The notes under the pieces: generated by a model
What the model saw: the letters and a program-made list of their open reading frames with translations, nothing else
Database searches by the model: none
Told to the model about the DNA's origin: nothing
Assembly (NCBI GenBank): GCA_013349295.1
Contig: DUZW01000019.1
Span: 1 to 63,650, forward strand
DNA: 63,650 bases
Direction of reading: 5' to 3'
Origin: Deltaproteobacteria bacterium
GTDB taxonomy: Bacteria > Desulfobacterota > Desulfobulbia > Desulfobulbales > Desulfurivibrionaceae
Shown here: positions 1 to 63,650 of the stretch, one piece after another
How positions within the stretch are numbered: the first letter of the stretch is position 1
How the letters are laid out: each line of letters opens with the position of its first letter
Made by a program: the position numbers and the translations under genes

Positions 1-145
1 TTTGGAAAAGGATATAAAGCGCAGCCGTAGCGAAAAAGGAACCTATAAGGGAGATGGCGGCATGCAGCAGGTTCTGGACGCTGACAGTGAGGAGCGACAT
101 CAGGATCAGCACGCCGGCCAGCCCGTAAAAGATGGTGTTTTCCAT
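1..145 (-). CDS. nuoJ: NADH-quinone oxidoreductase subunit J (5' part only)
   Basis: The first 48 codons of a membrane protein are visible before the window edge. The N-terminus begins MENTIFYGLAGVLILMSLL and continues as hydrophobic helix, as in NuoJ, a membrane-arm subunit of complex I. Its ATG overlaps the TAA of nuoI (TAATG), so the two are translationally coupled. Identity rests on gene order after nuoI and on the hydrophobic N-terminus; the rest of the gene lies outside the window. Confidence 0.85.
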   Translation of the reverse strand, partial: MENTIFYGLAGVLILMSLLTVSVQNLLHAAISLIGSFFATAALYILFQ

Positions 146-672
146 TATTCCTCCTTGCCGTACAGCACCAATTGCAGGTCGCTGCTGTCGTAGGCCGCCA
201 GTTCAAAGTCCTGCGCCATGCGGATGGCGCCAAAGACACAGCTTTCGACGCACAAATTGCACAGAGTGCATTGTGAAAATCTGTAGAGATAGCGGCCAAG
301 CACCTTGCGGTTGCCACTGTCGCGACGGGTAAGGACCGAGATGCTGCCGTTGGGGCACGCTTTTTCACACATGCCGCAGGCCGTGCACAGGGGGGCGCCG
401 CCGGCCTCATCCATCACCAGGGCAAGCCTTCCCCGAAAACGGGGGAACATGACGAGGGTCTCCCGGTTCTCCGGATACTGCTGGGTGATGATCCGGCCGG
501 GATGGGAAAAATACCCGAAGGTGAGACCCATTCCCTTGACCAGCGACAGACATCCGTTGACAAGATGCGTCAGATAACCGGCCAGGGACCAGTGGACCTG
601 GCCGTCGGGAACAAATCCCCCCCGTTCCACGGGGTATCCCCTGCCCTGAATGTTCTTTGCCTGTGTTTTCAT
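145..672 (-). CDS. nuoI: NADH-quinone oxidoreductase subunit I, 2x[4Fe-4S]
   Basis: This 175-residue ferredoxin-like subunit connects the peripheral arm of complex I to the quinone site. Two cluster motifs are visible, CTACGMCEKACP and CTLCNLCVESCVF, each placed to ligate a [4Fe-4S] centre. The frame stays open upstream, but the ATG at 672 overlaps the nuoH stop as ATGA and gives the usual NuoI length, so I start there. It is followed by nuoJ with a TAATG overlap. Confidence 0.95.
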   Translation of the reverse strand: MKTQAKNIQGRGYPVERGGFVPDGQVHWSLAGYLTHLVNGCLSLVKGMGLTFGYFSHPGRIITQQYPENRETLVMFPRFRGRLALVMDEAGGAPLCTACGMCEKACPNGSISVLTRRDSGNRKVLGRYLYRFSQCTLCNLCVESCVFGAIRMAQDFELAAYDSSDLQLVLYGKEE

Positions 673-1772
673 GCCCAACCCATTACCACGAAGAGACCGG
701 CGATCAGCAGCAGAAGAAAGTTGGCCGGCACCAGCACCTTCCATTCCAGATTCATAAGCTGGTCCACCCGCGGCCGCGGGAAAGTCCAGCGAAACCACAT
801 GTAGATGAAGATCACGCTGTAGCTCTTAAGGAAAAACCAAAGAAAGCCTGGGATCGCATCCAGCATGCGGTCCAGGGAGGCGAGACCAAACTGCGGCGCC
901 AGGAACCCCCCCAGAAAAAAGGTGGTGGTGAGCGATGCTGCCATGAACATGTTGACGAACTCGGCCAGGAAGAACATGGCAAAAGTGATGCCGGAATATT
1001 CCGTGGTAAAGCCGCCGGTCAGTTCCGATTCCGCCTCGGCCATGTCGAATGGAGCGCGGTTCAGTTCGGCGGTGGAGGAGATCAGGAAAAGGACGAAGGC
1101 GATAATGCCGAAGAACGGAAACTTAAAGATCCACCAGTCCAGCACCGTGCCGGTTTGGGAAAAGACGATCTCCCGGAGCGAGGCCGTGCCGCTCAAAAGA
1201 ACGATGAGCAGCATCAGGAGGGCCAGAGAGATTTCATAGGAAATCATCTGGGCGCCGGAGCGCATGGCGCCGAGCAACGAATATTTATTGTTTGACGACC
1301 AACCGGCCAGCAGGACCCCCATGATGCCGAGGCCGGCAACAGCGATGACGTAGAGCACACCCCCGGCCGGATCGGTTACCTGGAGATGGTGGTCAAAGGG
1401 AATGACGGTCAGCACCATGAAGGACGCCGTGGCCGACAGGATCGGCGCCAGAAAAAAAACAAAGGTGTCGGCGCCCTCCGGTTTCATCACTTCCTTGAAG
1501 ATCAGCTTGATGCCGTCGGCCAGGGGTTGCAGCAGGCCGTGGTAGCCGACCCGCATCGGCCCGAGACGGGCCTGGAAGTGGGCCGCCACCTTACGCTCCA
1601 TCCAGATAAGGGCCACCGGCGTCAAGCCGACCACGGTCAGAATGGCGAGGACGGCCAGCACGATATTGGCCAGTTCAGCCACCGGGCCGGGGAGGATGGC
1701 CCGGATGAAATCGCCGATGGCGTTGGTGGCCGGAAAGCGGCTGGTGTCGATGATTGGTTCCATTTCTTTCAC
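669..1772 (-). CDS. nuoH: NADH-quinone oxidoreductase subunit H
   Basis: This 367-residue polytopic membrane protein is the subunit that lines the quinone chamber of complex I. The signature WMERKVAAHFQARLGPMRVG follows the first membrane helix, and the sequence then runs through about eight helices, with the conserved acidic stretch AEAESELTGGF. It lies directly after nuoD; in 14-gene operons nuoE, nuoF and nuoG would sit between them. It overlaps nuoD by 4 nt and nuoI by 4 nt. Confidence 0.97.
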   Translation of the reverse strand: MKEMEPIIDTSRFPATNAIGDFIRAILPGPVAELANIVLAVLAILTVVGLTPVALIWMERKVAAHFQARLGPMRVGYHGLLQPLADGIKLIFKEVMKPEGADTFVFFLAPILSATASFMVLTVIPFDHHLQVTDPAGGVLYVIAVAGLGIMGVLLAGWSSNNKYSLLGAMRSGAQMISYEISLALLMLLIVLLSGTASLREIVFSQTGTVLDWWIFKFPFFGIIAFVLFLISSTAELNRAPFDMAEAESELTGGFTTEYSGITFAMFFLAEFVNMFMAASLTTTFFLGGFLAPQFGLASLDRMLDAIPGFLWFFLKSYSVIFIYMWFRWTFPRPRVDQLMNLEWKVLVPANFLLLLIAGLFVVMGWA

Positions 1773-2965
1773 CTGTCAATGTCCGGAATCAAAACATCCA
1801 GGGTGGCGATAATCGGCACCAGATCGGCGAGCTTATGCCCGGCGGCCAGGTCGTTCAGGGCGCTCAGGTTGGCAAAACTCGGACTGCGGTATTTGATCCG
1901 GTACGGCTTGGGGCCGCCGTCCGCCTCGATGTAGACGCCTAGCAGGCCGCGGGCCGTTTCCACCTGGGAGTAATAACTGCCGGCCGGCAGATTGTAGGTG
2001 GCGTATTTTTTCGAGCGGTAAGGCCCGCCGGGGAAGGAAGCGGCCGCCTCCTCAATAATCCGCAAGGACTGGCGCATTTCCTCCATGCGGACCTTGTAGC
2101 GGTCGAAACAGTCGCCCACCGTGCCCACCGGTATGTCAAAGGAAAAGCGGTCATAGATGGAGTACGGATCGCTGCGGCGCACATCAAAGGCGACCCCGGA
2201 GCCGCGGAGCACCGGGCCGCTGCAGCCATGGGCGAGGGCGGTCTCCGCCGCGAGGACGCCGATGCCCTTGGTGCGCAGATGCATGATGACGTTGTTGGTC
2301 AGCAGGGTGTCGTACTCGTCGATGGCCGACTTCATCCTTTCGACTACCGCCCTGACCCGGGGGATGAAGGTGTCCGGCACATCGGCAAACGAGCCGCCGG
2401 GCCGGAAGAAATTCATGGTCAACCGGGCGCCGCACATCTCTTCGAAGATGTCGGTGATCAACTCCCGTTCCTTGAAACCGTAGAGAAACGAGGTGATGGC
2501 GCCGAGGTCCATGCCGAGAACCCCCCACCAGAGGAGATGGGACTGGATGCGCTGGAGCTCGCAAACCATGACCCGGATGTACTCGGCCCGCTCCGGCACC
2601 CCGATCCCCATGGCCTTTTCGATGGCCAGACAGAGGGCCAGGTTGTTTATGTGGCTGGAAAGATAGTCCAACCGATCGGTGAGGTGGATATTCTGCAGGT
2701 AGGTCTGATTTTCGCCGATTTTTTCCAGACCGCGGTGGATATAGCCCAGATGCGGCACCACTTCCAGGACGTTTTCGCCGTCCATGCGCAGCATCAGACG
2801 CAAGACGCCGTGGGTGCTGGGATGTTGCGGCCCCATGTTGAGAAAATATTCGTCGGTATGCCCTTCCCGTCGGTCGATGCTGAAACCGGGCGGCACGGTC
2901 ATGGCCACGCCGTTTTCCATGATGTCGCCTGCCAGGCCTGCTTGCTGTTCCGTCATGGTTTCCAC
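1769..2965 (-). CDS. nuoD: NADH-quinone oxidoreductase subunit D (49 kDa)
   Basis: This 398-residue peripheral-arm subunit is related to NiFe hydrogenase large subunits and forms the quinone pocket with NuoB. Visible hallmarks are GPQHPSTHGVLRLMLRMDGE near residue 45, PHLGYIHRGLEK, and the C-terminal KYRSPSFANLSAL...DVLIPDIDR. The hydrogenase-type metal cysteines are absent, as expected. It is a separate protein here, not fused to NuoC as in Escherichia coli, and follows the nuoB-nuoC fusion by 2 nt. Confidence 0.97.
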   Translation of the reverse strand: METMTEQQAGLAGDIMENGVAMTVPPGFSIDRREGHTDEYFLNMGPQHPSTHGVLRLMLRMDGENVLEVVPHLGYIHRGLEKIGENQTYLQNIHLTDRLDYLSSHINNLALCLAIEKAMGIGVPERAEYIRVMVCELQRIQSHLLWWGVLGMDLGAITSFLYGFKERELITDIFEEMCGARLTMNFFRPGGSFADVPDTFIPRVRAVVERMKSAIDEYDTLLTNNVIMHLRTKGIGVLAAETALAHGCSGPVLRGSGVAFDVRRSDPYSIYDRFSFDIPVGTVGDCFDRYKVRMEEMRQSLRIIEEAAASFPGGPYRSKKYATYNLPAGSYYSQVETARGLLGVYIEADGGPKPYRIKYRSPSFANLSALNDLAAGHKLADLVPIIATLDVLIPDIDR

Positions 2966-2967
2966 CT

Positions 2968-4206
2968 TCAGTAAGGCCGCCGCACGACCCGGCTTGGATC
3001 GTCAAAATCCTTGCGCAGCGGGTGGCCGGGAAAATTATCTTCCAAAAAAAGACGCCGCAGGTCCGGGTGATTGCTGAAACGAATGCCGAACAGGTCGAAG
3101 ACCTCCCGCTCATGCCAGATCGCGCCGGCAAACAAAGGGGAAAGAGAGGGGATTTCCGGATACTGCCGGTCGAGAGCGCAACGAACGAGAATATTGTGTC
3201 CCCTGTCGGCGGAGAGCAGATGTGCCAGCACCTCGAAGCGGTCCAGGCGGTCAACGGCGGTGACGTGCAGCAGAAAATTCATGTCGAGCAGGGCTGAATT
3301 CTTTAAAAAGGCGACCATTTCGACGTAGCGGTGGAGGGGAACCGTGAGGTCGAGAAGGTATTCCGGACCCAGGGCGCGAACCTGCTCCACCGTGTGTTCG
3401 GACTGACGGGTCAGGGTGGTCTCGGGGAAATTTTCCAGAATGCAGGCGAAGATGGTTTCGTTGTCGAGCCGAGACGCCGATAATGGATTTCTCGCCACTT
3501 CGGGAAATTGTTCCGTGGCCGGCCGTTTGATGGGTTTGGGCCGGTCAGTCGCGATGTTTCCGCTGTCGGCATCGGAAATGGCAGGTGATGGTGCTGTCCG
3601 GGATTTTTCCAGGTCCGCCCACACTTTTTTAGCTTCGGAAAGGGGATCGCCAAATGGCGTCTGGTTGAGCGTTCCGATTTTCCATGGATTCCGGCGCCCT
3701 TCGGTGCGGATTTTTTCCTGTAGCTGCATGATGCCGTAAAGCAACGCTTCGGGCCGCGGTGGGCAGCCGGGGATGTACACGTCCACCGGGATGAGGCGAT
3801 CGCCGCCCTTGATCACGGAATAAGAATCGTAGTAGAACGGGCCGCCGGAGATGGCGCAGGAGCCCATGGCAATGACATATTTGGGGCCGGGCATTTGTTC
3901 GTACAGAGTGACCAGACGGGAGCCCATTTTTTCGACAATGGTGCCGGCCAGGACGATGAGGTCGGCCTGGCGCGGGGTGGCGCGCGCCACCTCGACCCCG
4001 AAACGCGCCCAGTCGTGGCGGGATGAGCCGGTGGACATCATCTCCATGGCGCAGCAGGCAGTGCCGTAGATCAAGGGCCAGAGCGAATTGGCCCGCGCCC
4101 AGGCAACCACGAATTCGATGGCATCCACCGTCTTGGCGCCGCCTGGCAGCGGCTCAAGGAATTTGGGAATAGTGCGGGTTGCGTAACCGATATGTCTCAT
4201 TCCCAT
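2968..4206 (-). CDS. nuoBC: NuoB-NuoC fusion, complex I
   Basis: A single 412-residue chain joins two complex I subunits. Residues about 1-185 are NuoB, with the N2 cluster ligands visible as [10 protein letters not shown] (C51, C52), GSCAISGG (C117) and GCPPRPE (C148). A charged linker poor in conserved residues (about 190-245) leads to NuoC, recognisable by [13 protein letters not shown] and the ending [18 protein letters not shown] chose the ATG at 4206 because AGGGGTG lies 5 nt upstream. The ATG at 4200, which overlaps the nuoA stop as ATGA, and a TTG at 4227 are alternatives. No frame break is seen between the halves. Confidence 0.93.
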
Positions 4207-4577
4207 CGCAACACCCCTTTTTTCCAAACGTAGAGAAGCCCTGAAAACAGGATGAAGACAAAGACGCTCAGTTCGCCAAGCAAAAAAGTTGGGGAGAGCG
4301 CTGTCGCCTGCGTGGCCACCGTCCGGAAAATCTTGACGCAGGGAAAAAGAAAGAGCGACTCGATGTCAAAAATCAAAAAAAGCAGGGCAAAGAGATAATA
4401 GCTCACCTTGAAGCGGATACGGGCATCGCCGACCGGGTCTTCGGCACACTCATAGGCCTGGACCTTGTTGCTGCAGTGGGGGGTCCGAAAAGCGAGGAGC
4501 ATGGAGGCGAGAATCCCTCCTCCGACAAAGAGGGCGCCTAAAAAGATGGCAAAGCCGATGATGGTGTATGATGCCAT
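4197..4577 (-). CDS. nuoA: NADH-quinone oxidoreductase subunit A
   Basis: This 126-residue membrane subunit has three predicted helices. The loop with [20 protein letters not shown] and the following [18 protein letters not shown] are diagnostic of NuoA. It is the first gene of the nuo cluster, so the operon promoter should lie in the 660 bp between it and the divergent LysR gene. Confidence 0.96.
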
Positions 4578-5237
4578 GACATCGTCCCTTGGTGGGTGAA
4601 AACCTTGGATTAAGCAGTCCGCAATGCTGCTGTCTTTTAAAGAAGAAGCAGGCAGCGTCCTTATCGCCGCAGCCCAGCCTCTTCACCCGCTTGATTTTGT
4701 TGCACCCTCGGAGAGAGCTGAAATGCGCCACATCAATGGCCGGAAAACCTGTTCGTCCCCATAAAAACCCTGGCGCCTATCCTGTCACGCCAGGCGACCT
4801 TCCGCGTTGCCCTTCGTTGTCCTCCGTGCTTTCCTGTCAAAAGAAGAGAGCCCGGCTGACGCATAAACGGATTTGCCGCGTACCGTGTGTCACAGGCAAT
4901 ATACGAAAACAAAACGCCTCCCATGCAGATGTCGAGCACCATGACAACCCCTTGACGAAACACGCTCATATCTTCTGGCGCGGGGCGAACCGGGGAATTC
5001 CCCATGGGCATTTTCCCTTTTGGGTGATGTATATCTCTGGCCCAACCAGACGCGTGTACCGGAAAAAACGACTTTTCTCTGTTTCCCTCATCGCTCTGAC
5101 TTGATCACAGTGCCACTGTAACGAACCAAAACAATAAATAAAAATGAATAATATAGATGTTTATAATGAATTTTACTTATGTTAGTTTTAACCAGAAAAG
5201 TGAGTACAGCCACCATCTCTTGTGCGAGGAGTTCCCC
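4578..5237. promoter_or_regulatory. Divergent nuoA / lysR intergenic region
   Basis: This is a 660 bp region between two divergent genes. No open frame in it looks like a protein. Positions 5120-5190 are strongly AT-rich and probably hold the LysR promoter. A perfect inverted repeat ACAGTG-C-CACTGT lies at 5107-5119. LysR proteins usually bind dyads upstream of their own gene, so this is the best operator candidate, by inference. A weaker dyad CCTGGCG/CGCCAGG lies near 4768-4795. Confidence 0.4.
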
Positions 5238-6212
5238 ATGAGTATTACCCTGAGACAACTGGAAATCTTTGTTGCGGTAGCGGAAACCCAACAGGTGACC
5301 AAGGCGAGCGAAAAGCTGTTCCTGACCCAGTCGGCAGTGAGCATGGCCCTCAACGAGCTGCAAAATCAACTGGGCGGCCCTCTTTTTGACCGGCGGGGCC
5401 GCAGCCTGCTGATCAATGACCGTGGCCGCTACCTCCTGCCCTTTGGCAAAGATATCCTCTGCCAGATCAACAACATCGAGACCCTGATGACCGAAAAGAA
5501 GGACAAGGTTGTCGGCACCCTCAAAATCGTGGCCAGTTCCACCGTAGGCAATTATGTCCTGCCCTATCTGATCGGAGCATTCAAGCAGATGCACCCCTCG
5601 GTCGCCATCGACATGGATGTCTGCAACACCCGCCGAGCCGAGGAACTCATCGTAAACGGCAGCATGGATCTGGGTTTTGTGGAAGGCGAGGTCAGCAATG
5701 ACCAGATTACCACGCTTCCCTGGCTCCAGGATGAACTGATGGTGATCGCCAGTCCGGCCAGCGAAATAGCGGCCCAAAAAAACTTCCGGGTGCCGGAGGA
5801 TCTGGAGAGATGCGAGTGGATCATGCGGGAAAAAGGTTCGGGCACGGCCCAGATCTTCAAGAAAAAATTGGGCCGCCATGTAACCGGACTCAAGGTGGTC
5901 ATGGAAATGGGCCACAGCGAAGCCATCAAAAAAGCGGTTGAATCGGGGGCCGGGGTCGCCTGCCTCTCAAAACTGGCAGTCTGCCGGGAGGTGGAACAAG
6001 GATGGCTGGCTGGGCTGCCCGTGGAGGGCGTCGACTTGAAACGGACCCTGCAGATCATTCAATACAAGAAAAAGGCCAGAACAAACCTGATGGAGGAGTT
6101 CTTCAACTTCTGCGACTTGCTCAACGAGTGCAGCCAGGGCTGCGCCTGCCTGTCCTCGCCCTGGAAGCTTCAGGATCTGCTGGCCAAATCCTACCCGCAA
6201 CCGGGGGCTTGA
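5238..6212 (+). CDS. LysR-family transcriptional regulator
   Basis: This 324-residue protein has an N-terminal winged helix (LRQLEIFVAVAETQQVTKAS, then LTQSAVSMALNELQNQLGG) and a substrate-binding domain from about residue 90. The N-terminus resembles the YeiE/CysB-like group. The frame is open further upstream, but the ATG at 5238 has GAGGAG about 7 nt before it and gives the normal LysR start. The last 30 residues hold several cysteines (CDLLNECSQGCACL), unusual in the family. Its position divergent from nuo suggests it may regulate nuo; the effector is unknown. Confidence 0.88.
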   Translation: MSITLRQLEIFVAVAETQQVTKASEKLFLTQSAVSMALNELQNQLGGPLFDRRGRSLLINDRGRYLLPFGKDILCQINNIETLMTEKKDKVVGTLKIVASSTVGNYVLPYLIGAFKQMHPSVAIDMDVCNTRRAEELIVNGSMDLGFVEGEVSNDQITTLPWLQDELMVIASPASEIAAQKNFRVPEDLERCEWIMREKGSGTAQIFKKKLGRHVTGLKVVMEMGHSEAIKKAVESGAGVACLSKLAVCREVEQGWLAGLPVEGVDLKRTLQIIQYKKKARTNLMEEFFNFCDLLNECSQGCACLSSPWKLQDLLAKSYPQPGA

Positions 6213-6380
6213 GACCCTGATGTGAAATTCAATACCCACATCGAAAGAGCCTGCTGCGACAGCGAAACGTACATCTTCCTCCTTGTGTTTGAACTTGACA
6301 CCGGCAGACAAGATATGCATACACCGAAGATCGCCCATGAGAACAACGCTGAATATCGAAGAAACCTTGCAGGAGAGCCC

Positions 6381-8204
6381 TCAGCCCTCCCCCCCGGTTG
6401 TCTTGCAAAACCCCTGGATCTCGGCAAGAAACTCAGCGCCGTAACGTTCGAGCTTGTGGGCGCCGACTCCGTGAATCCGCAAAAAAGTCTCGTTGTCGGT
6501 GGGCAGATGGGCTGCCATCTCAGCCAGGGAGACATCACTGAAAATAACAAACGGCGGAACCCCCCCTAAGTCGGCCAATCCCTTCCGCACTGCACGCAAC
6601 CGGTCAAACAGCTCCTGATTATACTCAAGGTCACCGACCTTGCGCCGGACAGCCTTGGGAAGAGCAATGGCCTTCGCCCTTGGTTTCGCCATACTGAGTG
6701 TTTGATCCCCGCGCAACAAGGGACGGGCCGACTCGCTCAATTTGAGCACCGAATAATTGCCCACATCCTGCTCCAGATACCCCTGCTGCACCAGATGCCG
6801 CAGGATGCTGCCCCAGTACTCCTGACTTTTGTCCGCGCCGATGCCATAGGTGGAAAGCCGGTCGTGCCCCAGTTGCAGGAGACGCTCCTTTTTGGAACCG
6901 CGCAAAACCTCGATCACATGCCCCACCCCAAAACGCTGATCCACCCGAAAAACACAGGACAGGGCCTTGCGCGCGTCCTCCGTCACGTCGACAAGCTCCG
7001 GAGGATTGAGGCAGATATCGCAATTCCCACAGTCCTGCTCCAACCGGTCGCCGAAATAGCCGAGCAGCACCTGACGCCGACAGCTCAGGGCCTCGGCAAA
7101 GCCCACCATGGTGTTGAGCTTGTGGAGTTCGATCCGCTTCTGTTCCGGATTATCGCTGTTCTCGATCAGACTGCGAGCCAGGATGATATCTCCATAGCCG
7201 AACAGCAGCAGGGCTTCGGCGGCCAGGCCATCGCGGCCGGCACGGCCTGTTTCCTGATAATAGCTTTCGATATTCTTGGGGATGTCGTAATGCACCACAT
7301 AGCGGATATTGGATTTGTCGATGCCCATGCCGAAGGCCACCGTGGCCACGATGATCCGGACATCGTCGCGCAGGAAATCCTCCTGCACCCGTTGGCGCTG
7401 CATGGCCGGTAGCCCGGCATGGTAGGAAGCCGCGGAAAACCCGGCATCGCGCAGCTGCTCCGTCACCTTCTCCACCCGTTTCCTGCTCAGGCAGTAGACG
7501 ATCCCCGCCTCCTCCCGCCGCCCCTGCAAAAAGCTGGTGAGCTGGGCAAAAGGCTTTTGTTTTGCCACCACGGTATAACGGATATTGGGCCGATCAAACC
7601 CGGTGACATAACACTGGGAAAGACTGAGACCCAGACGCTCGAGGATATCCTTGCGAGTATGCGGCTCGGCCGTGGCAGTGAGGGCGATCAGGGGAATATC
7701 GGGAAACAATCGGCGCAGCTGGCCGAGTTTGCTGTATTCGGGGCGAAAGTCGTGCCCCCACTGGGAAATGCAGTGCGCTTCGTCGATGGCGAACAAGGCG
7801 ATGGGAATCTCGCGGAGCCGCTCGACAAATCCATCGCTCATCAACCGTTCCGGCGCGACATAGAGCAAATCAAGCTCCTCCCGATGCAACAGGGCAAGAA
7901 CCTGACGCGCCTCCTCACTCTTCAGGGAAGAATTGTAAAAGGCCGCCCGAACCCCGCAGGCAAGAAGGGCATCCACCTGATCCTTCATCAGGGAAATCAG
8001 GGGAGAAACCACAATTCCGACACCGGCGCGGTGCAGGGCCGGAATCTGATAGCACAGCGATTTGCCGCCGCCTGTCGGCATCAGGACAAAGGCGTTCTCG
8101 CCTCGGATAAGTCCTTCGATGATCTCCTGCTGCTGCGCCCGAAAGGTATCATAGCCAAATATTTTCTTGAGGCTTTCCAGGGGGGTGCCGTTCATGCGAG
8201 TCAA
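6381..8204 (-). CDS. recQ: ATP-dependent DNA helicase RecQ
   Basis: This 607-residue 3'-5' helicase acts in recombination and repair. Walker A PTGGGKS is at residues 43-49, DEAH at 141-144, and helicase motif VI appears as QETGRAGRDG. Four zinc cysteines (CRRQ...CGNCDICL) and the RQC winged helix follow, with an HRDC domain at the C-terminus. The start is a TTG at 8204 with AAGGGGG 7 nt upstream; the ATG at 8195 is the alternative, but its spacing from that site is 16 nt. Confidence 0.95.
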   Translation of the reverse strand: MTRMNGTPLESLKKIFGYDTFRAQQQEIIEGLIRGENAFVLMPTGGGKSLCYQIPALHRAGVGIVVSPLISLMKDQVDALLACGVRAAFYNSSLKSEEARQVLALLHREELDLLYVAPERLMSDGFVERLREIPIALFAIDEAHCISQWGHDFRPEYSKLGQLRRLFPDIPLIALTATAEPHTRKDILERLGLSLSQCYVTGFDRPNIRYTVVAKQKPFAQLTSFLQGRREEAGIVYCLSRKRVEKVTEQLRDAGFSAASYHAGLPAMQRQRVQEDFLRDDVRIIVATVAFGMGIDKSNIRYVVHYDIPKNIESYYQETGRAGRDGLAAEALLLFGYGDIILARSLIENSDNPEQKRIELHKLNTMVGFAEALSCRRQVLLGYFGDRLEQDCGNCDICLNPPELVDVTEDARKALSCVFRVDQRFGVGHVIEVLRGSKKERLLQLGHDRLSTYGIGADKSQEYWGSILRHLVQQGYLEQDVGNYSVLKLSESARPLLRGDQTLSMAKPRAKAIALPKAVRRKVGDLEYNQELFDRLRAVRKGLADLGGVPPFVIFSDVSLAEMAAHLPTDNETFLRIHGVGAHKLERYGAEFLAEIQGFCKTTGGEG

Positions 8205-8335
8205 AAAATTTCCCCCTTGTTTTCATTAAGATTCATAGGCGACTCCCCCCGGTTTACAGAAAATCGTTTGCAAGATTCGCGACGTGCGGATCAGCCGGGA
8301 GGCAAATCCTTCCTCCCTTTCCGTCACACAGAAAT

Positions 8336-8905
8336 TCAGAGAAGCCGATAGGGATAGGCACGCTTGGTCCATTCGCTGTCAGGAAAAGCAACGGTCAGCT
8401 TTTCGTAGGCCGCCTTCAGCGGCTTGGCATCATGGGACCGCTTGTAGCTGCAGACTCCGACCAAAAATATGGCCTCCGGAGCGCTGCCGCTTTGCCCATA
8501 CTCCTCAAGCAGTTGCCCAAAACGGGCCAAGGCCTCGTCAAAACGGTCATTTTCATAATGATATTTGCCGAGTCCAAGCAGGAGCGAGGGGATCAACTCC
8601 TCGGGTCCGAGAAACCCCACGGTCCGGTGATGCTCCCGGCCTTCCGGACTCAAGGTTATCAGGGTGGGGGTCCATTTGACGTTAAACTTTTCCGAATGGG
8701 ACTTACTGTCGGACGGAATGCGGAGCGGGATAAAATTTTCTTCGATGAATCGGACACTCTTGCTTTCGGGATACGTAACTGTATCCATCTGTTGACAGCC
8801 AATTCAATTGGGGTTGAAAAAATCGAGCAAAACCGGTTTGCTCGCCGACCGCCCCAGACTGAGGGCCTCATCCATTTCCGTTTGCCATTTAATTTCTGCC
8901 GCCAT
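8336..8905 (-). CDS. Selenocysteine thioredoxin-like protein (in-frame UGA)
   Basis: Read from the ATG at 8905 through an in-frame TGA at 8806-8804, this gives a 189-residue protein whose residue 34 would be selenocysteine in the motif NPN-U-IGC-QQM (U34, C37). This is a thioredoxin-fold UxxC redox site on the pattern LLDFFNPNxxGCQQMD. The ATG has a strong GGAGG 8 nt upstream. Downstream come the thioredoxin cis-proline segment (WTPTLITLSPEG, about residues 78-89) and a TPR-like helical tail. Without recoding, the frame breaks into a 33-codon peptide and a later ATG at 8788 that lacks a Shine-Dalgarno and the active site. Selenocysteine is inferred from the aligned UxxC and a SECIS-like hairpin; the selA, selB and selC genes are not in the window. 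Confidence 0.85.
8769..8786 (-). promoter_or_regulatory. Candidate bacterial SECIS hairpin
   Basis: On the coding strand, 17 nt after the UGA codon, GGATAC-AGTTAC-GTATCC forms a perfect 6 bp stem with a 6 nt loop. Bacterial SECIS elements lie within the coding sequence just after the UGA, with a G among the first loop bases. The loop AGUUAC satisfies this, and the distance fits the known range. Function is inferred from position and shape. Confidence 0.6.
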
Positions 8906-8973
8906 GGTTGTTCCTCCTCGTGTAGTTGGTGGATAATCACCTTTCTCAACAACCTGCCATTCAGGCCTTTTTT

Positions 8974-9002
8974 ATTATAGGCCTTGCGAGAGAGAAAGCA
9001 AA
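8974..9002 (-). promoter_or_regulatory. Possible promoter of the selenoprotein gene
   Basis: On the minus strand a perfect TATAAT (8979-8974) lies about 70 nt before the ATG, with a weak -35 TTTGCT (9002-8997) at a 17 bp spacing. It overlaps a small AGGCC/GGCCT dyad. This is a prediction only. Confidence 0.35.
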
Positions 9003-9061
9003 CAGGTGGCGACAATGAGGGGGGAGGAAATTCCGGCATCCAAGGCGGACAAACTCTTCCC

Positions 9062-9769
9062 CTACCGGACAGCCTGGGCAATATCCTGCTGCATTGCTTC
9101 AATGACCGCGATGGGATCAACGGCCTTGGAGATAGGCCGGCCCACGACCACCTGATCGGCGCCGCTTTTGATGGCACGACCTGCGGTCATGATCCGGGTC
9201 TGGTCATCGGCAGCGTCAAGCACATTGGCGCCCGGCCTGATCCCTGGCGTAACCAAGAGCAGCCGATCGCCAAGCCCATCACGCAAGCGGGCGGCTTCAA
9301 GACCGGAGGAGACCACGCCGTCGCAGCCCAGTTCCAGCGCCCGTTTGGCCCGGAAATAGACCAAATCTTCAATGGACTGGGTCATGCCCATGGCCCGCAG
9401 GTCCTCTTCGCCGAAACTGGTGAGCACCGTCACGGCCAGCAGCTTGATCCCGCCTTTTTCCTCCAGCGCCGCCCGGATGATCGAGTCATTGCCGTGGACG
9501 GTGGCCAGACTCACTCCGTGCTTTCTAAGTTGGGCCACGGCCAGCTTGACGGTTTCCGGGATATCGAAAAACTTAAGATCAAGCATCACCTTATGACCCC
9601 GATCAACCAGCCAGTCAACGGTCTGGAACCAGTCGGCCATGAACAGCTGCAATCCGACCTTGTAAAAGCCGAGATGGGATTCGGTTTTTTTCACCAGCTC
9701 CTTGGCCTGCTCCGGCGTTTCCACATCAAGGGCCAGGATGATCCGTTCTTTCAAGGGAATATCTTTCAC
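9062..9769 (-). CDS. pyrF: Orotidine 5'-phosphate decarboxylase
   Basis: This 235-residue TIM-barrel enzyme makes UMP from OMP in the last step of pyrimidine synthesis. The catalytic D-x-K-x-x-D motif is visible as LDLKFFDIPET near residue 65, the N-terminal ILALDV strand binds substrate, and the phosphate loop is VTPGIRPG...VVVGRPIS. Length matches the family. It lies downstream of lptC on the same strand, 41 nt away. Confidence 0.96.
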   Translation of the reverse strand: MKDIPLKERIILALDVETPEQAKELVKKTESHLGFYKVGLQLFMADWFQTVDWLVDRGHKVMLDLKFFDIPETVKLAVAQLRKHGVSLATVHGNDSIIRAALEEKGGIKLLAVTVLTSFGEEDLRAMGMTQSIEDLVYFRAKRALELGCDGVVSSGLEAARLRDGLGDRLLLVTPGIRPGANVLDAADDQTRIMTAGRAIKSGADQVVVGRPISKAVDPIAVIEAMQQDIAQAVR

Positions 9770-9810
9770 GCGCCGCCTTTTTCCTTTTCTCTTTGTGCTC
9801 TTCTTTCGCC

Positions 9811-10383
9811 CTACCTGATATCCACCTTCACCCGACCGCGGATATCATAGGAATCATTCCGCATGTCATAATCCATCCCATTGCCGCGGATATCTATGTC
9901 TTTGTCGGAGATCCGCACCGGCATCTTGGTCGTGATCCTGTGGGTCTGGTCATCATAGCTGATGCTGTCGGACTGAACCAGAAACCCCTTCTCGGCCTGC
10001 ACGTTGACTCGATTGCGCAGGATAAGATTTTTTTTCTTATTGTTGTATTCGCCTTCCTGACCGGTGATAACAAATCTGCGCTGGTCGTTTTTAAAAACCT
10101 GCGCCTCCACCGTTTCCAGTTGCATTATGTCCTGATCTTTTCCGGCATACAGCCGTTTGGCCTGGATCTGCCAGTCCCGCACCCCGTTTTTCAGCTGCGA
10201 GAACAAGATCCCCTCCATACTGAAACCCGCACCCGTGGTTGTTGTTTGGGGGGGGGCGGCAAGTTTGGCGGCCAGGTCGCCGCGCGGGGCCAGGAGGCGG
10301 GTAATTGCCCCGCCCCAAATCGGCCAGGAGAGTAAAAGGGCCACCGGCAACACCCAGAGGATATTACGAAAGCCGGTCATCAT
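9811..10383 (-). CDS. lptC: LptC-like LPS export protein
   Basis: This 190-residue protein has one N-terminal membrane helix (residues about 7-24) and a periplasmic beta-jellyroll. The pattern GxxG...Y.N.KKNLILRNRVNVQAEKGFLVQSDSISYD...IRGNGMDYDMRNDSYDIRGRVKVDI is the LptC/LptA organic-solvent-tolerance fold. It would link LPS from LptBFG to LptA in the envelope. The start overlaps the kdsC stop as ATGA. The usual lptA and lptB partners are not adjacent; pyrF follows. Confidence 0.85.
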   Translation of the reverse strand: MMTGFRNILWVLPVALLLSWPIWGGAITRLLAPRGDLAAKLAAPPQTTTTGAGFSMEGILFSQLKNGVRDWQIQAKRLYAGKDQDIMQLETVEAQVFKNDQRRFVITGQEGEYNNKKKNLILRNRVNVQAEKGFLVQSDSISYDDQTHRITTKMPVRISDKDIDIRGNGMDYDMRNDSYDIRGRVKVDIR

Positions 10384-11024
10384 CGCAGGTACCGCCCAAG
10401 CAGTTCTTCACGCAGGTTCTTGGCTTCGATGATCAGATCGCACAACTCGCGCACCGCCCCTCGGCCGCCTTCACGCTTGCTCACATAATGGACAACCGCC
10501 TTGACCTCGGCCACGGCGTCGGCTGTGGTCACCGCCAGGCCGACCCGGCTGAGCAGGGGCAGATCAAGCCAATCATCCCCCATGTAAGCGACCTCCTTGG
10601 GGGAGAGCTTCTGCTCACCGATAATCCGGTCAAAGACCTCGATCTTGTTCCGCACCCCCTGATAGACATGGGCCAGCTTCAAATCCTGGGCCCGACGCTG
10701 CACCGCCTCGGAGCTGCGGGCCGTGATCAACCCAACCTCGACCCCGGCCTCCTGCAGAAGGCGAATGCCGAAGCCGTCCTTGGTGTTGAACGACTTCAGT
10801 TCGGTGCCCGACTGGGCATATACCACGGAACCGTCGGTAAGGACCCCGTCCACATCCAGAAGCAGCAGACGGATTTCCTTGGCCAACGGCAGGCAATTCC
10901 GCCAGACATAACCGCGCTCGTTCTGTTCCGTACGGGCCAGCGCCCGTTGCCGCAATCCCTCAAGAATCTCGCAGTCGGAAGGGTACTTGCCTCCAGGAAT
11001 ACCACAGGTACCGGAGTCGGTCAT
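10380..11024 (-). CDS. kdsC: 3-deoxy-D-manno-octulosonate 8-phosphate phosphatase
   Basis: This 214-residue HAD-superfamily phosphatase makes Kdo from Kdo-8-P for LPS inner core synthesis. Motif I is LLLLDVDGVLTDG, motif II VGLITARSS, and the acidic motif III is AYMGDDWLDLPLL. About 45 residues precede motif I, longer than the typical KdsC N-terminus, but no other Met lies between, and the ATG at 11024 overlaps the kdsA stop (ATGA). It is coupled to kdsA and lptC. Confidence 0.95.
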   Translation of the reverse strand: MTDSGTCGIPGGKYPSDCEILEGLRQRALARTEQNERGYVWRNCLPLAKEIRLLLLDVDGVLTDGSVVYAQSGTELKSFNTKDGFGIRLLQEAGVEVGLITARSSEAVQRRAQDLKLAHVYQGVRNKIEVFDRIIGEQKLSPKEVAYMGDDWLDLPLLSRVGLAVTTADAVAEVKAVVHYVSKREGGRGAVRELCDLIIEAKNLREELLGRYLR

Positions 11025-11863
11025 ACCACTGACTCCGCTGTTTGACGCTGGATAAGGGTATGAATCTCTAAAAGATGGGTCAACAAGGTCTCCACCCCCT
11101 TAAGCGGCATGGAGTTGGGCCCGTCGCACAGGGCCTTGGCCGGATCGGGATGAATTTCCATGAACAGACCATCAATCCCGGCCGCCACCGCGGCCCGTGC
11201 CAGAGTCGGGATAAACTCACGCTGCCCGCCGGAGCTTCCCCCCGCCCCGCCGGGCAGCTGAACGCTGTGGGTCGCATCGTAGATGACCGGGCAGCCGAAA
11301 GAACGCATGACCGGCAGGGAACGCATGTCAACAACCAGATTGTTGTAGCCGAAGGTTGTGCCCCGCTCCATGAGCATCAATCGATTTTGGGCCACCGCGT
11401 TGATCTTGCTCACCGCGTGCCGCATATCCCAGGGCGAGACAAACTGACCTTTCTTCAGACTCACCACCTTGCCGCTTGTGGCCGCAGCCACCAAGAGATC
11501 AGTCTGGCGGCAGAGAAAAGCCGGAATCTGCAAAACGTCCAACACCTCGGCGGCCGGACTCACTTGGGCCACCTCATGCACATCGGAGACCACCGGTACG
11601 CCGAAATCCCGACGGATATCGGCCAGAATTTGCAGCCCCTCGGCAAGACCTGGGCCACGGAAGGAATCAAGCGAGGTCCGATTGGCCTTATCAAAAGAGG
11701 CCTTAAACATGTAGGAGATGCCCAACCTTGCGCAGATCTCTTTCAGCCCTGCGGCAACCTCGCGGCAGAGAGCGGCGGATTCGATAACGCACGGACCGCC
11801 GATCAATAAAAAAGGCCGGTTGGGACCGACCTCAAAAAAATCCGGGATACGAACAGACTCCAC
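11021..11863 (-). CDS. kdsA: 2-dehydro-3-deoxyphosphooctonate aldolase
   Basis: This 280-residue TIM-barrel enzyme condenses PEP and arabinose 5-phosphate to Kdo-8-P. Visible hallmarks are LIGGPCVIES, FKASFDKANRTS, GLQILADIRRDFGVPVVSDVHE, and the C-terminal MEIHPDPAKALCDGPNSMPL. The cysteine in GGPCVIES is the site of the metal ligand in metal-dependent KdsA enzymes. It lies between pyrG and kdsC on the same strand. Confidence 0.97.
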   Translation of the reverse strand: MESVRIPDFFEVGPNRPFLLIGGPCVIESAALCREVAAGLKEICARLGISYMFKASFDKANRTSLDSFRGPGLAEGLQILADIRRDFGVPVVSDVHEVAQVSPAAEVLDVLQIPAFLCRQTDLLVAAATSGKVVSLKKGQFVSPWDMRHAVSKINAVAQNRLMLMERGTTFGYNNLVVDMRSLPVMRSFGCPVIYDATHSVQLPGGAGGSSGGQREFIPTLARAAVAAGIDGLFMEIHPDPAKALCDGPNSMPLKGVETLLTHLLEIHTLIQRQTAESVV

Positions 11864-11888
11864 TTTCGCTCTCCTTCATAAAGATAGG

Positions 11889-11961
11889 TCAAAGGCTAAA
11901 GGTAAAGGCCCAAGACAAAGAAACCACGTGAAAATTTTACGCCTTTCTCCTTTAACCTTGA
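11889..11961. repeat. Imperfect inverted repeat between pyrG and kdsA
   Basis: Two 21 nt purine/pyrimidine arms (11889-11909 and 11941-11961) pair with four mismatches around a 31 nt loop. The left arm has a repeated AAAGG pattern. It fills most of the 108 bp pyrG-kdsA gap and would fold into a long hairpin in the pyrG-kdsA transcript. It has no U-tract on either strand. It may be a dispersed palindromic repeat, which only a genome search can tell. Confidence 0.5.
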
Positions 11962-11971
11962 ACCGTTCGCC

Positions 11972-13627
11972 TTAAATTCCGGCATTCGTGAGGGCTGCCT
12001 TGATAAAATCCTTAAACAGGGGATGCGGTTTCATTGGGCCGGATTTGAATTCCGGATGGAACTGACAGCCCAGAAACCACGGATGATCGGGCAGCTCAAT
12101 AATCTCCACCAGCTTCTCATCCGGAGAAGTGCCGCTGATGATAAGCCCATGTTTCACCAGCTCGTCCTGAAAGGCGTTGTTGAATTCGTAGCGATGCCGA
12201 TGCCGTTCCTGTATCTCGTCCGCGCCATAAGCGTTATGGGCAAAAGAGCCCTGCGTCATCTTGCAGGGATAAGCGCCAAGCCGCAAGGTGCCGCCCAGGT
12301 CGGTGGATTCATCACGGATCTGGAGTTTGCCGGTGCGGTAATCAAACCACTCCTTGATGAAATAGAAAACCGGATGCTTGGTGAACTGGTTGAACTCGGT
12401 GCTGTCGGCGTCTTTCATCCCGGCGATATTTCTGGCAAACTCGATCACCGCCAGCTGCATGCCGAGACAGATGCCGAAATAAGGCACCTTCTTCTCCCGG
12501 GCAAAGGTCACGGCTTGGATCTTGCCCGCCACCCCACGACTGCCGAACCCGCCCGGAACCAACACCCCGTGGCATCCGGCCAGCAGAACGTCGGCGCCCT
12601 TGTCTTCAATCTCCTCGGCACTCACATAACGGAGCCGCACCTTGGCCTCATTGGCCACGGCTCCATGCACCAAGGCTTCATGCAGGCTCTTGTACGATTC
12701 GGTCAGATCGACGTATTTGCCGATAATCCCGATCTCCACCTCGCGTTTCGGGTGCTTGACCTTCCGGACCAGATCCTGCCAGGCGTCCAAGCGCGGCGCC
12801 CCGGTCCAGATATTGAGCTTGTTGAGAATGATGTCGTCAAGCCCCTCGTCATGAAAACAGAGCGGCACCTCGTAGATATTGTCCACATCGCGGGCCGTGA
12901 TCACCGCCTCTTTCTCCACGTTGCAGAACAGGGAGATCTTGGCCTTCAGTTCATTGGAAAGCAGACTTTCCGTACGACAGAGCAGGATGTCCGGCTGGAT
13001 GCCGATGGCCCGCAGTTCCTTGACGCTGTGCTGAGTGGGCTTGGTTTTCACCTCGCCTGCAGTCTTGATGTAGGGAACCCAGGTAACATGGATGTACAGA
13101 GAGTTTTCCCGCCCCACGTCGGTACGGAACTGACGGATCGCCTCCAGAAATGGCAGACCTTCGATATCGCCTATGGTGCCGCCGATCTCGATGATGGCCA
13201 CGTCCACCTCACCTTCAAACTGAAGGATGGCTCGCTTGATTTCATCGGTGACATGAGGGATCACCTGCACGGTGCCGCCCATGTACTCCCCGCGCCGCTC
13301 CTTGCTGATCACCGAATGATAGATGCGGCCGGAGGTGTAGTTGTTGCGCTGGCCCAAAACCACTGAGGTGTAACGCTCGTAATGTCCGAGATCAAGGTCG
13401 GTTTCCGCCCCGTCGTCGGTAACATAGACCTCGCCATGCTGAAAAGGGTTCATGGTGCCGGGGTCCACGTTGATATACGGGTCCAGCTTCTGAAAGGTGA
13501 TGGACAACCCGCGGCTCTCGAGTAGAGCGCCGATGGAAGCAGCGGCCAACCCTTTTCCCAGGGAAGAGAGAACGCCTCCGGTGATAAAAATAAACTTGGT
13601 CCGATGGGTTTGATTTGTAGTTTTCAT
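11972..13627 (-). CDS. pyrG: CTP synthase
   Basis: This 551-residue enzyme aminates UTP to CTP with glutamine. The N-terminal synthetase domain opens with [20 protein letters not shown]; the C-terminal class I glutamine amidotransferase has the nucleophile in [12 protein letters not shown] and the His-Glu pair in CQFHPEFKS. About 10 extra residues precede the usual start. The Shine-Dalgarno is weak, and the ATG overlaps the stop of a small upstream frame (see 13624-13827). It heads the pyrG-kdsA-kdsC-lptC group; CTP is needed to activate Kdo. Confidence 0.97.
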
Positions 13628-13827
13628 GAAGTGAGGTCGGTCTCGTAAAATAAGGAAAAATTAGAATGGATGATTTCCAGCGTAAGCAACGCACCCCAAC
13701 GCAGTGATGCGTCACCGGGGAAGCAGGCCTCTACGCCGGATTCCACCAAGCAATCGACAAACAGCAGGGGCAAGGACGACAGCCCAACATAATCGAGCCG
13801 GGTCACATTTTCATCAAAATACCGCAT
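13624..13827 (-). CDS. Possible small leader ORF upstream of pyrG
   Basis: A 67-codon frame starts at ATG 13827 and ends in a TGA that overlaps the pyrG ATG as ATGA. The arrangement is typical of coupled translation, and pyrG has no clear Shine-Dalgarno of its own. The peptide resembles nothing I know and has no clear domain or signal. It may be chance, so confidence is low. Confidence 0.2.
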
Positions 13828-13971
13828 CCCGCTCTCTTTTGTCCAAGGGAAAATACCCCTCCCGGCACGAGAAATTACCGTCGGGCTTGGAGCAAGGCAG
13901 GCACGCGGAGGACGGATTCATGGAGGCCGTCCGGCAAACTCCGGCGAGGCAGTTCATGGGATCGAGGTCAT

Positions 13972-14008
13972 GGCGGCGGTCATCTGATTATTGCAGATGA
14001 CCGCCGCC
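13972..14008. terminator. Strong 15 bp perfect hairpin
   Basis: GGCGGCGGTCATCTG (13972-13986) and its exact reverse complement (13994-14008) flank a 7 nt loop. It lies in the 466 bp gap between the end of the diheme sensor gene and the pyrG transcript start. Neither strand has a U-tract after it, so it is either a Rho-assisted or processing hairpin or a dispersed repeat. The rest of this gap holds nothing else I recognise. Confidence 0.5.
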
Positions 14009-14093
14009 GGAGTCCTGCCTGGGCCCCACATCAGATTCTGGCCGGACACCAACGGAAACTGTACAATCACTTCTGTCCCAGGCCGCCCCCATG

Positions 14094-15743
14094 CTATCGC
14101 AAGGCGTGGAGCAGTACCAGGGCGGTGTCGCCGTTGTCCGGGAAGGTGGCGATCTTGACCCGCAGGGAGAGATCGCTCCCGAGTGCGACGATGGCGGCGT
14201 TGACGGTTTGCGGCGCCTCCATGCTGTCGAGCATGGGCAGAATCACCGCCACGGTATGAACCCCGATACGGCAGCATTCATGCACCACGGCGAGATTGAC
14301 CGACAGCCCCTTGGCCAGTTCCTGCACCGCCTGCGAAGCCGCCTCCGCACCTCGCTCCCGGCAGAGATCGCTATAGTTATTGACACTCACCAGCACCAAT
14401 GACAGCGAGCCGTAATATTCCCGCACCTTGGCGATCTCGCTTTCAACCATGACAATGAAGGCGTTGAAGGGGCTTTCCTGCATCTCCTGCTTTTCGGCCC
14501 GGGCCAGGCCGATCTGGAAATGCGGTGCCAGCGACGTGGCGATGATGGCAAAGGATTTCCGCAACTCGTCATCGGTGATTTCCATGCCAGAAACTTCGTG
14601 CACGGTGATGACCCCGACGATGTTGCCGGAAGACTTGATGGGCACGGCCAGGAAATCAGCCACCCCTTCACAACCGCTGGCCAGGAAGGTCTTGCCGACG
14701 TCGACCATCTCGTAGAGTTCCGGATCGGCAAGCGCGGCGATCACCGCGTTGATCTTGTCGGCGTCCATGCCGCATGCCCCACGCTCCACCAGGCCGCCCG
14801 CCCCGTTGACTGTGAGAACGGCGCACTGGCGGACATGAAAACCGATGCTCAGGGCCTTGAGGATCAGATTGATGTTATCATCAATGGAGTCGCTCTTGTT
14901 GAGGATCTCGCTGACGTTAAACAGGGCGAGCATCTCCTCCATCTGCTGGTTGATCCGTTGGTTGCGGGCCTCGAGGGTCTGCATCAGCGAATCATAGGTT
15001 TCGTCGAGAATGGCGATTTCGTCATCGCCGCTGATGGCGCCCAAGGCATCGGCTTCCCCGTTGTCGGCGAATTTCATCTTCAGCAACAGATTGCGCAACG
15101 GCCGCTTGACCAGAACGGCGGCGAGCAGGAAACAGAGCAGAGTGGAGGAGAGCAGGATGGCTATCGCCGAGAAGATGAGAAGCTTGCGGTTTTCCATGAC
15201 CATCCAGTCGATGTCCTCGGTGGTGAAATCCACCAGCAGCTTGCCGAGCACCTCTGGATCGTCTGCGTGGCAAGAGTGGCATCGCTCTTCGTTGTGGATG
15301 GGGTTTACATTGCGCAGGATGCGATGGCCATCCGCATCGGTGAAGAGTACGGTCAGATTATCTCCGGTGACCGTGGCCTTGTCGTGGCAAAGGGCGCAGC
15401 TCTTGACCGATTGGTCGAGCCGAAGGCCGATTTCCCCCGGATTTTTGGCATATTTAACCTCGGCATCCCGATTGATCAGCTTGACGTCGTGGACCATACT
15501 TTCCCGACCCACCGCGTCGATGACCTTCTGAACGCTGCCCTCTCCCTCAGCGCACATGGCGTTGTCGAGGCTGCCCTTGATGGCGGCGCTGATCTTGGAG
15601 GCTTCTTTCTCGGCCATGGCCAGCAGCCTCTTTTCGGAAAGCTTGACGCTGGTATGGGAAAAGAGGCTGATCACGACAAAAAGGCCCACGGTCATGGCCA
15701 CGGCCATCTTGAACCCGATGCTTCGTTTCAGTTTCATCTTCAT
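14094..15743 (-). CDS. Membrane sensor with two c-type heme sites, HAMP, GAF and degenerate GGDEF-like domain
   Basis: A 549-residue signalling protein. Helix 1 (about 11-30) and helix 2 (about 188-211) bracket a periplasmic domain with two heme c motifs, CALCH (116-120) and CHSCH (155-159). A HAMP-like linker and coiled coil follow (about 212-275), then a GAF-like domain (about 275-410). The last 120 residues match GGDEF topology, but the signature position reads RIGVHTVAVILP in place of GGDEF, so cyclase activity is not expected. It probably senses periplasmic redox state or a heme ligand. It lies 36 nt downstream of a FapA-like gene on the same strand. Confidence 0.8.
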   Translation of the reverse strand: MKMKLKRSIGFKMAVAMTVGLFVVISLFSHTSVKLSEKRLLAMAEKEASKISAAIKGSLDNAMCAEGEGSVQKVIDAVGRESMVHDVKLINRDAEVKYAKNPGEIGLRLDQSVKSCALCHDKATVTGDNLTVLFTDADGHRILRNVNPIHNEERCHSCHADDPEVLGKLLVDFTTEDIDWMVMENRKLLIFSAIAILLSSTLLCFLLAAVLVKRPLRNLLLKMKFADNGEADALGAISGDDEIAILDETYDSLMQTLEARNQRINQQMEEMLALFNVSEILNKSDSIDDNINLILKALSIGFHVRQCAVLTVNGAGGLVERGACGMDADKINAVIAALADPELYEMVDVGKTFLASGCEGVADFLAVPIKSSGNIVGVITVHEVSGMEITDDELRKSFAIIATSLAPHFQIGLARAEKQEMQESPFNAFIVMVESEIAKVREYYGSLSLVLVSVNNYSDLCRERGAEAASQAVQELAKGLSVNLAVVHECCRIGVHTVAVILPMLDSMEAPQTVNAAIVALGSDLSLRVKIATFPDNGDTALVLLHALR

Positions 15744-15779
15744 CTTCAGTTTCTCCCGGCCGTCGGCCAGCCCCGGCTG

Positions 15780-16820
15780 TTATCCAAAGGGTGCCGCCTC
15801 CACCCGCATGTTCCGGACAAAAAAGGCGGTTTTAGTTACTGGTTCGTCGAGAATCAAGCTGCAATTCTCAATGGTAATCCAGGTCTTGGCCAGGGCCTCC
15901 CTGCGGATGATGATCCTGCTGGTGGCCAACGCCTCGGCGATCTCCTTCTTGATCTGTTCCTTTCGCTCCTGGCCAGCCTTGATCTCTTCGCTCACCTCTT
16001 GAAAACGCTTGATGTCAGTGGCAATCTCGACCTTGTTTTCGTAGGGCATCCGCTCGATGTCCTTGCCGAGTTTTTTGACCAGTTCGATGGTGTTCTGCAA
16101 CCGCTGCCGCTCCTGTTCGAAAGCGGTATTCTGCTTATCGAAGCCCAGAAGTTTCTGAAAGAGCGGCCCACATTCCAGGGGCTTGACCAACAGGTGGCAT
16201 GGGTCGGTGTTGTTGCCGCAGTTTTCGACCATAATACGGGCCTGGCTGTAAATCTTCGACCGGACGACGGAGCCGTCGATACGCAGCCGCCCCTTGGCGG
16301 CCACCGTGCTGTCGCTGATATCGCCGCTGATGGCGACCTCGCCCAAGGCTCTGATGTCCAGGCCGCAGAGTTGTGTGGTGGAGGTGATGGCGACCCGCTT
16401 GGCTGCGCAGATGACGATATGCTTGTCAACGGCGCCTGCCAGAGTACCGGTGATGACGACATCGCCGTTGGCGCTTCTGACGTTGCAGCCCGGCCCCACT
16501 GTACCGTTGATAATTATATCCTCGCCGGCCTCGATCTTTGTTTCCGGAGGCAGATCGCAGTTGAGCTCCACGGCGCCGTCAAAAAGGATATTCCCGGTCA
16601 CCTCGGTGGGGGCCAGGATCTCGCCCGGCGCTCCCCGGTAGTCGGGAGGGGTGACGATAATCAGCTCAATGAATCCCCGGCCTCTGAGTTTGCTGATGAT
16701 GGGATCAGAGAGCTCCACCCCCCGGCAGATGAGCGGCAGATCGCCGTCAAAATCCTGACCAAAGATATCAGCTGCGACCACCATACCCGCAGTGGCGTTA
16801 TCAAGGGTAATTTTTCTCAT
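15780..16820 (-). CDS. FapA-like DUF342 polymerising protein
   Basis: A 346-residue DUF342/FapA-like protein. A short N-terminal part (LDNATAGMVVAADIFG, as in DUF342 or PilZ-associated proteins) precedes a right-handed beta-helix region of repeated turns with G, V and I (about 75-195). An alpha-helical coiled coil with many E and K residues follows (about 215-305), then a short beta tail. Family members are implicated in flagellar assembly and cell-surface organisation. It probably shares an operon with the downstream diheme sensor. The exact role is unknown. Confidence 0.75.
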   Translation of the reverse strand: MRKITLDNATAGMVVAADIFGQDFDGDLPLICRGVELSDPIISKLRGRGFIELIIVTPPDYRGAPGEILAPTEVTGNILFDGAVELNCDLPPETKIEAGEDIIINGTVGPGCNVRSANGDVVITGTLAGAVDKHIVICAAKRVAITSTTQLCGLDIRALGEVAISGDISDSTVAAKGRLRIDGSVVRSKIYSQARIMVENCGNNTDPCHLLVKPLECGPLFQKLLGFDKQNTAFEQERQRLQNTIELVKKLGKDIERMPYENKVEIATDIKRFQEVSEEIKAGQERKEQIKKEIAEALATSRIIIRREALAKTWITIENCSLILDEPVTKTAFFVRNMRVEAAPFG

Positions 16821-17155
16821 ACCGACTGAAACAGGCTCCTGTTGTCATCCCCCGGAACGCGCGGGCTGTGAGACGTCGAACATCTCGGCTGGTTTGCAAG
16901 AGGCTTGAGATGACCGTTTCCTGCCGACGGATAGCAGACAGGACGTACCCCGAGCAATTGCCCTGGAATCAGACTCCATACTTTCCCCGCCAAACTAACG
17001 AGTGGAAGCACCTATTGCAACATTTTTCCCGTTCCCTTCCCTCAACAATTCCGGATGGCCGCATGTGGTGCACTTGCGGCTTGTTGCCATTGCCGCAAAA
17101 TAAGGTAGTATGGCGGGAACATTCATCAATCAGCCCCGAGGATACCCCGTCCGCC
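16821..17155 (+). promoter_or_regulatory. Divergent intergenic region with candidate promoter
   Basis: This is a 335 bp gap between the FapA-like gene (minus) and the cytochrome gene (plus). A candidate promoter for the cytochrome is TTGCCA (17084-17089) and TAGTAT (17106-17111) with a 16 bp spacer, about 45 nt before the ATG. No coding frame in the gap looks real, and I see no other element. Confidence 0.35.
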
Positions 17156-18643
17156 ATGCCTTTTCGCCGCAACAAAAAAAACCGCGCCATCCTGCCGCTA
17201 CTCTGTCTGCTTGCCTTGGCCTTTTCCAGCTGCAGGCAAGACAATGCTCCGGAAAAGCCCGCCATTCAGGAAATTCCGTCCCGCCCGCCCGGCTGCCAGG
17301 GCTGCCACCCGGAGGTCCGTCTCGACCCCGGCCACGAGATCGCCTGCACCGGCTGCCACGGAGGAAATCCGGCAGGCGCAACGCAGGAGCAGGCCCATGC
17401 CGGGCTCATCACCCAGCCCGCCCATCCGGACCAGATGCAGAAGTCCTGCGGCACATGCCATGCCCTCCAGGTGACCCAGACCGCCGCTTCGCTGCATTTC
17501 ACCGCAAGAAACGAGATAAACCTTGTCCGGGCTGCCTTTGGCGCCCAAGCCCCCCTTGCTTCGCTTGCGGAAATCCCGGCCCACGCCCCAATCGCCTCCC
17601 CCCTCGACCTGGTCGATGACCTGCTGCGCCGCCGCTGCCTGCGTTGCCATGTGTACAGTGGTGGTGACGGCTATCCTGAAACGGTACGCGGCACCGGCTG
17701 CGCTGCCTGCCATCTGGCACACACCAACGGCAAAATGACCGGCCATGCCTTCCACAAATCCCCGACGGACAACCAGTGCCTGCACTGCCATTACGGCAAC
17801 TTCGTGGGCGGCGACTATTATGGCCGCTTTGAGCACGACTTCAATCTGGAGTACCGAACCCCCTACCGCACCGATGGCACTGAAGCCCGGCCTTATGGCA
17901 TCGAATTCCACCAGCTGGCCCCGGATATCCACCAGCAGAAAGGCATGGCCTGCATTGATTGCCACAGCGGAGCGGAACTCATGGGGAAACACGGCGGGAC
18001 TCAAGAAAAAGGCAAAAAGGTGACCTGTCTCAGCTGCCACGGCTGGCGTACCGGTCTGCCCATTGCCTTGAACAATCTGCATGTCGAGGCGGACCGACTG
18101 GTGCTCACCACCCGGCTGACCGGCAAGAAACACGTGGTGCCCCAGCCTGTCCATCCGGCCCACAGGCAGTACGAGAAAAAGGTGCATTGCACCGTGTGCC
18201 ACAGCCAGTGGTCCTTTAACGACCAAGGCACCCATCTGCTCCGAACCGAGCATCCCGATCATCCCGCCTGGTCTCGGCTCAGTGTGCAGGGCAGCCGCGA
18301 GGTGGAGGCCCAACTGGACAACCCCGCCCCGGAAGGTCTTTCCCAGCGGGACAAAATCACGGGAGTGCCAAGCCGAGGCCTTTGGCTCAAGGGCTATGAG
18401 CTGCGCCGCTGGGAAAGCCCCCTGATCGGCGTTGGTCCGGACGGCAGGCTCCATATCTTCCGGCCCATCCTGGATCTGCATCTCTCCATGGTTGACACAG
18501 ACAAAAAAGTTATCTTCGACAATCTGAGGGTGAAGCCTGCGCACCAGCGCTATCTCCCCTACACTCCGCACACCGTTGGCAAGGCCGGGGCGTTCTACAC
18601 CGAACGGCTAAAACCCAACCTCCCCATCGAGACGAAACCATGA
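17156..18643 (+). CDS. Nine-heme c-type cytochrome lipoprotein
   Basis: This 495-residue secreted protein has a lipoprotein signal (hydrophobic stretch then AFSSC, lipid-modified C26) and nine CxxCH heme motifs: CQGCH, CTGCH, CGTCH, CLRCH, CAACH, CLHCH, CIDCH, CLSCH and CTVCH. All fall in the first three quarters. The last 130 residues lack heme motifs and may form a separate domain. It probably sits on the inner or outer membrane facing the periplasm and carries electrons to or from periplasmic or external partners. The ATG at 17156 is chosen for the signal peptide; the Shine-Dalgarno is weak. It resembles multiheme lipoproteins of metal- or oxyanion-reducing bacteria, but the partner is unknown. 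Confidence 0.88.
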   Translation: MPFRRNKKNRAILPLLCLLALAFSSCRQDNAPEKPAIQEIPSRPPGCQGCHPEVRLDPGHEIACTGCHGGNPAGATQEQAHAGLITQPAHPDQMQKSCGTCHALQVTQTAASLHFTARNEINLVRAAFGAQAPLASLAEIPAHAPIASPLDLVDDLLRRRCLRCHVYSGGDGYPETVRGTGCAACHLAHTNGKMTGHAFHKSPTDNQCLHCHYGNFVGGDYYGRFEHDFNLEYRTPYRTDGTEARPYGIEFHQLAPDIHQQKGMACIDCHSGAELMGKHGGTQEKGKKVTCLSCHGWRTGLPIALNNLHVEADRLVLTTRLTGKKHVVPQPVHPAHRQYEKKVHCTVCHSQWSFNDQGTHLLRTEHPDHPAWSRLSVQGSREVEAQLDNPAPEGLSQRDKITGVPSRGLWLKGYELRRWESPLIGVGPDGRLHIFRPILDLHLSMVDTDKKVIFDNLRVKPAHQRYLPYTPHTVGKAGAFYTERLKPNLPIETKP

Positions 18644-19452
18644 TTTTTTTCAAACCTTCCTTACGAGTTTTCCGCCCTGCCATCCTGCTCCTGTGTGCCG
18701 CAGCCTTTTCCGGCTGCACGACAGTGCTTACCAGCACCCCGCCGGCACAGACTGCCCCCCCATCCAGGCCAGCGGCGGCCAAAGCGGGCCGCATCCCCGC
18801 AACGCAAAAGCCCTACCAGATTGACGGGAAGACCTACTATCCGCTGCCCTCGGCCGAGGGATACACCGAGACCGGCACGGCCTCCTGGTATGGCAACCCA
18901 TTCCACGGCCGCAAGACCTCAAACGGCGAAACCTACAACATGTACGACTGGACCGCGGCCCACAAAACCCTGCCCATGAACACCCGACTCCTGGTGGAAA
19001 ACCTTGGCAACGGCCGCTCCACCACGGTGCGGATCAATGACCGCGGCCCTTTCGTGGGAACCAGGATCATCGATCTCTCCTATAATGTTGCCAGGGATCT
19101 CGGCATCATAAAAGAAGGAACCGGCCAGGTCCGGATCACCGCCCTGGGCGAGGCGGAAACCGTCCAACTCGCCGACAACAAAACCGAAGCCCATTTCCTG
19201 CCCCACGAGGATTTCCAAAAGGGTGACTTTTATGTCCAGATCGGCGCCTTCACCGTCCAGGAGAATGCCGAGCGGCTGAAGAACAAGATGAATAAAGGAG
19301 GCAGGGAGACCGAGACCTTCCGCCATGAACGGGGCGATCAGATTTTCTACCGCGTCCAGGTCAAAGCCGGAAACACCCTGACCACGGCCAAGCAAATGGC
19401 TCAGACCATGGCCGGTTCCGGATTCCCCGAGGCATTTGTGGTGGCACGATAA
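18640..19452 (+). CDS. rlpA: RlpA-like septal lipoprotein with SPOR domain
   Basis: This 270-residue lipoprotein (lipobox AAFSGC, C26) has a proline-rich linker and a double-psi beta-barrel RlpA domain (GTASWYGNPFHGRKTSNGE, then VRINDRGPFV and IDLSYNVARDLGI). A C-terminal SPOR domain (FYVQIGAFTVQENAERLKNKM...) binds denuded peptidoglycan at septa. RlpA proteins are lytic transglycosylases in some bacteria. The catalytic-type Asp is present in INDRGPF. The ATG overlaps the cytochrome stop (ATGA), so the two are coupled. Confidence 0.93.
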   Translation: MIFFKPSLRVFRPAILLLCAAAFSGCTTVLTSTPPAQTAPPSRPAAAKAGRIPATQKPYQIDGKTYYPLPSAEGYTETGTASWYGNPFHGRKTSNGETYNMYDWTAAHKTLPMNTRLLVENLGNGRSTTVRINDRGPFVGTRIIDLSYNVARDLGIIKEGTGQVRITALGEAETVQLADNKTEAHFLPHEDFQKGDFYVQIGAFTVQENAERLKNKMNKGGRETETFRHERGDQIFYRVQVKAGNTLTTAKQMAQTMAGSGFPEAFVVAR

Positions 19453-19468
19453 AATCAAATACAATTTC

Positions 19469-19511
19469 TTGACAGCCGAAGGCCAATCGTTATATCCCAT
19501 ATAATTATGGG
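19469..19511 (+). promoter_or_regulatory. Hydrogenase operon promoter and dyad
   Basis: TTGACA (19469-19474) is followed at 15-16 bp by TTATAT/TATATC (19490-19496). Immediately after lies the inverted repeat CCCATA-TAAT-TATGGG (19496-19511), placed to act as an operator just downstream of the -10. Nothing in the window is an obvious regulator for it. Confidence 0.5.
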
Positions 19512-19565
19512 CAATTTTTCAAAACGAAACGCATGTCGTTCACCACTCTGCCAAGGAGGGCTGTC

Positions 19566-20603
19566 ATGATCTTCAAGGTCTTCAAAAAAGAGGAGCTCGC
19601 CCGCCTCCATGAGCTGCTGGCCGTTAACATTATTGTCGGCCCCGTCTCCAAAGGGAACGACCGTAACGGCAAGCCCCTCTACGATTTCGATGTGACCTAC
19701 GACTTCAACGAACTTGCCCTTGATTACACCCAGACGGTGCATTCGCCCAAACGCTTTGTCCTTCCCTACCATGAAACATTGTCCACCTTTTCCATAACCC
19801 GTGACGGGTGGAAAAAACATGTCGACCTCAATGTCTACCGGCCCCTGGTCTTCTTCGGCATGCATGCCTGCGATATCAATGCCCTGAACAAGCTGGACCT
19901 GGTCCTGGCGCAAAGCACCTATCCAAACCCTTATTATATGGGCAAACGAAAAAACCTCTTCATCATCGGGATGGGCTGTAACCCGGAGCCCCAATGTTTC
20001 TGCCGCTCCATGGGCACCGACTCCGTACTCCACGGCTTCGACCTGTTCCTCACCGATCTGGGAGGCAAATATTTTGCGGAAATCCTCTCCGCCACGGCTT
20101 TTGATCTGCTGACCCAGCTCACCTGCCAGGATCCGAGCGCCAAAGACCTCGCCCTCTACAAGCATGCAACCAAGGAAAAAAGCAAGCGCTACACCGCCAC
20201 CGTGGACACCTCGGATCTCACCAAGATCCTCGACCTTGAATTTGAGTCAACCGCCTGGGATGCCTGGGGCGAAAAATGTCTTTCCTGCGGAACCTGCGCC
20301 AACGTCTGCCCCACATGTTACTGCTATGGCGTCGATGAGCACGTCGACCCTGACCTGAAACACGCCAGCAAGATTAAATCCCTGCACTCGTGCAACCTCA
20401 TCGACTTTGCCAAGGTGGCCGGAGGCCACAACTTCCGCCCTACCAGCGCCAGTCGTCTGAAATACAGGTATTACCACAAACACCGCGGCTTCGTGGAAGC
20501 CTTTGAGGAGTCCCTCTGCGTTGGTTGCGGCCGCTGCGGGGCAGCCTGCCTTGCCGACATCACCCCCCCCGAGGTCATCGCCAGCGTCCGGGGCAAGGAG
20601 TAA
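19566..20603 (+). CDS. hydB: NiFe hydrogenase/sulfhydrogenase beta subunit (iron-sulfur)
   Basis: This 345-residue electron-transfer subunit belongs to the group 3b hydrogenase family (HydB). Two ferredoxin-like cysteine groups are visible near the C-terminus, CLSCGTCANVCPTCYCYG and CVGCGRCGAACLADITP; the N-terminal domain carries other Cys (GMGCNPEPQCFCRSMGTD). The frame is open upstream, but the ATG at 19566 has AAGGAGG just upstream and gives the normal length. It is the first gene of hydB-hydG-hydD-hydA, as in the archaeal sulfhydrogenase operons. Confidence 0.93.
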   Translation: MIFKVFKKEELARLHELLAVNIIVGPVSKGNDRNGKPLYDFDVTYDFNELALDYTQTVHSPKRFVLPYHETLSTFSITRDGWKKHVDLNVYRPLVFFGMHACDINALNKLDLVLAQSTYPNPYYMGKRKNLFIIGMGCNPEPQCFCRSMGTDSVLHGFDLFLTDLGGKYFAEILSATAFDLLTQLTCQDPSAKDLALYKHATKEKSKRYTATVDTSDLTKILDLEFESTAWDAWGEKCLSCGTCANVCPTCYCYGVDEHVDPDLKHASKIKSLHSCNLIDFAKVAGGHNFRPTSASRLKYRYYHKHRGFVEAFEESLCVGCGRCGAACLADITPPEVIASVRGKE

Positions 20604-20606
20604 GAC

Positions 20607-21512
20607 ATGCAGAACAAACTCAATTTCATCGACATTCTCGACCAGACCTCAGGCGCGCGCGGCGGCAAGGAAGACCCGGGCAGTTTCGAGTATACCCTGT
20701 CGGCCGAGATCACCAGCATCTACCCGCTCACCGCCACCGAAAAGCTCTACCAGATCCAGATCATCGATCCCGACCAGCGGAAGCGCTTTTCCTTCCGGCC
20801 AGGTCAGTTCGTCATGCTGGAGCTGCCGGGAATCGGCGAAGCGCCCTTCTCCATTTCCTCTTCCCCCATACGGCATGGCGATATTGAACTGTGCATCCGG
20901 GCAGTGGGCAATCTCACCAATTTTCTGGCCCGAGTGGAGCGAGGCACCAGGGTGGGGATAAGCGGTCCGTTCGGCACCCATTTCCCTCTGGAAAAAATGC
21001 AGGGGCAAGACATCCTGCTCATCGGCGGGGGATTGGGCATCGTGCCCCTGCGCTCTCCCCTTTTAGCCGTGCTGGAAAACCGGAGCAGATACGGACGGGT
21101 GGACATCATGTACGGCGCCAAGACCCCGGCGGAACTGCTCTTCACCTACCAGTACGAAGAATGGCGCCGTTTCGACATCGAACTCGGCATCACCGTGGAT
21201 CAAGCGGACAAGAGCTGGCACGGCCGCACCGGCCTGATCACCGAACTGTTGCAGGAACGGATCAGCCAGACACCAAACCTGCGGGAGAACACCTATGCCA
21301 TCGTCTGCGGGCCTCCGGTCATGTTCCATTTCGTTTGCAAGATGCTGACCGAGGCTGGACTGCCCATGCAGAAGATGTTCGTTTCCCTGGAACGCCGCAT
21401 GCATTGCGGTCGGGGGAAATGCTGCCGCTGCAACATCGGTTCGACCTACACCTGCCTGGACGGCCCGGTCTTTGACTACTGGTCGGTGATGAACCTCAAG
21501 GAGGCGATCTGA
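20607..21512 (+). CDS. hydG: NiFe hydrogenase/sulfhydrogenase gamma subunit (FAD/NAD(P))
   Basis: This 301-residue diaphorase subunit belongs to the ferredoxin-NADP reductase family. The FAD motif is APFSISSSP, the nucleotide part begins LLIGGGLGIVPLRS, and a C-terminal [2Fe-2S] site is CGRGKCCRCN with a later C. It transfers electrons between the hydrogenase and NAD(P)H and sits 3 nt after hydB. Confidence 0.94.
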   Translation: MQNKLNFIDILDQTSGARGGKEDPGSFEYTLSAEITSIYPLTATEKLYQIQIIDPDQRKRFSFRPGQFVMLELPGIGEAPFSISSSPIRHGDIELCIRAVGNLTNFLARVERGTRVGISGPFGTHFPLEKMQGQDILLIGGGLGIVPLRSPLLAVLENRSRYGRVDIMYGAKTPAELLFTYQYEEWRRFDIELGITVDQADKSWHGRTGLITELLQERISQTPNLRENTYAIVCGPPVMFHFVCKMLTEAGLPMQKMFVSLERRMHCGRGKCCRCNIGSTYTCLDGPVFDYWSVMNLKEAI

Positions 21513-21513
21513 C

Positions 21514-22332
21514 ATGAGCGGACAACTCTCATACCTTGGCGTCCCCCTTACCCGGCCCAAAGTCGGATTCTTTGAACTCAGCTCCTGCGAAGGCTGCCAG
21601 TTGCAGCTCCTGAACAACGAAGCCACCCTTCTGGACTTTCTCAATCTGGTGGAGATCGTCAATTTCCGCGAAGGAATGAGCGAGCGCTCCGACACCTATG
21701 ACATCGCCTTTGTCGAAGGCAGCGTCACCCGGCAGGATGAAATTACCCGTCTCACCGAGATCCGTAAAAATGCAAAAATCCTGGTGGCCCTTGGCTCCTG
21801 CGCCTGCTTTGGCGGGGTCAACCAGCTGAAAAACCGCTTCCGCGATCTGGAGTGGGTCAAAAAAGAGGTGTACGGCGACTTTCCCATCGACACCATGGAG
21901 GTTCATCCTCTCGCGGATTTTGTCCAAGTGGACCTCTCGATCTTCGGTTGCCCGATAAAAAAAGAAGAGGTCGAGAGAATCGTCACCGATCTGGTGTTGG
22001 GCAAGGCGGTGCACCATCCTGAATATCCGGTGTGCGTGGAGTGCAAGGCCAATCAGAACATCTGCCTGTTCGAGCTCGGCGAACCCTGTCTCGGTCCTGT
22101 CACCCGAGCCGGCTGCGATGCCTGGTGCACCAGTAACCGCAGGGGCTGCTGGGGGTGCCGTGGTCCGGCGGAAGCGGCAAACCTCAAGCAGCTGGAAGAG
22201 ATCATGCACACTTATGGCTTTAACAAGGAGGCGGTCATCGACCGCTTGGAATGTTTTGGCGGATTCGCCTCTTACGCCCACACAACCCTTCCCCAAAACA
22301 AAAAGACCCCGATCAAGAGGAAAAAATCATGA
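21514..22332 (+). CDS. hydD: NiFe hydrogenase small (delta) subunit
   Basis: This 272-residue subunit carries the proximal and two further Fe-S clusters. Visible motifs are SSCEGCQLQLLNN, GSCACFGGVNQ, and the C-terminal cluster ligands CVECKANQNICLFELGEPC...CDAWCTSNRRGCWGCRG. There is no Tat signal, consistent with a cytoplasmic enzyme. It starts 1 nt after hydG and overlaps hydA by 4 nt (ATGA). Confidence 0.95.
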   Translation: MSGQLSYLGVPLTRPKVGFFELSSCEGCQLQLLNNEATLLDFLNLVEIVNFREGMSERSDTYDIAFVEGSVTRQDEITRLTEIRKNAKILVALGSCACFGGVNQLKNRFRDLEWVKKEVYGDFPIDTMEVHPLADFVQVDLSIFGCPIKKEEVERIVTDLVLGKAVHHPEYPVCVECKANQNICLFELGEPCLGPVTRAGCDAWCTSNRRGCWGCRGPAEAANLKQLEEIMHTYGFNKEAVIDRLECFGGFASYAHTTLPQNKKTPIKRKKS

Positions 22333-23603
22333 AGCTCTCCTGCGAGGTCAATGTCCACCACCTGACCAGGGTGGAAGGCCACGGCAACATCAAAATCAGC
22401 ATCAAAAACGGGGTGGTCAAAAAGGCGCAATGGGAGGTCGTTGAAACCCCCCGCTTTTTCGAAGCCATGCTGGTGGGCAAGCACTGGGAGAACGCGCCCT
22501 ATATCAGCGGACGGATCTGCGGGATCTGCTCCATCGGCCACACCCTGGCCAGCATCCGGGCCGTGGAAAACGCCTTCGGCATCACCCCCTCACCCCAGAC
22601 CGCTGCCCTCAGGCTCCTGCTCAAACACATGGAAACCCTGCAAAGCCATATCCTGCATCTCTATTTTCTGGCCGCCCCGGATTTTCTCGGCACAGGCAGC
22701 GTACTTCCCTTGGCCAAAACCCATCCGGAGGTGGTACAGCGAGCCCTGCGCCTCAAACTGCTGGCCAACGATGCCTGCGACATTATCGGCGGCAGACGGT
22801 TGCACCCGACCCGGACCGTGGTGGGCGGCTTCACCATGCTGCCGGAAAAAGGCCAGCTGGAAAAAATCCGCCAGCGGCTGATGGCCTCGGTCCCCGACCT
22901 GCTGGCTTCGGCGGAATTGTTTAAAACCTTTACCATTCCTGATTTCAGCCGGGAAACGGAATTTGTCTCCCTCAAGGGCGACACCCGCTACCCCTTTATC
23001 GGCGGAGGACTTGTGTCAACAGACGGGGTGCTCAAAAAGGAACATGAATACCGGGCCATGACCAATGAATACTGCGCAGAGGGATTCACCTCCAAGCTGA
23101 GCAAACTCTCGCGCGCCTCCTTCGCCGTCGGCGCCCTGGCCCGCCTGAACAACAACTTTCCGCAGCTCCACCCCGCCGCCAGAGAGATATCCGAATCCCT
23201 GGGCCTTATCCCGACAAACCATAACCCTTACATGGCCAATGTAGCCCAGCTGGTGGAATGCGTTCATGTGGTGCTCGATTCCCTGCGGCTCATCGACACC
23301 CTGCTTGGCAGCCCTTGGCAGGAACCACGCCAACCGGTCCACGCAAAAAAAGGGGAAGGCGTCGGCGCGGTGGAGGTTCCCCGAGGCATCCTCTATCATT
23401 ATTACAAATTCGACAAAAACGGCAAGGTCAGCAAGGCGGATTGCGTTATCCCCACCAGCCAGAACCACGCCAACATCCTGCACGACATCGAGGCGCTGGC
23501 TGGCCAGTATGCCAAAACCGGAAAAAAAGACCGGGAAATCGAGCTATTGGCCGAGATGCTGGTGCGCGCTTACGACCCCTGTATCTCCTGCTCGGTGCAC
23601 TAA
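22329..23603 (+). CDS. hydA: NiFe hydrogenase large (alpha) subunit, no C-terminal extension
   Basis: This 424-residue catalytic subunit holds the NiFe(CN)2CO site. The N-terminal pair of cysteines lies in RICGICSIGH and the C-terminal pair in DPCISCSVH. All four ligands are Cys, so it is not a NiFeSe enzyme. The protein ends directly at the His after the last Cys pair, so it lacks the short tail that a maturation protease removes in most relatives. The ATG at 22329 overlaps hydD (ATGA); the frame upstream is not used. Subunit composition suggests group 3b, an NADP-linked bidirectional enzyme. Confidence 0.95.
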   Translation: MKLSCEVNVHHLTRVEGHGNIKISIKNGVVKKAQWEVVETPRFFEAMLVGKHWENAPYISGRICGICSIGHTLASIRAVENAFGITPSPQTAALRLLLKHMETLQSHILHLYFLAAPDFLGTGSVLPLAKTHPEVVQRALRLKLLANDACDIIGGRRLHPTRTVVGGFTMLPEKGQLEKIRQRLMASVPDLLASAELFKTFTIPDFSRETEFVSLKGDTRYPFIGGGLVSTDGVLKKEHEYRAMTNEYCAEGFTSKLSKLSRASFAVGALARLNNNFPQLHPAAREISESLGLIPTNHNPYMANVAQLVECVHVVLDSLRLIDTLLGSPWQEPRQPVHAKKGEGVGAVEVPRGILYHYYKFDKNGKVSKADCVIPTSQNHANILHDIEALAGQYAKTGKKDREIELLAEMLVRAYDPCISCSVH

Positions 23604-23728
23604 CCCTCCCTATTTTCCATAACGCCCTGGCCCCAGCGCAAAACAACGGCGAGCCACGCGCAAAAAAATAATTCAAAATTTCCCGCGACAGGGTATGATA
23701 TCCAGTATTTTATAGGGGAATTATACGC

Positions 23729-24394
23729 ATGCCATCTGACAACGCTGCAAACACCAACGACCAGAATCGCCGGGAAAATTTCCGAATTGATGATCTGCTG
23801 GCAACATCGGTGCAAAAAATCGAAAACGGCGTCCTGCCCGTACCCAGGATTATTCCCGTTTCCCTCTCCGAATCAGGCCGGCTCGGCGCAAGCCTGAGAC
23901 CTCTGCCCCATGAAATCGACCCATGTTTTGCCCTGATGCTGCTTGAGGCCAACGCCAAGCTTGATCTATTGTTTGATTTCTACAAGCTGCCACGCTTCAA
24001 CGAGGAGAAAAATCTCCGTCCCTCAATGACCCAGCTGCTCCTTTTGATCAACACCAAGCTGGACTCCATCCTTGATTCTCATCTTATTGCCAGACAAGAA
24101 GAAACAACAAGGGTTGAAGAGGTAAGCCTGAGCGCCAGCGGAATCAAGCTTACGGCCACTGAGACCTTTGCTGCCGGGGATCTAGTTGAAGTCCACATGC
24201 TCCTCTCCTCGGACCAACCCTCCTGGGTCGTCGTCGGTGGGCAGGTTGCACGGGCAAACCCGCTCCCGGAGGGCGGCTGCCTGGTGGCCATCCAGTTTAC
24301 CGCGACCAACGGGGCCATCCAGGACGCCATTGCCACCTATGCGCTTCGGAAACAAAAAGAACAACTCATCAGTCAGCGCTGGCTTGAGCCCTGA
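23729..24394 (+). CDS. PilZ-like domain protein upstream of motAB
   Basis: A 221-residue cytoplasmic protein. Residues about 14-110 start RRENFRIDDLL and are mostly helical. The C-terminal half (VEEVSLSASGIKLTA, then DLVEVHMLL and GQVARANPLPEGGCLVAIQFT) follows the PilZ beta-barrel pattern. The (D/N)xSxxG motif reads SLSASG, so c-di-GMP binding is uncertain. It precedes motA and motB on the same strand, with 84 nt between, which suggests a role in flagellar control. Confidence 0.65.
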   Translation: MPSDNAANTNDQNRRENFRIDDLLATSVQKIENGVLPVPRIIPVSLSESGRLGASLRPLPHEIDPCFALMLLEANAKLDLLFDFYKLPRFNEEKNLRPSMTQLLLLINTKLDSILDSHLIARQEETTRVEEVSLSASGIKLTATETFAAGDLVEVHMLLSSDQPSWVVVGGQVARANPLPEGGCLVAIQFTATNGAIQDAIATYALRKQKEQLISQRWLEP

Positions 24395-24478
24395 TCTTTC
24401 CGGTTTCAGCGGAATAATTTCCGCGCCGGCTGTACAACATCAATACATTATGTATTTCATGGGGAAACAAATACCAAC

Positions 24479-25345
24479 ATGCTCACAATCATCGGCATAG
24501 CAATTGTTTTAGGATCAGTCATCATCGGCTACGCCATGGGGAAAGGCAATTTCCACATCCTGTTCCAGCCGGCGGAGGTAATCATCATCTTCGGCGCCGC
24601 CATCGGCGGCCTGATCATTTCCTCGCCGGCAAAGTCGCTGAAGGTCATTATCTCACACCTTGGCAGTATTTTTTCCGAATCCCACCTGAACAAGGCCCAT
24701 TATCTGGAACTGCTGCTGCTCATGAACGCCGTATTTTTCAAGATCAAGAAGGAAGGCCTGGTCGCCATCGAGTCCGATATCGAAAACCATGCACAAAGCC
24801 CCCTGTTTCAAAAATATGGCAACATCATGAAGGACCACGAGGCGGCGGACTTCATCTGCGACACGGTCCGAACCATGCTCAGCGCCAATTACCCCGCTTA
24901 CGAGCTGGACAACCTCATGGAGATCGACCTGGAAGCCAACCAGCATGAGCGGATGCTCCCGGCCCACAGCATCACCAAGATAGGTGATGCCCTGCCTGGC
25001 CTGGGTATTGTCGCGGCGGTTTTGGGCATTGTTATCACCATGGGATACATCAACGAGTCGGCCGAGGTTCTGGGCCATCATATCGGCGCGGCCTTGGTCG
25101 GAACATTTTTCGGCGTACTTGCCTGTTACGGCTTTGTGGGTCCCATGGGAACCAAGCTTGAGCACCACGCCCATGAACGCGAAACCTATCTGCGGGTAAT
25201 CAAAACCTCCCTGCTCGCCGCCTATTCCACCAGCTTCATGGTGCAGTTCGCCGTTGAAGCAGGCCGCCGCGCCATCCCTGGAGACGATCGTCCCTCTTTT
25301 GCCGAGGTTGAGGAGGCCATCAAGAAATGGAAGACAAAAACATAA
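24479..25345 (+). CDS. motA: Flagellar motor stator protein MotA
   Basis: This 288-residue stator protein of the proton-driven flagellar motor has four predicted helices; the last pair begins PGLGIVAAVLGIVITMGYI. The cytoplasmic loop carries charged residues for FliG contact. The first residues MLTIIGIAIVLGSVIIGYAMGKG are typical MotA. It overlaps motB by 19 nt. No flagellar structural genes lie nearby. Confidence 0.96.
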   Translation: MLTIIGIAIVLGSVIIGYAMGKGNFHILFQPAEVIIIFGAAIGGLIISSPAKSLKVIISHLGSIFSESHLNKAHYLELLLLMNAVFFKIKKEGLVAIESDIENHAQSPLFQKYGNIMKDHEAADFICDTVRTMLSANYPAYELDNLMEIDLEANQHERMLPAHSITKIGDALPGLGIVAAVLGIVITMGYINESAEVLGHHIGAALVGTFFGVLACYGFVGPMGTKLEHHAHERETYLRVIKTSLLAAYSTSFMVQFAVEAGRRAIPGDDRPSFAEVEEAIKKWKTKT

Positions 25346-26217
25346 TCATAAAAAAGATCAAGAAGGTCCAGGCCGGCGGCCACGGCGGCAGCTGGAAGGT
25401 TGCCTTTGCCGACTTCATGACGGGGATGATGGCGTTCTTTCTCCTCATGTGGCTGGTGAACATGACCCCCCAAAAAAAGAAAGAAGAGCTTGCCCGACAT
25501 TTTAAGGAATACAGCCTCTTTTCCGAGGGCGGCTCTGGCAGCGGTGCAGAGATTATCGCCAAGGAGCAAGTCGCCTCCGAGGCCCAAATCACCGTTACCC
25601 AAGCCCCGGCTGCCACCGGAGAGGATGAGGGCGAGGCAAGCACCGCCGGTCTGGAACAATTCAAAAACAAGCTCCAGCAGGAGATCGAGGAGCGGCTTGC
25701 CGATCTCAAGGATCAGGTACGTATCGAGGTCTTTGAAGGCGGGGTCAAGGTGGACATCATGGACAAGGAGGGGAACCCCATGTTTCCCTTGGGCAGCACG
25801 GCGTTGACCGAAAGCGGCCAGAAAATTCTCAAGGTGCTCTGCGACAACATTAAGAGCACCTCAAGCCGCATAGAAATCGAAGGCCATACCGATGCGGTCA
25901 GTTATGCGAGCAAGGAATTCGGCAACTGGGAACTTTCCACGGCTAGGGCCTCCGCCGCCCGTGTCGAGGTGGAAAAAAACGGCATTCCCTCCACTCGCCT
26001 GCGACGGGTCTCCGGCTATGCGGCCACGGAACCGATCATCAAGGAAAACCCCTTTGACCCCCGCAACCGGAGAATAAGCCTGCGCCTCTACCCGGAAAAA
26101 AAGAGCAAGGGTCCAACGCAGACTCAGCCCCAGAATCAGCCGCAACCTGAGCCGCAGACCCCGACTCAGATTACCCCCCAGACCACGCCCCAGGTTCACC
26201 CGGAACGGATGAAGTAA
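25327..26217 (+). CDS. motB: Flagellar motor stator protein MotB
   Basis: This 296-residue protein has a short cytoplasmic N-terminus, one helix with the critical Asp (FADFMTGMMAFFLLMWLVNM), a periplasmic linker, and an OmpA-type peptidoglycan-binding domain (IEIEGHTDA and NWELSTARA, then GYAATEPI). The last 35 residues are Pro/Gln/Thr-rich with PQ and TPQ repeats, unlike typical MotB, and are probably disordered. It works with MotA in the proton channel. Confidence 0.95.
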   Translation: MEDKNIIIKKIKKVQAGGHGGSWKVAFADFMTGMMAFFLLMWLVNMTPQKKKEELARHFKEYSLFSEGGSGSGAEIIAKEQVASEAQITVTQAPAATGEDEGEASTAGLEQFKNKLQQEIEERLADLKDQVRIEVFEGGVKVDIMDKEGNPMFPLGSTALTESGQKILKVLCDNIKSTSSRIEIEGHTDAVSYASKEFGNWELSTARASAARVEVEKNGIPSTRLRRVSGYAATEPIIKENPFDPRNRRISLRLYPEKKSKGPTQTQPQNQPQPEPQTPTQITPQTTPQVHPERMK

Positions 26218-26234
26218 TCGCGGCAAAAATCTCC

Positions 26235-26279
26235 CCCGGCAAACCGATCAATAGATCCATCATTCTCCTGTTTGCCGGG
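26235..26279. terminator. Possible bidirectional hairpin between motB and hgcB
   Basis: CCCGGCAAAC (26235-26244) and its exact complement GTTTGCCGGG (26270-26279) form a 10 bp stem with a 25 nt loop in the 85 bp between convergent genes. No long U-tract follows, so terminator function is inferred from its position. Confidence 0.45.
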
Positions 26280-26302
26280 AAACACCATTGGCAACAGAAG
26301 CC

Positions 26303-26599
26303 TCAGCCGGATTTCCCCTCAGCGGCACAGCAGGCTGTGCCGCCACGTCCCAGTATGGCATTGAATACCGCCTGGGCGCACCCCACCCCGCTTTGCACCC
26401 AAACCGCCCCAACCGGACAATTCATCATGCAGGCCCCGCACTCCATGCAGGCGTCATGTTCGATGATCCGCGCCTTGCCGAGCTTCAGGGCGAAAACCTC
26501 CTGTGGACAGACCTCCAGACACATGCCGCAGCCGATGCAGGCATCCTGCTCAAGCCGCAAGGTGGCAACTCCCCGGAGATACAACCCCTTTCCCGCCAT
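26303..26599 (-). CDS. hgcB: Mercury methylation ferredoxin HgcB
   Basis: This 98-residue ferredoxin has two [4Fe-4S] motifs, CIGCGMCLEVCP (21-32) and CMECGACMMNCP (51-62), and a vicinal cysteine pair near the C-terminus (CC, 90-91), the HgcB hallmark. Known HgcB proteins reduce the corrinoid of HgcA and may bind Hg(II) with the paired cysteines. The ATG at 26599 has GGAGG at 5 nt and overlaps the hgcA stop (TAATG). An upstream extension of the frame lies inside hgcA and is not used. Confidence 0.95.
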   Translation of the reverse strand: MAGKGLYLRGVATLRLEQDACIGCGMCLEVCPQEVFALKLGKARIIEHDACMECGACMMNCPVGAVWVQSGVGCAQAVFNAILGRGGTACCAAEGKSG

Positions 26600-27624
26600 T
26601 ACAACCTCCTTGCCCAAAACAGCAGAAACAACCCGCACAGTGCCGCGCCGATTTGGAGCGGCACGGCAAAGCGCATCTCCTTCTTCACCCCGGAAAGCGA
26701 GGTATAGGTTGAGGCCCCGGTAAATTCCAGCCCGAGAAAAGAAGAAATAGCCGAAATGAGCAGCAGCCATGCCAAAGCGGTGTAGCCGTTGCCCGCCCCC
26801 CCTGACTGGAAGAAAAAAATCGCCCCCGGCAAGGCTGACATGCAGCCGGCCACCATCCCCTTAAAGGAAAAGGCCCGACCAGGCAGCAGCGGCAGCAAAA
26901 TGGGGGTCAACACAGTTCCGGCAACGATTCCGTTCCACAGACCAGCGACCATCCAACCGCCAGGCCCCCGCACATTCTCCCAAAATAACGCCGGGCCGAA
27001 CAGGCCGCTCACCGCAAGCAAGACGATGGACAGGGGTAAAGCCCATTTAGAGGCGACAACAACTTCCACCGGAATCAAGACAGCCCTTTCCGATAAAAAA
27101 AAGGTCTTGCGTCGCATTGCCGGGCCGGCCTGCATCCCAGAGCCAAAAAATTCCGGAAGATCATGGGCCGACACCGGTCCGTACACCACGGAAAAACCGC
27201 TTTGTCGCCTCACCGCATGCGCCGCAATACCCGGTGCACCGAGCTGGGGAACAACAAGGCTGCGATGTCTGACCAGTTGGGCAAGTTTGCACGCGACCAC
27301 TTGGGCACAGAGCGCGGCAGTGCCGAAGGTCCCCTTACCCGCCGCACACCAGACATTGATCCCGTTGGTGTCAAGAACCAGAACCCAGGCGTCTTGCCCG
27401 GCCAGGGCCGCACGCAGATGGTCGAAACTCAATTTATAATTGGCCGTTACCAGGAGAGGCGAATCTTCCTTGGGGAGGCCAACGCCATACAGGCCAGGCT
27501 CAACGGTATATCGCATCCGTCCGAGACCAAGCCGAACCCGGAATCCACCCCAACGATCCCGCCAGGAAAGTGCGGTGGCGACCTGCGGTACTGAACCGAC
27601 CGACGTTGCAAGCACTCCGGTCAC
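26599..27624 (-). CDS. hgcA: Mercury methylation corrinoid protein HgcA
   Basis: This 341-residue protein has an N-terminal corrinoid-binding domain and a C-terminal part with about five membrane helices. The diagnostic cap-helix motif NVWCAAGKGTF carries C93, the lower-axial cobalt ligand that is essential for methylation. Nearby LVTANYKLSFDHLRAAL matches the CdhD-like fold. It transfers a methyl group to Hg(II), making methylmercury. The start is a GTG at 27624; upstream in frame there is a stop after about 18 codons and no ATG. The Shine-Dalgarno for this GTG is weak, and a GTG 9 nt later is possible. Paired with hgcB. Confidence 0.96.
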   Translation of the reverse strand: MTGVLATSVGSVPQVATALSWRDRWGGFRVRLGLGRMRYTVEPGLYGVGLPKEDSPLLVTANYKLSFDHLRAALAGQDAWVLVLDTNGINVWCAAGKGTFGTAALCAQVVACKLAQLVRHRSLVVPQLGAPGIAAHAVRRQSGFSVVYGPVSAHDLPEFFGSGMQAGPAMRRKTFFLSERAVLIPVEVVVASKWALPLSIVLLAVSGLFGPALFWENVRGPGGWMVAGLWNGIVAGTVLTPILLPLLPGRAFSFKGMVAGCMSALPGAIFFFQSGGAGNGYTALAWLLLISAISSFLGLEFTGASTYTSLSGVKKEMRFAVPLQIGAALCGLFLLFWARRL

Positions 27625-27912
27625 AAAGGCTTGCTCAGCTATGATAACTCCTGCCCGAGGAGGAATCTTCGGGCCTCAACAACTTTGCCGACCACCTGCC
27701 AAATCGCTTTCAGTCTGTGCCATCCGCCTTACCCCCACACATGTGTCCGTGTTCTTGCCGCTTCAGCCTAACTCCCAGGAGATCGCCCGTCAATAATACT
27801 GCTTGTGACGCCTCATGCCTATCAATTCCGGATCATGCGCCACCAGAAAAACCACTTGACACAGACTCGGCACTTTTATAATGTGAACGAGCATTCACAT
27901 AGAGGATTTATT
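27625..27912. promoter_or_regulatory. Divergent hgcA / TetR region with promoters and operator
   Basis: This 288 bp region serves two directions. For hgcA, a candidate promoter is TTGACG (27793-27788) and TAGGCT (27770-27765) with a 17 bp spacer, and a small leader hairpin GCCCGA/TCGGGC lies nearer the gene (27653-27674). For the TetR gene, TTGACA (27856-27861) and TATAAT (27877-27882) have a 15 bp spacer. A palindrome ACACATGTGT lies at 27737-27746. All are predictions from sequence. Confidence 0.45.
27881..27900. promoter_or_regulatory. Likely TetR operator
   Basis: The dyad ATGTGAA-CGAGCA-TTCACAT contains the core TGAACG-AG-CATTCA, the shape typical of TetR/AcrR-type operators. It directly follows the -10 of the regulator promoter, so binding would block transcription. 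That suggests autoregulation of the TetR-exporter operon. A similar dyad, CGTTCA-TAG-TGAACG, lies at 29839-29853. Confidence 0.6.
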
Positions 27913-28548
27913 ATGCCCCCTAAAAAAAGCACCCATATTCGCAGGAAAGAGATTGTCCAAGCCGCGCTGCAGGTTATCGGCGAAAAGGGTGTCCAGGGCC
28001 TCACGATCACCGAGATAGCCGGACGGGCAGGGATGAGCGATGCAAATATCTATCGCCATTTCAAGGGCAAGCAGGAAATTCTCGGCGCCCTTGCCGATTT
28101 CATTGGTGAGGCGGTGATGGCCAAGGCTGCGGCAATTGCGACAGGGACAGAAGCGACCCTGAAAAAACTGAACCTCATTTTCCGCTCCCACATCAGCTTG
28201 ATTGCCGCAAACCCCGGACTGCCCCGTTTCATTTTTTCCGAAGAGATCCACCTCGGAGACCCGCATCTGGCCAAAACCATAGCAGGCAATATGACGGGGT
28301 ATATCGAAACGCTCAACAATCTCATTGGTGCAGGAATCAAAAGCGGCGAAATTCGCTCCCTCTCCCCGCGGGAAACTGCAATCACCCTGCTTGGCATGAT
28401 CCAGTTCACCGCCTTGCGCTGGTCCATCTCCCGAGGCGATTTCAGCCTGGACGCCGAGGCCGAACGGCTGTGGAGCAATTTTTTGCGTCTTATTCAAGCG
28501 GACTCTTCAGCAACGATACCACCAACCAACACCCGGGAACCCGTATGA
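27913..28548 (+). CDS. TetR-family transcriptional regulator
   Basis: This 211-residue repressor has an N-terminal helix-turn-helix (GLTITEIAGRAGMSDANIYRHFKGK, about residues 30-54) and a helical ligand-binding domain typical of AcrR/TetR proteins. The frame extends upstream, but the ATG at 27913 follows a GGA-type site and gives a normal TetR length. It overlaps the outer membrane channel gene by 4 nt (ATGA) and heads the exporter operon. The inducer is unknown. Confidence 0.9.
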   Translation: MPPKKSTHIRRKEIVQAALQVIGEKGVQGLTITEIAGRAGMSDANIYRHFKGKQEILGALADFIGEAVMAKAAAIATGTEATLKKLNLIFRSHISLIAANPGLPRFIFSEEIHLGDPHLAKTIAGNMTGYIETLNNLIGAGIKSGEIRSLSPRETAITLLGMIQFTALRWSISRGDFSLDAEAERLWSNFLRLIQADSSATIPPTNTREPV

Positions 28549-29807
28549 AAAAAATGCTCTTTTTTTTAATGCTGTCCGTCTTTTTCCCCGGCGCGGCAAG
28601 GGCGACAGAACCGCTTACCCTGGCAGAGGCCCTGACAACCGCCGACAAAAATCATCCCCAGATAGAAGAAGCGGCTTCCAATCTCTCGGCCACGGAGGCC
28701 AGACTCGGCCAGGCCAAGGCCAATTACTGGCCCCAAATCAATCTCACCGCCGATTGGAACAAGGGAGATACCTTTCTGACCGCCCTTGGCTCCATCAAGG
28801 AAACCGAGGTTGCAAGCACCTCGGTGATAGTCAGGCAGAATCTCTATGATTTTGGCCGTACCGCCGGGGCCACCGCTACTGCGCGAGGGGCCAAGACCGC
28901 AGCAATGGAAGGCCTGACGGCCAGTCGACAGGATGTGGCCTTCCGGGTTAAAAGTGCCTGGTATCTTGTCCTGGCCACGGAAAAACAGGTGGCGGCCAGC
29001 CGGAAAACCGTGGCTGCCCGAGAAGGGTTGGCTCATCAAGCCAGTGAATTTTTCCGGCATGGAATCCGGTCCAAGGTAGATGTGGCCCGAACCGAAGCCT
29101 CTCTCTTTGCAGGAAAAAGTTTACTGATCAGGGCCGAGAACAACCGCGATCTGGCGAGACTGGAACTTGCCAATGCCATGGGCCTGAACACTCTTGAAGA
29201 CCGGCCCTTGGCCGAACCTGAAACCGTCACGGACTCCGCACCGGAAGATCTTGCCAGCCTGCGGGAGGAGGCCTTGCACAGCAGAAGCGAACTCAAACGG
29301 CTCGCCTCCCTCAAGGATGCGGCCACTGGTTCCCTATACTCCGCCCGCAGCGGATACCTGCCCATTCTTTCCGGCACGGCAAGCTATGGCGAGGCTGCAC
29401 AGAGCATGCTCCCGGAAGGCCAAGTCTGGGCTCTGGGAGTCAATCTTACCCTGCCGATTTTTTCAGGATTCGCCACCCAGGAACATGTACGCGAGGCCGA
29501 TGCAGCAATCCGTGGGCTGGAGGCGCAGCATAAATATCTGCGGATGCAAGTCAGCAAAGAGGTGGAAAGTGCTTGGCTGGGAATCAACGAAGCCCAGGCC
29601 CGCCTCGCGGCAAGCAACAAAGAAGCGGTGGCGGCTCAGGAAAGCCAACACCTGGCCATCGAACGCTATCGGGAAGGGTTGGGGACAATGGTTGAAGCCA
29701 TCGACGCCCAAGCTCAAGCCCTAAACGCAGAAACCGCGCAGATTCAAGCGGGATATGACCAAAGAATTGCCAGGGCACGGCTGGACCGCGCCTTGGGAAA
29801 ACAATAG
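28545..29807 (+). CDS. TolC-like outer membrane efflux channel
   Basis: This 420-residue protein has a signal peptide (MKKMLFFLMLSVFFPGAARA) and two OEP-type repeats of long helices with beta strands (first LTLAEALTTADKNHPQIEEA; the second begins around residue 250). Such proteins form trimeric channels through the outer membrane. It is part of the tetR-tolC-hlyD-permease-ATPase operon. Confidence 0.92.
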   Translation: MKKMLFFLMLSVFFPGAARATEPLTLAEALTTADKNHPQIEEAASNLSATEARLGQAKANYWPQINLTADWNKGDTFLTALGSIKETEVASTSVIVRQNLYDFGRTAGATATARGAKTAAMEGLTASRQDVAFRVKSAWYLVLATEKQVAASRKTVAAREGLAHQASEFFRHGIRSKVDVARTEASLFAGKSLLIRAENNRDLARLELANAMGLNTLEDRPLAEPETVTDSAPEDLASLREEALHSRSELKRLASLKDAATGSLYSARSGYLPILSGTASYGEAAQSMLPEGQVWALGVNLTLPIFSGFATQEHVREADAAIRGLEAQHKYLRMQVSKEVESAWLGINEAQARLAASNKEAVAAQESQHLAIERYREGLGTMVEAIDAQAQALNAETAQIQAGYDQRIARARLDRALGKQ

Positions 29808-29838
29808 GTAACCATTCAACAGTTGAACCACGTTCTTG

Positions 29839-29853
29839 CGTTCATAGTGAACG
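29839..29853. promoter_or_regulatory. Second TetR-type dyad
   Basis: CGTTCA-TAG-TGAACG lies 36 nt before the ATG of the membrane fusion protein. It shares half-sites with the TetR operator at 27881-27900, though the spacing differs. Regulatory role is a guess. Confidence 0.3.
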
Positions 29854-29888
29854 ATTACGGCAATGGAGCCGGAATTAGGAGAAAAATC

Positions 29889-31058
29889 ATGCGTCCTCCG
29901 ACCATGCTGAAAATACAGAAAAAACATCTCCTGGCCCTGGCCGTGATCCTGGCATTGGGCCTTTTCCTGCGCCTCATTGTTTTTGGGCCGCCCAAGGTCC
30001 AGGTGGTACGGCTTACTCCGCAGGATCTGGTCACCCAAATCTATGGCAACGGCACGGTAGAGGCCAAAGTCATGATAAACATAGCCGGCAAGATTACCGC
30101 TCGCCTTGCCGAGGTCAGCGTTGATCAGGGGGATCTGGTCAAGCGCGGCCAGGTATTGGCGAAACTGGACGCCACTGAGTTACAGGCCCAGGCCAAACAA
30201 GCAGCAGCCACGGCGGAAAAAGCTGCCGCCACAATAGCCATGGAACAGGCCAATCTGCAAAAGGCCCAGGCCGGCCTGCTTCTTGCCGAAAAAAACAGCA
30301 AACGTTTCAACGCCCTGGCAGCCAAGGAACTGGTTTCAGCCCAAGAGGCGGAGCAGTATGAAACCGCCTTCCTGGTTGCCAGGGAAGAGGCGGCCCGCGC
30401 CGCTGCCGCCTTGAACTCCGCCGGAAGAGAAAAAAACGCCGCCACAGCCGCCCTTGCCGCCAGCCGCTCACGTCTGGACGATACCCTTATTGTAGCGCCG
30501 GAGGAGGGAGTCATTATCCGACGGGAACTTGAGCCGGGAGCCACGGTAACCGCAGGGCTGCCGATCTTCCTGCTTGCCAATCCGGAGACGGTCTGGGTAA
30601 AGGCCAACGTTGATGAATCGCTGCTGACAGGGGTAACGCCTGGACAGCCGGCGACCATCAGCCTCCGTTCCGCCCCCGGAGAAAAATTTCCAGGCAGGGT
30701 AGCGCGTCTTGCCTGGGAAAGCGACCGGGTCACCGAGTCGCTGGAGGTGGATGTGGCCTTTACGCCGGCCCTTAAAAATTTTCACCTCGGTGAGCAGGCA
30801 GAGGTCCTGATCACAGCCAACGCCAAACAAGGAGCCATGTCCCTGCCGACCTCAGTACTGGTCACCAAAGGAAACCAGCGCGGGGTCTGGACGGTGATCG
30901 GCAACCGTCTGCAATTCCGGAAGGTTGTCACCGGCCTTGAAAACAACCATTTTGTCGAAATCACCAGCGGCCTTACCGATCAGGATGCCATCGCCATTGC
31001 CGCACCCGAACGGCTGCAGAAGTTCAGCGAAGGCCAGAAAGTTCGGGTGAGCAAATGA
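29889..31058 (+). CDS. HlyD/RND-type membrane fusion protein
   Basis: A 389-residue periplasmic adaptor protein with an N-terminal membrane helix (about 13-31), a biotinyl-lipoyl half (EVSVDQGDLVKRGQVLAKLDATE) and a long Ala/Glu-rich coiled coil (about 100-195). The second lipoyl half is VAPEEGVIIRRELEPGATV, followed by a beta-barrel. It bridges the ABC permease and the TolC channel. The start at 29889 has AGGAG 7 nt upstream. The frame is open 22 codons further, but that part looks non-coding. Confidence 0.93.
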   Translation: MRPPTMLKIQKKHLLALAVILALGLFLRLIVFGPPKVQVVRLTPQDLVTQIYGNGTVEAKVMINIAGKITARLAEVSVDQGDLVKRGQVLAKLDATELQAQAKQAAATAEKAAATIAMEQANLQKAQAGLLLAEKNSKRFNALAAKELVSAQEAEQYETAFLVAREEAARAAAALNSAGREKNAATAALAASRSRLDDTLIVAPEEGVIIRRELEPGATVTAGLPIFLLANPETVWVKANVDESLLTGVTPGQPATISLRSAPGEKFPGRVARLAWESDRVTESLEVDVAFTPALKNFHLGEQAEVLITANAKQGAMSLPTSVLVTKGNQRGVWTVIGNRLQFRKVVTGLENNHFVEITSGLTDQDAIAIAAPERLQKFSEGQKVRVSK

Positions 31059-32257
31059 ATCTGGCGCTTCGCGACATACGCCACAATCGGAGCCGTTTCG
31101 TCCAGACCTGCCTCGGCCTCGGCATGCTCCTCGGAGTGGTGATGAGCATGAGCGGTATCTACCGGGGGTTGTTCGCCGACGCCACCGGCATCCTGACCAC
31201 TACGGCGGCGGATCTCTGGGTGGTGCAGCAAGACACGAGCGGCCCCTTTGCCACCACCTCCCGGATTCCGGAGGATATCAAATACCGGATCCGGGCGGTT
31301 CCCGGTATCGTGCAGGCCTCGGCCTTGTCCTTCCAAAATATCCAAAGCGAGCGCCAGGGTAAACCCTTCCGCTTTTTCCTAATCGGCTATGAGCAGGGCG
31401 GTCTTGGCGGACCACCGGAGATCATTGCCGGACGCGCCATCCGGCAGAGTCATTATGAAATCGTAGTAGACCGCGCCATGAAGATTCCGGTTGGCGAAAA
31501 ACTGCGGTTGGCCGGAGATGACTATACCGTGGTTGGACACACCGCGAAGATGGTCTCCTCGGCAGGCGATCCGGTCGCCTATGTCACCCTGGCCGACGCA
31601 CAAAAAATCCAGTTCCAGGATGACGACAATGCCATTCGCAACAACCGGAGCAGATTGAGCGCGCAAATAACCCGCTTGCCCCTCCTTTCGCCGGGCCAGG
31701 CCAAACAGCTGACCCCACGGATCTCCGAGATTACCGGCTCGACCCATATCGCCAACACCGTGGTCGCTCGCCTGGCGCCGGGGACAAATCTCGCGGAAGT
31801 CCAGGAACGGATCAGTCGCTGGAATCACTTCCGCCCCCTGACCGTTGCCGACCAGAAACGAATTCTTACCGAAGGCATGATCAAGAAGGCCAAAATGCAA
31901 CTCGGCCTGTTCCGGGCCATCCTGCTCATCATCTCCGGGGTCATTATCTCCCTCATCATCTACACCATGACCCTGGACAAGCTGCGGGTGATCGCCACCC
32001 TGAAACTGATCGGCACCAGAAACCGGGTCATCGTCGGCCTGATCCTCCAGCAGTCGCTCCTGATGGGGGTGGTTGCCTACGGTATCGGCTTTACTCTGAT
32101 CAACCTGACCCACGATAAGTTTCCGCGCCGGGTGGATCTGGTACCTGCGGACATGCAACTCCTGTTCGGCATTGTGATACTGATCTGTGTGGCGGCAAGC
32201 CTGGTGGGCATCCGGAAGGCCATGCGGGTCGAAGCGGCGGAAGCCCTGGGAGGATGA
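31055..32257 (+). CDS. ABC exporter permease, FtsX/DevC-like
   Basis: A 400-residue permease with one N-terminal helix (about 14-34), a large periplasmic domain, and three C-terminal FtsX-type helices (about 285-390; RAILLIISGVIISLIIYTM and following). The family exports lipids, peptides or drugs with a TolC channel; DevC-like relatives work with HlyD-type partners. It overlaps the fusion protein and the ATPase genes by 4 nt each. Substrate is unknown. Confidence 0.88.
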   Translation: MNLALRDIRHNRSRFVQTCLGLGMLLGVVMSMSGIYRGLFADATGILTTTAADLWVVQQDTSGPFATTSRIPEDIKYRIRAVPGIVQASALSFQNIQSERQGKPFRFFLIGYEQGGLGGPPEIIAGRAIRQSHYEIVVDRAMKIPVGEKLRLAGDDYTVVGHTAKMVSSAGDPVAYVTLADAQKIQFQDDDNAIRNNRSRLSAQITRLPLLSPGQAKQLTPRISEITGSTHIANTVVARLAPGTNLAEVQERISRWNHFRPLTVADQKRILTEGMIKKAKMQLGLFRAILLIISGVIISLIIYTMTLDKLRVIATLKLIGTRNRVIVGLILQQSLLMGVVAYGIGFTLINLTHDKFPRRVDLVPADMQLLFGIVILICVAASLVGIRKAMRVEAAEALGG

Positions 32258-32952
32258 CGATGTACGCGGTGCAGATTGAAGGATTGACCAAGATTTACGG
32301 CCACGGCGACACCGAGGTAGTGGCCCTGGCCGACGCCACCTTCGCCGTGGCGCCCGGAGAGCTGGTGGCCATCCTCGGCCCATCCGGCTCCGGCAAAACC
32401 ACGTTGTTGACCACCATCGGTCTGGTCACCGAACCGACCCGCGGAAAGGTGGTGCTGGACGGGGAACTGATCGCCGAAGACGGCTGGCCGCCCGGGCTCG
32501 ACCTAAAGCGGGTCCGGCGGGAAAAGCTGGGCTTCATCTTCCAGTCCCATAACCTGATCCCCTTTCTCACCACCGTGGAAAATGTGATGATCGCCCTGGA
32601 AAACAACGGTATAGCGCCGAAGGAGGCGCGGCGGCAAAGCATTGCCCTGCTCGAAAGCCTCGGTCTCGGCCACCGCCTCGACCATTATCCGGCCCTGCTT
32701 TCCGGCGGCGAGTCCCAGCGCACCGCCATCGCCCGCGCCCTGGCCAACCAGCCCCGGGTGATCCTGGCCGACGAGCCCACCGCCGCTCTGGACACGGAAA
32801 ACGGCAAACACGTCATGGCCCTGCTTAAAAAACTGGCCGTGGAGAACAACTCCGCCATTTTGGTGGTGACCCACGACCAGCGAATGGTGGAAGGATTTGA
32901 CCGAATCTTTACCTTCAGCGATGGCCGCATCGTTAACGAGCAACGCAACTGA
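32254..32952 (+). CDS. ABC exporter ATP-binding protein
   Basis: This 232-residue ATPase of the LolD/MacB/DevA type has Walker A GPSGSGKTT, signature LSGGESQRTAIARAL and Walker B VILADEPTAALD, with the H-loop in VVTHDQRM. It would power the FtsX-like permease. It is the last gene of the TetR-controlled operon; a terminator follows. Confidence 0.95.
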   Translation: MTMYAVQIEGLTKIYGHGDTEVVALADATFAVAPGELVAILGPSGSGKTTLLTTIGLVTEPTRGKVVLDGELIAEDGWPPGLDLKRVRREKLGFIFQSHNLIPFLTTVENVMIALENNGIAPKEARRQSIALLESLGLGHRLDHYPALLSGGESQRTAIARALANQPRVILADEPTAALDTENGKHVMALLKKLAVENNSAILVVTHDQRMVEGFDRIFTFSDGRIVNEQRN

Positions 32953-32964
32953 AGCAGCCTGCTC

Positions 32965-33004
32965 AACAAAAAAGCCCGACCTGAAAAGGCCGGGCTTTTT
33001 TGTT
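32965..33004. terminator. Bidirectional Rho-independent terminator
   Basis: AACAAAAAAGCCCG and CGGGCTTTTTTGTT pair around a short GC-rich center, so both strands have a stem followed by a U-run. It ends the exporter operon (plus) and the gapdh-thi-purH group (minus). Confidence 0.85.
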
Positions 33005-33022
33005 GCAATGAACCTTATGGAA

Positions 33023-34312
33023 TCAATGCTTGAAGGAGCGTTGCCCCGTGAACTTCATAGCCACCTGCGGCTTGGCCTCGTTGCACGCCTGGATGGTCTC
33101 GAAATCGCGCATGGAGCCGCCCGCCTGAAGAATGGCGGAAACCCCCTGGCGGATGCCGACATCGGCGCCGTCGCGGTAGGGGAAGAAGGCGTCGGAGATC
33201 ATCACCGAGCCGGGCAGCCCGGCCTTGTCCGCCTTGGTCTGCTCGTCGATCTTTTCCTGATCCGCTTTGTTCCGCTTGCCCTGCTCGATCTCCAGCACCA
33301 TATCCGCATAGGGAAGACCAAAGGTGTCGAAACAGAGCATGTCGGCATACTTGGTGTAAGCCTTGTACACCGCAATATCGGCCACACCCACCCGATCCTG
33401 CTCGCCGGTGCCGATGCCCACCGTACAACCGTCCTTGACATAGATAACCGAGTTGGAGGTTACCCCGTGCTCCACGGCCCAGCCGAAGATCATGTCGTCG
33501 ATCTCCCGCTGGGTGGGCTCCCGCTCCACCTTGTATTCCTGCCCCTTTACGGTACTCACCGCAGGCTTGAGGTCAGCCAGGGAACGGATGGAATTCACCG
33601 CCGACTGCTGGACAATGAGACCCCCGTCGATCAGGCTCTTAAAATCAACAAAGCGGTATTTCTCGTACTCGGCGAGACGGTCGATCCGACTGATCCGCAC
33701 CACCCGCAGATTTTTACGGGCCGCGAGGATTTCCAGCGTCCCCGGCTCGAACTCCGGAGCGCAGACCACTTCCAGGTAATTCGCACTCAAGAGCTCGGCG
33801 GTTTCCTTGTCGCAGGGCCGGTTAAGGATAACGGCTCCACCGAAGGCCGCGATGCGATCGGCCCGGTTGGCCCGGTCATAGGCCTGGGCCAAAGTCTCAC
33901 TGCAGGCGGCACCGCAGGGGTTGTTGTGCTTGAGAATCACCGCGGCAGGCTTGCCCATCAGGTACTTGATGATGTTCAGACCGTTGTCGATGTCTGTCAG
34001 GTTGATCTTGCCGGGATGCTTGCCCACCTGGAGCATGTCCTCCACCTTGATTCCGCTCACCAGCCCCTTGCCCGGCTCGATGAAGCGGCAATCGCCCAGC
34101 ACCAGATTCCCGTTGATCAGCTCGTAGAGGGCCGCCTCTTGATCCGGGTTCTCGCCATAGCGCACGCCGCGTTCGTCAACGCTCCCATCCTCAGCCACGA
34201 TCTTCCAGGTCTTTTTCCGGTAGACCAGCTCCTGATCGCCAAAGGTGATTTTCATGTCCATGGGAAAGTGATCACCAAGAATGGTGGTGTACATTTTCTT
34301 CAGATCTGCCAT
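33023..34312 (-). CDS. purH: AICAR transformylase (PurH-like, no IMP cyclohydrolase domain)
   Basis: This 429-residue enzyme formylates AICAR in the penultimate step of purine synthesis. Signature blocks are RYGENPDQ, LKHNNPCGAA, and the C-terminal SDAFFPYRDGADVG...GGSMRD. A full PurH has an N-terminal MGS-like IMP cyclohydrolase domain of about 190 residues that is missing here. The ATG at 34312 has GGAGGG 9-10 nt upstream; the ATG at 34321 is also possible. It closes the group that starts with the thi genes. Confidence 0.85.
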   Translation of the reverse strand: MADLKKMYTTILGDHFPMDMKITFGDQELVYRKKTWKIVAEDGSVDERGVRYGENPDQEAALYELINGNLVLGDCRFIEPGKGLVSGIKVEDMLQVGKHPGKINLTDIDNGLNIIKYLMGKPAAVILKHNNPCGAACSETLAQAYDRANRADRIAAFGGAVILNRPCDKETAELLSANYLEVVCAPEFEPGTLEILAARKNLRVVRISRIDRLAEYEKYRFVDFKSLIDGGLIVQQSAVNSIRSLADLKPAVSTVKGQEYKVEREPTQREIDDMIFGWAVEHGVTSNSVIYVKDGCTVGIGTGEQDRVGVADIAVYKAYTKYADMLCFDTFGLPYADMVLEIEQGKRNKADQEKIDEQTKADKAGLPGSVMISDAFFPYRDGADVGIRQGVSAILQAGGSMRDFETIQACNEAKPQVAMKFTGQRSFKH

Positions 34313-34354
34313 TGGGTTCATCCCTCCTTCCATACTTATGGTTACGCGTATCGT

Positions 34355-35476
34355 TCAGGCAGCCTGCTGCCTGTCTCCCTTTGCTTGAAAAACAGCATCC
34401 CAATCCTTGCGGACCGGGTCAAAACCTTTCTGCTGAATTGCGGCGCATACCTCGGCGAGACTCCGGTTATCGCCGACCTCAAACTGCTCCACCCCCGCAT
34501 CGGCCTGACCGTAGCCTCCCGGAGCAGTGCACGAACCAGCCGAATAACGGGTCGGGCCAAGGCCAATCATGCCGTCGCGGTAGCGGGCCTCCTCCCTGGT
34601 CGAGAGATACAACCCGACATCCGGATCAAAAATCCGCAGGGCAAAGATCATCTGGCTGAGATTTCTCTCACTCACCGAATGCAGCGGCTTAAATTCCCCT
34701 TGCGCCGGACGCAGCCGCGGAAAAGAAACGGTGAGCCCGGTTCGCCAGTAATGACGCCGCAGCCAGGCAAGATGGAGGCCCAAGGCAAGCCCTTCCGCCC
34801 GCCAGTCGGAAAGACCCAGCAAGGCGCCGATCCCCACCTCCCGCATGCCGGCAGCCGCAACCCTGGCCGGACTTTCCAGGCGATAGTCGAAATCAGCCTT
34901 CGGCCCACCCAGATGCACCTGTTCGTACACGGCCCGGTCATAGGTTTCCTGATACACGGCCACAGAGGTTATCCCAGCGCGAAAAAGCCTGGCATACTCT
35001 TCTGTTGCCAGGGGCTGCACCTCAATGGAGAGGGCGGCAAACCGATCGCGCAGCCGCAGGGCCAGTTCTTCAAGATAATCTACACCAAGCTTGGCAGGAG
35101 CCTCACCGGAAACAAGAAGAAGATGACTGAATCCGCGCTGATGCAGGATCATTGCCTCGTTTTCCGCCTCGGCAAAAGTCAACACCCTTCTGTCAATAAC
35201 GTTATCCGCCGAAAAACCGCAATAGGCGCAACGATTGGCGCAATAACTGGAAAGATAGAGCGGCGCATACACCTGAATGGTTTTGCCGAAACGCTGGCTG
35301 GTGATGATGGCGGAACGCTTAGCCATGGCGCGGAGATGCGGCTCCGCTAGAGGCGACAAGAGCGCGGCCAATCCTGCCATCCCCGGAAGATCGGCATTGA
35401 GAGCCTGCAGAACCTCTGCCTCGGTGACACGGCTGATCGCATCTTGTAATGCGGAAAATTCCGGGATAACGAACAT
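34355..35476 (-). CDS. thiH: 2-iminoacetate synthase, radical SAM
   Basis: This 373-residue radical SAM enzyme cleaves tyrosine to dehydroglycine for the thiazole ring. The cluster motif CANRCAYCGF holds C79, C83 and C86. The C-terminal part (GPTRYSAGSCTAPGGYG) matches the ThiH family. Oxygen-sensitive ThiH, in place of ThiO, fits an anaerobe. It lies 3 nt after thiG. Confidence 0.95.
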   Translation of the reverse strand: MFVIPEFSALQDAISRVTEAEVLQALNADLPGMAGLAALLSPLAEPHLRAMAKRSAIITSQRFGKTIQVYAPLYLSSYCANRCAYCGFSADNVIDRRVLTFAEAENEAMILHQRGFSHLLLVSGEAPAKLGVDYLEELALRLRDRFAALSIEVQPLATEEYARLFRAGITSVAVYQETYDRAVYEQVHLGGPKADFDYRLESPARVAAAGMREVGIGALLGLSDWRAEGLALGLHLAWLRRHYWRTGLTVSFPRLRPAQGEFKPLHSVSERNLSQMIFALRIFDPDVGLYLSTREEARYRDGMIGLGPTRYSAGSCTAPGGYGQADAGVEQFEVGDNRSLAEVCAAIQQKGFDPVRKDWDAVFQAKGDRQQAA

Positions 35477-35479
35477 GGG

Positions 35480-36247
35480 TTAGCGCAAAAATCCAAGCCC
35501 ATCCTCGGGCGATGAAGGGGCGGCATCCTTACTCACCGCGCCAAGGCCTGCTTCATAGGCGATACGGCCCGCCTCCACAGCCATGGCAAAGGCCCGGGCC
35601 ATCCTGACCGGATCACCGGCCACGGCTATGGCCGTGTTGACCAGCACTGCGTCGGCCCCCATCTCCATGGCCTCGGCCACGTGCGAGGGCGCGCCAAGGC
35701 CGGCATCGACGATAACCGGCACCTGGGCCTGGGCAATGATAATCTCGATCTGAAACCGGGTCAGCACCCCCTGATTGGTGCCGATGGGAGAACCAAGAGG
35801 CATGACGGCAACGGCACCTGCATCCTGAAGGCGCAGGGCCAGGATCGGGTCGGCGTTCATATAGGGCAGCACCTTGAACCCTTCCTTGACCAGTAGCTCG
35901 GTGGCCTTCAAAGTCTCGATGGGATCGGGCAGCAGGGTTCTCGGGTCGGGCGTCACCTCAAGCTTGAGCCATTCTCCACCGCCGGAGGCCCTGGCCAACC
36001 GGGCAAGACGGATCGCCTCATCGGCATCCCTCGCCCCTGAAGTATTGGGCAAAAAAAGATAGCGATCACGATCCAGCACGCTCATGATATCATCGGCCGG
36101 GTTGTTGAGATCAATGCGACGCAAAGCCACGGTGACCATTTCACAGCCCGAGGCGGCAAGCGCCTCTTTCATGACCTCCGGAGAAGAAAACTTCCCCGTA
36201 CCGCCAAAAAGACGTGAACGAAATTTTCTCCCTGCAATGGTCAACAT
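35480..36247 (-). CDS. thiG: Thiazole synthase
   Basis: This 255-residue TIM-barrel enzyme joins dehydroglycine, DXP and ThiS thiocarboxylate into the thiazole phosphate. Visible blocks are [36 protein letters not shown], and [22 protein letters not shown]. The start at 36247 has GGGAGG 8 nt upstream and lies 2 nt after thiS. Confidence 0.96.
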
Positions 36248-36248
36248 C

Positions 36249-36449
36249 TCAACCGCCTCCCACAAACCGTATCAATTCAAGAACAGAACCATCCTGCAAT
36301 TCGTGGCTCCCATATTCTTCCCGGGTCAAAATCCTGCCGTCACACTCGACCACCACCGAATAGATATCCAGACCGAGCTGCCTGATATAATCAGCCACCC
36401 GAGTCCCGGATGCTATTTCCTGTGCTTCGCCATTGCAGAGAACCTTCAT
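36249..36449 (-). CDS. thiS: Thiamine sulfur carrier protein
   Basis: This 66-residue ubiquitin-like beta-grasp protein ends in the conserved GGG tail (FVGGG), where the C-terminal glycine is adenylated by ThiF and thiocarboxylated. It lies between thiF and thiG. Confidence 0.94.
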
Positions 36450-37259
36450 TTACCCCGCCTCATTTTCAACGTCCAGCAAAAGCCGAACCACCTGGTTTGC
36501 CTGTTGATGGGCCGCAATACCAACCCGGGCCGCCATGAGTCCCTGTCCAGGTGCCGCAGCGCTTAACTCATCACCGACAAGATATATGCCGGGATACAGA
36601 CGTCTGGTCCTGATCGTGTTGTTCTCCCCATAACCGGCAAGTCCAGAGGCACAGACATAAAAAACCCCCGGAAGAGAGTGCAAGGCGGCTCTGAGGCCGG
36701 CAGCCTTCATGGCAGGGTCATCAAAACACTCCACCAAGGCATGAACGTTCTGGAACAAAACTCCAATATCGTCCTCGACCAACCGTCGGTCAATGATTGT
36801 CACGGACACATGGGGATTGACCCTTTGCAGGATGTCCCGAAGCGCCGATGTTTTTTTTTGGCCGATCTGATCAACAAAATACTGCTGACGATTGAGGTTG
36901 GTGGGCTCTACCACATCATAATCAGCAAGGAGCAGTGAACCGATGCCCATGCGGGCAAGAGCAATAGCCACCAAAGAACCTAAACCTCCAAGGCCCATGA
37001 TCCCGACCACCCTTTCCTGCAGGCGGGACTGCACACCCGGGCTGTGCCGAGCATACAACAAATGCCGCATCTCTTCCGCAGAAGGGACTTTCCCTCGCCG
37101 CCACAAACAGCATCGGTCTCCGTCTGACAACGCAGTGTCCAATGTTGCCGGGTAGCCGTTCACCAACAGAATGTCGGCATCACCACCTTGTTCCTTCACA
37201 AGGTCGGCGAGGGTCATCCCTGAATTAAAGGGAAACGCTCTCTCATTTACCAGCAACAT
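36450..37259 (-). CDS. thiF: ThiS adenylyltransferase ThiF with N-terminal ThiS-like domain
   Basis: A 269-residue E1-like enzyme. The nucleotide-binding loop GIMGLGGLGSLVAIAL is at about 86-101, followed by the LADYDVVEPTNLNRQQYF segment of ThiF/MoeB proteins. Residues 1-56 form an extra domain that looks like a second ThiS/beta-grasp fold (FPFNSGMTLADLVKEQG...LLVNG), without a C-terminal GG. It would adenylate ThiS. The Cys pairs that bind zinc in some ThiF proteins are not seen. Confidence 0.88.
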   Translation of the reverse strand: MLLVNERAFPFNSGMTLADLVKEQGGDADILLVNGYPATLDTALSDGDRCCLWRRGKVPSAEEMRHLLYARHSPGVQSRLQERVVGIMGLGGLGSLVAIALARMGIGSLLLADYDVVEPTNLNRQQYFVDQIGQKKTSALRDILQRVNPHVSVTIIDRRLVEDDIGVLFQNVHALVECFDDPAMKAAGLRAALHSLPGVFYVCASGLAGYGENNTIRTRRLYPGIYLVGDELSAAAPGQGLMAARVGIAAHQQANQVVRLLLDVENEAG

Positions 37260-37262
37260 GCC

Positions 37263-37299
37263 ATGACGCCCTTTTGCTTAAGCCTTGCAAAAGGGTCAT
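37263..37299 (-). promoter_or_regulatory. Hairpin over the thiF ribosome binding site
   Basis: CCCTTTTGC (37277-37269) and GCAAAAGGG (37295-37287) pair around a 9 nt loop, and the flanking ATGAC/GTCAT extend the stem. The 3' arm on the coding strand holds the AAAGGG that would serve as the thiF ribosome binding site, so folding could limit thiF translation. There is no U-tract. It lies between the GAPDH and thiF genes. Confidence 0.4.
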
Positions 37300-37300
37300 A

Positions 37301-38389
37301 CTACCCGACAGACACCGACGATGGTATATTTTTTTGCCTCATCCCCCCATCATCACAGCCCAAAAACTCCTGAACACTGCTGTTCCGAGTCCGGGCGCCG
37401 ACATATTCGGCAAGCTCGCAAATCCGTGCGCAGTAGGCGCATTCATTGTCATGCCAGGCTAAAATCCTGAGCAGATCCCCATGAAAGCCGGAAAATTCCG
37501 CATCAACAATACAGGAATGCCCGGAGCCCCTTAAATCCGTGCTGACCAACGGTTCGTGACTGACAGCCAGAATATTTTTCATGGATCCCCGTGCGGCGTT
37601 TTCCAACAGGTGCAGCAATCCCTCCTTGTCCTCTTTGCGCTGCAGCTTCGCCACAAAATCAACCGCGTGCACGACCGGTGTCGGCACGCGCAGGGCCAAG
37701 CCGTCAATCTTTCCGTAAAGGGCGGGGAAAACCGTACCCAGTTGTTCAATGGCGCTGGTGGTGGTCGGAATGATGCTTCGGGTGGCTGATCGCCTCCGGC
37801 GAAGGTCAGGGTGGGCATCATCCAGCAAACTCTGTTCCTTGGTGTAGGAGTGGAGAAAGGTCACCATTCCCCACTCGATTGCCAACGCATCATCCAGAAC
37901 CTTCACCAATGGAGCAAGGCTGTTGGCCGTGCAACTGCCCCCGCAAATGATCCGATGCCGGAAGGGGTCAAACCCCTCGTGATTCACCCCCATGCAAACG
38001 GTAATATCGGACTGTCCGGCCGACCCGGCCACGATTACCCTGGCGGCGCCCGCCTCTAAATGAACCCGGCCGTTCTCCGCATGCTTGCCGGTACATTCAA
38101 TAACAAGATCAATTCCCAGCTCACCCCAGCACAGTTTGACAGGGTCTTCCTGCTCGAAATAGGACACCCGCCTGCCGGCAATAACGAGGGCGTTCTCGCC
38201 ATCCGCTTCCACCGGCAAGGGGCTCCTGCCGGAGATGCTGTCGTATTGAAAAAGATGCGCACTCTGGGCCGTGCTAGCCAAGGTGTTGATGGCGACAAGC
38301 GCAAGCGTCTCGCTGTGCCTTAAAAAAATATGGCGGGCAAGCTGACGGCCAATTCGCCCAAAACCATTTATCGCGACCCTGACCGGCAT
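37301..38389 (-). CDS. Divergent glyceraldehyde-3-phosphate dehydrogenase-like protein
   Basis: A 362-residue GAPDH-family oxidoreductase. The Rossmann start VAINGFGRIGRQLARH and the catalytic Cys (GGSCTANSLAP, C153; canonical SCTTNCLAP) and His (FLHSYTKEQSLLDDAHPDL, H180) are present. The C-terminal NAD contact reads WHDNECAYCARI instead of the usual WYDNExGYSxR, and the last 30 residues are extra. It may be a GAPDH, an erythrose-4-phosphate dehydrogenase or a paralogue with another substrate. It stands upstream of thiF on the same strand, 41 nt away. Confidence 0.75.
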   Translation of the reverse strand: MPVRVAINGFGRIGRQLARHIFLRHSETLALVAINTLASTAQSAHLFQYDSISGRSPLPVEADGENALVIAGRRVSYFEQEDPVKLCWGELGIDLVIECTGKHAENGRVHLEAGAARVIVAGSAGQSDITVCMGVNHEGFDPFRHRIICGGSCTANSLAPLVKVLDDALAIEWGMVTFLHSYTKEQSLLDDAHPDLRRRRSATRSIIPTTTSAIEQLGTVFPALYGKIDGLALRVPTPVVHAVDFVAKLQRKEDKEGLLHLLENAARGSMKNILAVSHEPLVSTDLRGSGHSCIVDAEFSGFHGDLLRILAWHDNECAYCARICELAEYVGARTRNSSVQEFLGCDDGGMRQKNIPSSVSVG

Positions 38390-38510
38390 GATTGACTGTG
38401 CGTCCTCCAGGCAGGCATGGTCGCCCGCAGTATGAAAAAATCCGAAGTTACCGCCTGTTCATAAAGCAGTAACTCCGGATGCGAAAGTTTTTTCTACAAA
38501 AACAATTATT

Positions 38511-38540
38511 GTTGAAATCGCAACAAGCCGCGATTTCAAC
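38511..38540 (-). terminator. Terminator-like hairpin downstream of por
   Basis: GTTGAAATCGC and its exact complement GCGATTTCAAC (11 bp stem, 8 nt loop) lie about 70 nt past the por stop, followed on the minus strand by AATAATTGTTTTTG. It probably ends the por transcript. Confidence 0.55.
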
Positions 38541-38612
38541 GGTTATCGCTTTGCAACTTGTTGAGTTTGTGTTGCGGACCTGTGGCCTTTTTCCTTTTTT
38601 ACGAGTCCCTCA

Positions 38613-41600
38613 TTATTGACCGGGCTCAAGGCTCTTTTCCCGACCCGTCAAAAAATTCCAGCCCTTGTCCACGTCTTTCTGGGCCAGCCCCATCAACTCG
38701 TCAAACATCCCGGGATTGGTGAGCTTCAAGGCCCGATACCTGTTTTCATTCATGGCATAGTCGGCAAAAGGGATTGCCGGGGCTTTGGAATCAATGCTCA
38801 GCGGATTGCCGCCTGCCTCCTCAACCTGGGGATTATAGCGATACAGCGGCCAATGCCCGCATTCCACCGCTTTTTTCTGCTGCTCAAGCCCCTTCGCCAT
38901 GTTGATCCCATGGTTTATGCAATGCGAATAGGCGATGATCAGCGATGGCCCGTTATACGCCTCCGCCTCGTTGAACGCCTTGACCACCTGAGCAGGATTG
39001 GCCCCCATGGCCACCTTGGCCACATAGACATTCCCATAGGTGGCAAAGATCATGCCGATATCCTTTTTGGCCATGCGCTTGCCGCCGGCGGCGAACTGGG
39101 CCGTGGCCGCCCGAGGGGTGGACTTTGACATCTGCCCGCCGGTGTTGGAATAGACCTCGGTATCCATCACCAGAACGTTGACGTTTTCACCCGAGGCCAG
39201 GACATGGTCCAGGCCGCCGTAGCCGATATCATACGCCCAGCCGTCGCCACCGAAGATCCAAACCGATTTCTTGACCAGGAAGTCGGCCACGTGCAGCAAT
39301 TGCCCGGCCTTGGCAAAAGTGCTCCCTTCCAGTATTTTTTTCAATTCGGCCACTCGCCCCCGTTGGGTCTCAATCTCCACTTGGCTGCCCTGGGGAGCGT
39401 TGAGCAACTCATCCACCATGGCCTGCGTGACAACCCCGGCGATCACCCCCTCCGCTAAGAGTTCAACGGCCTGGGAAGCCATTTTGTTGACGGTCTGGCG
39501 CATGCCGAGGCCGAACTCGGCATTGTCTTCAAACAGGGAGTTGGCCCAAATCGGCCCCCGGCCATCATCCCGCTTGCAATATGGAGTGGTGGGCAGGTTG
39601 CCGCCGTAGATGGAGGAGCAGCCGGTGGCGTTGGCGATCATCATCCGGTCGCCGAAAAGCTGGGTGGCCAGTTTGATGTACGGCGTCTCGCCGCAGCCCA
39701 CACAGGCGCCAGGATACTCAAACAGGGGGCGGAGCAGCTGGCTGCCCTTGATGGTGGTCGGATTGACCTCGTTATAGTCAAGCTCCGGCAGAGTGAGAAA
39801 AAAGGCGTAATTGCCTGATTCCCGTTTCCGGATCTCTTCGCTGTTAACTGCCATGGCCAAGGCCCGATTCTCGCTCTTTTTGCCGTCCGCATCCTTCTTG
39901 CGGGCCGGACATACGGAGACGCAATGACTACAGCCGTTGCAATCCTCGGTGGACACGGAGATGACAAATTTACGCCCCTTGAACTCCTTGCCCACGGCGT
40001 CGGCGCATTGCAGGGTGTCCGGCGCACCGGCCAGGGCATTCTTGTCGACGATTTTCATGCGGATTGAGGCGTGGGGACAGACCAGAGAGCACTGCCCGCA
40101 CTGAATACAGGTGTTCGCATCCCACAGGGGAACCTCCACCGCGATATTCCGCTTCTCATACTGGGTGGTGGCGGTGGGCCAGGTGCCGTCACAGGGCATC
40201 TGGGAAACCGTGATGGTGTTTCCCTTGCCCTCGATCATCTTTGCCGTCACCTCTTTGACAAAGGCCGGCGCGCTGTCCGGTACGGTCGGCGGCAGTTCGT
40301 GACCGGTGATGGCGCTTGGCAGAGCAACGGCAACGATATTGTTCACCGCTGCGTCCACGGCGTCATAGTTCATCTTGACCACCTTTTCACCCTTGTTGCC
40401 GTAGGTCTTCTTGATGGCGGTCTTGATGGAGTGAATGGCCTCTTCCTTGGTGATGATGTCGGAAATCAGAAAAAAGGCGGTCTGCATGATCATATTGATA
40501 CGGGCGCCAAGGCCGAGGGCCGCGGCAAGGCTCAGGGCGTCGATGATGTAAAATTTCAGTTTCTTGTCGATCATCTGCTTTTGGACCTTGGCCGGCATAT
40601 GATTCCAGACCTCGTCCTTGCCAAAGGACGTGGTGAGCAGAAAGGTGCCGTTTTCCTCGATGTTGGCCAGCATGTCGTACTGATCAAGAAAGGTGAACTT
40701 ATGGCAGGCGATGAAACTGGCCTTGTTGATAAGATAGGGGGCCATGATCTTGTTCTTGCCGAAGCGCAGATGGCTGGTGGTGATGGACCCTGATTTTTTG
40801 GAATCGTAGACAAAATAGCCCTGGGCGTTGTTGTCGGTCTCGGTGCCGATGATCTTGATGCTGTTTTTATTGGCGCCCACGGTGCCGTCGGCGCCCAGGC
40901 CGTAGAACATGGCCCGGTGGACATCCTTGCCTTCGATATCATAGGACTTGTCGTAATCAAGACTGGTAAAGGCCACATCATCATGGGGCCCGACGCAGAA
41001 ATGGTTCTTGGGGCTTTTGGCAACCATATTGTCAAACACTGCCTTGACCATGGCCGGAGTAAATTCAGCGGAACCTAGGCCATAGCGACCACCGAGAACG
41101 ATTGGCACCACCGACAGCACACCTGCGTCCTGGGCCTCGCCGACAACGGTGCGAACATCCTGATACAGGGGCTCGCCGGCCGCACCATTCTCCTTGGTGC
41201 GGTCGAGCACGGTGATGCGCTTGACACTGTCCGGCAGAGCGCCGATAAGAGCGCTTGCGTTAAAGGGTCTGAAGAGCCTTACCACGACAAGGCCGACTTT
41301 TTGTCCCTGGGCCACGAGATATTCCACCGTGGCGCGCACCGTCTCGGCTCCGGAAGCCATGACCACAATGACATCCTCGGCATCAGGGGCGCCGAAATAA
41401 TCAAAAAGATGGTATTTACGGCCGGTGAGTGCGGCGAATTTGTCCATGGTCTCCTGGACAATATCTGGTACTGCCTCATAGAATTTGTTCACTGTTTCGC
41501 GGCCGGTGAAATTAACATCCGGGTTCTGGGCCGTCCCTCGCATCATCGGTCGATCCGGAGAAAGACCGCGCATACGATGGGCGATAATCAGATCTTCGTC

Positions 41601-42185
41601 GATCATGGTCCGCATGTCATCTTCAGAAAGCTGCTCGATTTTCTGGATTTCATGGGAGGTGCGGAAGCCATCAAAAAAATGCATGAAGGGGATGCGTGAC
41701 TTGAGCGTTGACTGGGTGGCGATGAGCGCCATGTCCTGGGCTTCCTGGACATTCTGAGCGCCGAGCATGGCCCAACCGGTCTGCCGGGCTGCCATGATAT
41801 CACTGTGATCTCCGAAGATGGACAATCCCTGGTAGGCCAGGGCACGGGCTGATATATGAAAAACCGTGGGGGTCAACTCGCCGGCAATCTTGTTCATATT
41901 GGGCAAAAGAAGCATCAAACCCTGGGATGCGGAAAAGGTGGTGCACAGGGAGCCGGTGGTAAGGGCGCCGTGCAGGGCACCTGCCACCCCGGCCTCGGAC
42001 TGCATCTGGCTTACGGTGGGAACCGAGCCCCAGATGTTCTTCTGACCCGCATTGGCCTTGGTGTCGGACTCCGCCGCCATGGAGGTGGAAGGGGTGATGG
42101 GGTAGATGGTAATGATCTCACTGGTGGCGTACGCCACATGGGTGCAAGCCTGATTGCCGTCGATGGTGACCATTTTTCGGGACAT
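38613..42185 (-). CDS. por: Pyruvate:ferredoxin oxidoreductase, single chain
   Basis: This 1190-residue homodimer-type enzyme oxidises pyruvate to acetyl-CoA and CO2, reducing ferredoxin. In order: an N-terminal PFOR domain (MVTIDGNQACTHVAYATSEI), the CoA and transketolase-like parts, then two [4Fe-4S] motifs (CIQCGQCSLVCP and CNGCSHCVSVCP). The C-terminal TPP domain (GDGWAYDIGYGGLDHVLASG, SNTGGQMSKSTP) follows; the third cluster Cys are CVGCGETPY with later Cys. Length is normal. The start has GGAG 8-9 nt upstream. No neighbour of its pathway is adjacent. Confidence 0.98.
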   Translation of the reverse strand: MSRKMVTIDGNQACTHVAYATSEIITIYPITPSTSMAAESDTKANAGQKNIWGSVPTVSQMQSEAGVAGALHGALTTGSLCTTFSASQGLMLLLPNMNKIAGELTPTVFHISARALAYQGLSIFGDHSDIMAARQTGWAMLGAQNVQEAQDMALIATQSTLKSRIPFMHFFDGFRTSHEIQKIEQLSEDDMRTMIDEDLIIAHRMRGLSPDRPMMRGTAQNPDVNFTGRETVNKFYEAVPDIVQETMDKFAALTGRKYHLFDYFGAPDAEDVIVVMASGAETVRATVEYLVAQGQKVGLVVVRLFRPFNASALIGALPDSVKRITVLDRTKENGAAGEPLYQDVRTVVGEAQDAGVLSVVPIVLGGRYGLGSAEFTPAMVKAVFDNMVAKSPKNHFCVGPHDDVAFTSLDYDKSYDIEGKDVHRAMFYGLGADGTVGANKNSIKIIGTETDNNAQGYFVYDSKKSGSITTSHLRFGKNKIMAPYLINKASFIACHKFTFLDQYDMLANIEENGTFLLTTSFGKDEVWNHMPAKVQKQMIDKKLKFYIIDALSLAAALGLGARINMIMQTAFFLISDIITKEEAIHSIKTAIKKTYGNKGEKVVKMNYDAVDAAVNNIVAVALPSAITGHELPPTVPDSAPAFVKEVTAKMIEGKGNTITVSQMPCDGTWPTATTQYEKRNIAVEVPLWDANTCIQCGQCSLVCPHASIRMKIVDKNALAGAPDTLQCADAVGKEFKGRKFVISVSTEDCNGCSHCVSVCPARKKDADGKKSENRALAMAVNSEEIRKRESGNYAFFLTLPELDYNEVNPTTIKGSQLLRPLFEYPGACVGCGETPYIKLATQLFGDRMMIANATGCSSIYGGNLPTTPYCKRDDGRGPIWANSLFEDNAEFGLGMRQTVNKMASQAVELLAEGVIAGVVTQAMVDELLNAPQGSQVEIETQRGRVAELKKILEGSTFAKAGQLLHVADFLVKKSVWIFGGDGWAYDIGYGGLDHVLASGENVNVLVMDTEVYSNTGGQMSKSTPRAATAQFAAGGKRMAKKDIGMIFATYGNVYVAKVAMGANPAQVVKAFNEAEAYNGPSLIIAYSHCINHGINMAKGLEQQKKAVECGHWPLYRYNPQVEEAGGNPLSIDSKAPAIPFADYAMNENRYRALKLTNPGMFDELMGLAQKDVDKGWNFLTGREKSLEPGQ

Positions 42186-42259
42186 GTGTCTGTTTCTCCT
42201 GTTTTTTTGTTATTGCTTCAAAAAATTTTAAAAAATATTGTTCTTCCCTGTTTTTCCAC

Positions 42260-44530
42260 TCAAGCGCTGGCCGCAAGCGCCGCCACAATCTTCTTGGGCA
42301 GCTTGGCTAATGAATCGGACCTGTGCGCAAACATCTTTTTTACAACCGTTGTTGTCGGAACGAAGTCACTCCCGCCATCCACCCTTTGCCCTGCACTGAC
42401 GGGCAGATGCGTCATCAATGGACATATCCCGCATGCCTTGCGCTTGGTCATGCCATGGGTCAGGGCAATGATTTTCCGCAGAGCCATTTCTTCCCCGGCG
42501 AAAATCATCTCTCTGCCGATCTTGTCCGCAAGCCCGGTCCGTTCAATGACCGCCATCACGTCCCCCTTAACCCGGCACATGGCAAAACCCACCCCGGCGC
42601 GACGAACCCTGTCCACCAGCAAGGACAAGGCCTCTTCCCCGGAAGCATCAATGTCATTGATGCCATCCGCGGCCAGGAGAATGAATTTCAACTCCGGATT
42701 GGCGGCCCTGATCCGGAATACCTGTTCGTCCAGATAACTGGCATTGGCAAAAAAAAGCGTGCCGTCAAAACGAACCACCGCGATATGGCTGCAAACCTGG
42801 AGCCCATGATCGATGACACACCCCAAAACACCATCGTGCCGCATGGCCAGGGTCGAAACATTGGGGTACATCCTCCGGTACAAAAAGACGGCCACGGAGA
42901 GAAAAACGCCCAGCAGAATGCCCTTGTCCAGGTGCGGGGCAAAACCGAGAGTGACACAGAAACAGGTCACGGCAATGACCCCATCCGCCCGCTGCGCCTT
43001 CCAGGCGTGAACAAACCCTTTCACCTGCACAAGACCGATCACCGCCATCATGATCACCACGGCGAGAACAGCCTGGGGCAGATGGTACAAAAGGGGCGTC
43101 AGGAACAACAAGGTCGCGATGACCACGATGGCACTGTAGACATTTGCCAAACCGGTTTTGCCCCCGGCTTGCAGATTGACGGCTGATCTCGAGAACGAGC
43201 CGGACACAGGATACGACCCGCTGAGAGAACCGATAATATTGGCCAGTCCCTGTCCCATCAGCTCCTGATTGGCATCAAGCTTTTGCCCCGTTTTCGCGGC
43301 GATTGCCTTGGCGATGGAAATAGCCTCCATGAAGCCGAGCAGGGAAATAATCGCGGCATAGGAAAAAAGCTGCAAAAATACCGAAAGATTGAATTCCGGA
43401 AAGCCGAGGGAGGGAAGGCCCTGGGGGATATTTCCCAGCACCGCTCCACCTCCATTCAGGACTAAACGATTTTCCGGCAAGGGGGCGTTGCCGACCTTGA
43501 GCCGCCATGTCCGCCCTTCCCCTTGCATTTCCCGAGGGAGTTCTCCTTTTTTGTATAAAACAACCCCGCCTGGTGTCTCAAGCGCGACAAACTGCATGGC
43601 CCGCAAGGCGGTTCTGCTTGTCTGCATCCTTTCCTTTGCTTCCGAAAGCATGAGGCCATGCACAGCCTTGGCGTGCTCAATTTCTAAAAGCGACACGGCA
43701 TCCCCGGCGCTCCTGTTCCTTGCTCCGGTGATTGCACCGCTCGCCGCCGAACGCTGTGCGCCATACTCTTGAATTTTTTCCACCTCGCGGTTGAACTCCT
43801 TAACCAACCCTTGGAATTCCGGAGAACGAAAATCGGCCAGGGTGACGGTCCGGTGACGTTCAAAGCCGGTGAACCAGGAGAGCAAGGTGGTGATCACGAC
43901 CGCGACCAGAATTGCCGGTGCTTTCGGGCTGATTTTTTTCAGCCCCACCATGATGGCCATGGCCAACGCAGCCATGCCGAACGTCGGCCAATGGATATAT
44001 TGTGTGGCCGTCTGCAAGACAAGCAACATGGTTTCATAGTGGTATCCACCCTTGTCGACCTCGATCCCGAATATTTTTGACAACTGGGCAGTGGCGATAA
44101 TTATGGCGGCAGCGTTGGTAAAACCCGTGACCACGGGATGGGAAAGAAGATTGACCACGAGGCCAAGCCTGAATACCCCCAGAAAAAACTGAAAAAAACC
44201 AACCGTCAGCGCCAGCATGATGGCGTAGGCGATAAACTCTTCACTGCCCGCGGTGGCAATGGATTCCAGGGAGGCGGCGGTCATCAGGGAAACCACCGCC
44301 ACCGGGCCCGTGGCGAGTTGCCGACTGGAACCGAAGAGAGCCGCCACCACGGGGGGAAGGAAAGAAGCATACAATCCGTAATAGGCCGGCAAGCCGGCAA
44401 GTTGGGCGTATGCCATGGACTGAGGGATCAGGACCAATGCCACGGTAATGCCGGCCACCGCATCCGCCTTGAACTTTTCTTTGTCGTATTCCCTGAACCA
44501 GGGCAAAAATGGACATAATTTTTGCAGCAA
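42260..44530 (-). CDS. SulP-type sulfate/anion transporter with extra segment and STAS domain
   Basis: A 756-residue transporter. The SulP core starts DAVAGITVALVLIPQSMAYAQLAGLP and GPVAVVSL, with about 10-12 helices; the C-terminal STAS domain (about 575-695; VVRFDGTLFFANASYLD) ends in a 60-residue tail. Between helices, residues about 226-362 form a roughly 135-residue extra segment rich in E, K, R and A and partly coiled coil, absent from ordinary SulP proteins. The start is a TTG with AAGGGGG upstream. It would import sulfate. Confidence 0.9.
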   Translation of the reverse strand: MLQKLCPFLPWFREYDKEKFKADAVAGITVALVLIPQSMAYAQLAGLPAYYGLYASFLPPVVAALFGSSRQLATGPVAVVSLMTAASLESIATAGSEEFIAYAIMLALTVGFFQFFLGVFRLGLVVNLLSHPVVTGFTNAAAIIIATAQLSKIFGIEVDKGGYHYETMLLVLQTATQYIHWPTFGMAALAMAIMVGLKKISPKAPAILVAVVITTLLSWFTGFERHRTVTLADFRSPEFQGLVKEFNREVEKIQEYGAQRSAASGAITGARNRSAGDAVSLLEIEHAKAVHGLMLSEAKERMQTSRTALRAMQFVALETPGGVVLYKKGELPREMQGEGRTWRLKVGNAPLPENRLVLNGGGAVLGNIPQGLPSLGFPEFNLSVFLQLFSYAAIISLLGFMEAISIAKAIAAKTGQKLDANQELMGQGLANIIGSLSGSYPVSGSFSRSAVNLQAGGKTGLANVYSAIVVIATLLFLTPLLYHLPQAVLAVVIMMAVIGLVQVKGFVHAWKAQRADGVIAVTCFCVTLGFAPHLDKGILLGVFLSVAVFLYRRMYPNVSTLAMRHDGVLGCVIDHGLQVCSHIAVVRFDGTLFFANASYLDEQVFRIRAANPELKFILLAADGINDIDASGEEALSLLVDRVRRAGVGFAMCRVKGDVMAVIERTGLADKIGREMIFAGEEMALRKIIALTHGMTKRKACGICPLMTHLPVSAGQRVDGGSDFVPTTTVVKKMFAHRSDSLAKLPKKIVAALAASA

Positions 44531-44580
44531 AAGAAAATTCCCCCTTATGATCCTGCGGTTACCACTGTGTAAGGACGTTG

Positions 44581-45081
44581 CTATGCCTTGCCTTTCTTGA
44601 GTTCGACGGACTTTTGCAGCAGGCTTTCCCTGGTTTTCTCCCGGAACGCCTCTAATTGCGCGGCGATTTCAGGATACTTAATCGACAGTATTTCACAGGC
44701 GAGATAGGCCGCATTTTTAGCGCCATCGATCGCCACGGTTGCCACCGGAATACCCGGAGGCATCTGCACCGTGGCGTACAGCGCGTCAACCCCCTGCAAG
44801 GCGCCGGAAGCAAGCGGCACCCCGATAACCGGCAAAGTGGTGTGGGCGGCAATTACCCCGGCGAGATGGGCAGCCATTCCCGCGCCCGCTACGAGTACTT
44901 CAAGACCGCGCGCCCTGGCCGTCAGGGCATATTCAGCTGTCTTATCCGGAAGACGGTGCGCGGAACTGATGTCCATTTCATAGGGAACACCCATTTCCGC
45001 TAGCACCGCGCCCGCCTTTTCCATAACCGGAAGATCCGAGTCGCTGCCCATCAAAATTCCAACAAGTGGTTTGTGTTGCAT
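44581..45081 (-). CDS. purE: N5-carboxyaminoimidazole ribonucleotide mutase
   Basis: This 166-residue class I PurE moves the carboxyl group of N5-CAIR in purine synthesis. The signatures are GILMGSDSDLPVM, ISSAHRLPDKT, and GVPLASGALQGVDALYATVQMP. The ATG at 45081 has GGAG at a good spacing; a longer frame starts 15 codons upstream and is not used. No purK is adjacent. Confidence 0.97.
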   Translation of the reverse strand: MQHKPLVGILMGSDSDLPVMEKAGAVLAEMGVPYEMDISSAHRLPDKTAEYALTARARGLEVLVAGAGMAAHLAGVIAAHTTLPVIGVPLASGALQGVDALYATVQMPPGIPVATVAIDGAKNAAYLACEILSIKYPEIAAQLEAFREKTRESLLQKSVELKKGKA

Positions 45082-45166
45082 GTCTATCTCCTTGGTGCTG
45101 GTTGCCTTATTGGTGCTGTGCTGCACCCGCCTTTTGATTCAAAATCAACCGCCGCCGTGGCCCGGA

Positions 45167-46972
45167 TCATGGCGCCTGTTGTATCTTGCCCACGGTCGCG
45201 ATAATTCGTAATAATGCCCTGGCCGCTTTTTCAGGACCGGAGGTCTCATAACCGGGAATACCAAGCCTTGTCCGGAGTTGCCCGACCTGTACCCCGGATC
45301 GAAATGCCGCCGCGAAAACCCTTTCCGCCAAAGACTCATGAACCTCTTTATACTGGGGCGGGCCGAATATGTTGGCGAAGTATGAATGGACAAGGCCGGT
45401 GGATGTTGTCGTCCCCTTGGCCATCACCGCCCCTTCCCGGAATACATTCAGAGCCTGGGCAGGGTTTGCAACTTGCTCAAGGATTGGGTGCTCCTTATCA
45501 ACCTCCTCATAATTGTTGACGTACAACAGATAATCAATGGCATACCCCTTCAGGACATCTTCAATCGTCGTCACCGGCAGAACAACGCGGGCGTTCACCT
45601 TCTGCGGACTCATGATAATCGCTCGATCAATCTGCCCAAAGGCATAGCCTTGCTGCAGATCATCAAGACGGATAAAGGCGCCGATTTCCGTTCCATATGC
45701 CATGAGCCTGCCTGCCGCATCAATTTCGATCGAGCCCATGTCATCGGCGACAATACGCATTTCCCGGATGAAGGTTTCCCCAAGAATGCGAAAGGCTTCC
45801 AGGGTTTCCGATTTCCCGGCGGCAGTGTCCCCGATCAGGAGAATGTTGGCCTCAAGACCGCTTTTGACAAACCCTCCCTTAAGGGAGATATGGACCATGG
45901 CGCCGTGAAACGGGAGGCGACCCCGCTTCATCATGATCACATTGTGCAGGGTTAGGGTCATCTTCTTGAGATACCCGAAGTAGCCGAAGCGCTCTTCAAG
46001 CGGCACGGCAGCGACCAGCACACCATGCTCCTCATCATCAAAAAATACCGTGGGCAAATCTCCGAATTGAAACATCTGTTCCGGCGGGGCGCCAAAGACA
46101 TAAACCGCATCAGGTCCGGCGCAAATCTGATCATCCGTGGCCAATTCAAAAAGGTTGGCCAAGGATGAGCCCAACCCGATGAATCGCAGGTGGAAGTAGA
46201 CAAATACAACGAGCGCTCCTACCTGGGCCGGATAACAGAGAAACTCCCCCTCTGCCAAGATAAGATCGGCAAGAGGATTATCCTGTGTCCGCTTGAACTG
46301 CCCGCTCCTTGTATTGGTGGGAGGGTCGATGATCAGGGGAGGAGCAATCCATACCTGGCGGATAAACGGGATTTCCCCCAAAACCTTGGCATAACAGGGC
46401 GGCAAACCGGAACGCTTAGGGACAGCGATAATCCCGACCTTGCAACCGGCCGCGACGTGGCGATACACCCGAGGATGACTGCCCGTGATATTCTCACAAA
46501 TGTTGCGATACAACGAGCGAACCTGATGCGCCAAGGCTACGAGCGTCTCGTTAAAGGCGCGATGGGGGCGCTGGTCCATACAATTCGGTCCAGGCTCTGA
46601 ATAGAGCACCATATAGCGGTCAAAGGCGCGCCAGTAATCATAAAGCCGTTCCACGAATTCATGAAATGCTTGGCAACGCAGCGGATCAACCAAGAATCCC
46701 GCCGCAGGCAACAGAGAAACAACCTGGTCTACCGAATGTTCGCTCAGGGCCTTTAAGATATTGAGAAACAGACGCTTTTCCCGATCACTCTCAAGACTCA
46801 GCCCTAATTCTGCAAGTAACGGCGAATCATCGCGTCGTAACTCAATGAGATACAGGTTAAGCAACTCATCAAATATTTCACTGTGGAGAATTTCTCTCTG
46901 CGACTCGCAGATCTTGCCATCGGTGGTGATGATAATTTGCCGCCCTTGCCGAAGGATTTGTTTTGCCGCCAT
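45167..46972 (-). CDS. PEPCK/HPr-kinase-like P-loop protein of unknown function
   Basis: A 601-residue protein. The C-terminal third resembles the PEP carboxykinase/HPr kinase fold: a P-loop GDTAAGKS (381-388), a metal-site pair in VADDMG (410-411), then EDVLKGYAIDYLLYVNNYE and AKGTTTSTGLVHSYFANIFG, which echo PEPCK. The first 370 residues are of no family I know; they hold hydrophobic beta stretches. The ATG at 46972 has AGG close upstream; a TTG at 47002 is possible. It stands alone between purE and a structured RNA. It is named neither PckA nor HprK because the substrate residues of both are not evident. Confidence 0.65.
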   Translation of the reverse strand: MAAKQILRQGRQIIITTDGKICESQREILHSEIFDELLNLYLIELRRDDSPLLAELGLSLESDREKRLFLNILKALSEHSVDQVVSLLPAAGFLVDPLRCQAFHEFVERLYDYWRAFDRYMVLYSEPGPNCMDQRPHRAFNETLVALAHQVRSLYRNICENITGSHPRVYRHVAAGCKVGIIAVPKRSGLPPCYAKVLGEIPFIRQVWIAPPLIIDPPTNTRSGQFKRTQDNPLADLILAEGEFLCYPAQVGALVVFVYFHLRFIGLGSSLANLFELATDDQICAGPDAVYVFGAPPEQMFQFGDLPTVFFDDEEHGVLVAAVPLEERFGYFGYLKKMTLTLHNVIMMKRGRLPFHGAMVHISLKGGFVKSGLEANILLIGDTAAGKSETLEAFRILGETFIREMRIVADDMGSIEIDAAGRLMAYGTEIGAFIRLDDLQQGYAFGQIDRAIIMSPQKVNARVVLPVTTIEDVLKGYAIDYLLYVNNYEEVDKEHPILEQVANPAQALNVFREGAVMAKGTTTSTGLVHSYFANIFGPPQYKEVHESLAERVFAAAFRSGVQVGQLRTRLGIPGYETSGPEKAARALLRIIATVGKIQQAP

Positions 46973-47007
46973 GATAACCTGCCCCACCAAATTGATTACC
47001 AACTCAC

Positions 47008-47110
47008 AAAAAAAAAGGTCGAGGAATCCTTTAGCCAGGAAGCCACGACCTTCATTCCAAGAACCGCTCTCAACCCTGAGCCCGGCTGGACATAAATATC
47101 TAGTTATGTT
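47008..47110 (-). ncRNA. Structured leader or small RNA upstream of the PEPCK-like gene
   Basis: On the minus strand a hairpin with CTCA-GGGT-TGAG apex and flanking CCG/CGG pairs (47089-47057) is followed by a second hairpin AAGGTCG/CGACCTT (47052-47046 with 47015-47021) and nine T (47016-47008). This is a typical intrinsic terminator that ends about 35 nt before the PEPCK-like ATG. It could be a riboswitch-type attenuator of that gene or a separate small RNA. I do not recognise the family, and the 5' end is not defined. Confidence 0.5.
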
Positions 47111-47116
47111 TTAGGC

Positions 47117-47158
47117 AAAAAAAAACCGCACAATATCAATAAACAAGATATTGTACGG
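47117..47158 (-). terminator. Intrinsic terminator
   Basis: A 12 bp stem with one wobble pair (47126-47137 with 47147-47158, GATATTGTACGG/CCGCACAATATC) is followed on the minus strand by a U-run (A-run 47117-47125). It lies 370 nt past the DUF2294 gene and is the likely end of that transcript. Confidence 0.7.
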
Positions 47159-47280
47159 TCCTTTCTTGACAGGCGTTTTGTCGCCCCCCAAGTCTCAACC
47201 TAATTATTTTAAATTTACCTTCTAAATCGAAATTGTCAAAGAAAAAATATTCCCGCAGCGATTCCGTTGAATTACCTCAA

Positions 47281-47440
47281 AAAGAATGTAACCGAACACG
47301 ACGGCGGCGAGTGGAAAAAAGATTACTGGAGATCGTCGAGGAACTTCATGACCGGAAGGCAACCGTTATTACAAGTCAGCTACCCGTAAAAGACTGACAC
47401 GATACAATGCATGATCCGACTCGGGCCGACGGTATACTGG
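47281..47440 (+). pseudogene. Relic of an IS21-family istB gene
   Basis: In the plus frame around 47311-47440 the translation reads LLEIVEELHDRKATVITSQ, LPVKD, then a TGA, then HDTMHDPTRADGILDRLV. This matches the C-terminal block of IstB ATPases (LLEIVEERYDRRSTIITSQ, LPV..WH...DPTLADAILDRLV), with TGG changed to TGA at the Trp. Only about 40 codons survive, with no IS ends or istA. It is a decayed remnant, inferred from recalled family sequence. Confidence 0.65.
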
Positions 47441-47533
47441 ACAGGCTGGTCCTCCCTGATCCAAAGTCAGGCATAATTCAGATGAAAAGCCACTTTTTGT
47501 TGAGGCATAGCGTCCGGGAATATCTGAAAATGC

Positions 47534-47899
47534 TCAAGACAAACCTGGAGCTGAATTGAGAGTGAACAGGATTATTCTCTCGCCGGTAACTGTACTGATA
47601 TCCGTATGCAGGCTTTTTACCTTCTCGCCGGTTATGGCCTCAATGACCGCCTCCAACAAAGGACGCCCTTTTTCAAGCAAAGTGCAGCGCACCTGTTTGA
47701 TCAACTCTCTACCGTTTGTAACATCTGCAGCACCGGCTAATTGGTGCTCTGCTTTGGTCAGTACCCCTTTCAAGCGAACAAGAACCATGTCATCAACAAT
47801 GTAGGTTTTGGTTTCAAGAGGACCACGTCCCATATACTCCTTCTCAAACCTTATTATCGCCTCGCTTATCTCTGCTTCTATCATTCCCAGGCTCTTCAT
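47534..47899 (-). CDS. DUF2294 family protein
   Basis: This 121-residue protein matches the DUF2294 pattern: IEAEISEAIIRFEKEYMGRG near the start, TYIVDDMVLVRLKGVLTKAEHQLA, then RELIKQVRCTLLEKGRPLLE and HTDISTVTGERIILFTLN. The function of the family is unknown. GGGGAAGAG lies just before the ATG. It stands alone upstream of the ribosomal cluster end, with its own terminator further downstream. Confidence 0.85.
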   Translation of the reverse strand: MKSLGMIEAEISEAIIRFEKEYMGRGPLETKTYIVDDMVLVRLKGVLTKAEHQLAGAADVTNGRELIKQVRCTLLEKGRPLLEAVIEAITGEKVKSLHTDISTVTGERIILFTLNSAPGLS

Positions 47900-47952
47900 T
47901 CTCTTCCCCTGTTAGATGAGGCTCTTGAAACATAACTAACAGCCGGCGCACC

Positions 47953-47995
47953 TAAAAAAAAAGCTGACTTGAACAATTATATTCAAGTCAGCTTT
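47953..47995 (-). terminator. Terminator of the ribosomal protein cluster
   Basis: A perfect 14 bp stem (AAAGCTGACTTGAA, 47960-47973, with TTCAAGTCAGCTTT, 47982-47995) and 8 nt loop is followed on the minus strand by eight T. It lies 25 nt past the rplQ stop. Confidence 0.9.
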
Positions 47996-48020
47996 GATTT
48001 TTATAAAAACAAACAAAAAA

Positions 48021-48407
48021 CTAATTATCCTCTTTCTCGCCTTTCACTTCACTATAATTCACCAACTCAAGGATAGCCATTTCAGCAGCATCACCAAGAC
48101 GGTTACCAGTTCTGATTATCCTGGTATAACCACCGTTACGACTCATGTACTCATCCTTGAGCACATCAAACAACTTGGCCACAACCTTTTTATCCTGGAC
48201 GAAAGATAAGGCCTGACGTCGGGCGTGTAAATCACCACGCTTGGCCAAGGTAATCATCTGATCAACAACCTTACGAACTTCCTTGGCCTTGGGCGTCGTG
48301 GTAATAATCCTCTCATGCTCCAAGAGAGAAGTTACCATATTGCGAACCATTGCCTGACGGTTGGAGGTGGTCCTTCCGAGTCTCTTGCCTGCTTTTCTAT
48401 GTCTCAT
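48021..48407 (-). CDS. rplQ: 50S ribosomal protein L17
   Basis: This 128-residue protein begins [25 protein letters not shown], the universal L17 start. It lies near the exit tunnel of the large subunit. It ends the cluster after rpoA, as in the alpha operon. Confidence 0.97.
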
Positions 48408-48425
48408 AACTTCCTCTTCCCAGAT

Positions 48426-49463
48426 TTATGACTGCTCTTCAGACACTTTGTCTGACACGGCAGGAGGCTCCCAGCCTTCTAATTTCATGCCCAACGACAG
48501 GTCCATCTCAGAGAGCAGCTGTTTGATCTCATTAAGAGATTTACGACCAAAATTTTTGGTCTTCAGCATCTCCGCCTCTGATTTCTGGACCAACTCGCCG
48601 ATATGACAGATGTCAGCGTTACGCAAACAATTCGCTGAACGGACTGAAAGTTCCAGATCCTCTACACTGCGATAGAGATTCTCGTTGACAGGCGAACGAC
48701 TGTCCTCGCGGGCATCAACAACAGCTGGTTCAACCAACTCTTCATCAAAAGCTATAAAAACCTGCAATTGCTCTTTCATTATTTTGGCGGCATACGCCAA
48801 AGCATCTTCAGGCCTTACACTACCATCCGTGGTGATTTCCAGAATCAGTTTGTCATAATCGGTTTGCTGACCAACACGTGCTTGGCTGACAATGGATTTC
48901 ACATTAACAATGGGGGTAAAAATAGCATCAATGGGTATTACCCCGATTACCTGCTCTTCCGCCTTATTTTTTTCAGCGGTGACATAGCCCTTACCCCATT
49001 TCACCTCAAATTCGGCCTTAAAAACACCCTCGCCGGTAATGGTGCAAATCTCCTTGTCAGGATTCATCACCTCCACCTTGCCACCCGAGGTTATATCCGC
49101 TGCGGTAACAATGCCGATCTTATTCTTTTCAATCCTGACAATCTGCGAACCGGGAGTATTCAACTTAAGGCGCACTTCTTTAAGATTAAGGATAATCTGA
49201 GTTACATCCTCCTTAACCCCAGGAATGGTTGAAAGCTCGTGGAGCGCTCCATCAATTTTCACTGAAGTAATAGCAGCACCCTGGATGGAAGACAAAAGAA
49301 TCCTCCGCAGGGAATTGCCGATAGTCGTGGCAAAACCTCTCTCCAATGGCTGACAGGTAAATTTGCCGTAACTTTTAGTATGGCTGTCCTGGTCTACTTC
49401 CAGTCTTTCAGGAATGATAAGCTCATGCCAATTTCTGTAAAACGGATCAGACTCAAGTGTCAT
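48426..49463 (-). CDS. rpoA: RNA polymerase subunit alpha
   Basis: This 345-residue protein has an N-terminal dimerisation domain ([27 protein letters not shown]) and a C-terminal domain for UP elements and activators ([23 protein letters not shown]...[14 protein letters not shown]). It is in the expected position between rpsD and rplQ. Confidence 0.98.
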
Positions 49464-49491
49464 GGTTTCCTATTGCTCCACGGTTGGCTAA

Positions 49492-50121
49492 TTATTTGGA
49501 GTAAAGCTCTACAATCAACTGTTCCTGAATCGGCATGGTAATTTCCTGCCGACCGGGCAATGCTTTAACAGTTCCCTTGTAGTTATCTTTATCAAGCTCC
49601 AACCAGCTTGGCACACCTCGACGCACAACGGCATCCAAGCTCTCGTTGATGGCGCCAACCTTGCGACTTTTTTCCTTCACGGTAATTACGTCATTCACGG
49701 AAACCCGAAAAGAAGGGATGTTAACCTTCCTGCCGTTCACCTGAATATGATCGTGACGCACTAACTGACGCCCCTGATTCCGTGAGTTTGCATAACCGAG
49801 TCGGTAAATAACATTATCAAGCCGGCTTTCCAGGAGCATCAACAGATTTTCACCCGTAACGCCTTTGATCCGCTCAGCAATTTCAAAATATTTACGAAAT
49901 TGGCCTTCGAGCATTCCATAAATACGCCGAACTTTTTGCTTTTCACGCAACTGAATGGCATAGTCGGAAACCTTGCGCACCCGAGCCTGACCATGCTGGC
50001 CAGGGGCAAAAGAACGCCTCTCAAAGGCACACTTGTCTGAATAGCATCTGTCGCCCTTCAAAAACAACTTGAGTTTTTCGCGCCGACACTGCCGGCATTC
50101 TGCGCCTCTATATCTGGCCAA
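49492..50121 (-). CDS. rpsD: 30S ribosomal protein S4
   Basis: This 209-residue protein is the 16S assembly initiator. The start is a TTG at 50121 (giving [16 protein letters not shown]) with GGAGG 6 nt upstream; the longer frame to 50148 is not supported. Four cysteines near the N-terminus (CRQCRREK...CYSDKC) form the zinc site of the C+ type. The S4 domain is [24 protein letters not shown]. It may regulate its operon, as in other bacteria. Confidence 0.95.
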
Positions 50122-50191
50122 TTTGGACCTCCACTCAATCTCACTCAATCATACTTTAATTATCAAACGCCCTGCGACCCACCTTGCTTTA

Positions 50192-50584
50192 TTACACCCT
50201 TCTTCTCTTGGGTGGCTTACAGCCATTATGCGGAACTGGGGTCACATCGCGGATAACGCTCACATCAAAACCATTGGTCTGCAATGCACGAATTGCAGAT
50301 TCACGACCTGGTCCAGGACCATTTACTCTAACCTCAACCTTGCGCATGCCATGCTCCTGCGCTTTTTTAGCAGCAGCATCGACCGTGTTTTGCGCAGCAA
50401 ATGGAGTGCTTTTGCGTGACCCCTTAAAGCCCAAACATCCTGCACTGGACCAAGAAATCACGTTCCCTTGCCTGTCTGCAAAAGTTACAAGGGTGTTGTT
50501 AAAGGTTGAGTGAATAAAACATATTCCCTCAGGTACGTTTTTCTTTTCCTTGCGTTTCGGACGACTCGCTTTCGGACTAGCCAT
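50192..50584 (-). CDS. rpsK: 30S ribosomal protein S11
   Basis: This 130-residue protein has the conserved [25 protein letters not shown] and the end [10 protein letters not shown]. The ATG at 50584 has GGAG at 5 nt. It sits between rpsM and rpsD. Confidence 0.97.
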
Positions 50585-50624
50585 TATAACTCCTATAAAC
50601 AATCCAGAATGATTATTTAATTAT

Positions 50625-50993
50625 CTACTTTTTGCTTTTAATCGCTGACCGCCTCGGGCCTTTTCTCGTCCGGGCATTGGTTTTGGTGCGCTGTCCACGA
50701 CAAGGCAACCCCTTACGATGACGTATTCCGCGGTAACAGCCCGCATCAGTCAACCGTTTTACATCCATGGCAACTTCCCGCCGACGATCGCCCTCGACTA
50801 CAAAGTGATCATCCATGATTTTTCTGATGTTGGTGACATCACCTTCAGATAAATCATCACTGTTCGTTGTATGCGGCAATCCAACCAAATCCAGAATTTT
50901 ACGGGCAGAAGTTCTGCCAATCCCATGGATGTAGGTTAAAGCAATAACCATGTGCTTATTTCTTGGTAAATCAACACCAGCTAAACGTGCCAA
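50625..50993 (-). CDS. rpsM: 30S ribosomal protein S13
   Basis: This 122-residue protein starts [21 protein letters not shown] and carries [10 protein letters not shown] and [24 protein letters not shown]. It contacts tRNAs and the large subunit in the 30S head. Confidence 0.97.
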
Positions 50994-51030
50994 GGCATGC
51001 CTCCCTTGATAGTCAAAATATATGAAAAAA

Positions 51031-51144
51031 TTATCCCTGCCGTTGTTTGTGCTTTTTTATCTTACATGAAACACGCAAGACGCCTTTCCGTTTGAACACC
51101 CGGCAGTCACTACAAATTTTCTTCACAGAAGATCTTACTTTCAT
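51031..51144 (-). CDS. rpmJ: 50S ribosomal protein L36
   Basis: This 37-residue protein reads [20 protein letters not shown] and on to HKQRQG. The zinc ligands are CSDC with a later Cys and His (SCKIKKH), the C+ type. It lies between infA and rpsM in the usual order. Confidence 0.95.
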
Positions 51145-51176
51145 TACGCAACCCTTTTGTTATGCGGCAATAAAAA

Positions 51177-51401
51177 CTACTTTTTCTTTGCCCTGAATGT
51201 CACTCTTCCCCGTGTGAGATCATAAGGAGATAATTCAACAGTGACACGATCACCCGGGAGAATCTTAATAAAATGCATCCTCATTTTTCCGGAAATATGG
51301 GCTAAAATCCGATGCCCATTATCGAGCTCAACCCGGAACATTGCATTGGGGAGAGGCTCAACTATGGTCCCTTCAACCTGAATGGCTTCTTCTTTGGACA
51401 T
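51177..51401 (-). CDS. infA: Translation initiation factor IF-1
   Basis: This 74-residue OB-fold protein begins [30 protein letters not shown] and ends [17 protein letters not shown]. It blocks the A site during initiation. It lies 132 nt after map. Confidence 0.98.
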
Positions 51402-51533
51402 AAACCCCTTGTTTCCTACAATGCAGTTCTCAATGCCAAAACTCTAGAATGAAATATTCTGACTATCAGAAAGCAGAGGATATTACCTTATTTATTTTTT
51501 TTTGCCTTATTTATTTTCACAAAGACAAAAAAA

Positions 51534-52298
51534 CTACACAGACAACTCACTCAAAATTATGGGTTGATCATCTGTTACAGCAATTGAATGCTCAAAATGA
51601 GCGGAAATTTTTCTATCTCTTGTCACTACCGTCCAACCATCACGCAAGACATCAACCGCATGTGTCCCAAGGTTTACCATGGGCTCTATGGCAAGAACCA
51701 TACCAGGCATCAGCTTTGGTGTACGTTCGGACCTGACATAATTTGGTATTTCCGGAGCCTCATGCAACTGACTTCCAATTCCATGACCAACAAACTGACG
51801 GACCACAGAAAAACCGTGCTTTTCAACATGCTCCTGCACAGCTTGGGATATGTCGTTTATGCGATTCCCCGGGATTGCCTGGGCAATCCCCTTATACAGG
51901 GCTGCACGCGTCACCTCAAGCAAGGAAAGGCGTTCTGAAACCACCTCACCCACAGGAATACTCACTGCCGCATCCCCGTAATACCCTTTATATTTCACAC
52001 CAAAATCAATACTGACTATATCGCCATCCTTAACAATAACCTTCTTGGATGGAATACCATGCACTACTTGTTCATTAATGGAGACGCACAAACTACCTGG
52101 AAAACCACGATACCCCTTAAATGCCGGTTCGGCTCCACTATTGCGACAATATTTTTCAGCAAGTGCATCCAGATGATACGTAGAACAACCAATCTCAATT
52201 TTCTCGGTCAGCAAAGACAATGTCTCGGCAACAATCTGATTTGCATCCCGTAACAGCTCTATTTCTCGAGGGGACTTCAGAATAATTGCCGTTTTCAT
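51534..52298 (-). CDS. map: Methionine aminopeptidase, type I
   Basis: This 254-residue metalloenzyme removes the initiator Met from new proteins. Visible blocks are INEQVVHGIP, SIDFGVKYKGYYGDAAVS with the metal Asps, GHGIGSQLHE and GMVLAIEPMV. It follows secY, as is common in this cluster. Confidence 0.96.
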   Translation of the reverse strand: MKTAIILKSPREIELLRDANQIVAETLSLLTEKIEIGCSTYHLDALAEKYCRNSGAEPAFKGYRGFPGSLCVSINEQVVHGIPSKKVIVKDGDIVSIDFGVKYKGYYGDAAVSIPVGEVVSERLSLLEVTRAALYKGIAQAIPGNRINDISQAVQEHVEKHGFSVVRQFVGHGIGSQLHEAPEIPNYVRSERTPKLMPGMVLAIEPMVNLGTHAVDVLRDGWTVVTRDRKISAHFEHSIAVTDDQPIILSELSV

Positions 52299-52313
52299 GT
52301 CATAAAAACGCTA

Positions 52314-53621
52314 TCAACGCCCCTTAAAGCCACCGGATTTCATGAAACCATCATAATTGCGCATAACCGTGTGTGACTCAATCTGGGCAATTGTATCAAT
52401 TGCAACACCAACAACAATCAACAACGCAGTACCTCCAAAATAAAAAGGCACATGCAGCTTGTTTATCAAAATGGTCGGCAAAACACAGATAACGCTTATA
52501 TATAGGGCGCCTATTACTGTTATCCGCACAACAATTTTATCAATAAAATCAGAAGTCTTTTTCCCAGGCCTAATCCCAGGAACAAAACCGCCATGTTTTT
52601 TTAAGTTTTCGGCAATGTCAACCGGGTTAAAGGTAACAGCCGTATAAAAAAAGCAGAAAAAGACAATAAATCCGATAAATAGCAAAGTGTGAGGAAGGCT
52701 CCCCCAGCTGAGAGCAGCACTCATCTTCTGGACCCAATCTATCTGGATAAACTGTCCAATAGTAGCCGGAAACATCATAATTGAAGAAGCAAAAATCGGC
52801 GGAATCACCCCGGACATATTGATTTTAAGGGGAAGATGTGATTGTTGCCCACCGTACATTTGTCGACCAACCATCCGTTTAGCATACTGAATGGGGATAC
52901 GACGCTGTGCCGTTTCAAAAAATATTACAAATGCAATAACAGCTGCAATCATAGTCAAGATAACCGGCAACATAACATAAGCAATTTCGCCGGCGCTGGC
53001 CATCTTGAAGGTATTTACAAGTGCTGCAGGCATTCTCGCAACGATTCCCGCAAAAATTATCAGCGATATACCGTTGCCTATGCCACGCTCGGTCATCTGT
53101 TCGCCGAGCCACATGATGAAAGCTGTACCGGAAGTAAGTGTCAACATGGTCATCAACCGAAAATGCCAACCAGCGGCAATGACAATCATCTCACCTGTCC
53201 CGGGGGCGCTCATGCTTTCCAAACCAATACTTATAAACAGTCCTTGGATCAGACTCAACGCAACCGTGGCATATCGAGTGTATTGTGTTATTTTGCGACG
53301 CCCTGCCTCACCCTCTTTTGATAGGGCTTCAAGCTGAGGAATAACCACGGTCAACAATTGAAAAATGATCGATGCACTGATATAGGGCATGATTCCAAGA
53401 GCGAAGATGGAAAAATTTTCCAAAGCTCCACCGGAAAACATGTTAAACATGTCAAAAAGAGAGCCTGCGCTTTTTTGAAAAAATTGATTCAGTGCCTCGC
53501 CATTGATGCCTGGAGTCGGTATCTGTACTCCTGCTCTGTAAACGGCGAGCATTATTACCGTAAATAAAATCCGGCGTCTTAATTCCGGTATATTCGCAGC
53601 ATTCTGAACCCCAGCGCGCAT
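52314..53621 (-). CDS. secY: Preprotein translocase subunit SecY
   Basis: This 435-residue protein has about ten helices and forms the Sec channel. Landmarks are RRILFTVIMLAVYRAGVQIPTPGIN at the start, LGIMPYISASIIFQLL in the first half, and GGTALLIVVGVAIDTIAQIE near the end. It lies between rplO and map. Confidence 0.97.
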   Translation of the reverse strand: MRAGVQNAANIPELRRRILFTVIMLAVYRAGVQIPTPGINGEALNQFFQKSAGSLFDMFNMFSGGALENFSIFALGIMPYISASIIFQLLTVVIPQLEALSKEGEAGRRKITQYTRYATVALSLIQGLFISIGLESMSAPGTGEMIVIAAGWHFRLMTMLTLTSGTAFIMWLGEQMTERGIGNGISLIIFAGIVARMPAALVNTFKMASAGEIAYVMLPVILTMIAAVIAFVIFFETAQRRIPIQYAKRMVGRQMYGGQQSHLPLKINMSGVIPPIFASSIMMFPATIGQFIQIDWVQKMSAALSWGSLPHTLLFIGFIVFFCFFYTAVTFNPVDIAENLKKHGGFVPGIRPGKKTSDFIDKIVVRITVIGALYISVICVLPTILINKLHVPFYFGGTALLIVVGVAIDTIAQIESHTVMRNYDGFMKSGGFKGR

Positions 53622-53625
53622 TTAA

Positions 53626-54066
53626 TTATTCCTCAATCTTGCCGCCAACAGCTTCAATCTTCTGACGCGCAGAGTCACTCACTTTATCAACAACAACAGT
53701 TAAGGCATTTTTTAAATCGCCGTTTCCAAGAATCTTAATGAGATTATCATTCTTATTGACAAGTCCAGCCTCAACCAAAGCCTTTTTGTCAACCCTTGTT
53801 TCAGCGGCAAAACGCTCAAGGTCCTGAATGTTAACAATGGCGAAAACCTTTTTGAAAATATTGTTGAAACCACGCTTAGGCAAACGACGCTGAAGGGGCA
53901 TCTGACCGCCTTCAAAACCAACTTTAATGCCACCACCGGAACGAGCCTTATGCCCTTTATGACCCCGTGTAGCTGTCTTGCCATGACCGGAACCAAGGCC
54001 ACGACCGACTCTTTTCCTAGGCTTTCTTGAACCAGGTTGCGGCGACAAATTACTTAACGTCAACAT
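53626..54066 (-). CDS. rplO: 50S ribosomal protein L15
   Basis: This 146-residue protein begins MLTLSNLSPQPGSRKPRKRV and has the conserved GRGLGSGHGKTATRGHKGHKAR. The start at 54066 lies 2 nt after the rpmD stop; longer starts would overlap rpmD. Confidence 0.96.
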   Translation of the reverse strand: MLTLSNLSPQPGSRKPRKRVGRGLGSGHGKTATRGHKGHKARSGGGIKVGFEGGQMPLQRRLPKRGFNNIFKKVFAIVNIQDLERFAAETRVDKKALVEAGLVNKNDNLIKILGNGDLKNALTVVVDKVSDSARQKIEAVGGKIEE

Positions 54067-54067
54067 A

Positions 54068-54247
54068 TTAATCCTCCACCTCAACCAGATGTTCGACTTT
54101 TTTTATCATCCCACGAATTTCAGGGGTGTCCTGCCGAATAACAGTTTTATTGATCTTTGTCAGCCCTAGGCCGATCAACGTCGCACGTATTTTTTCAGTG
54201 CTCCCGATCTTGCTTTTTTTCAGGGTCACTTTGAGCTGATTTGCCAT
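54068..54247 (-). CDS. rpmD: 50S ribosomal protein L30
   Basis: This 59-residue protein begins [20 protein letters not shown] and runs to VEHLVEVED. It lies between rpsE and rplO, in the expected position. Confidence 0.94.
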
Positions 54248-54359
54248 AAAAATACCTATTCATTCTTCTTTAAATGTCATGCTGTTTTCAGCATGACAAA
54301 TCAAACCTGAATCTATCCCCAAACGATAATCGCATTACAAAAATGGGGCAAAAACCTGC

Positions 54360-54869
54360 TCAGGCGGAAATTTCCTCAACGGATTTACCACGACTAAGCG
54401 CGATCTGTTGCGGAGTACGCAGTCTCCGCAAACCGTCCATGGTAGCTTTGACCAAATTATGCGGGTTATGTGAACCAATACACTTTGTAAGAATATTATG
54501 GACACCTGCCGCTTCAAGAACGGCACGAACAGCACCGCCGGCAATAAGACCGGTACCTTCAACCGCAGGTTTCAACATTACATTCCCTGCACCAAATTTA
54601 CCGAAAACTTCATGCGGAATGCTCATTTCCGTTATAGAAACACGCTTCATGTCTTTACGCGCCTGATCAACTCCCTTCCTGATCGCATCGGGAACTTGAT
54701 TAGCCTTGCCAAGACCGCAACCAACTTTTCCTTTACCATCACCCACAACTACAATGGCGCTGAAGCTAAAACGTCGGCCACCCTTGACTACTTTCGCAGT
54801 CCTATTGATATGCACGATCTTTTCAATAAACTGGTCATCGCTACTTATGTTCTTATTAAAATCTGCCAA
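54360..54869 (-). CDS. rpsE: 30S ribosomal protein S5
   Basis: This 169-residue protein has the S5 N-terminal RNA-binding domain ([30 protein letters not shown]) and the C-terminal domain [21 protein letters not shown]. It takes part in decoding fidelity. Confidence 0.97.
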
Positions 54870-54931
54870 GGTTCACCCCCAAATCGCTTTGGAATTTTTT
54901 ACAGGGATAGGTACTTTTTCGCGTAGATAAA

Positions 54932-55297
54932 TTAGAAATCAAGACCGCCTTCACGAGCTCCATCAGACAGAGCCTTGACCCGGCCATGATAAATATAGCC
55001 ACCACGGTCAAATACAACCTTTTCAATACCTTTGCCTTTGGCAAGTTCGGCAATCCTCAACCCGACCTGACGCGCCTTTTCGGCTTTGCCCTTGATATCA
55101 GCAGCAATCATACCTTTATCAACGGTAGACATGGCAGCCAGGGTATTACCGCCGACATCGTCTATAATCTGGCAATAAATATGTTTTGCGCTTTTAAAAA
55201 CACGCAAACGAGGTCTCTCGGGAGTACCAGAAATATTTTTTCTGATTCGTTTAACCCGCTTTTCACGAGCGCTCTCTTTCGGATTTATCTTACCCAT
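54932..55297 (-). CDS. rplR: 50S ribosomal protein L18
   Basis: This 121-residue protein binds 5S rRNA. Conserved parts are [18 protein letters not shown] and [28 protein letters not shown]. Confidence 0.97.
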
Positions 55298-55353
55298 TGT
55301 TTTGCCTTATAAATATTTTCTCTTGCAAGAAGCGAAAAGACGATACGTCCCTA

Positions 55354-55896
55354 CTACTTCTTAGATGCAGACTTACCAGCCTTACGGGCTATGTATTCAT
55401 CTGTGTAGCGAATTCCTTTCCCTTTATAAGGCTCGGGAGGACGCACAGCACGAATTTTTGCAGCAGTTTCACCAAGCAACTCTTTATCAATACAATCCAA
55501 GGTGACATTATTCGCTTTGTCTACCTCGGCTGACACACCTTTTGGAAGGTCAAACTCAACCGGATTTGAATAGCCAACGCTGAGGTTGAGAACGGTACCT
55601 TTCACTTCGGCCCGGTAACCAACACCTTCTATGGACAATTTTTTCTGAAAGCCTTTATCCACACCAACAATCATATTGCTGACCAAGGTGCGGGTGAGGC
55701 CGGAAAAAGCCCTGGTCCTCTTGCTATTGTCCTTTCGAACAACGATCAAATTGTCGCCTTCTTCCTGTAAAGCAATCTCTGGGCGAATATTCCGCTCGAG
55801 CGTGCCTTTAGGGCCGACAACTTTAACGTACGTTCCATTTATATCAAGCTTAACCCCTTTAGGAACAGGGATAGGTTGATTGCCAATCCTCGACAT
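55354..55896 (-). CDS. rplF: 50S ribosomal protein L6
   Basis: This 180-residue protein begins MSRIGNQPIPVPKGVKLDIN, with the two homologous domains of L6 and the end PEPYKGKGIRYTDEYI. It lies near the factor-binding site. Confidence 0.97.
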   Translation of the reverse strand: MSRIGNQPIPVPKGVKLDINGTYVKVVGPKGTLERNIRPEIALQEEGDNLIVVRKDNSKRTRAFSGLTRTLVSNMIVGVDKGFQKKLSIEGVGYRAEVKGTVLNLSVGYSNPVEFDLPKGVSAEVDKANNVTLDCIDKELLGETAAKIRAVRPPEPYKGKGIRYTDEYIARKAGKSASKK

Positions 55897-55950
55897 GGCG
55901 ACTCTCCACTCGTTACGAAATACTCAATAGTTAGCAATTAAATTTTCGAA

Positions 55951-56349
55951 CTACCAAACTTCACAGAGCAGCTCACCACCAATTTTCATGGTTCGAGCTT
56001 CTTTATCCGTAAATATTCCTTTGGATGTCGAAATAATCGCGATACCAAGGCCACTCATTACCTTGGGGATCTGGTCATGCTTTACATATACCCGTCGGCC
56101 AGGTTTACTGACTCGCTTCAGGTTGGTGATAATCCGCTCATTGTTCTGATCGTATTTCATTTCAATACGCAAAACACCTTGCGTGTTTGTATCAACAATC
56201 TGAAAGTCATTGATAAAACCTTCCTTCTTCAGGATCGCTGCAACACCGGTTTTCACTTTCGAAAGCGGCATTTCAACAGTCTCGAACTTGACCATACCGG
56301 CATTTCTTATCCTGGTCAGCATATCAGCCAGGGGGTCAGTCATGCACAT
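55951..56349 (-). CDS. rpsH: 30S ribosomal protein S8
   Basis: This 132-residue protein begins [18 protein letters not shown]. The ATG at 56349 has GGGAG 8 nt upstream; the second Met is 6 nt later. The C-terminal [19 protein letters not shown] is the S8 signature. Confidence 0.96.
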
Positions 56350-56419
56350 AGTCCTTGCTCCCTATGATGGTTTTTAAAACAAGCAGTTAACATATCTAAG
56401 GCGATCGAAATCAAAACTG

Positions 56420-56605
56420 TTACCAACTTGATTTGGTAACACCGGTAATCTCACCACGATTAGCCAAGTTACGGAAACAGATACGACAAACACCAAATTT
56501 CCGATAAACGGCTTTCGACCTACCGCACAATCCGCAACGGTTATAAGCCCTTACTGCAAACTTCGGCGTACGGTTGCACTTTGCTATCAATGACTTTTTA
56601 GCCAA
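56420..56605 (-). CDS. rpsN: 30S ribosomal protein S14, zinc type
   Basis: This 61-residue protein is the short zinc-binding S14: CGLC...CRIC are the zinc pairs. It ends with [11 protein letters not shown]. It lies between rplE and rpsH. Confidence 0.97.
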
Positions 56606-56626
56606 CTTCTTCCTCCTTACCCTGTG

Positions 56627-57166
56627 CTATTTCCTAAAGGGCATTCCCATTGCTTTCAAAAGAAACCTGCCTTCATCATCAGTTTCGGCGGTCGTTGTAA
56701 TCGCAATATTCAGTCCCTTGATCTTGTCGATTTTGTCATAGTCAATTTCAGGGAAAATAATATGCTCCTTGATGCCCATGGCATAATTCCCACGCTCATC
56801 AAAAGACTTCGTCGATAAACCTCGAAAATCGCGAACACGAGGCAAGGCAATGTGAACCAGTTTGGCAAAAAAGTCATACATACGGTCACCACGGAGTGTA
56901 ACCCGACAACCAATTGGTACCCCAGCCCGCAATTTAAATCCGGCAATGGACTTCTTTGCTTTGGTAACAACGGCCTTCTGCCCAGCAATCAAGGTCAACT
57001 CCTGAACCGCACTGTCAATTATTTTTGGATTCTGCACAGCTTCGCCCAAACCCATATTCAGTACGATCTTGGTGATCTTCGGCACCTGCATGATGTTCTG
57101 ATAGCCGAATTCCTTCATGAGCTGCGGGACACACTCACTCTGATATATCTCTTTTACCCCAGCCAT
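56627..57166 (-). CDS. rplE: 50S ribosomal protein L5
   Basis: This 179-residue 5S rRNA-binding protein has the conserved [16 protein letters not shown] and [20 protein letters not shown]. The ATG at 57166 has GGAGG at 5 nt; the longer frame start at 57178 is not used. Confidence 0.97.
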
Positions 57167-57194
57167 TCTTGCCTCCAAAAAAAATCAGGATCTA

Positions 57195-57527
57195 TTAGGA
57201 TTTCGCCTCTAAAGATTCATTGCATTTCTTACAAACGCGAACCTTAGATCCATCTTCAAGTATTTTTTTGCCTACACGTGAAGTCTTTGAACATTTAGGA
57301 CAAATCACCATGAGGTTGGAAGCATCAAGCGCAGCCTCCTTCTCAATAATCCCGCCCTGCTGGTTCATTTGACTGGGTTTAGTGTGTCGTTTGATCATGT
57401 TGATCTTTTCAACTATGGCTTTGCCATCGGTTGCGTTGACCATTATAACCTTTCCGACCCGGCCCTTATCCTTGCCGGCGATCACCTCAACCTGATCATT
57501 AATTTTCAGATGTATTTTAGTTCTCAT
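57195..57527 (-). CDS. rplX: 50S ribosomal protein L24
   Basis: This 110-residue protein begins [20 protein letters not shown], with the KOW motif [11 protein letters not shown]. Its C-terminus carries CPKC and CKKC, a zinc-ribbon-like pair not present in all L24 proteins. Confidence 0.96.
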
Positions 57528-57602
57528 ACCTTCAGCCTCTCAACCGCCCACATGTGTGAACAGGGGAACTCTTTAAATACCCAATTCTTCGTTTCTACAA
57601 AA

Positions 57603-57971
57603 TTAAAGAACTTCTGGGGCCAAAGAAATAATTTTCATATAGCCCTTCGGACGCAATTCTCTCGCAACAGGCCCAAAAATACGAGTTCCAATCGGTTCCC
57701 CTGAATTTGCAAGTAACACTGCGGAATTATCATCAAACCGAACAATAGTATCATCAGTGCGACGAATCTCCTTAACTGTCCTTACCACGACGGCCCGGAG
57801 TACATCGCCCTTCTTAACTTTCGCGTTCGGGATCGCCTCTTTAACGGTGACGACAATAACATCACCAACAGAGGCATAACGCCGCCGTGTTCCACCCAAA
57901 ACTCTGATGCAAAGAACCTTTTTGGCGCCTGAATTATCTGCAACATTAAGTACGGTTTCTGTTTGTATCAT
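57603..57971 (-). CDS. rplN: 50S ribosomal protein L14
   Basis: This 122-residue protein begins [20 protein letters not shown] and has the conserved [20 protein letters not shown] block. Confidence 0.98.
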
Positions 57972-58046
57972 TTATTCACCAACCGCAGAACACTTTACAA
58001 GTACCCAAACAAAACGCCCAGGGACTTAGTTATCAAAAACCGCAGT

Positions 58047-58307
58047 CTACACGGCCTTCTCGATGACTTCCATAATCCGCCACCGTTTATTCTTGCTCAA
58101 CGGACGGCACTCCTCAATCATAACCCTGTCGCCGACATTGCAGCTGTTTTCCGGGTCATGAACCATACACTTGTCATGCCGACGCATGAACTTCCCATAC
58201 AGTTTATGGGGAACAAGGCGCTCACTCTGCACGATAGCACTTTTATCCATCTTTGTGCTGACCACAAAACCAACCCTTGTTTTTTTATTCGATTTTCCAT
58301 CAACCAT
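58047..58307 (-). CDS. rpsQ: 30S ribosomal protein S17
   Basis: This 86-residue OB-fold protein contacts 16S rRNA at helix 11. Conserved parts are GFVVSTKMDKSAIVQSERL and HDPENSCNVGDRVMIEECRP. Confidence 0.96.
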   Translation of the reverse strand: MVDGKSNKKTRVGFVVSTKMDKSAIVQSERLVPHKLYGKFMRRHDKCMVHDPENSCNVGDRVMIEECRPLSKNKRWRIMEVIEKAV

Positions 58308-58385
58308 GAATGTATCCTACGATAATCGTTATCAATCGACGCAAGCACTAATGAAAAGTCAGTAAACTTGGCCAGAAACAATCTG

Positions 58386-58574
58386 TTACGCAGTATGCGC
58401 AGTAATAGCTGTTTGCATCCGGGCAATCTCTTTACGCAACTGGCGAAGTTTTGCCGTATTTTCCAGGGGTCGAATTCCATGCTGGAATTTCAACTTAAAA
58501 TGCTCTTCCGACAAATCCTTTACCTTGACAAGAAGCTCTTCCAGCCCAAGTTCTCGAATATCTTTCATCTTCAT
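58386..58574 (-). CDS. rpmC: 50S ribosomal protein L29
   Basis: This 62-residue two-helix protein begins [20 protein letters not shown]. Its ATG overlaps the L16 stop as ATGA. It lies at the exit tunnel rim. Confidence 0.95.
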
Positions 58575-58987
58575 AAAGTCGTCCCCACATAAATCACTTT
58601 AGTCGGGAAAGGCAGCTTATTGGCGGCCAACTCCAAAGCCTCCCGCGCCAGATCATCGTCAACCCCGGATAATTCATAGAGTATCCGACCCGGCTTCACT
58701 TGGGCGACCCAATACTCTGGACTGCCCTTGCCTTTTCCCATCCTGGTTTCCGCAGGTTTCTTGGTAATTGGCTTATCAGGAAAAACACGAATCCAAAGCT
58801 GTCCGGTTCGCTTGATTTTTCTATTAATTGCAATACGGGCTGCCTCAATCTGCTGGGCGGTCATCTTGCCGCAACCAACTGCCTTAAGAGCATATTCACC
58901 GAAAGAGAATCCAGACCCGCGATACGCTGCGCCAGTCAGGCGGCCTTTAAACATCTTTCTATGTTTTACTTTTTTTGGACTTAACAT
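58571..58987 (-). CDS. rplP: 50S ribosomal protein L16
   Basis: This 138-residue protein begins [19 protein letters not shown] and has [20 protein letters not shown]. It binds near the A-site tRNA. Confidence 0.98.
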
Positions 58988-59041
58988 CTGTATATCCTAT
59001 CTGTGACTGACTTTTTTAAAGCCGTTTCGCCCGACAACGAG

Positions 59042-59689
59042 TTATTCGGCAATCTGGTCGGCAGCGCTCAGAACTTCACCCTTGAAGATCCAAACCTTGA
59101 CACCGATTTTGCCATAGGTAGTATTCGCTTCTGCTATACCATAATCAATGTCAGCACGGAGTGTATGAAGAGGTACACGGCCCTCACGGACCCATTCCTG
59201 CCGAGCTATTTCCGCCCCACCCAACCGGCCAGAACATGCAATTTTAACACCTTTTGCACCAAACTTCAAGGCCATATTTACTGACTTCTTCATGGCGCGA
59301 CGGAATGCAACACGTCTTTCAAGTTGCAAAGCGATATTTTCAGCAACCAATTGCGCATCTGCCTCAGGTCGCCGAACTTCCTGAATATCAAGAACACACT
59401 CTTTACCTGACAACTTGTCAATTTCAGCCTTCAGGACTTCGATCTCTGTCCCTTTTTTGCCAATAACAATACCAGGCCGGGCGGTGTGAAGTTTAATCCG
59501 GAGTTTATCACCGGTTCTGGCTATCTGAATTTTGGAAATGCCAGCATGGAAAAGCCGCTTTTTGAGAAACTTCCGCAGGCTCATATCCTCAAGAAATTTT
59601 TTGGCATAATCCCTGTCTGCGTACCAGATGGAGTCCCAGGTACGTATAATATTCAGTCGTAAACCTATCGGATTAACTTTCTGGCCCAA
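59042..59689 (-). CDS. rpsC: 30S ribosomal protein S3
   Basis: This 215-residue protein begins [20 protein letters not shown], with the KH motif [13 protein letters not shown] and the C-terminal domain [20 protein letters not shown]. It takes part in mRNA entry. Confidence 0.98.
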
Positions 59690-59759
59690 AACCTTCCTCC
59701 ATTCTCTTTAATATGCAACTCAAGGAGACAAACGAATACGTTATTGTTTCCGTATTCAA

Positions 59760-60092
59760 TTATTGTTCGTCCAATACAACAGTTATATGACTGGTTCTCT
59801 TAAGAATCCGATTCGCACGCCCTTGAGCCCGCGGCATGGTTCTCTTCAACATGGGGCCACCGTCTATGAAAATAGACTTAACATAAAGGGTATCAACATC
59901 AATACTCTCATTCTGACTGGCATTGGCAACAGCAGATTCAATTACCTTTTTCAGCAGACGTGCGCCCTTTTTAGGCAAAAAACGAAGTGCGTTCAGTGCG
60001 TGATCAACACTTTTTCCGCGCACCAAATCCGCAACCAGCCTGGCCTTTTGCGGGGAAATCCTTATATAACGAGCAAGCGCTTTTGCTTCCAT
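59760..60092 (-). CDS. rplV: 50S ribosomal protein L22
   Basis: This 110-residue protein has [17 protein letters not shown] and the extended loop [17 protein letters not shown], which reaches into the exit tunnel. Confidence 0.97.
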
Positions 60093-60141
60093 CGAATAAA
60101 CTCCTTTCTTTACCTGATGACCGTGTGCGGCTTAGCAGCTT

Positions 60142-60417
60142 TTATTTCTTTTTCTTCCTGTCCGCTGCGTGACCATGGAAGGTGCGCGTCGGAGAAAACT
60201 CACCGAGTTTATGCCCTACCATATTTTCGGTCACGAAAACCGGGATGAACTTTTTGCCATTATGCACAGCAAAGGTAAGCCCAACCATGTCCGGAATTAC
60301 ATCAGAACGACGAGACCAGGTCTGAATTACCTTTCTGGATCCCTCGTCTTTGGCCTTCATGACCTTTGACATCAAATGGTCATCTACAAATGGACCTTTT
60401 TTAACTGAACGTCCCAC
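60142..60417 (-). CDS. rpsS: 30S ribosomal protein S19
   Basis: This 91-residue protein begins [19 protein letters not shown] and has [20 protein letters not shown] and the conserved [11 protein letters not shown]. Confidence 0.98.
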
Positions 60418-60432
60418 TTGTATACCCCCTAA

Positions 60433-61254
60433 TTATGATCTTTTCTTAACAATGAATTTGTCGGATGACTTCTTGCCACGTGTTTTATAGCCCTTGGTGG
60501 GAACACCCCACGGGGTACAAGGATGGCGACCGCCTGAGCTTTTACCCTCACCACCACCCATTGGATGATCAAGCGGGTTCATGGCAACACCACGAACCTT
60601 GGGACGATTACCTTTCCAGCGACTACGACCAGCCTTACCCAGCTTCTGGCTTTCGTGCTCATTATTTCCAACCTGACCAATACAGGCTCTGCACTTGCGA
60701 TGAAACTTACGCACCTCGCCGGAAGGTAATTTTACCGTGACATAATCACCCTCCTTAGCCATAAGCTGCGCGGAAACACCTGCGCTTCTCACAAGCTGTG
60801 CACCCTTGCCGATTTTCATCTCAAGATTGTGGATAATGCTGCCCAACGGCATGTTACCCATCGGTAAACAATTACCAGGCTTGATATCCACAGACTCACC
60901 AGCGACAACTGTGTCACCGATCTTGATACCAAGAGGTGAAAGGATATAGCACTTTTCACCATCAACGTAATTCAGCAAGGCCAAATTAGCAGAACGGTTG
61001 GGATCATACTCTATGGCTGCTACTTTTGCAGGGATATCTACTTTATCCCGCTTAAAATCGATCAGCCGATATTTTCGCTTGTGGCCCCCACCAATGTGTC
61101 TGGATGTAATGCGGCCATTGTTGTTCCGCCCACCTGTCTTACTAAGGGGTCGTACCAACGCTTTCTGCGGCTTATCCTTGGACAACTCGGGATTGATAAC
61201 TGTAACAAGTGATCTTCTGCCCGGTGATGTAGGTTTATAGGTCTTTAATGCCAT
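60433..61254 (-). CDS. rplB: 50S ribosomal protein L2
   Basis: This 273-residue protein is needed for peptidyl transferase assembly. Conserved parts include [17 protein letters not shown] and [18 protein letters not shown] with the essential His. Confidence 0.98.
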
Positions 61255-61321
61255 TTCAAACCCCGATGATATTTAAACGTATTCGTAACAAATTGATAGC
61301 TCTTGCCAAAGAGAAATCACC

Positions 61322-61612
61322 TTAAATCTTCTCAAGGAAATCAATCTTATTCCCTTCTTCAAGAGTAACTATGGCTTTCTTCCAGTCAGACTGCTGCCCG
61401 AAATTCTTGCCCACACGTTTTTTCTTGCCGTGCATATTAGCGGTTCGCACCTTGGCGACCTTAACGCTGAAAAGCCTTTCAACAGCATCTTTAATCTCAA
61501 TTTTATTGGCGCGGGGATCAACCTTAACAACAACCTGATTGTTAATCTCCTGTAGGCCAAGAGCCTTTTCTGTCAAACAGGGCTTCTTGATAATACTGAA
61601 AATATCTTTCAT
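61322..61612 (-). CDS. rplW: 50S ribosomal protein L23
   Basis: This 96-residue protein begins [20 protein letters not shown] and is the docking site of trigger factor and SRP at the tunnel exit. The ATG at 61612 overlaps the L4 stop (ATGA); the longer frame overlaps rplD and is not used. Confidence 0.96.
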   Translation of the reverse strand: MKDIFSIIKKPCLTEKALGLQEINNQVVVKVDPRANKIEIKDAVERLFSVKVAKVRTANMHGKKKRVGKNFGQQSDWKKAIVTLEEGNKIDFLEKI

Positions 61613-62232
61613 GACAACAACCTCTCTTCCAGCTGGCCAATACAAGGCTGCAGTAAAACAATATGCTTGTGAAGCAAAATGTCGTAAACATTCAGCCCGG
61701 CCGTAGGAATAACCTTAAAGCCCTGCACATTGCGAGACGAACGCTCAAGATGATCATCGCGCTCAGGAACCACGATCAAGGCATTTTCGATATTCAGGGT
61801 GTTCATTACCCCGATAAACCTTTTTGTCTTGATTTCTTCAATTTTAAAATTATCAAGAACCAACACCAGCTTGTCACTAAAACGTGAACTCAAAGCCATG
61901 CGGATACCAAGTTTTTTAACTTTTTTGGGCAACTTGAAAGAATAATCCCGTGGCTTGGGTCCAAATGCGACACCACCACCTCGCCAAAGAGGAGAGGTCG
62001 TACTTCCTGCACGAGCGCGGCCGGTACCTTTCTGCTTCCAAGGTTTTTTGCCACCGCCCCGCACCTCGACACGAGTTTTAGTGCAAGCTGTGCCAGCCCG
62101 ACGGGCAGCTCGCTGCATTCTCACAATTTCATGAATGATATGAGGATTGACAGGAACGGCAAACAGGTTGTCGTTCAACTCAAGATCACCCACTTTAACA
62201 TTATCAACATTGTATATTTCAGTAACCGCCAT
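61609..62232 (-). CDS. rplD: 50S ribosomal protein L4
   Basis: This 207-residue protein has the loop [20 protein letters not shown] and [25 protein letters not shown]. In many bacteria L4 represses the S10 operon. The start at 62232 has GGGGG 8 nt upstream. Confidence 0.97.
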
Positions 62233-62274
62233 TTCCGGCACCCCCAAAATAAATCTTAAGATAACTAAGACTCA

Positions 62275-62904
62275 TTATTTTGTGTAAATATGTAGCAAAC
62301 CCTGCTTTGCGCCAGGCACGCCGCCTTTGACGACAAGCACATTTTGCTCAGGCCGGATATCCATAATGGTCACACTTTTCTTGGTGATCATATTCGTGCC
62401 CATATGCCCAGGCATCTTCTTCCCTTTAATAACCCGACTTGGCCAAGCGCTACATCCTATGGAGCCTGGAGCCCGATGAAACATGGAGCCATGGCCGGAA
62501 GGACCACCTTTAAAACCATGCCTACGTATAACACCCTGAAAACCACGCCCCTTAACGGAACCGCTCACATCAATAATGTCACCAACTTTAAAAATATCCG
62601 TGACTAAAATTTCCTGCCCCACTTCATACTGGCTGGGATCCGCAACCCGAAACTCTTTGATGTGATAAAAGCCTGGTTTCCCAGAAGCTTTGGCATGACC
62701 GGCGTCCGGCTTGTTCACGCGAGACTCTTTCTTGGCGCCAAAACCAATCTGAATTGCATCATAGCCTTCATTGGCAACAGATTTTTTCTGAAGCACAACA
62801 CATGGACCAGTTTCAATGACCGTCACCGCAACAGCTGAGCCATTTTCGGAATAGATCCGGGTCATGCCAATCTTCTTACCCAGTAATCCTAGTTTTTTAG
62901 GCAT
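62275..62904 (-). CDS. rplC: 50S ribosomal protein L3
   Basis: This 209-residue protein begins MPKKLGLLGKKIGMTRIYSE and has the conserved GFQGVIRRHGFKGGPSGHGS, whose Gln is the methylation site in relatives. Confidence 0.98.
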   Translation of the reverse strand: MPKKLGLLGKKIGMTRIYSENGSAVAVTVIETGPCVVLQKKSVANEGYDAIQIGFGAKKESRVNKPDAGHAKASGKPGFYHIKEFRVADPSQYEVGQEILVTDIFKVGDIIDVSGSVKGRGFQGVIRRHGFKGGPSGHGSMFHRAPGSIGCSAWPSRVIKGKKMPGHMGTNMITKKSVTIMDIRPEQNVLVVKGGVPGAKQGLLHIYTK

Positions 62905-62972
62905 TGTTCCTACCTGTTATTTTCTTCTCAGTCAGCAACTGCACCGAAAACCGGTACAACCGTTTCATAATC

Positions 62973-63284
62973 CTAAAGCTTAATTTCTACGTCAACTCCG
63001 GCAGAAAGCTCGAGCTTCATAAGCGCATCAATCGTCTGCTGTGTTGGCTCAAGAATATCCAACAGCCGCCTGTGGGTGCGCATCTCAAACTGCTCACGGG
63101 ACTTTTTATCCACATGCGGAGAGCGCAACACACAAAACTTGTTGATGCTGGTCGGCAGAGGAATTGGCCCAGCAACAGTTGCACCAGTACGCTTTGCAGT
63201 ATCGACAATCTCAGAGGTGGATTGATCGATAAGCTTATGGTCGTACCCCTTAAGCCTGATGCGTATTTTCTGTGTCTGAATCAT
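62973..63284 (-). CDS. rpsJ: 30S ribosomal protein S10
   Basis: This 103-residue protein begins [20 protein letters not shown] and is also the NusG/NusB partner in antitermination. The ATG at 63284 has GGTGGA upstream; a GTG two codons earlier is too close to it. Confidence 0.97.
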
Positions 63285-63296
63285 GCTCACTCCACC

Positions 63297-63650
63297 TTAT
63301 TCGATAATTTTATTGATAACACCGGCGCCAACTGTACGGCCGCCTTCACGAATCGCGAAGCGAAGACCCTCTTCCATCGCAATCGGGGTAATCAACTGAC
63401 CTTCGATGGTCACGTTGTCTCCTGGCATTACCATCTCAACACCTTCCTGCAGCTTAACTACACCGGTAACGTCAGTGGTCCGGAAGTAAAACTGAGGACG
63501 ATACCCGTTGAAAAACGGGGTGTGACGGCCCCCCTCATCCTTGGACAGGATGTAGGCTTCAGCCATGAATTTCGTATGGGGGGTAATGGAACCCGGCTTG
63601 GCAAGTACCTGACCGCGCTCGATATCCTCCCGCTTCAAGCCACGCAACAG
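63297..63650 (-). CDS. tuf: Elongation factor Tu (3' part only)
   Basis: The C-terminal 117 residues of EF-Tu are present and run off the window edge. They include [38 protein letters not shown] and the end [20 protein letters not shown]. It begins the S10-region cluster as a tuf-rpsJ linkage. Confidence 0.98.

Follow-up and report, generated by a model that had tools for sequence, protein, structure and literature searches.

An in-frame TGA, very probably read as selenocysteine, at the active site of a predicted thioredoxin-like protein with a TPR-like tail

On the minus strand of the window, the whole stretch of 63,650 nucleotides that was analysed, lies a gene whose product is predicted to be a cytoplasmic selenoprotein of 189 residues. 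Sec34 and Cys37 would act together as a thiol-disulfide reductase, and a TPR tail would dock a client or partner. From the sequence and the modelled fold, a probability of roughly 0.85 is assigned to this reading. The in-frame TGA on which it turns is very probably read as selenocysteine, and close versions of the protein occur in many oxygen-avoiding bacteria. The features of the gene and its surroundings are listed in Table 1.

Table 1. Positions of the gene, its elements and its two neighbours in the window
Feature	Position	Strand	Basis
recQ, downstream neighbour	6381..8204	-	TIGR01389, 799 bits, over cut-off
Whole coding frame, 189 residues, Sec at position 34, terminal TGA included	8336..8905	-	Conservation, dN/dS
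TPR-like helical tail, about residues 106-189	8339..8590	-	
Thioredoxin-like domain, about residues 1-105, WTP loop at 78-80	8591..8905	-	
SECIS-like hairpin, 6-bp stem, 6-nt loop (8780-8775) with invariant G and U	8769..8786	-	Covariation, synonymous constraint
Cys37, resolving Cys of U-I-G-C	8795..8797	-	Invariant in both family alignments
In-frame TGA, U34, first residue of UxxC	8804..8806	-	TGA column in relatives; Cys in L157, L158 and L161
Shine-Dalgarno AGGAGG, 7 nt before the ATG at 8905	8913..8918	-	Sequence
pyrF (orotidine-5'-phosphate decarboxylase), upstream neighbour	9062..9769	-	NF001273, 233 bits, over cut-off

Reading frame, start site and conservation of the TGA codon

The preliminary description, made from the DNA letters alone, had placed a TGA at the first active-site Cys of a thioredoxin-fold protein (NPN-U-IGC), with a strong Shine-Dalgarno before the upstream ATG and a frame running on to 8336. 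These points were borne out. From the ATG at 8905, 33 codons lead to the TGA at 8806-8804, which stands in the context LLDFFNPN-U-IGCQQM at the first active-site position of the fold and is conserved as a column in relatives; it is the single in-frame TGA before the terminal one at 8338-8336, which follows after 155 codons. The AGGAGG was found at the spacing given in Table 1. It had also been foreseen that automatic calling would yield a truncated protein, and the list of open reading frames indeed has, in the same frame, one of 150 residues that begins at the inner ATG at 8788. Gene callers would start the protein after its active site, so that in many genomes it is probably annotated without the redox centre or not at all. 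Inspection of the frame by eye revealed no hydrophobic leader, from which we infer a cytoplasmic location.

The conservation of the TGA was followed in 40 loci drawn from a search that covered 97 genomes from the genus, the family and the order, among them the source genome; the strongest matches in it each contain one TGA. In 39 of the loci the codon at this column is TGA and the frame is open, L047 included, where the C-terminal half is missing from the frame. In the remaining locus, L048 of genome G024, which belongs to the same bacterial family as the source and has SelB, the TGA is present and the frame is shifted just after it. A full-length match was absent from 5 of the 17 genus members (G002, G006, G009, G010 and G016), all of which are draft assemblies of 85-91% completeness. 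In wider searches the codon at this column was TGA in 108 of 108 loci and never TAA or TAG. Eighty of these were kept from 142 relatives found in a scan of named genomes, and 28 came from searching 395 genomes of the phylum with a profile. As the patterns used for the scan are located after the TGA, they did not select for Sec over Cys. The 40-locus and 108-locus sets overlap, and their 147 sequences reduce to 113 distinct stretches of 99 nt. TGA at this column is more than chance.

Among the matches listed in the phylum search, 91 by row count cover at least 145 of the 189 positions; of these, 80 contain one TGA and 11 contain no TGA. This striking dominance of Sec makes the family well suited to the question of why anaerobes need selenium for disulfide exchange in their cytoplasm. 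The titles of the records that carry the gene include Desulfobulbaceae, Desulfurivibrio, Syntrophaceae, Desulfomonile, Nitrospirota, Nitrospinota and Candidatus Brocadia. Residues that do not vary in either alignment include W7, F29, U34, G36, C37, M40, W78-T79-P80, G97, W179, P185 and Y186. Judging from the median dN/dS, which is 0.139 before the TGA and 0.106 after it (91 pairs, 14 close genomes), purifying selection acts on both sides of the codon. A copy 78% identical to the window protein was met in a record titled Draconibacterium orientale (L058), which reflects either a mislabelled bin or a transfer.

The same region could be read as two cistrons, a leader of 33 residues that ends at the TGA and a protein of 150 residues that starts at the ATG at 8788. 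The inner start codon, Met40, is ATG in all 113 distinct TGA genes and invariant in the alignments, and automatic calling yields exactly this frame. However, AGGA, GGAG or GAGG occurs within 20 nt before the inner ATG in none of the 113 genes, whereas it precedes the upstream start within that distance in 104. The leader shows a constraint similar to that of the remaining frame, the stop would never have been TAA or TAG, and the CxxC homologues consist of one uninterrupted open frame. Moreover, the inner ATG overlaps the base of the hairpin described below, which by itself can explain its invariance. Two cistrons are accordingly very improbable, and the Shine-Dalgarno counts at the two starts together with the low dN/dS on either side make one conserved protein the best reading. 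That the gene is decaying or the TGA a sequencing artefact, as the frameshift in L048 might suggest, has a negligible probability and is already refuted by conservation, since the same TGA recurs in separate assemblies titled from several phyla and dN/dS after it is low.

Eighteen further loci with weaker or TGA-less matches were collected. Eleven have no TGA at the site (L157-L167), six have one (L169-L174), and in the last, L168, the match is limited to positions 71-169. According to the preliminary description, homologues showing no Cys at this codon would have spoken against a selenoprotein. Cys was found aligned to the TGA codon in L157 and L158 (both CVGC) and in L161 (CGGC); over 185 residues, L157 and the window protein share 38% identity. 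At the active site CxxS is present in L159, L162, L163 and L165-L167, and no Cys in L160 and L164. In a tree of 85 rows the 11 rows without Sec require three changes. L157 is the sister of L171 (UVGC) with support 100/99; SelB is not over its cut-off in the L157 genome (G373) and is over it in the L171 genome (G269). This pair fits a replacement of Sec by Cys after loss of the Sec system, as one pair and not as a statistic, and it offers a natural comparison between a Cys form without SelB and a Sec form with it.

The loci L159-L167 belong to family f72, whose members have CxxS, no Cys or CGGC and of which G211 and G308 hold two copies each. Their active site is decayed or changed, and SelB is not over the cut-off in 3 of the 7 genomes. 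Other proteins with a similar motif were also noticed. L179 and L180 (f21 genomes) encode a short, cytoplasmic-looking thioredoxin-like protein with UPHC (TGA), and L182 has CPHC; from their sequences these look like a separate Sec/Cys family. In L186 (G325) a frame on the plus strand from base 2958 encodes a thioredoxin-like protein that combines a hydrophobic leader with WUAFC (TGA) and is a candidate selenoprotein, probably exported.

The hairpin after the TGA and the selenocysteine machinery

A bacterial SECIS is characterized, in the passages of PMC1088965 that deal with it, by a small apical loop with a guanosine. The transcript of the gene would have a stem-loop of this kind after the UGA, with a G in its small apical loop; the distance from TGA to loop is 23 nt. 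The comparison used 92 sequences with at least 4 differences over 57 nt; in these the stem is formed by columns 21-26 and 33-38 around the 6-nt loop, in which G28 and U29 are invariant. Of 552 stem cells 99.5% are paired, and sliding the stem partner drops pairing to 65% or less. In nine cells both partners have changed and the pairing is retained; shuffles gave 0.5 such cells on average, and none of 500 gave as many. Two pairs show a double-sided change of this kind, a value reached in 28 of 500 shuffles.

Synonymous codon use is under its strongest constraint at codons +7 to +11 (G statistic 60-260). Thr at codon +10 is encoded by ACG in 85 of 85 cases, and within the same five codons Tyr is TAT in 82 of 85 and Val is GTT in 75 of 92. 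Outside the hairpin codons a comparable value is reached by Gly at +2 (G 68), the other columns from -20 to +35 being at 33 or below. The 113 TGA genes fold with a median of -7.9 kcal/mol and none more weakly than -5.7, whereas weak folding of this stretch (-5.2 to 0.0 kcal/mol) was obtained for 9 of the 11 genes without Sec, the two that lack the motif having been left out of the scoring. The hairpin is kept with changed letters in the divergent Sec genes L169-L172, and no clear hairpin was seen at that place in the divergent TGA members L173 and L174. The evidence for the hairpin rests on comparison, because on its own the window hairpin barely stands out: folding as good as its own was seen in 267 of 5000 synonymous shuffles. 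Of the three Rfam matches in 8336-9000, none reached its gathering score. The Brocadia-titled records L100, L103, L119, L126 and L128 have the TGA form with the same stem letters.

A genome devoid of Sec machinery had been named in the preliminary description as another argument against it. The source genome (G000; 2.9 Mb in 66 contigs, 88% complete) proved to have selA (619 bits, cut-off 268), selB (359, cut-off 242), selD (378, cut-off 125) and a tRNA-Sec (69, cut-off 47), the last confirmed by ARAGORN with anticodon tca. Its selD has an in-frame TGA of its own near the start, in AGUAAK, which we take to be the usual Sec site of SelD. SelD is entered with a UxxK motif in the list of PMC13188914 that was drawn on. 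A reading of the TGA as Trp is unlikely, as the gene itself ends in TGA and the genome has a tRNA-Sec.

The presence of SelB was surveyed in 80 chosen genomes. Among the 43 genomes with the TGA form, 40 have a SelB that passes the cut-off (the misses being G004, G017, at 60% completeness, and G044); so do 5 of 9 genomes with forms lacking Sec (misses G373, G286, G368 and G459) and 23 of 28 that have no intact full-length gene. Because SelB is also common where the gene is not intact, the link is weak as a statistic. Given the sequence and the machinery of the source genome, SelB would recognise the hairpin, which lies 20-37 nt downstream of the first base of the UGA, and would insert Sec at position 34.

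Predicted fold, neighbourhood and probable mechanism

The expectation of a thioredoxin fold followed by a TPR-like tail agreed with the Pfam matches and with a predicted model of high confidence (pLDDT 96), in which a DsbD-gamma-like thioredoxin domain is joined to TPR helices. Thioredoxin_2 (PF13098) matches the window protein with 38 bits (gathering cut-off 27) and 65 of 65 members at E 0.001. None of the NCBIfam models reaches its cut-off with the window protein. The best of them, TsoB (NF045694), gives 43 bits against a cut-off of 805 over 112 of 572 model positions, and matches all 65 members at E 0.001. The DsbD model (NF001419) gives 31.5 bits against 330, in its last domain only; the VPGUxxT models give 26.9 against 275 (NF041383) and 21.1 against 350 (NF041382), and the thioredoxin model 25.7 against 96.8. 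Structure matches of the model go to DsbD-gamma, BamD and YbbN, and the tail sequence matches the TPRs of BamD, CpoB and YbgF.

The gene has different neighbours in different lineages. In 11 of the 14 closest loci (L049-L061 and L078) the next gene downstream belongs to one BLAST cluster of flavoproteins. The one examined, of L051, contains Pyr_redox_2 and a CVDC motif and gives 122 bits with TIGR01292, below the cut-off of 343. In that locus (6565-10389) the flavoprotein is followed by the alpha and beta subunits of a 2-oxoacid:ferredoxin oxidoreductase and then by recQ, whereas in the window recQ directly adjoins the gene (interval 8204-8336), with no flavoprotein between. A close match to the flavoprotein was not found in the source assembly, where the best is 29-30% identical. 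Among 128 neighbouring ORFs of 41 divergent loci Pyr_redox_2 occurs in 5 and Response_reg in 7, and no dominant neighbour family appears among the 25 of 199 families listed. The gene is therefore mostly a stand-alone unit. Rubrerythrins, pirin and FMN reductase were picked by hand near some copies; downstream of the gene lie a pirin (by Pfam) in L103 and an ORF of the same cluster in L119.

On the basis of fold and motif, Sec34 would attack and Cys37 resolve, by which disulfides or other oxidised thiols of a client would be reduced, while the C-terminal TPR helices may dock the client or a partner. The oxidised Se-S bond could be reset by a flavoprotein reductase such as the TrxR-like product of the next gene in several close relatives. 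In the source a general thioredoxin reductase would have to serve, because no close match to the flavoprotein exists in its assembly.

Comparison with known systems

The family may already have been predicted as 'Thiol:disulfide interchange protein'; otherwise the TPR-tailed variant would be new. Under that name a predicted selenoprotein with PF13098 and UxxC is entered in the tables drawn on (PMC13188914, PMC9312934). We consider it somewhat short of an even chance that the gene belongs to this computationally predicted Sec family (WP_011366075.1), in which case the description of the TPR tail would be all that is added. Compared by description, both have PF13098, over its cut-off in the window protein, the same UxxC motif and deltaproteobacterial hosts. 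The published entries are for Geobacter metallireducens, G. uraniumreducens and Syntrophus aciditrophicus (PMC1794560, PMC13188914), and Syntrophaceae-titled records carry the present gene. However, other thioredoxin-like UxxC proteins of the phylum, the short UPHC and the exported WUAFC proteins, could equally bear the name, and the table passages make no mention of a TPR tail. Cytochrome_C7, looked for as a pointer to Geobacteraceae, showed few matches in the f21 genomes, so that a tie to the published Geobacter protein is tentative. Passages of further papers were also drawn on (PMC2702500, PMC12013277). No Sec thioredoxin with a TPR tail was found in the literature searched, which mostly comprised papers outside subscription.

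The window protein resembles the gamma domain of DsbD in its predicted fold, but DsbD is a membrane protein with CxxC and its model is far from reaching the cut-off. It matches the DsbD-like end of TsoB, the rhodanese/DsbD fusion selenoprotein, but has one Sec, whereas two are given for TsoB in the list of PMC13188914. With the VPGUxxT selenoproteins it shares a thioredoxin-like fold and an active-site Sec, its motif being UxxC (NPNUIGC) and not UxxT. The Sec-containing thioredoxin GSU3446 of Geobacter has the same fold with UxxC, according to the passages on it in PMC1914089 and, for the motif, PMC13188914; the window protein differs by its additional TPR tail and lies far under the cut-off of the thioredoxin model.

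A known system of similar architecture is the chaperedoxin CnoX (YbbN). In the predicted model of the window protein a thioredoxin domain is fused to a C-terminal TPR domain, the arrangement that characterizes CnoX, and the two best PDB matches in Foldseek are YbbN/CnoX itself (3qou; E 1.7e-7, probability 1.00) and a Salmonella thioredoxin-like protein (3qdn). By analogy with CnoX, a holdase that transfers clients to GroEL/ES, the TPR tail might hold unfolding clients and hand them on while the Sec site protects or reduces their cysteines, which is possible although we regard it as doubtful. It is consistent with the domain order, the same as that of CnoX in the passages of PMC8129009, and the CxxS members of f72 are reminiscent of E. 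coli CnoX, in which one active-site Cys has been lost. TPR_20 (PF14561), which we take to mark CnoX, has no match over its cut-off in the source genome and does have matches in the E. coli and Caulobacter controls and in Corynebacterium. On the other hand, the superposition of the whole chain on YbbN/CnoX was poor (TM 0.42, rmsd 12.0), YbbN was absent from the 50 VIA-align matches listed, and the tail resembles the TPRs of BamD, CpoB and YbgF in sequence. TPR_20 is not among the 12 families that match the 65 members at E 0.001, and 6 of 12 genomes carrying the gene have some TPR_20 match over the cut-off, which may or may not be a CnoX. Furthermore, the tail of about 85 residues contrasts with the two five-helix subdomains described for CnoX in PMC8129009.

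The broader proposal, to which we give still less credence, is a Sec-dependent chaperedoxin-like family in which a TPR-tailed cytoplasmic Sec-thioredoxin would do the work of CnoX in anaerobes (sulfate reducers, Nitrospirota and anammox Brocadia), with most members keeping Sec while a few lineages, some without SelB, would have changed to CxxC or to a decayed CxxS form. The preferred reading, a reductase with a docking tail, shares with CnoX the N-terminal thioredoxin fold, the TPR helices and, as far as can be judged from the frame, the cytoplasmic location; the passages on CnoX in PMC8129009 and PMC6282202 describe CxxC or SxxC, make no mention of Sec and give it a longer TPR part than that of the window protein. 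If the tail does bind clients, the thioredoxin-TPR arrangement of CnoX would have a selenium-containing counterpart in this protein.
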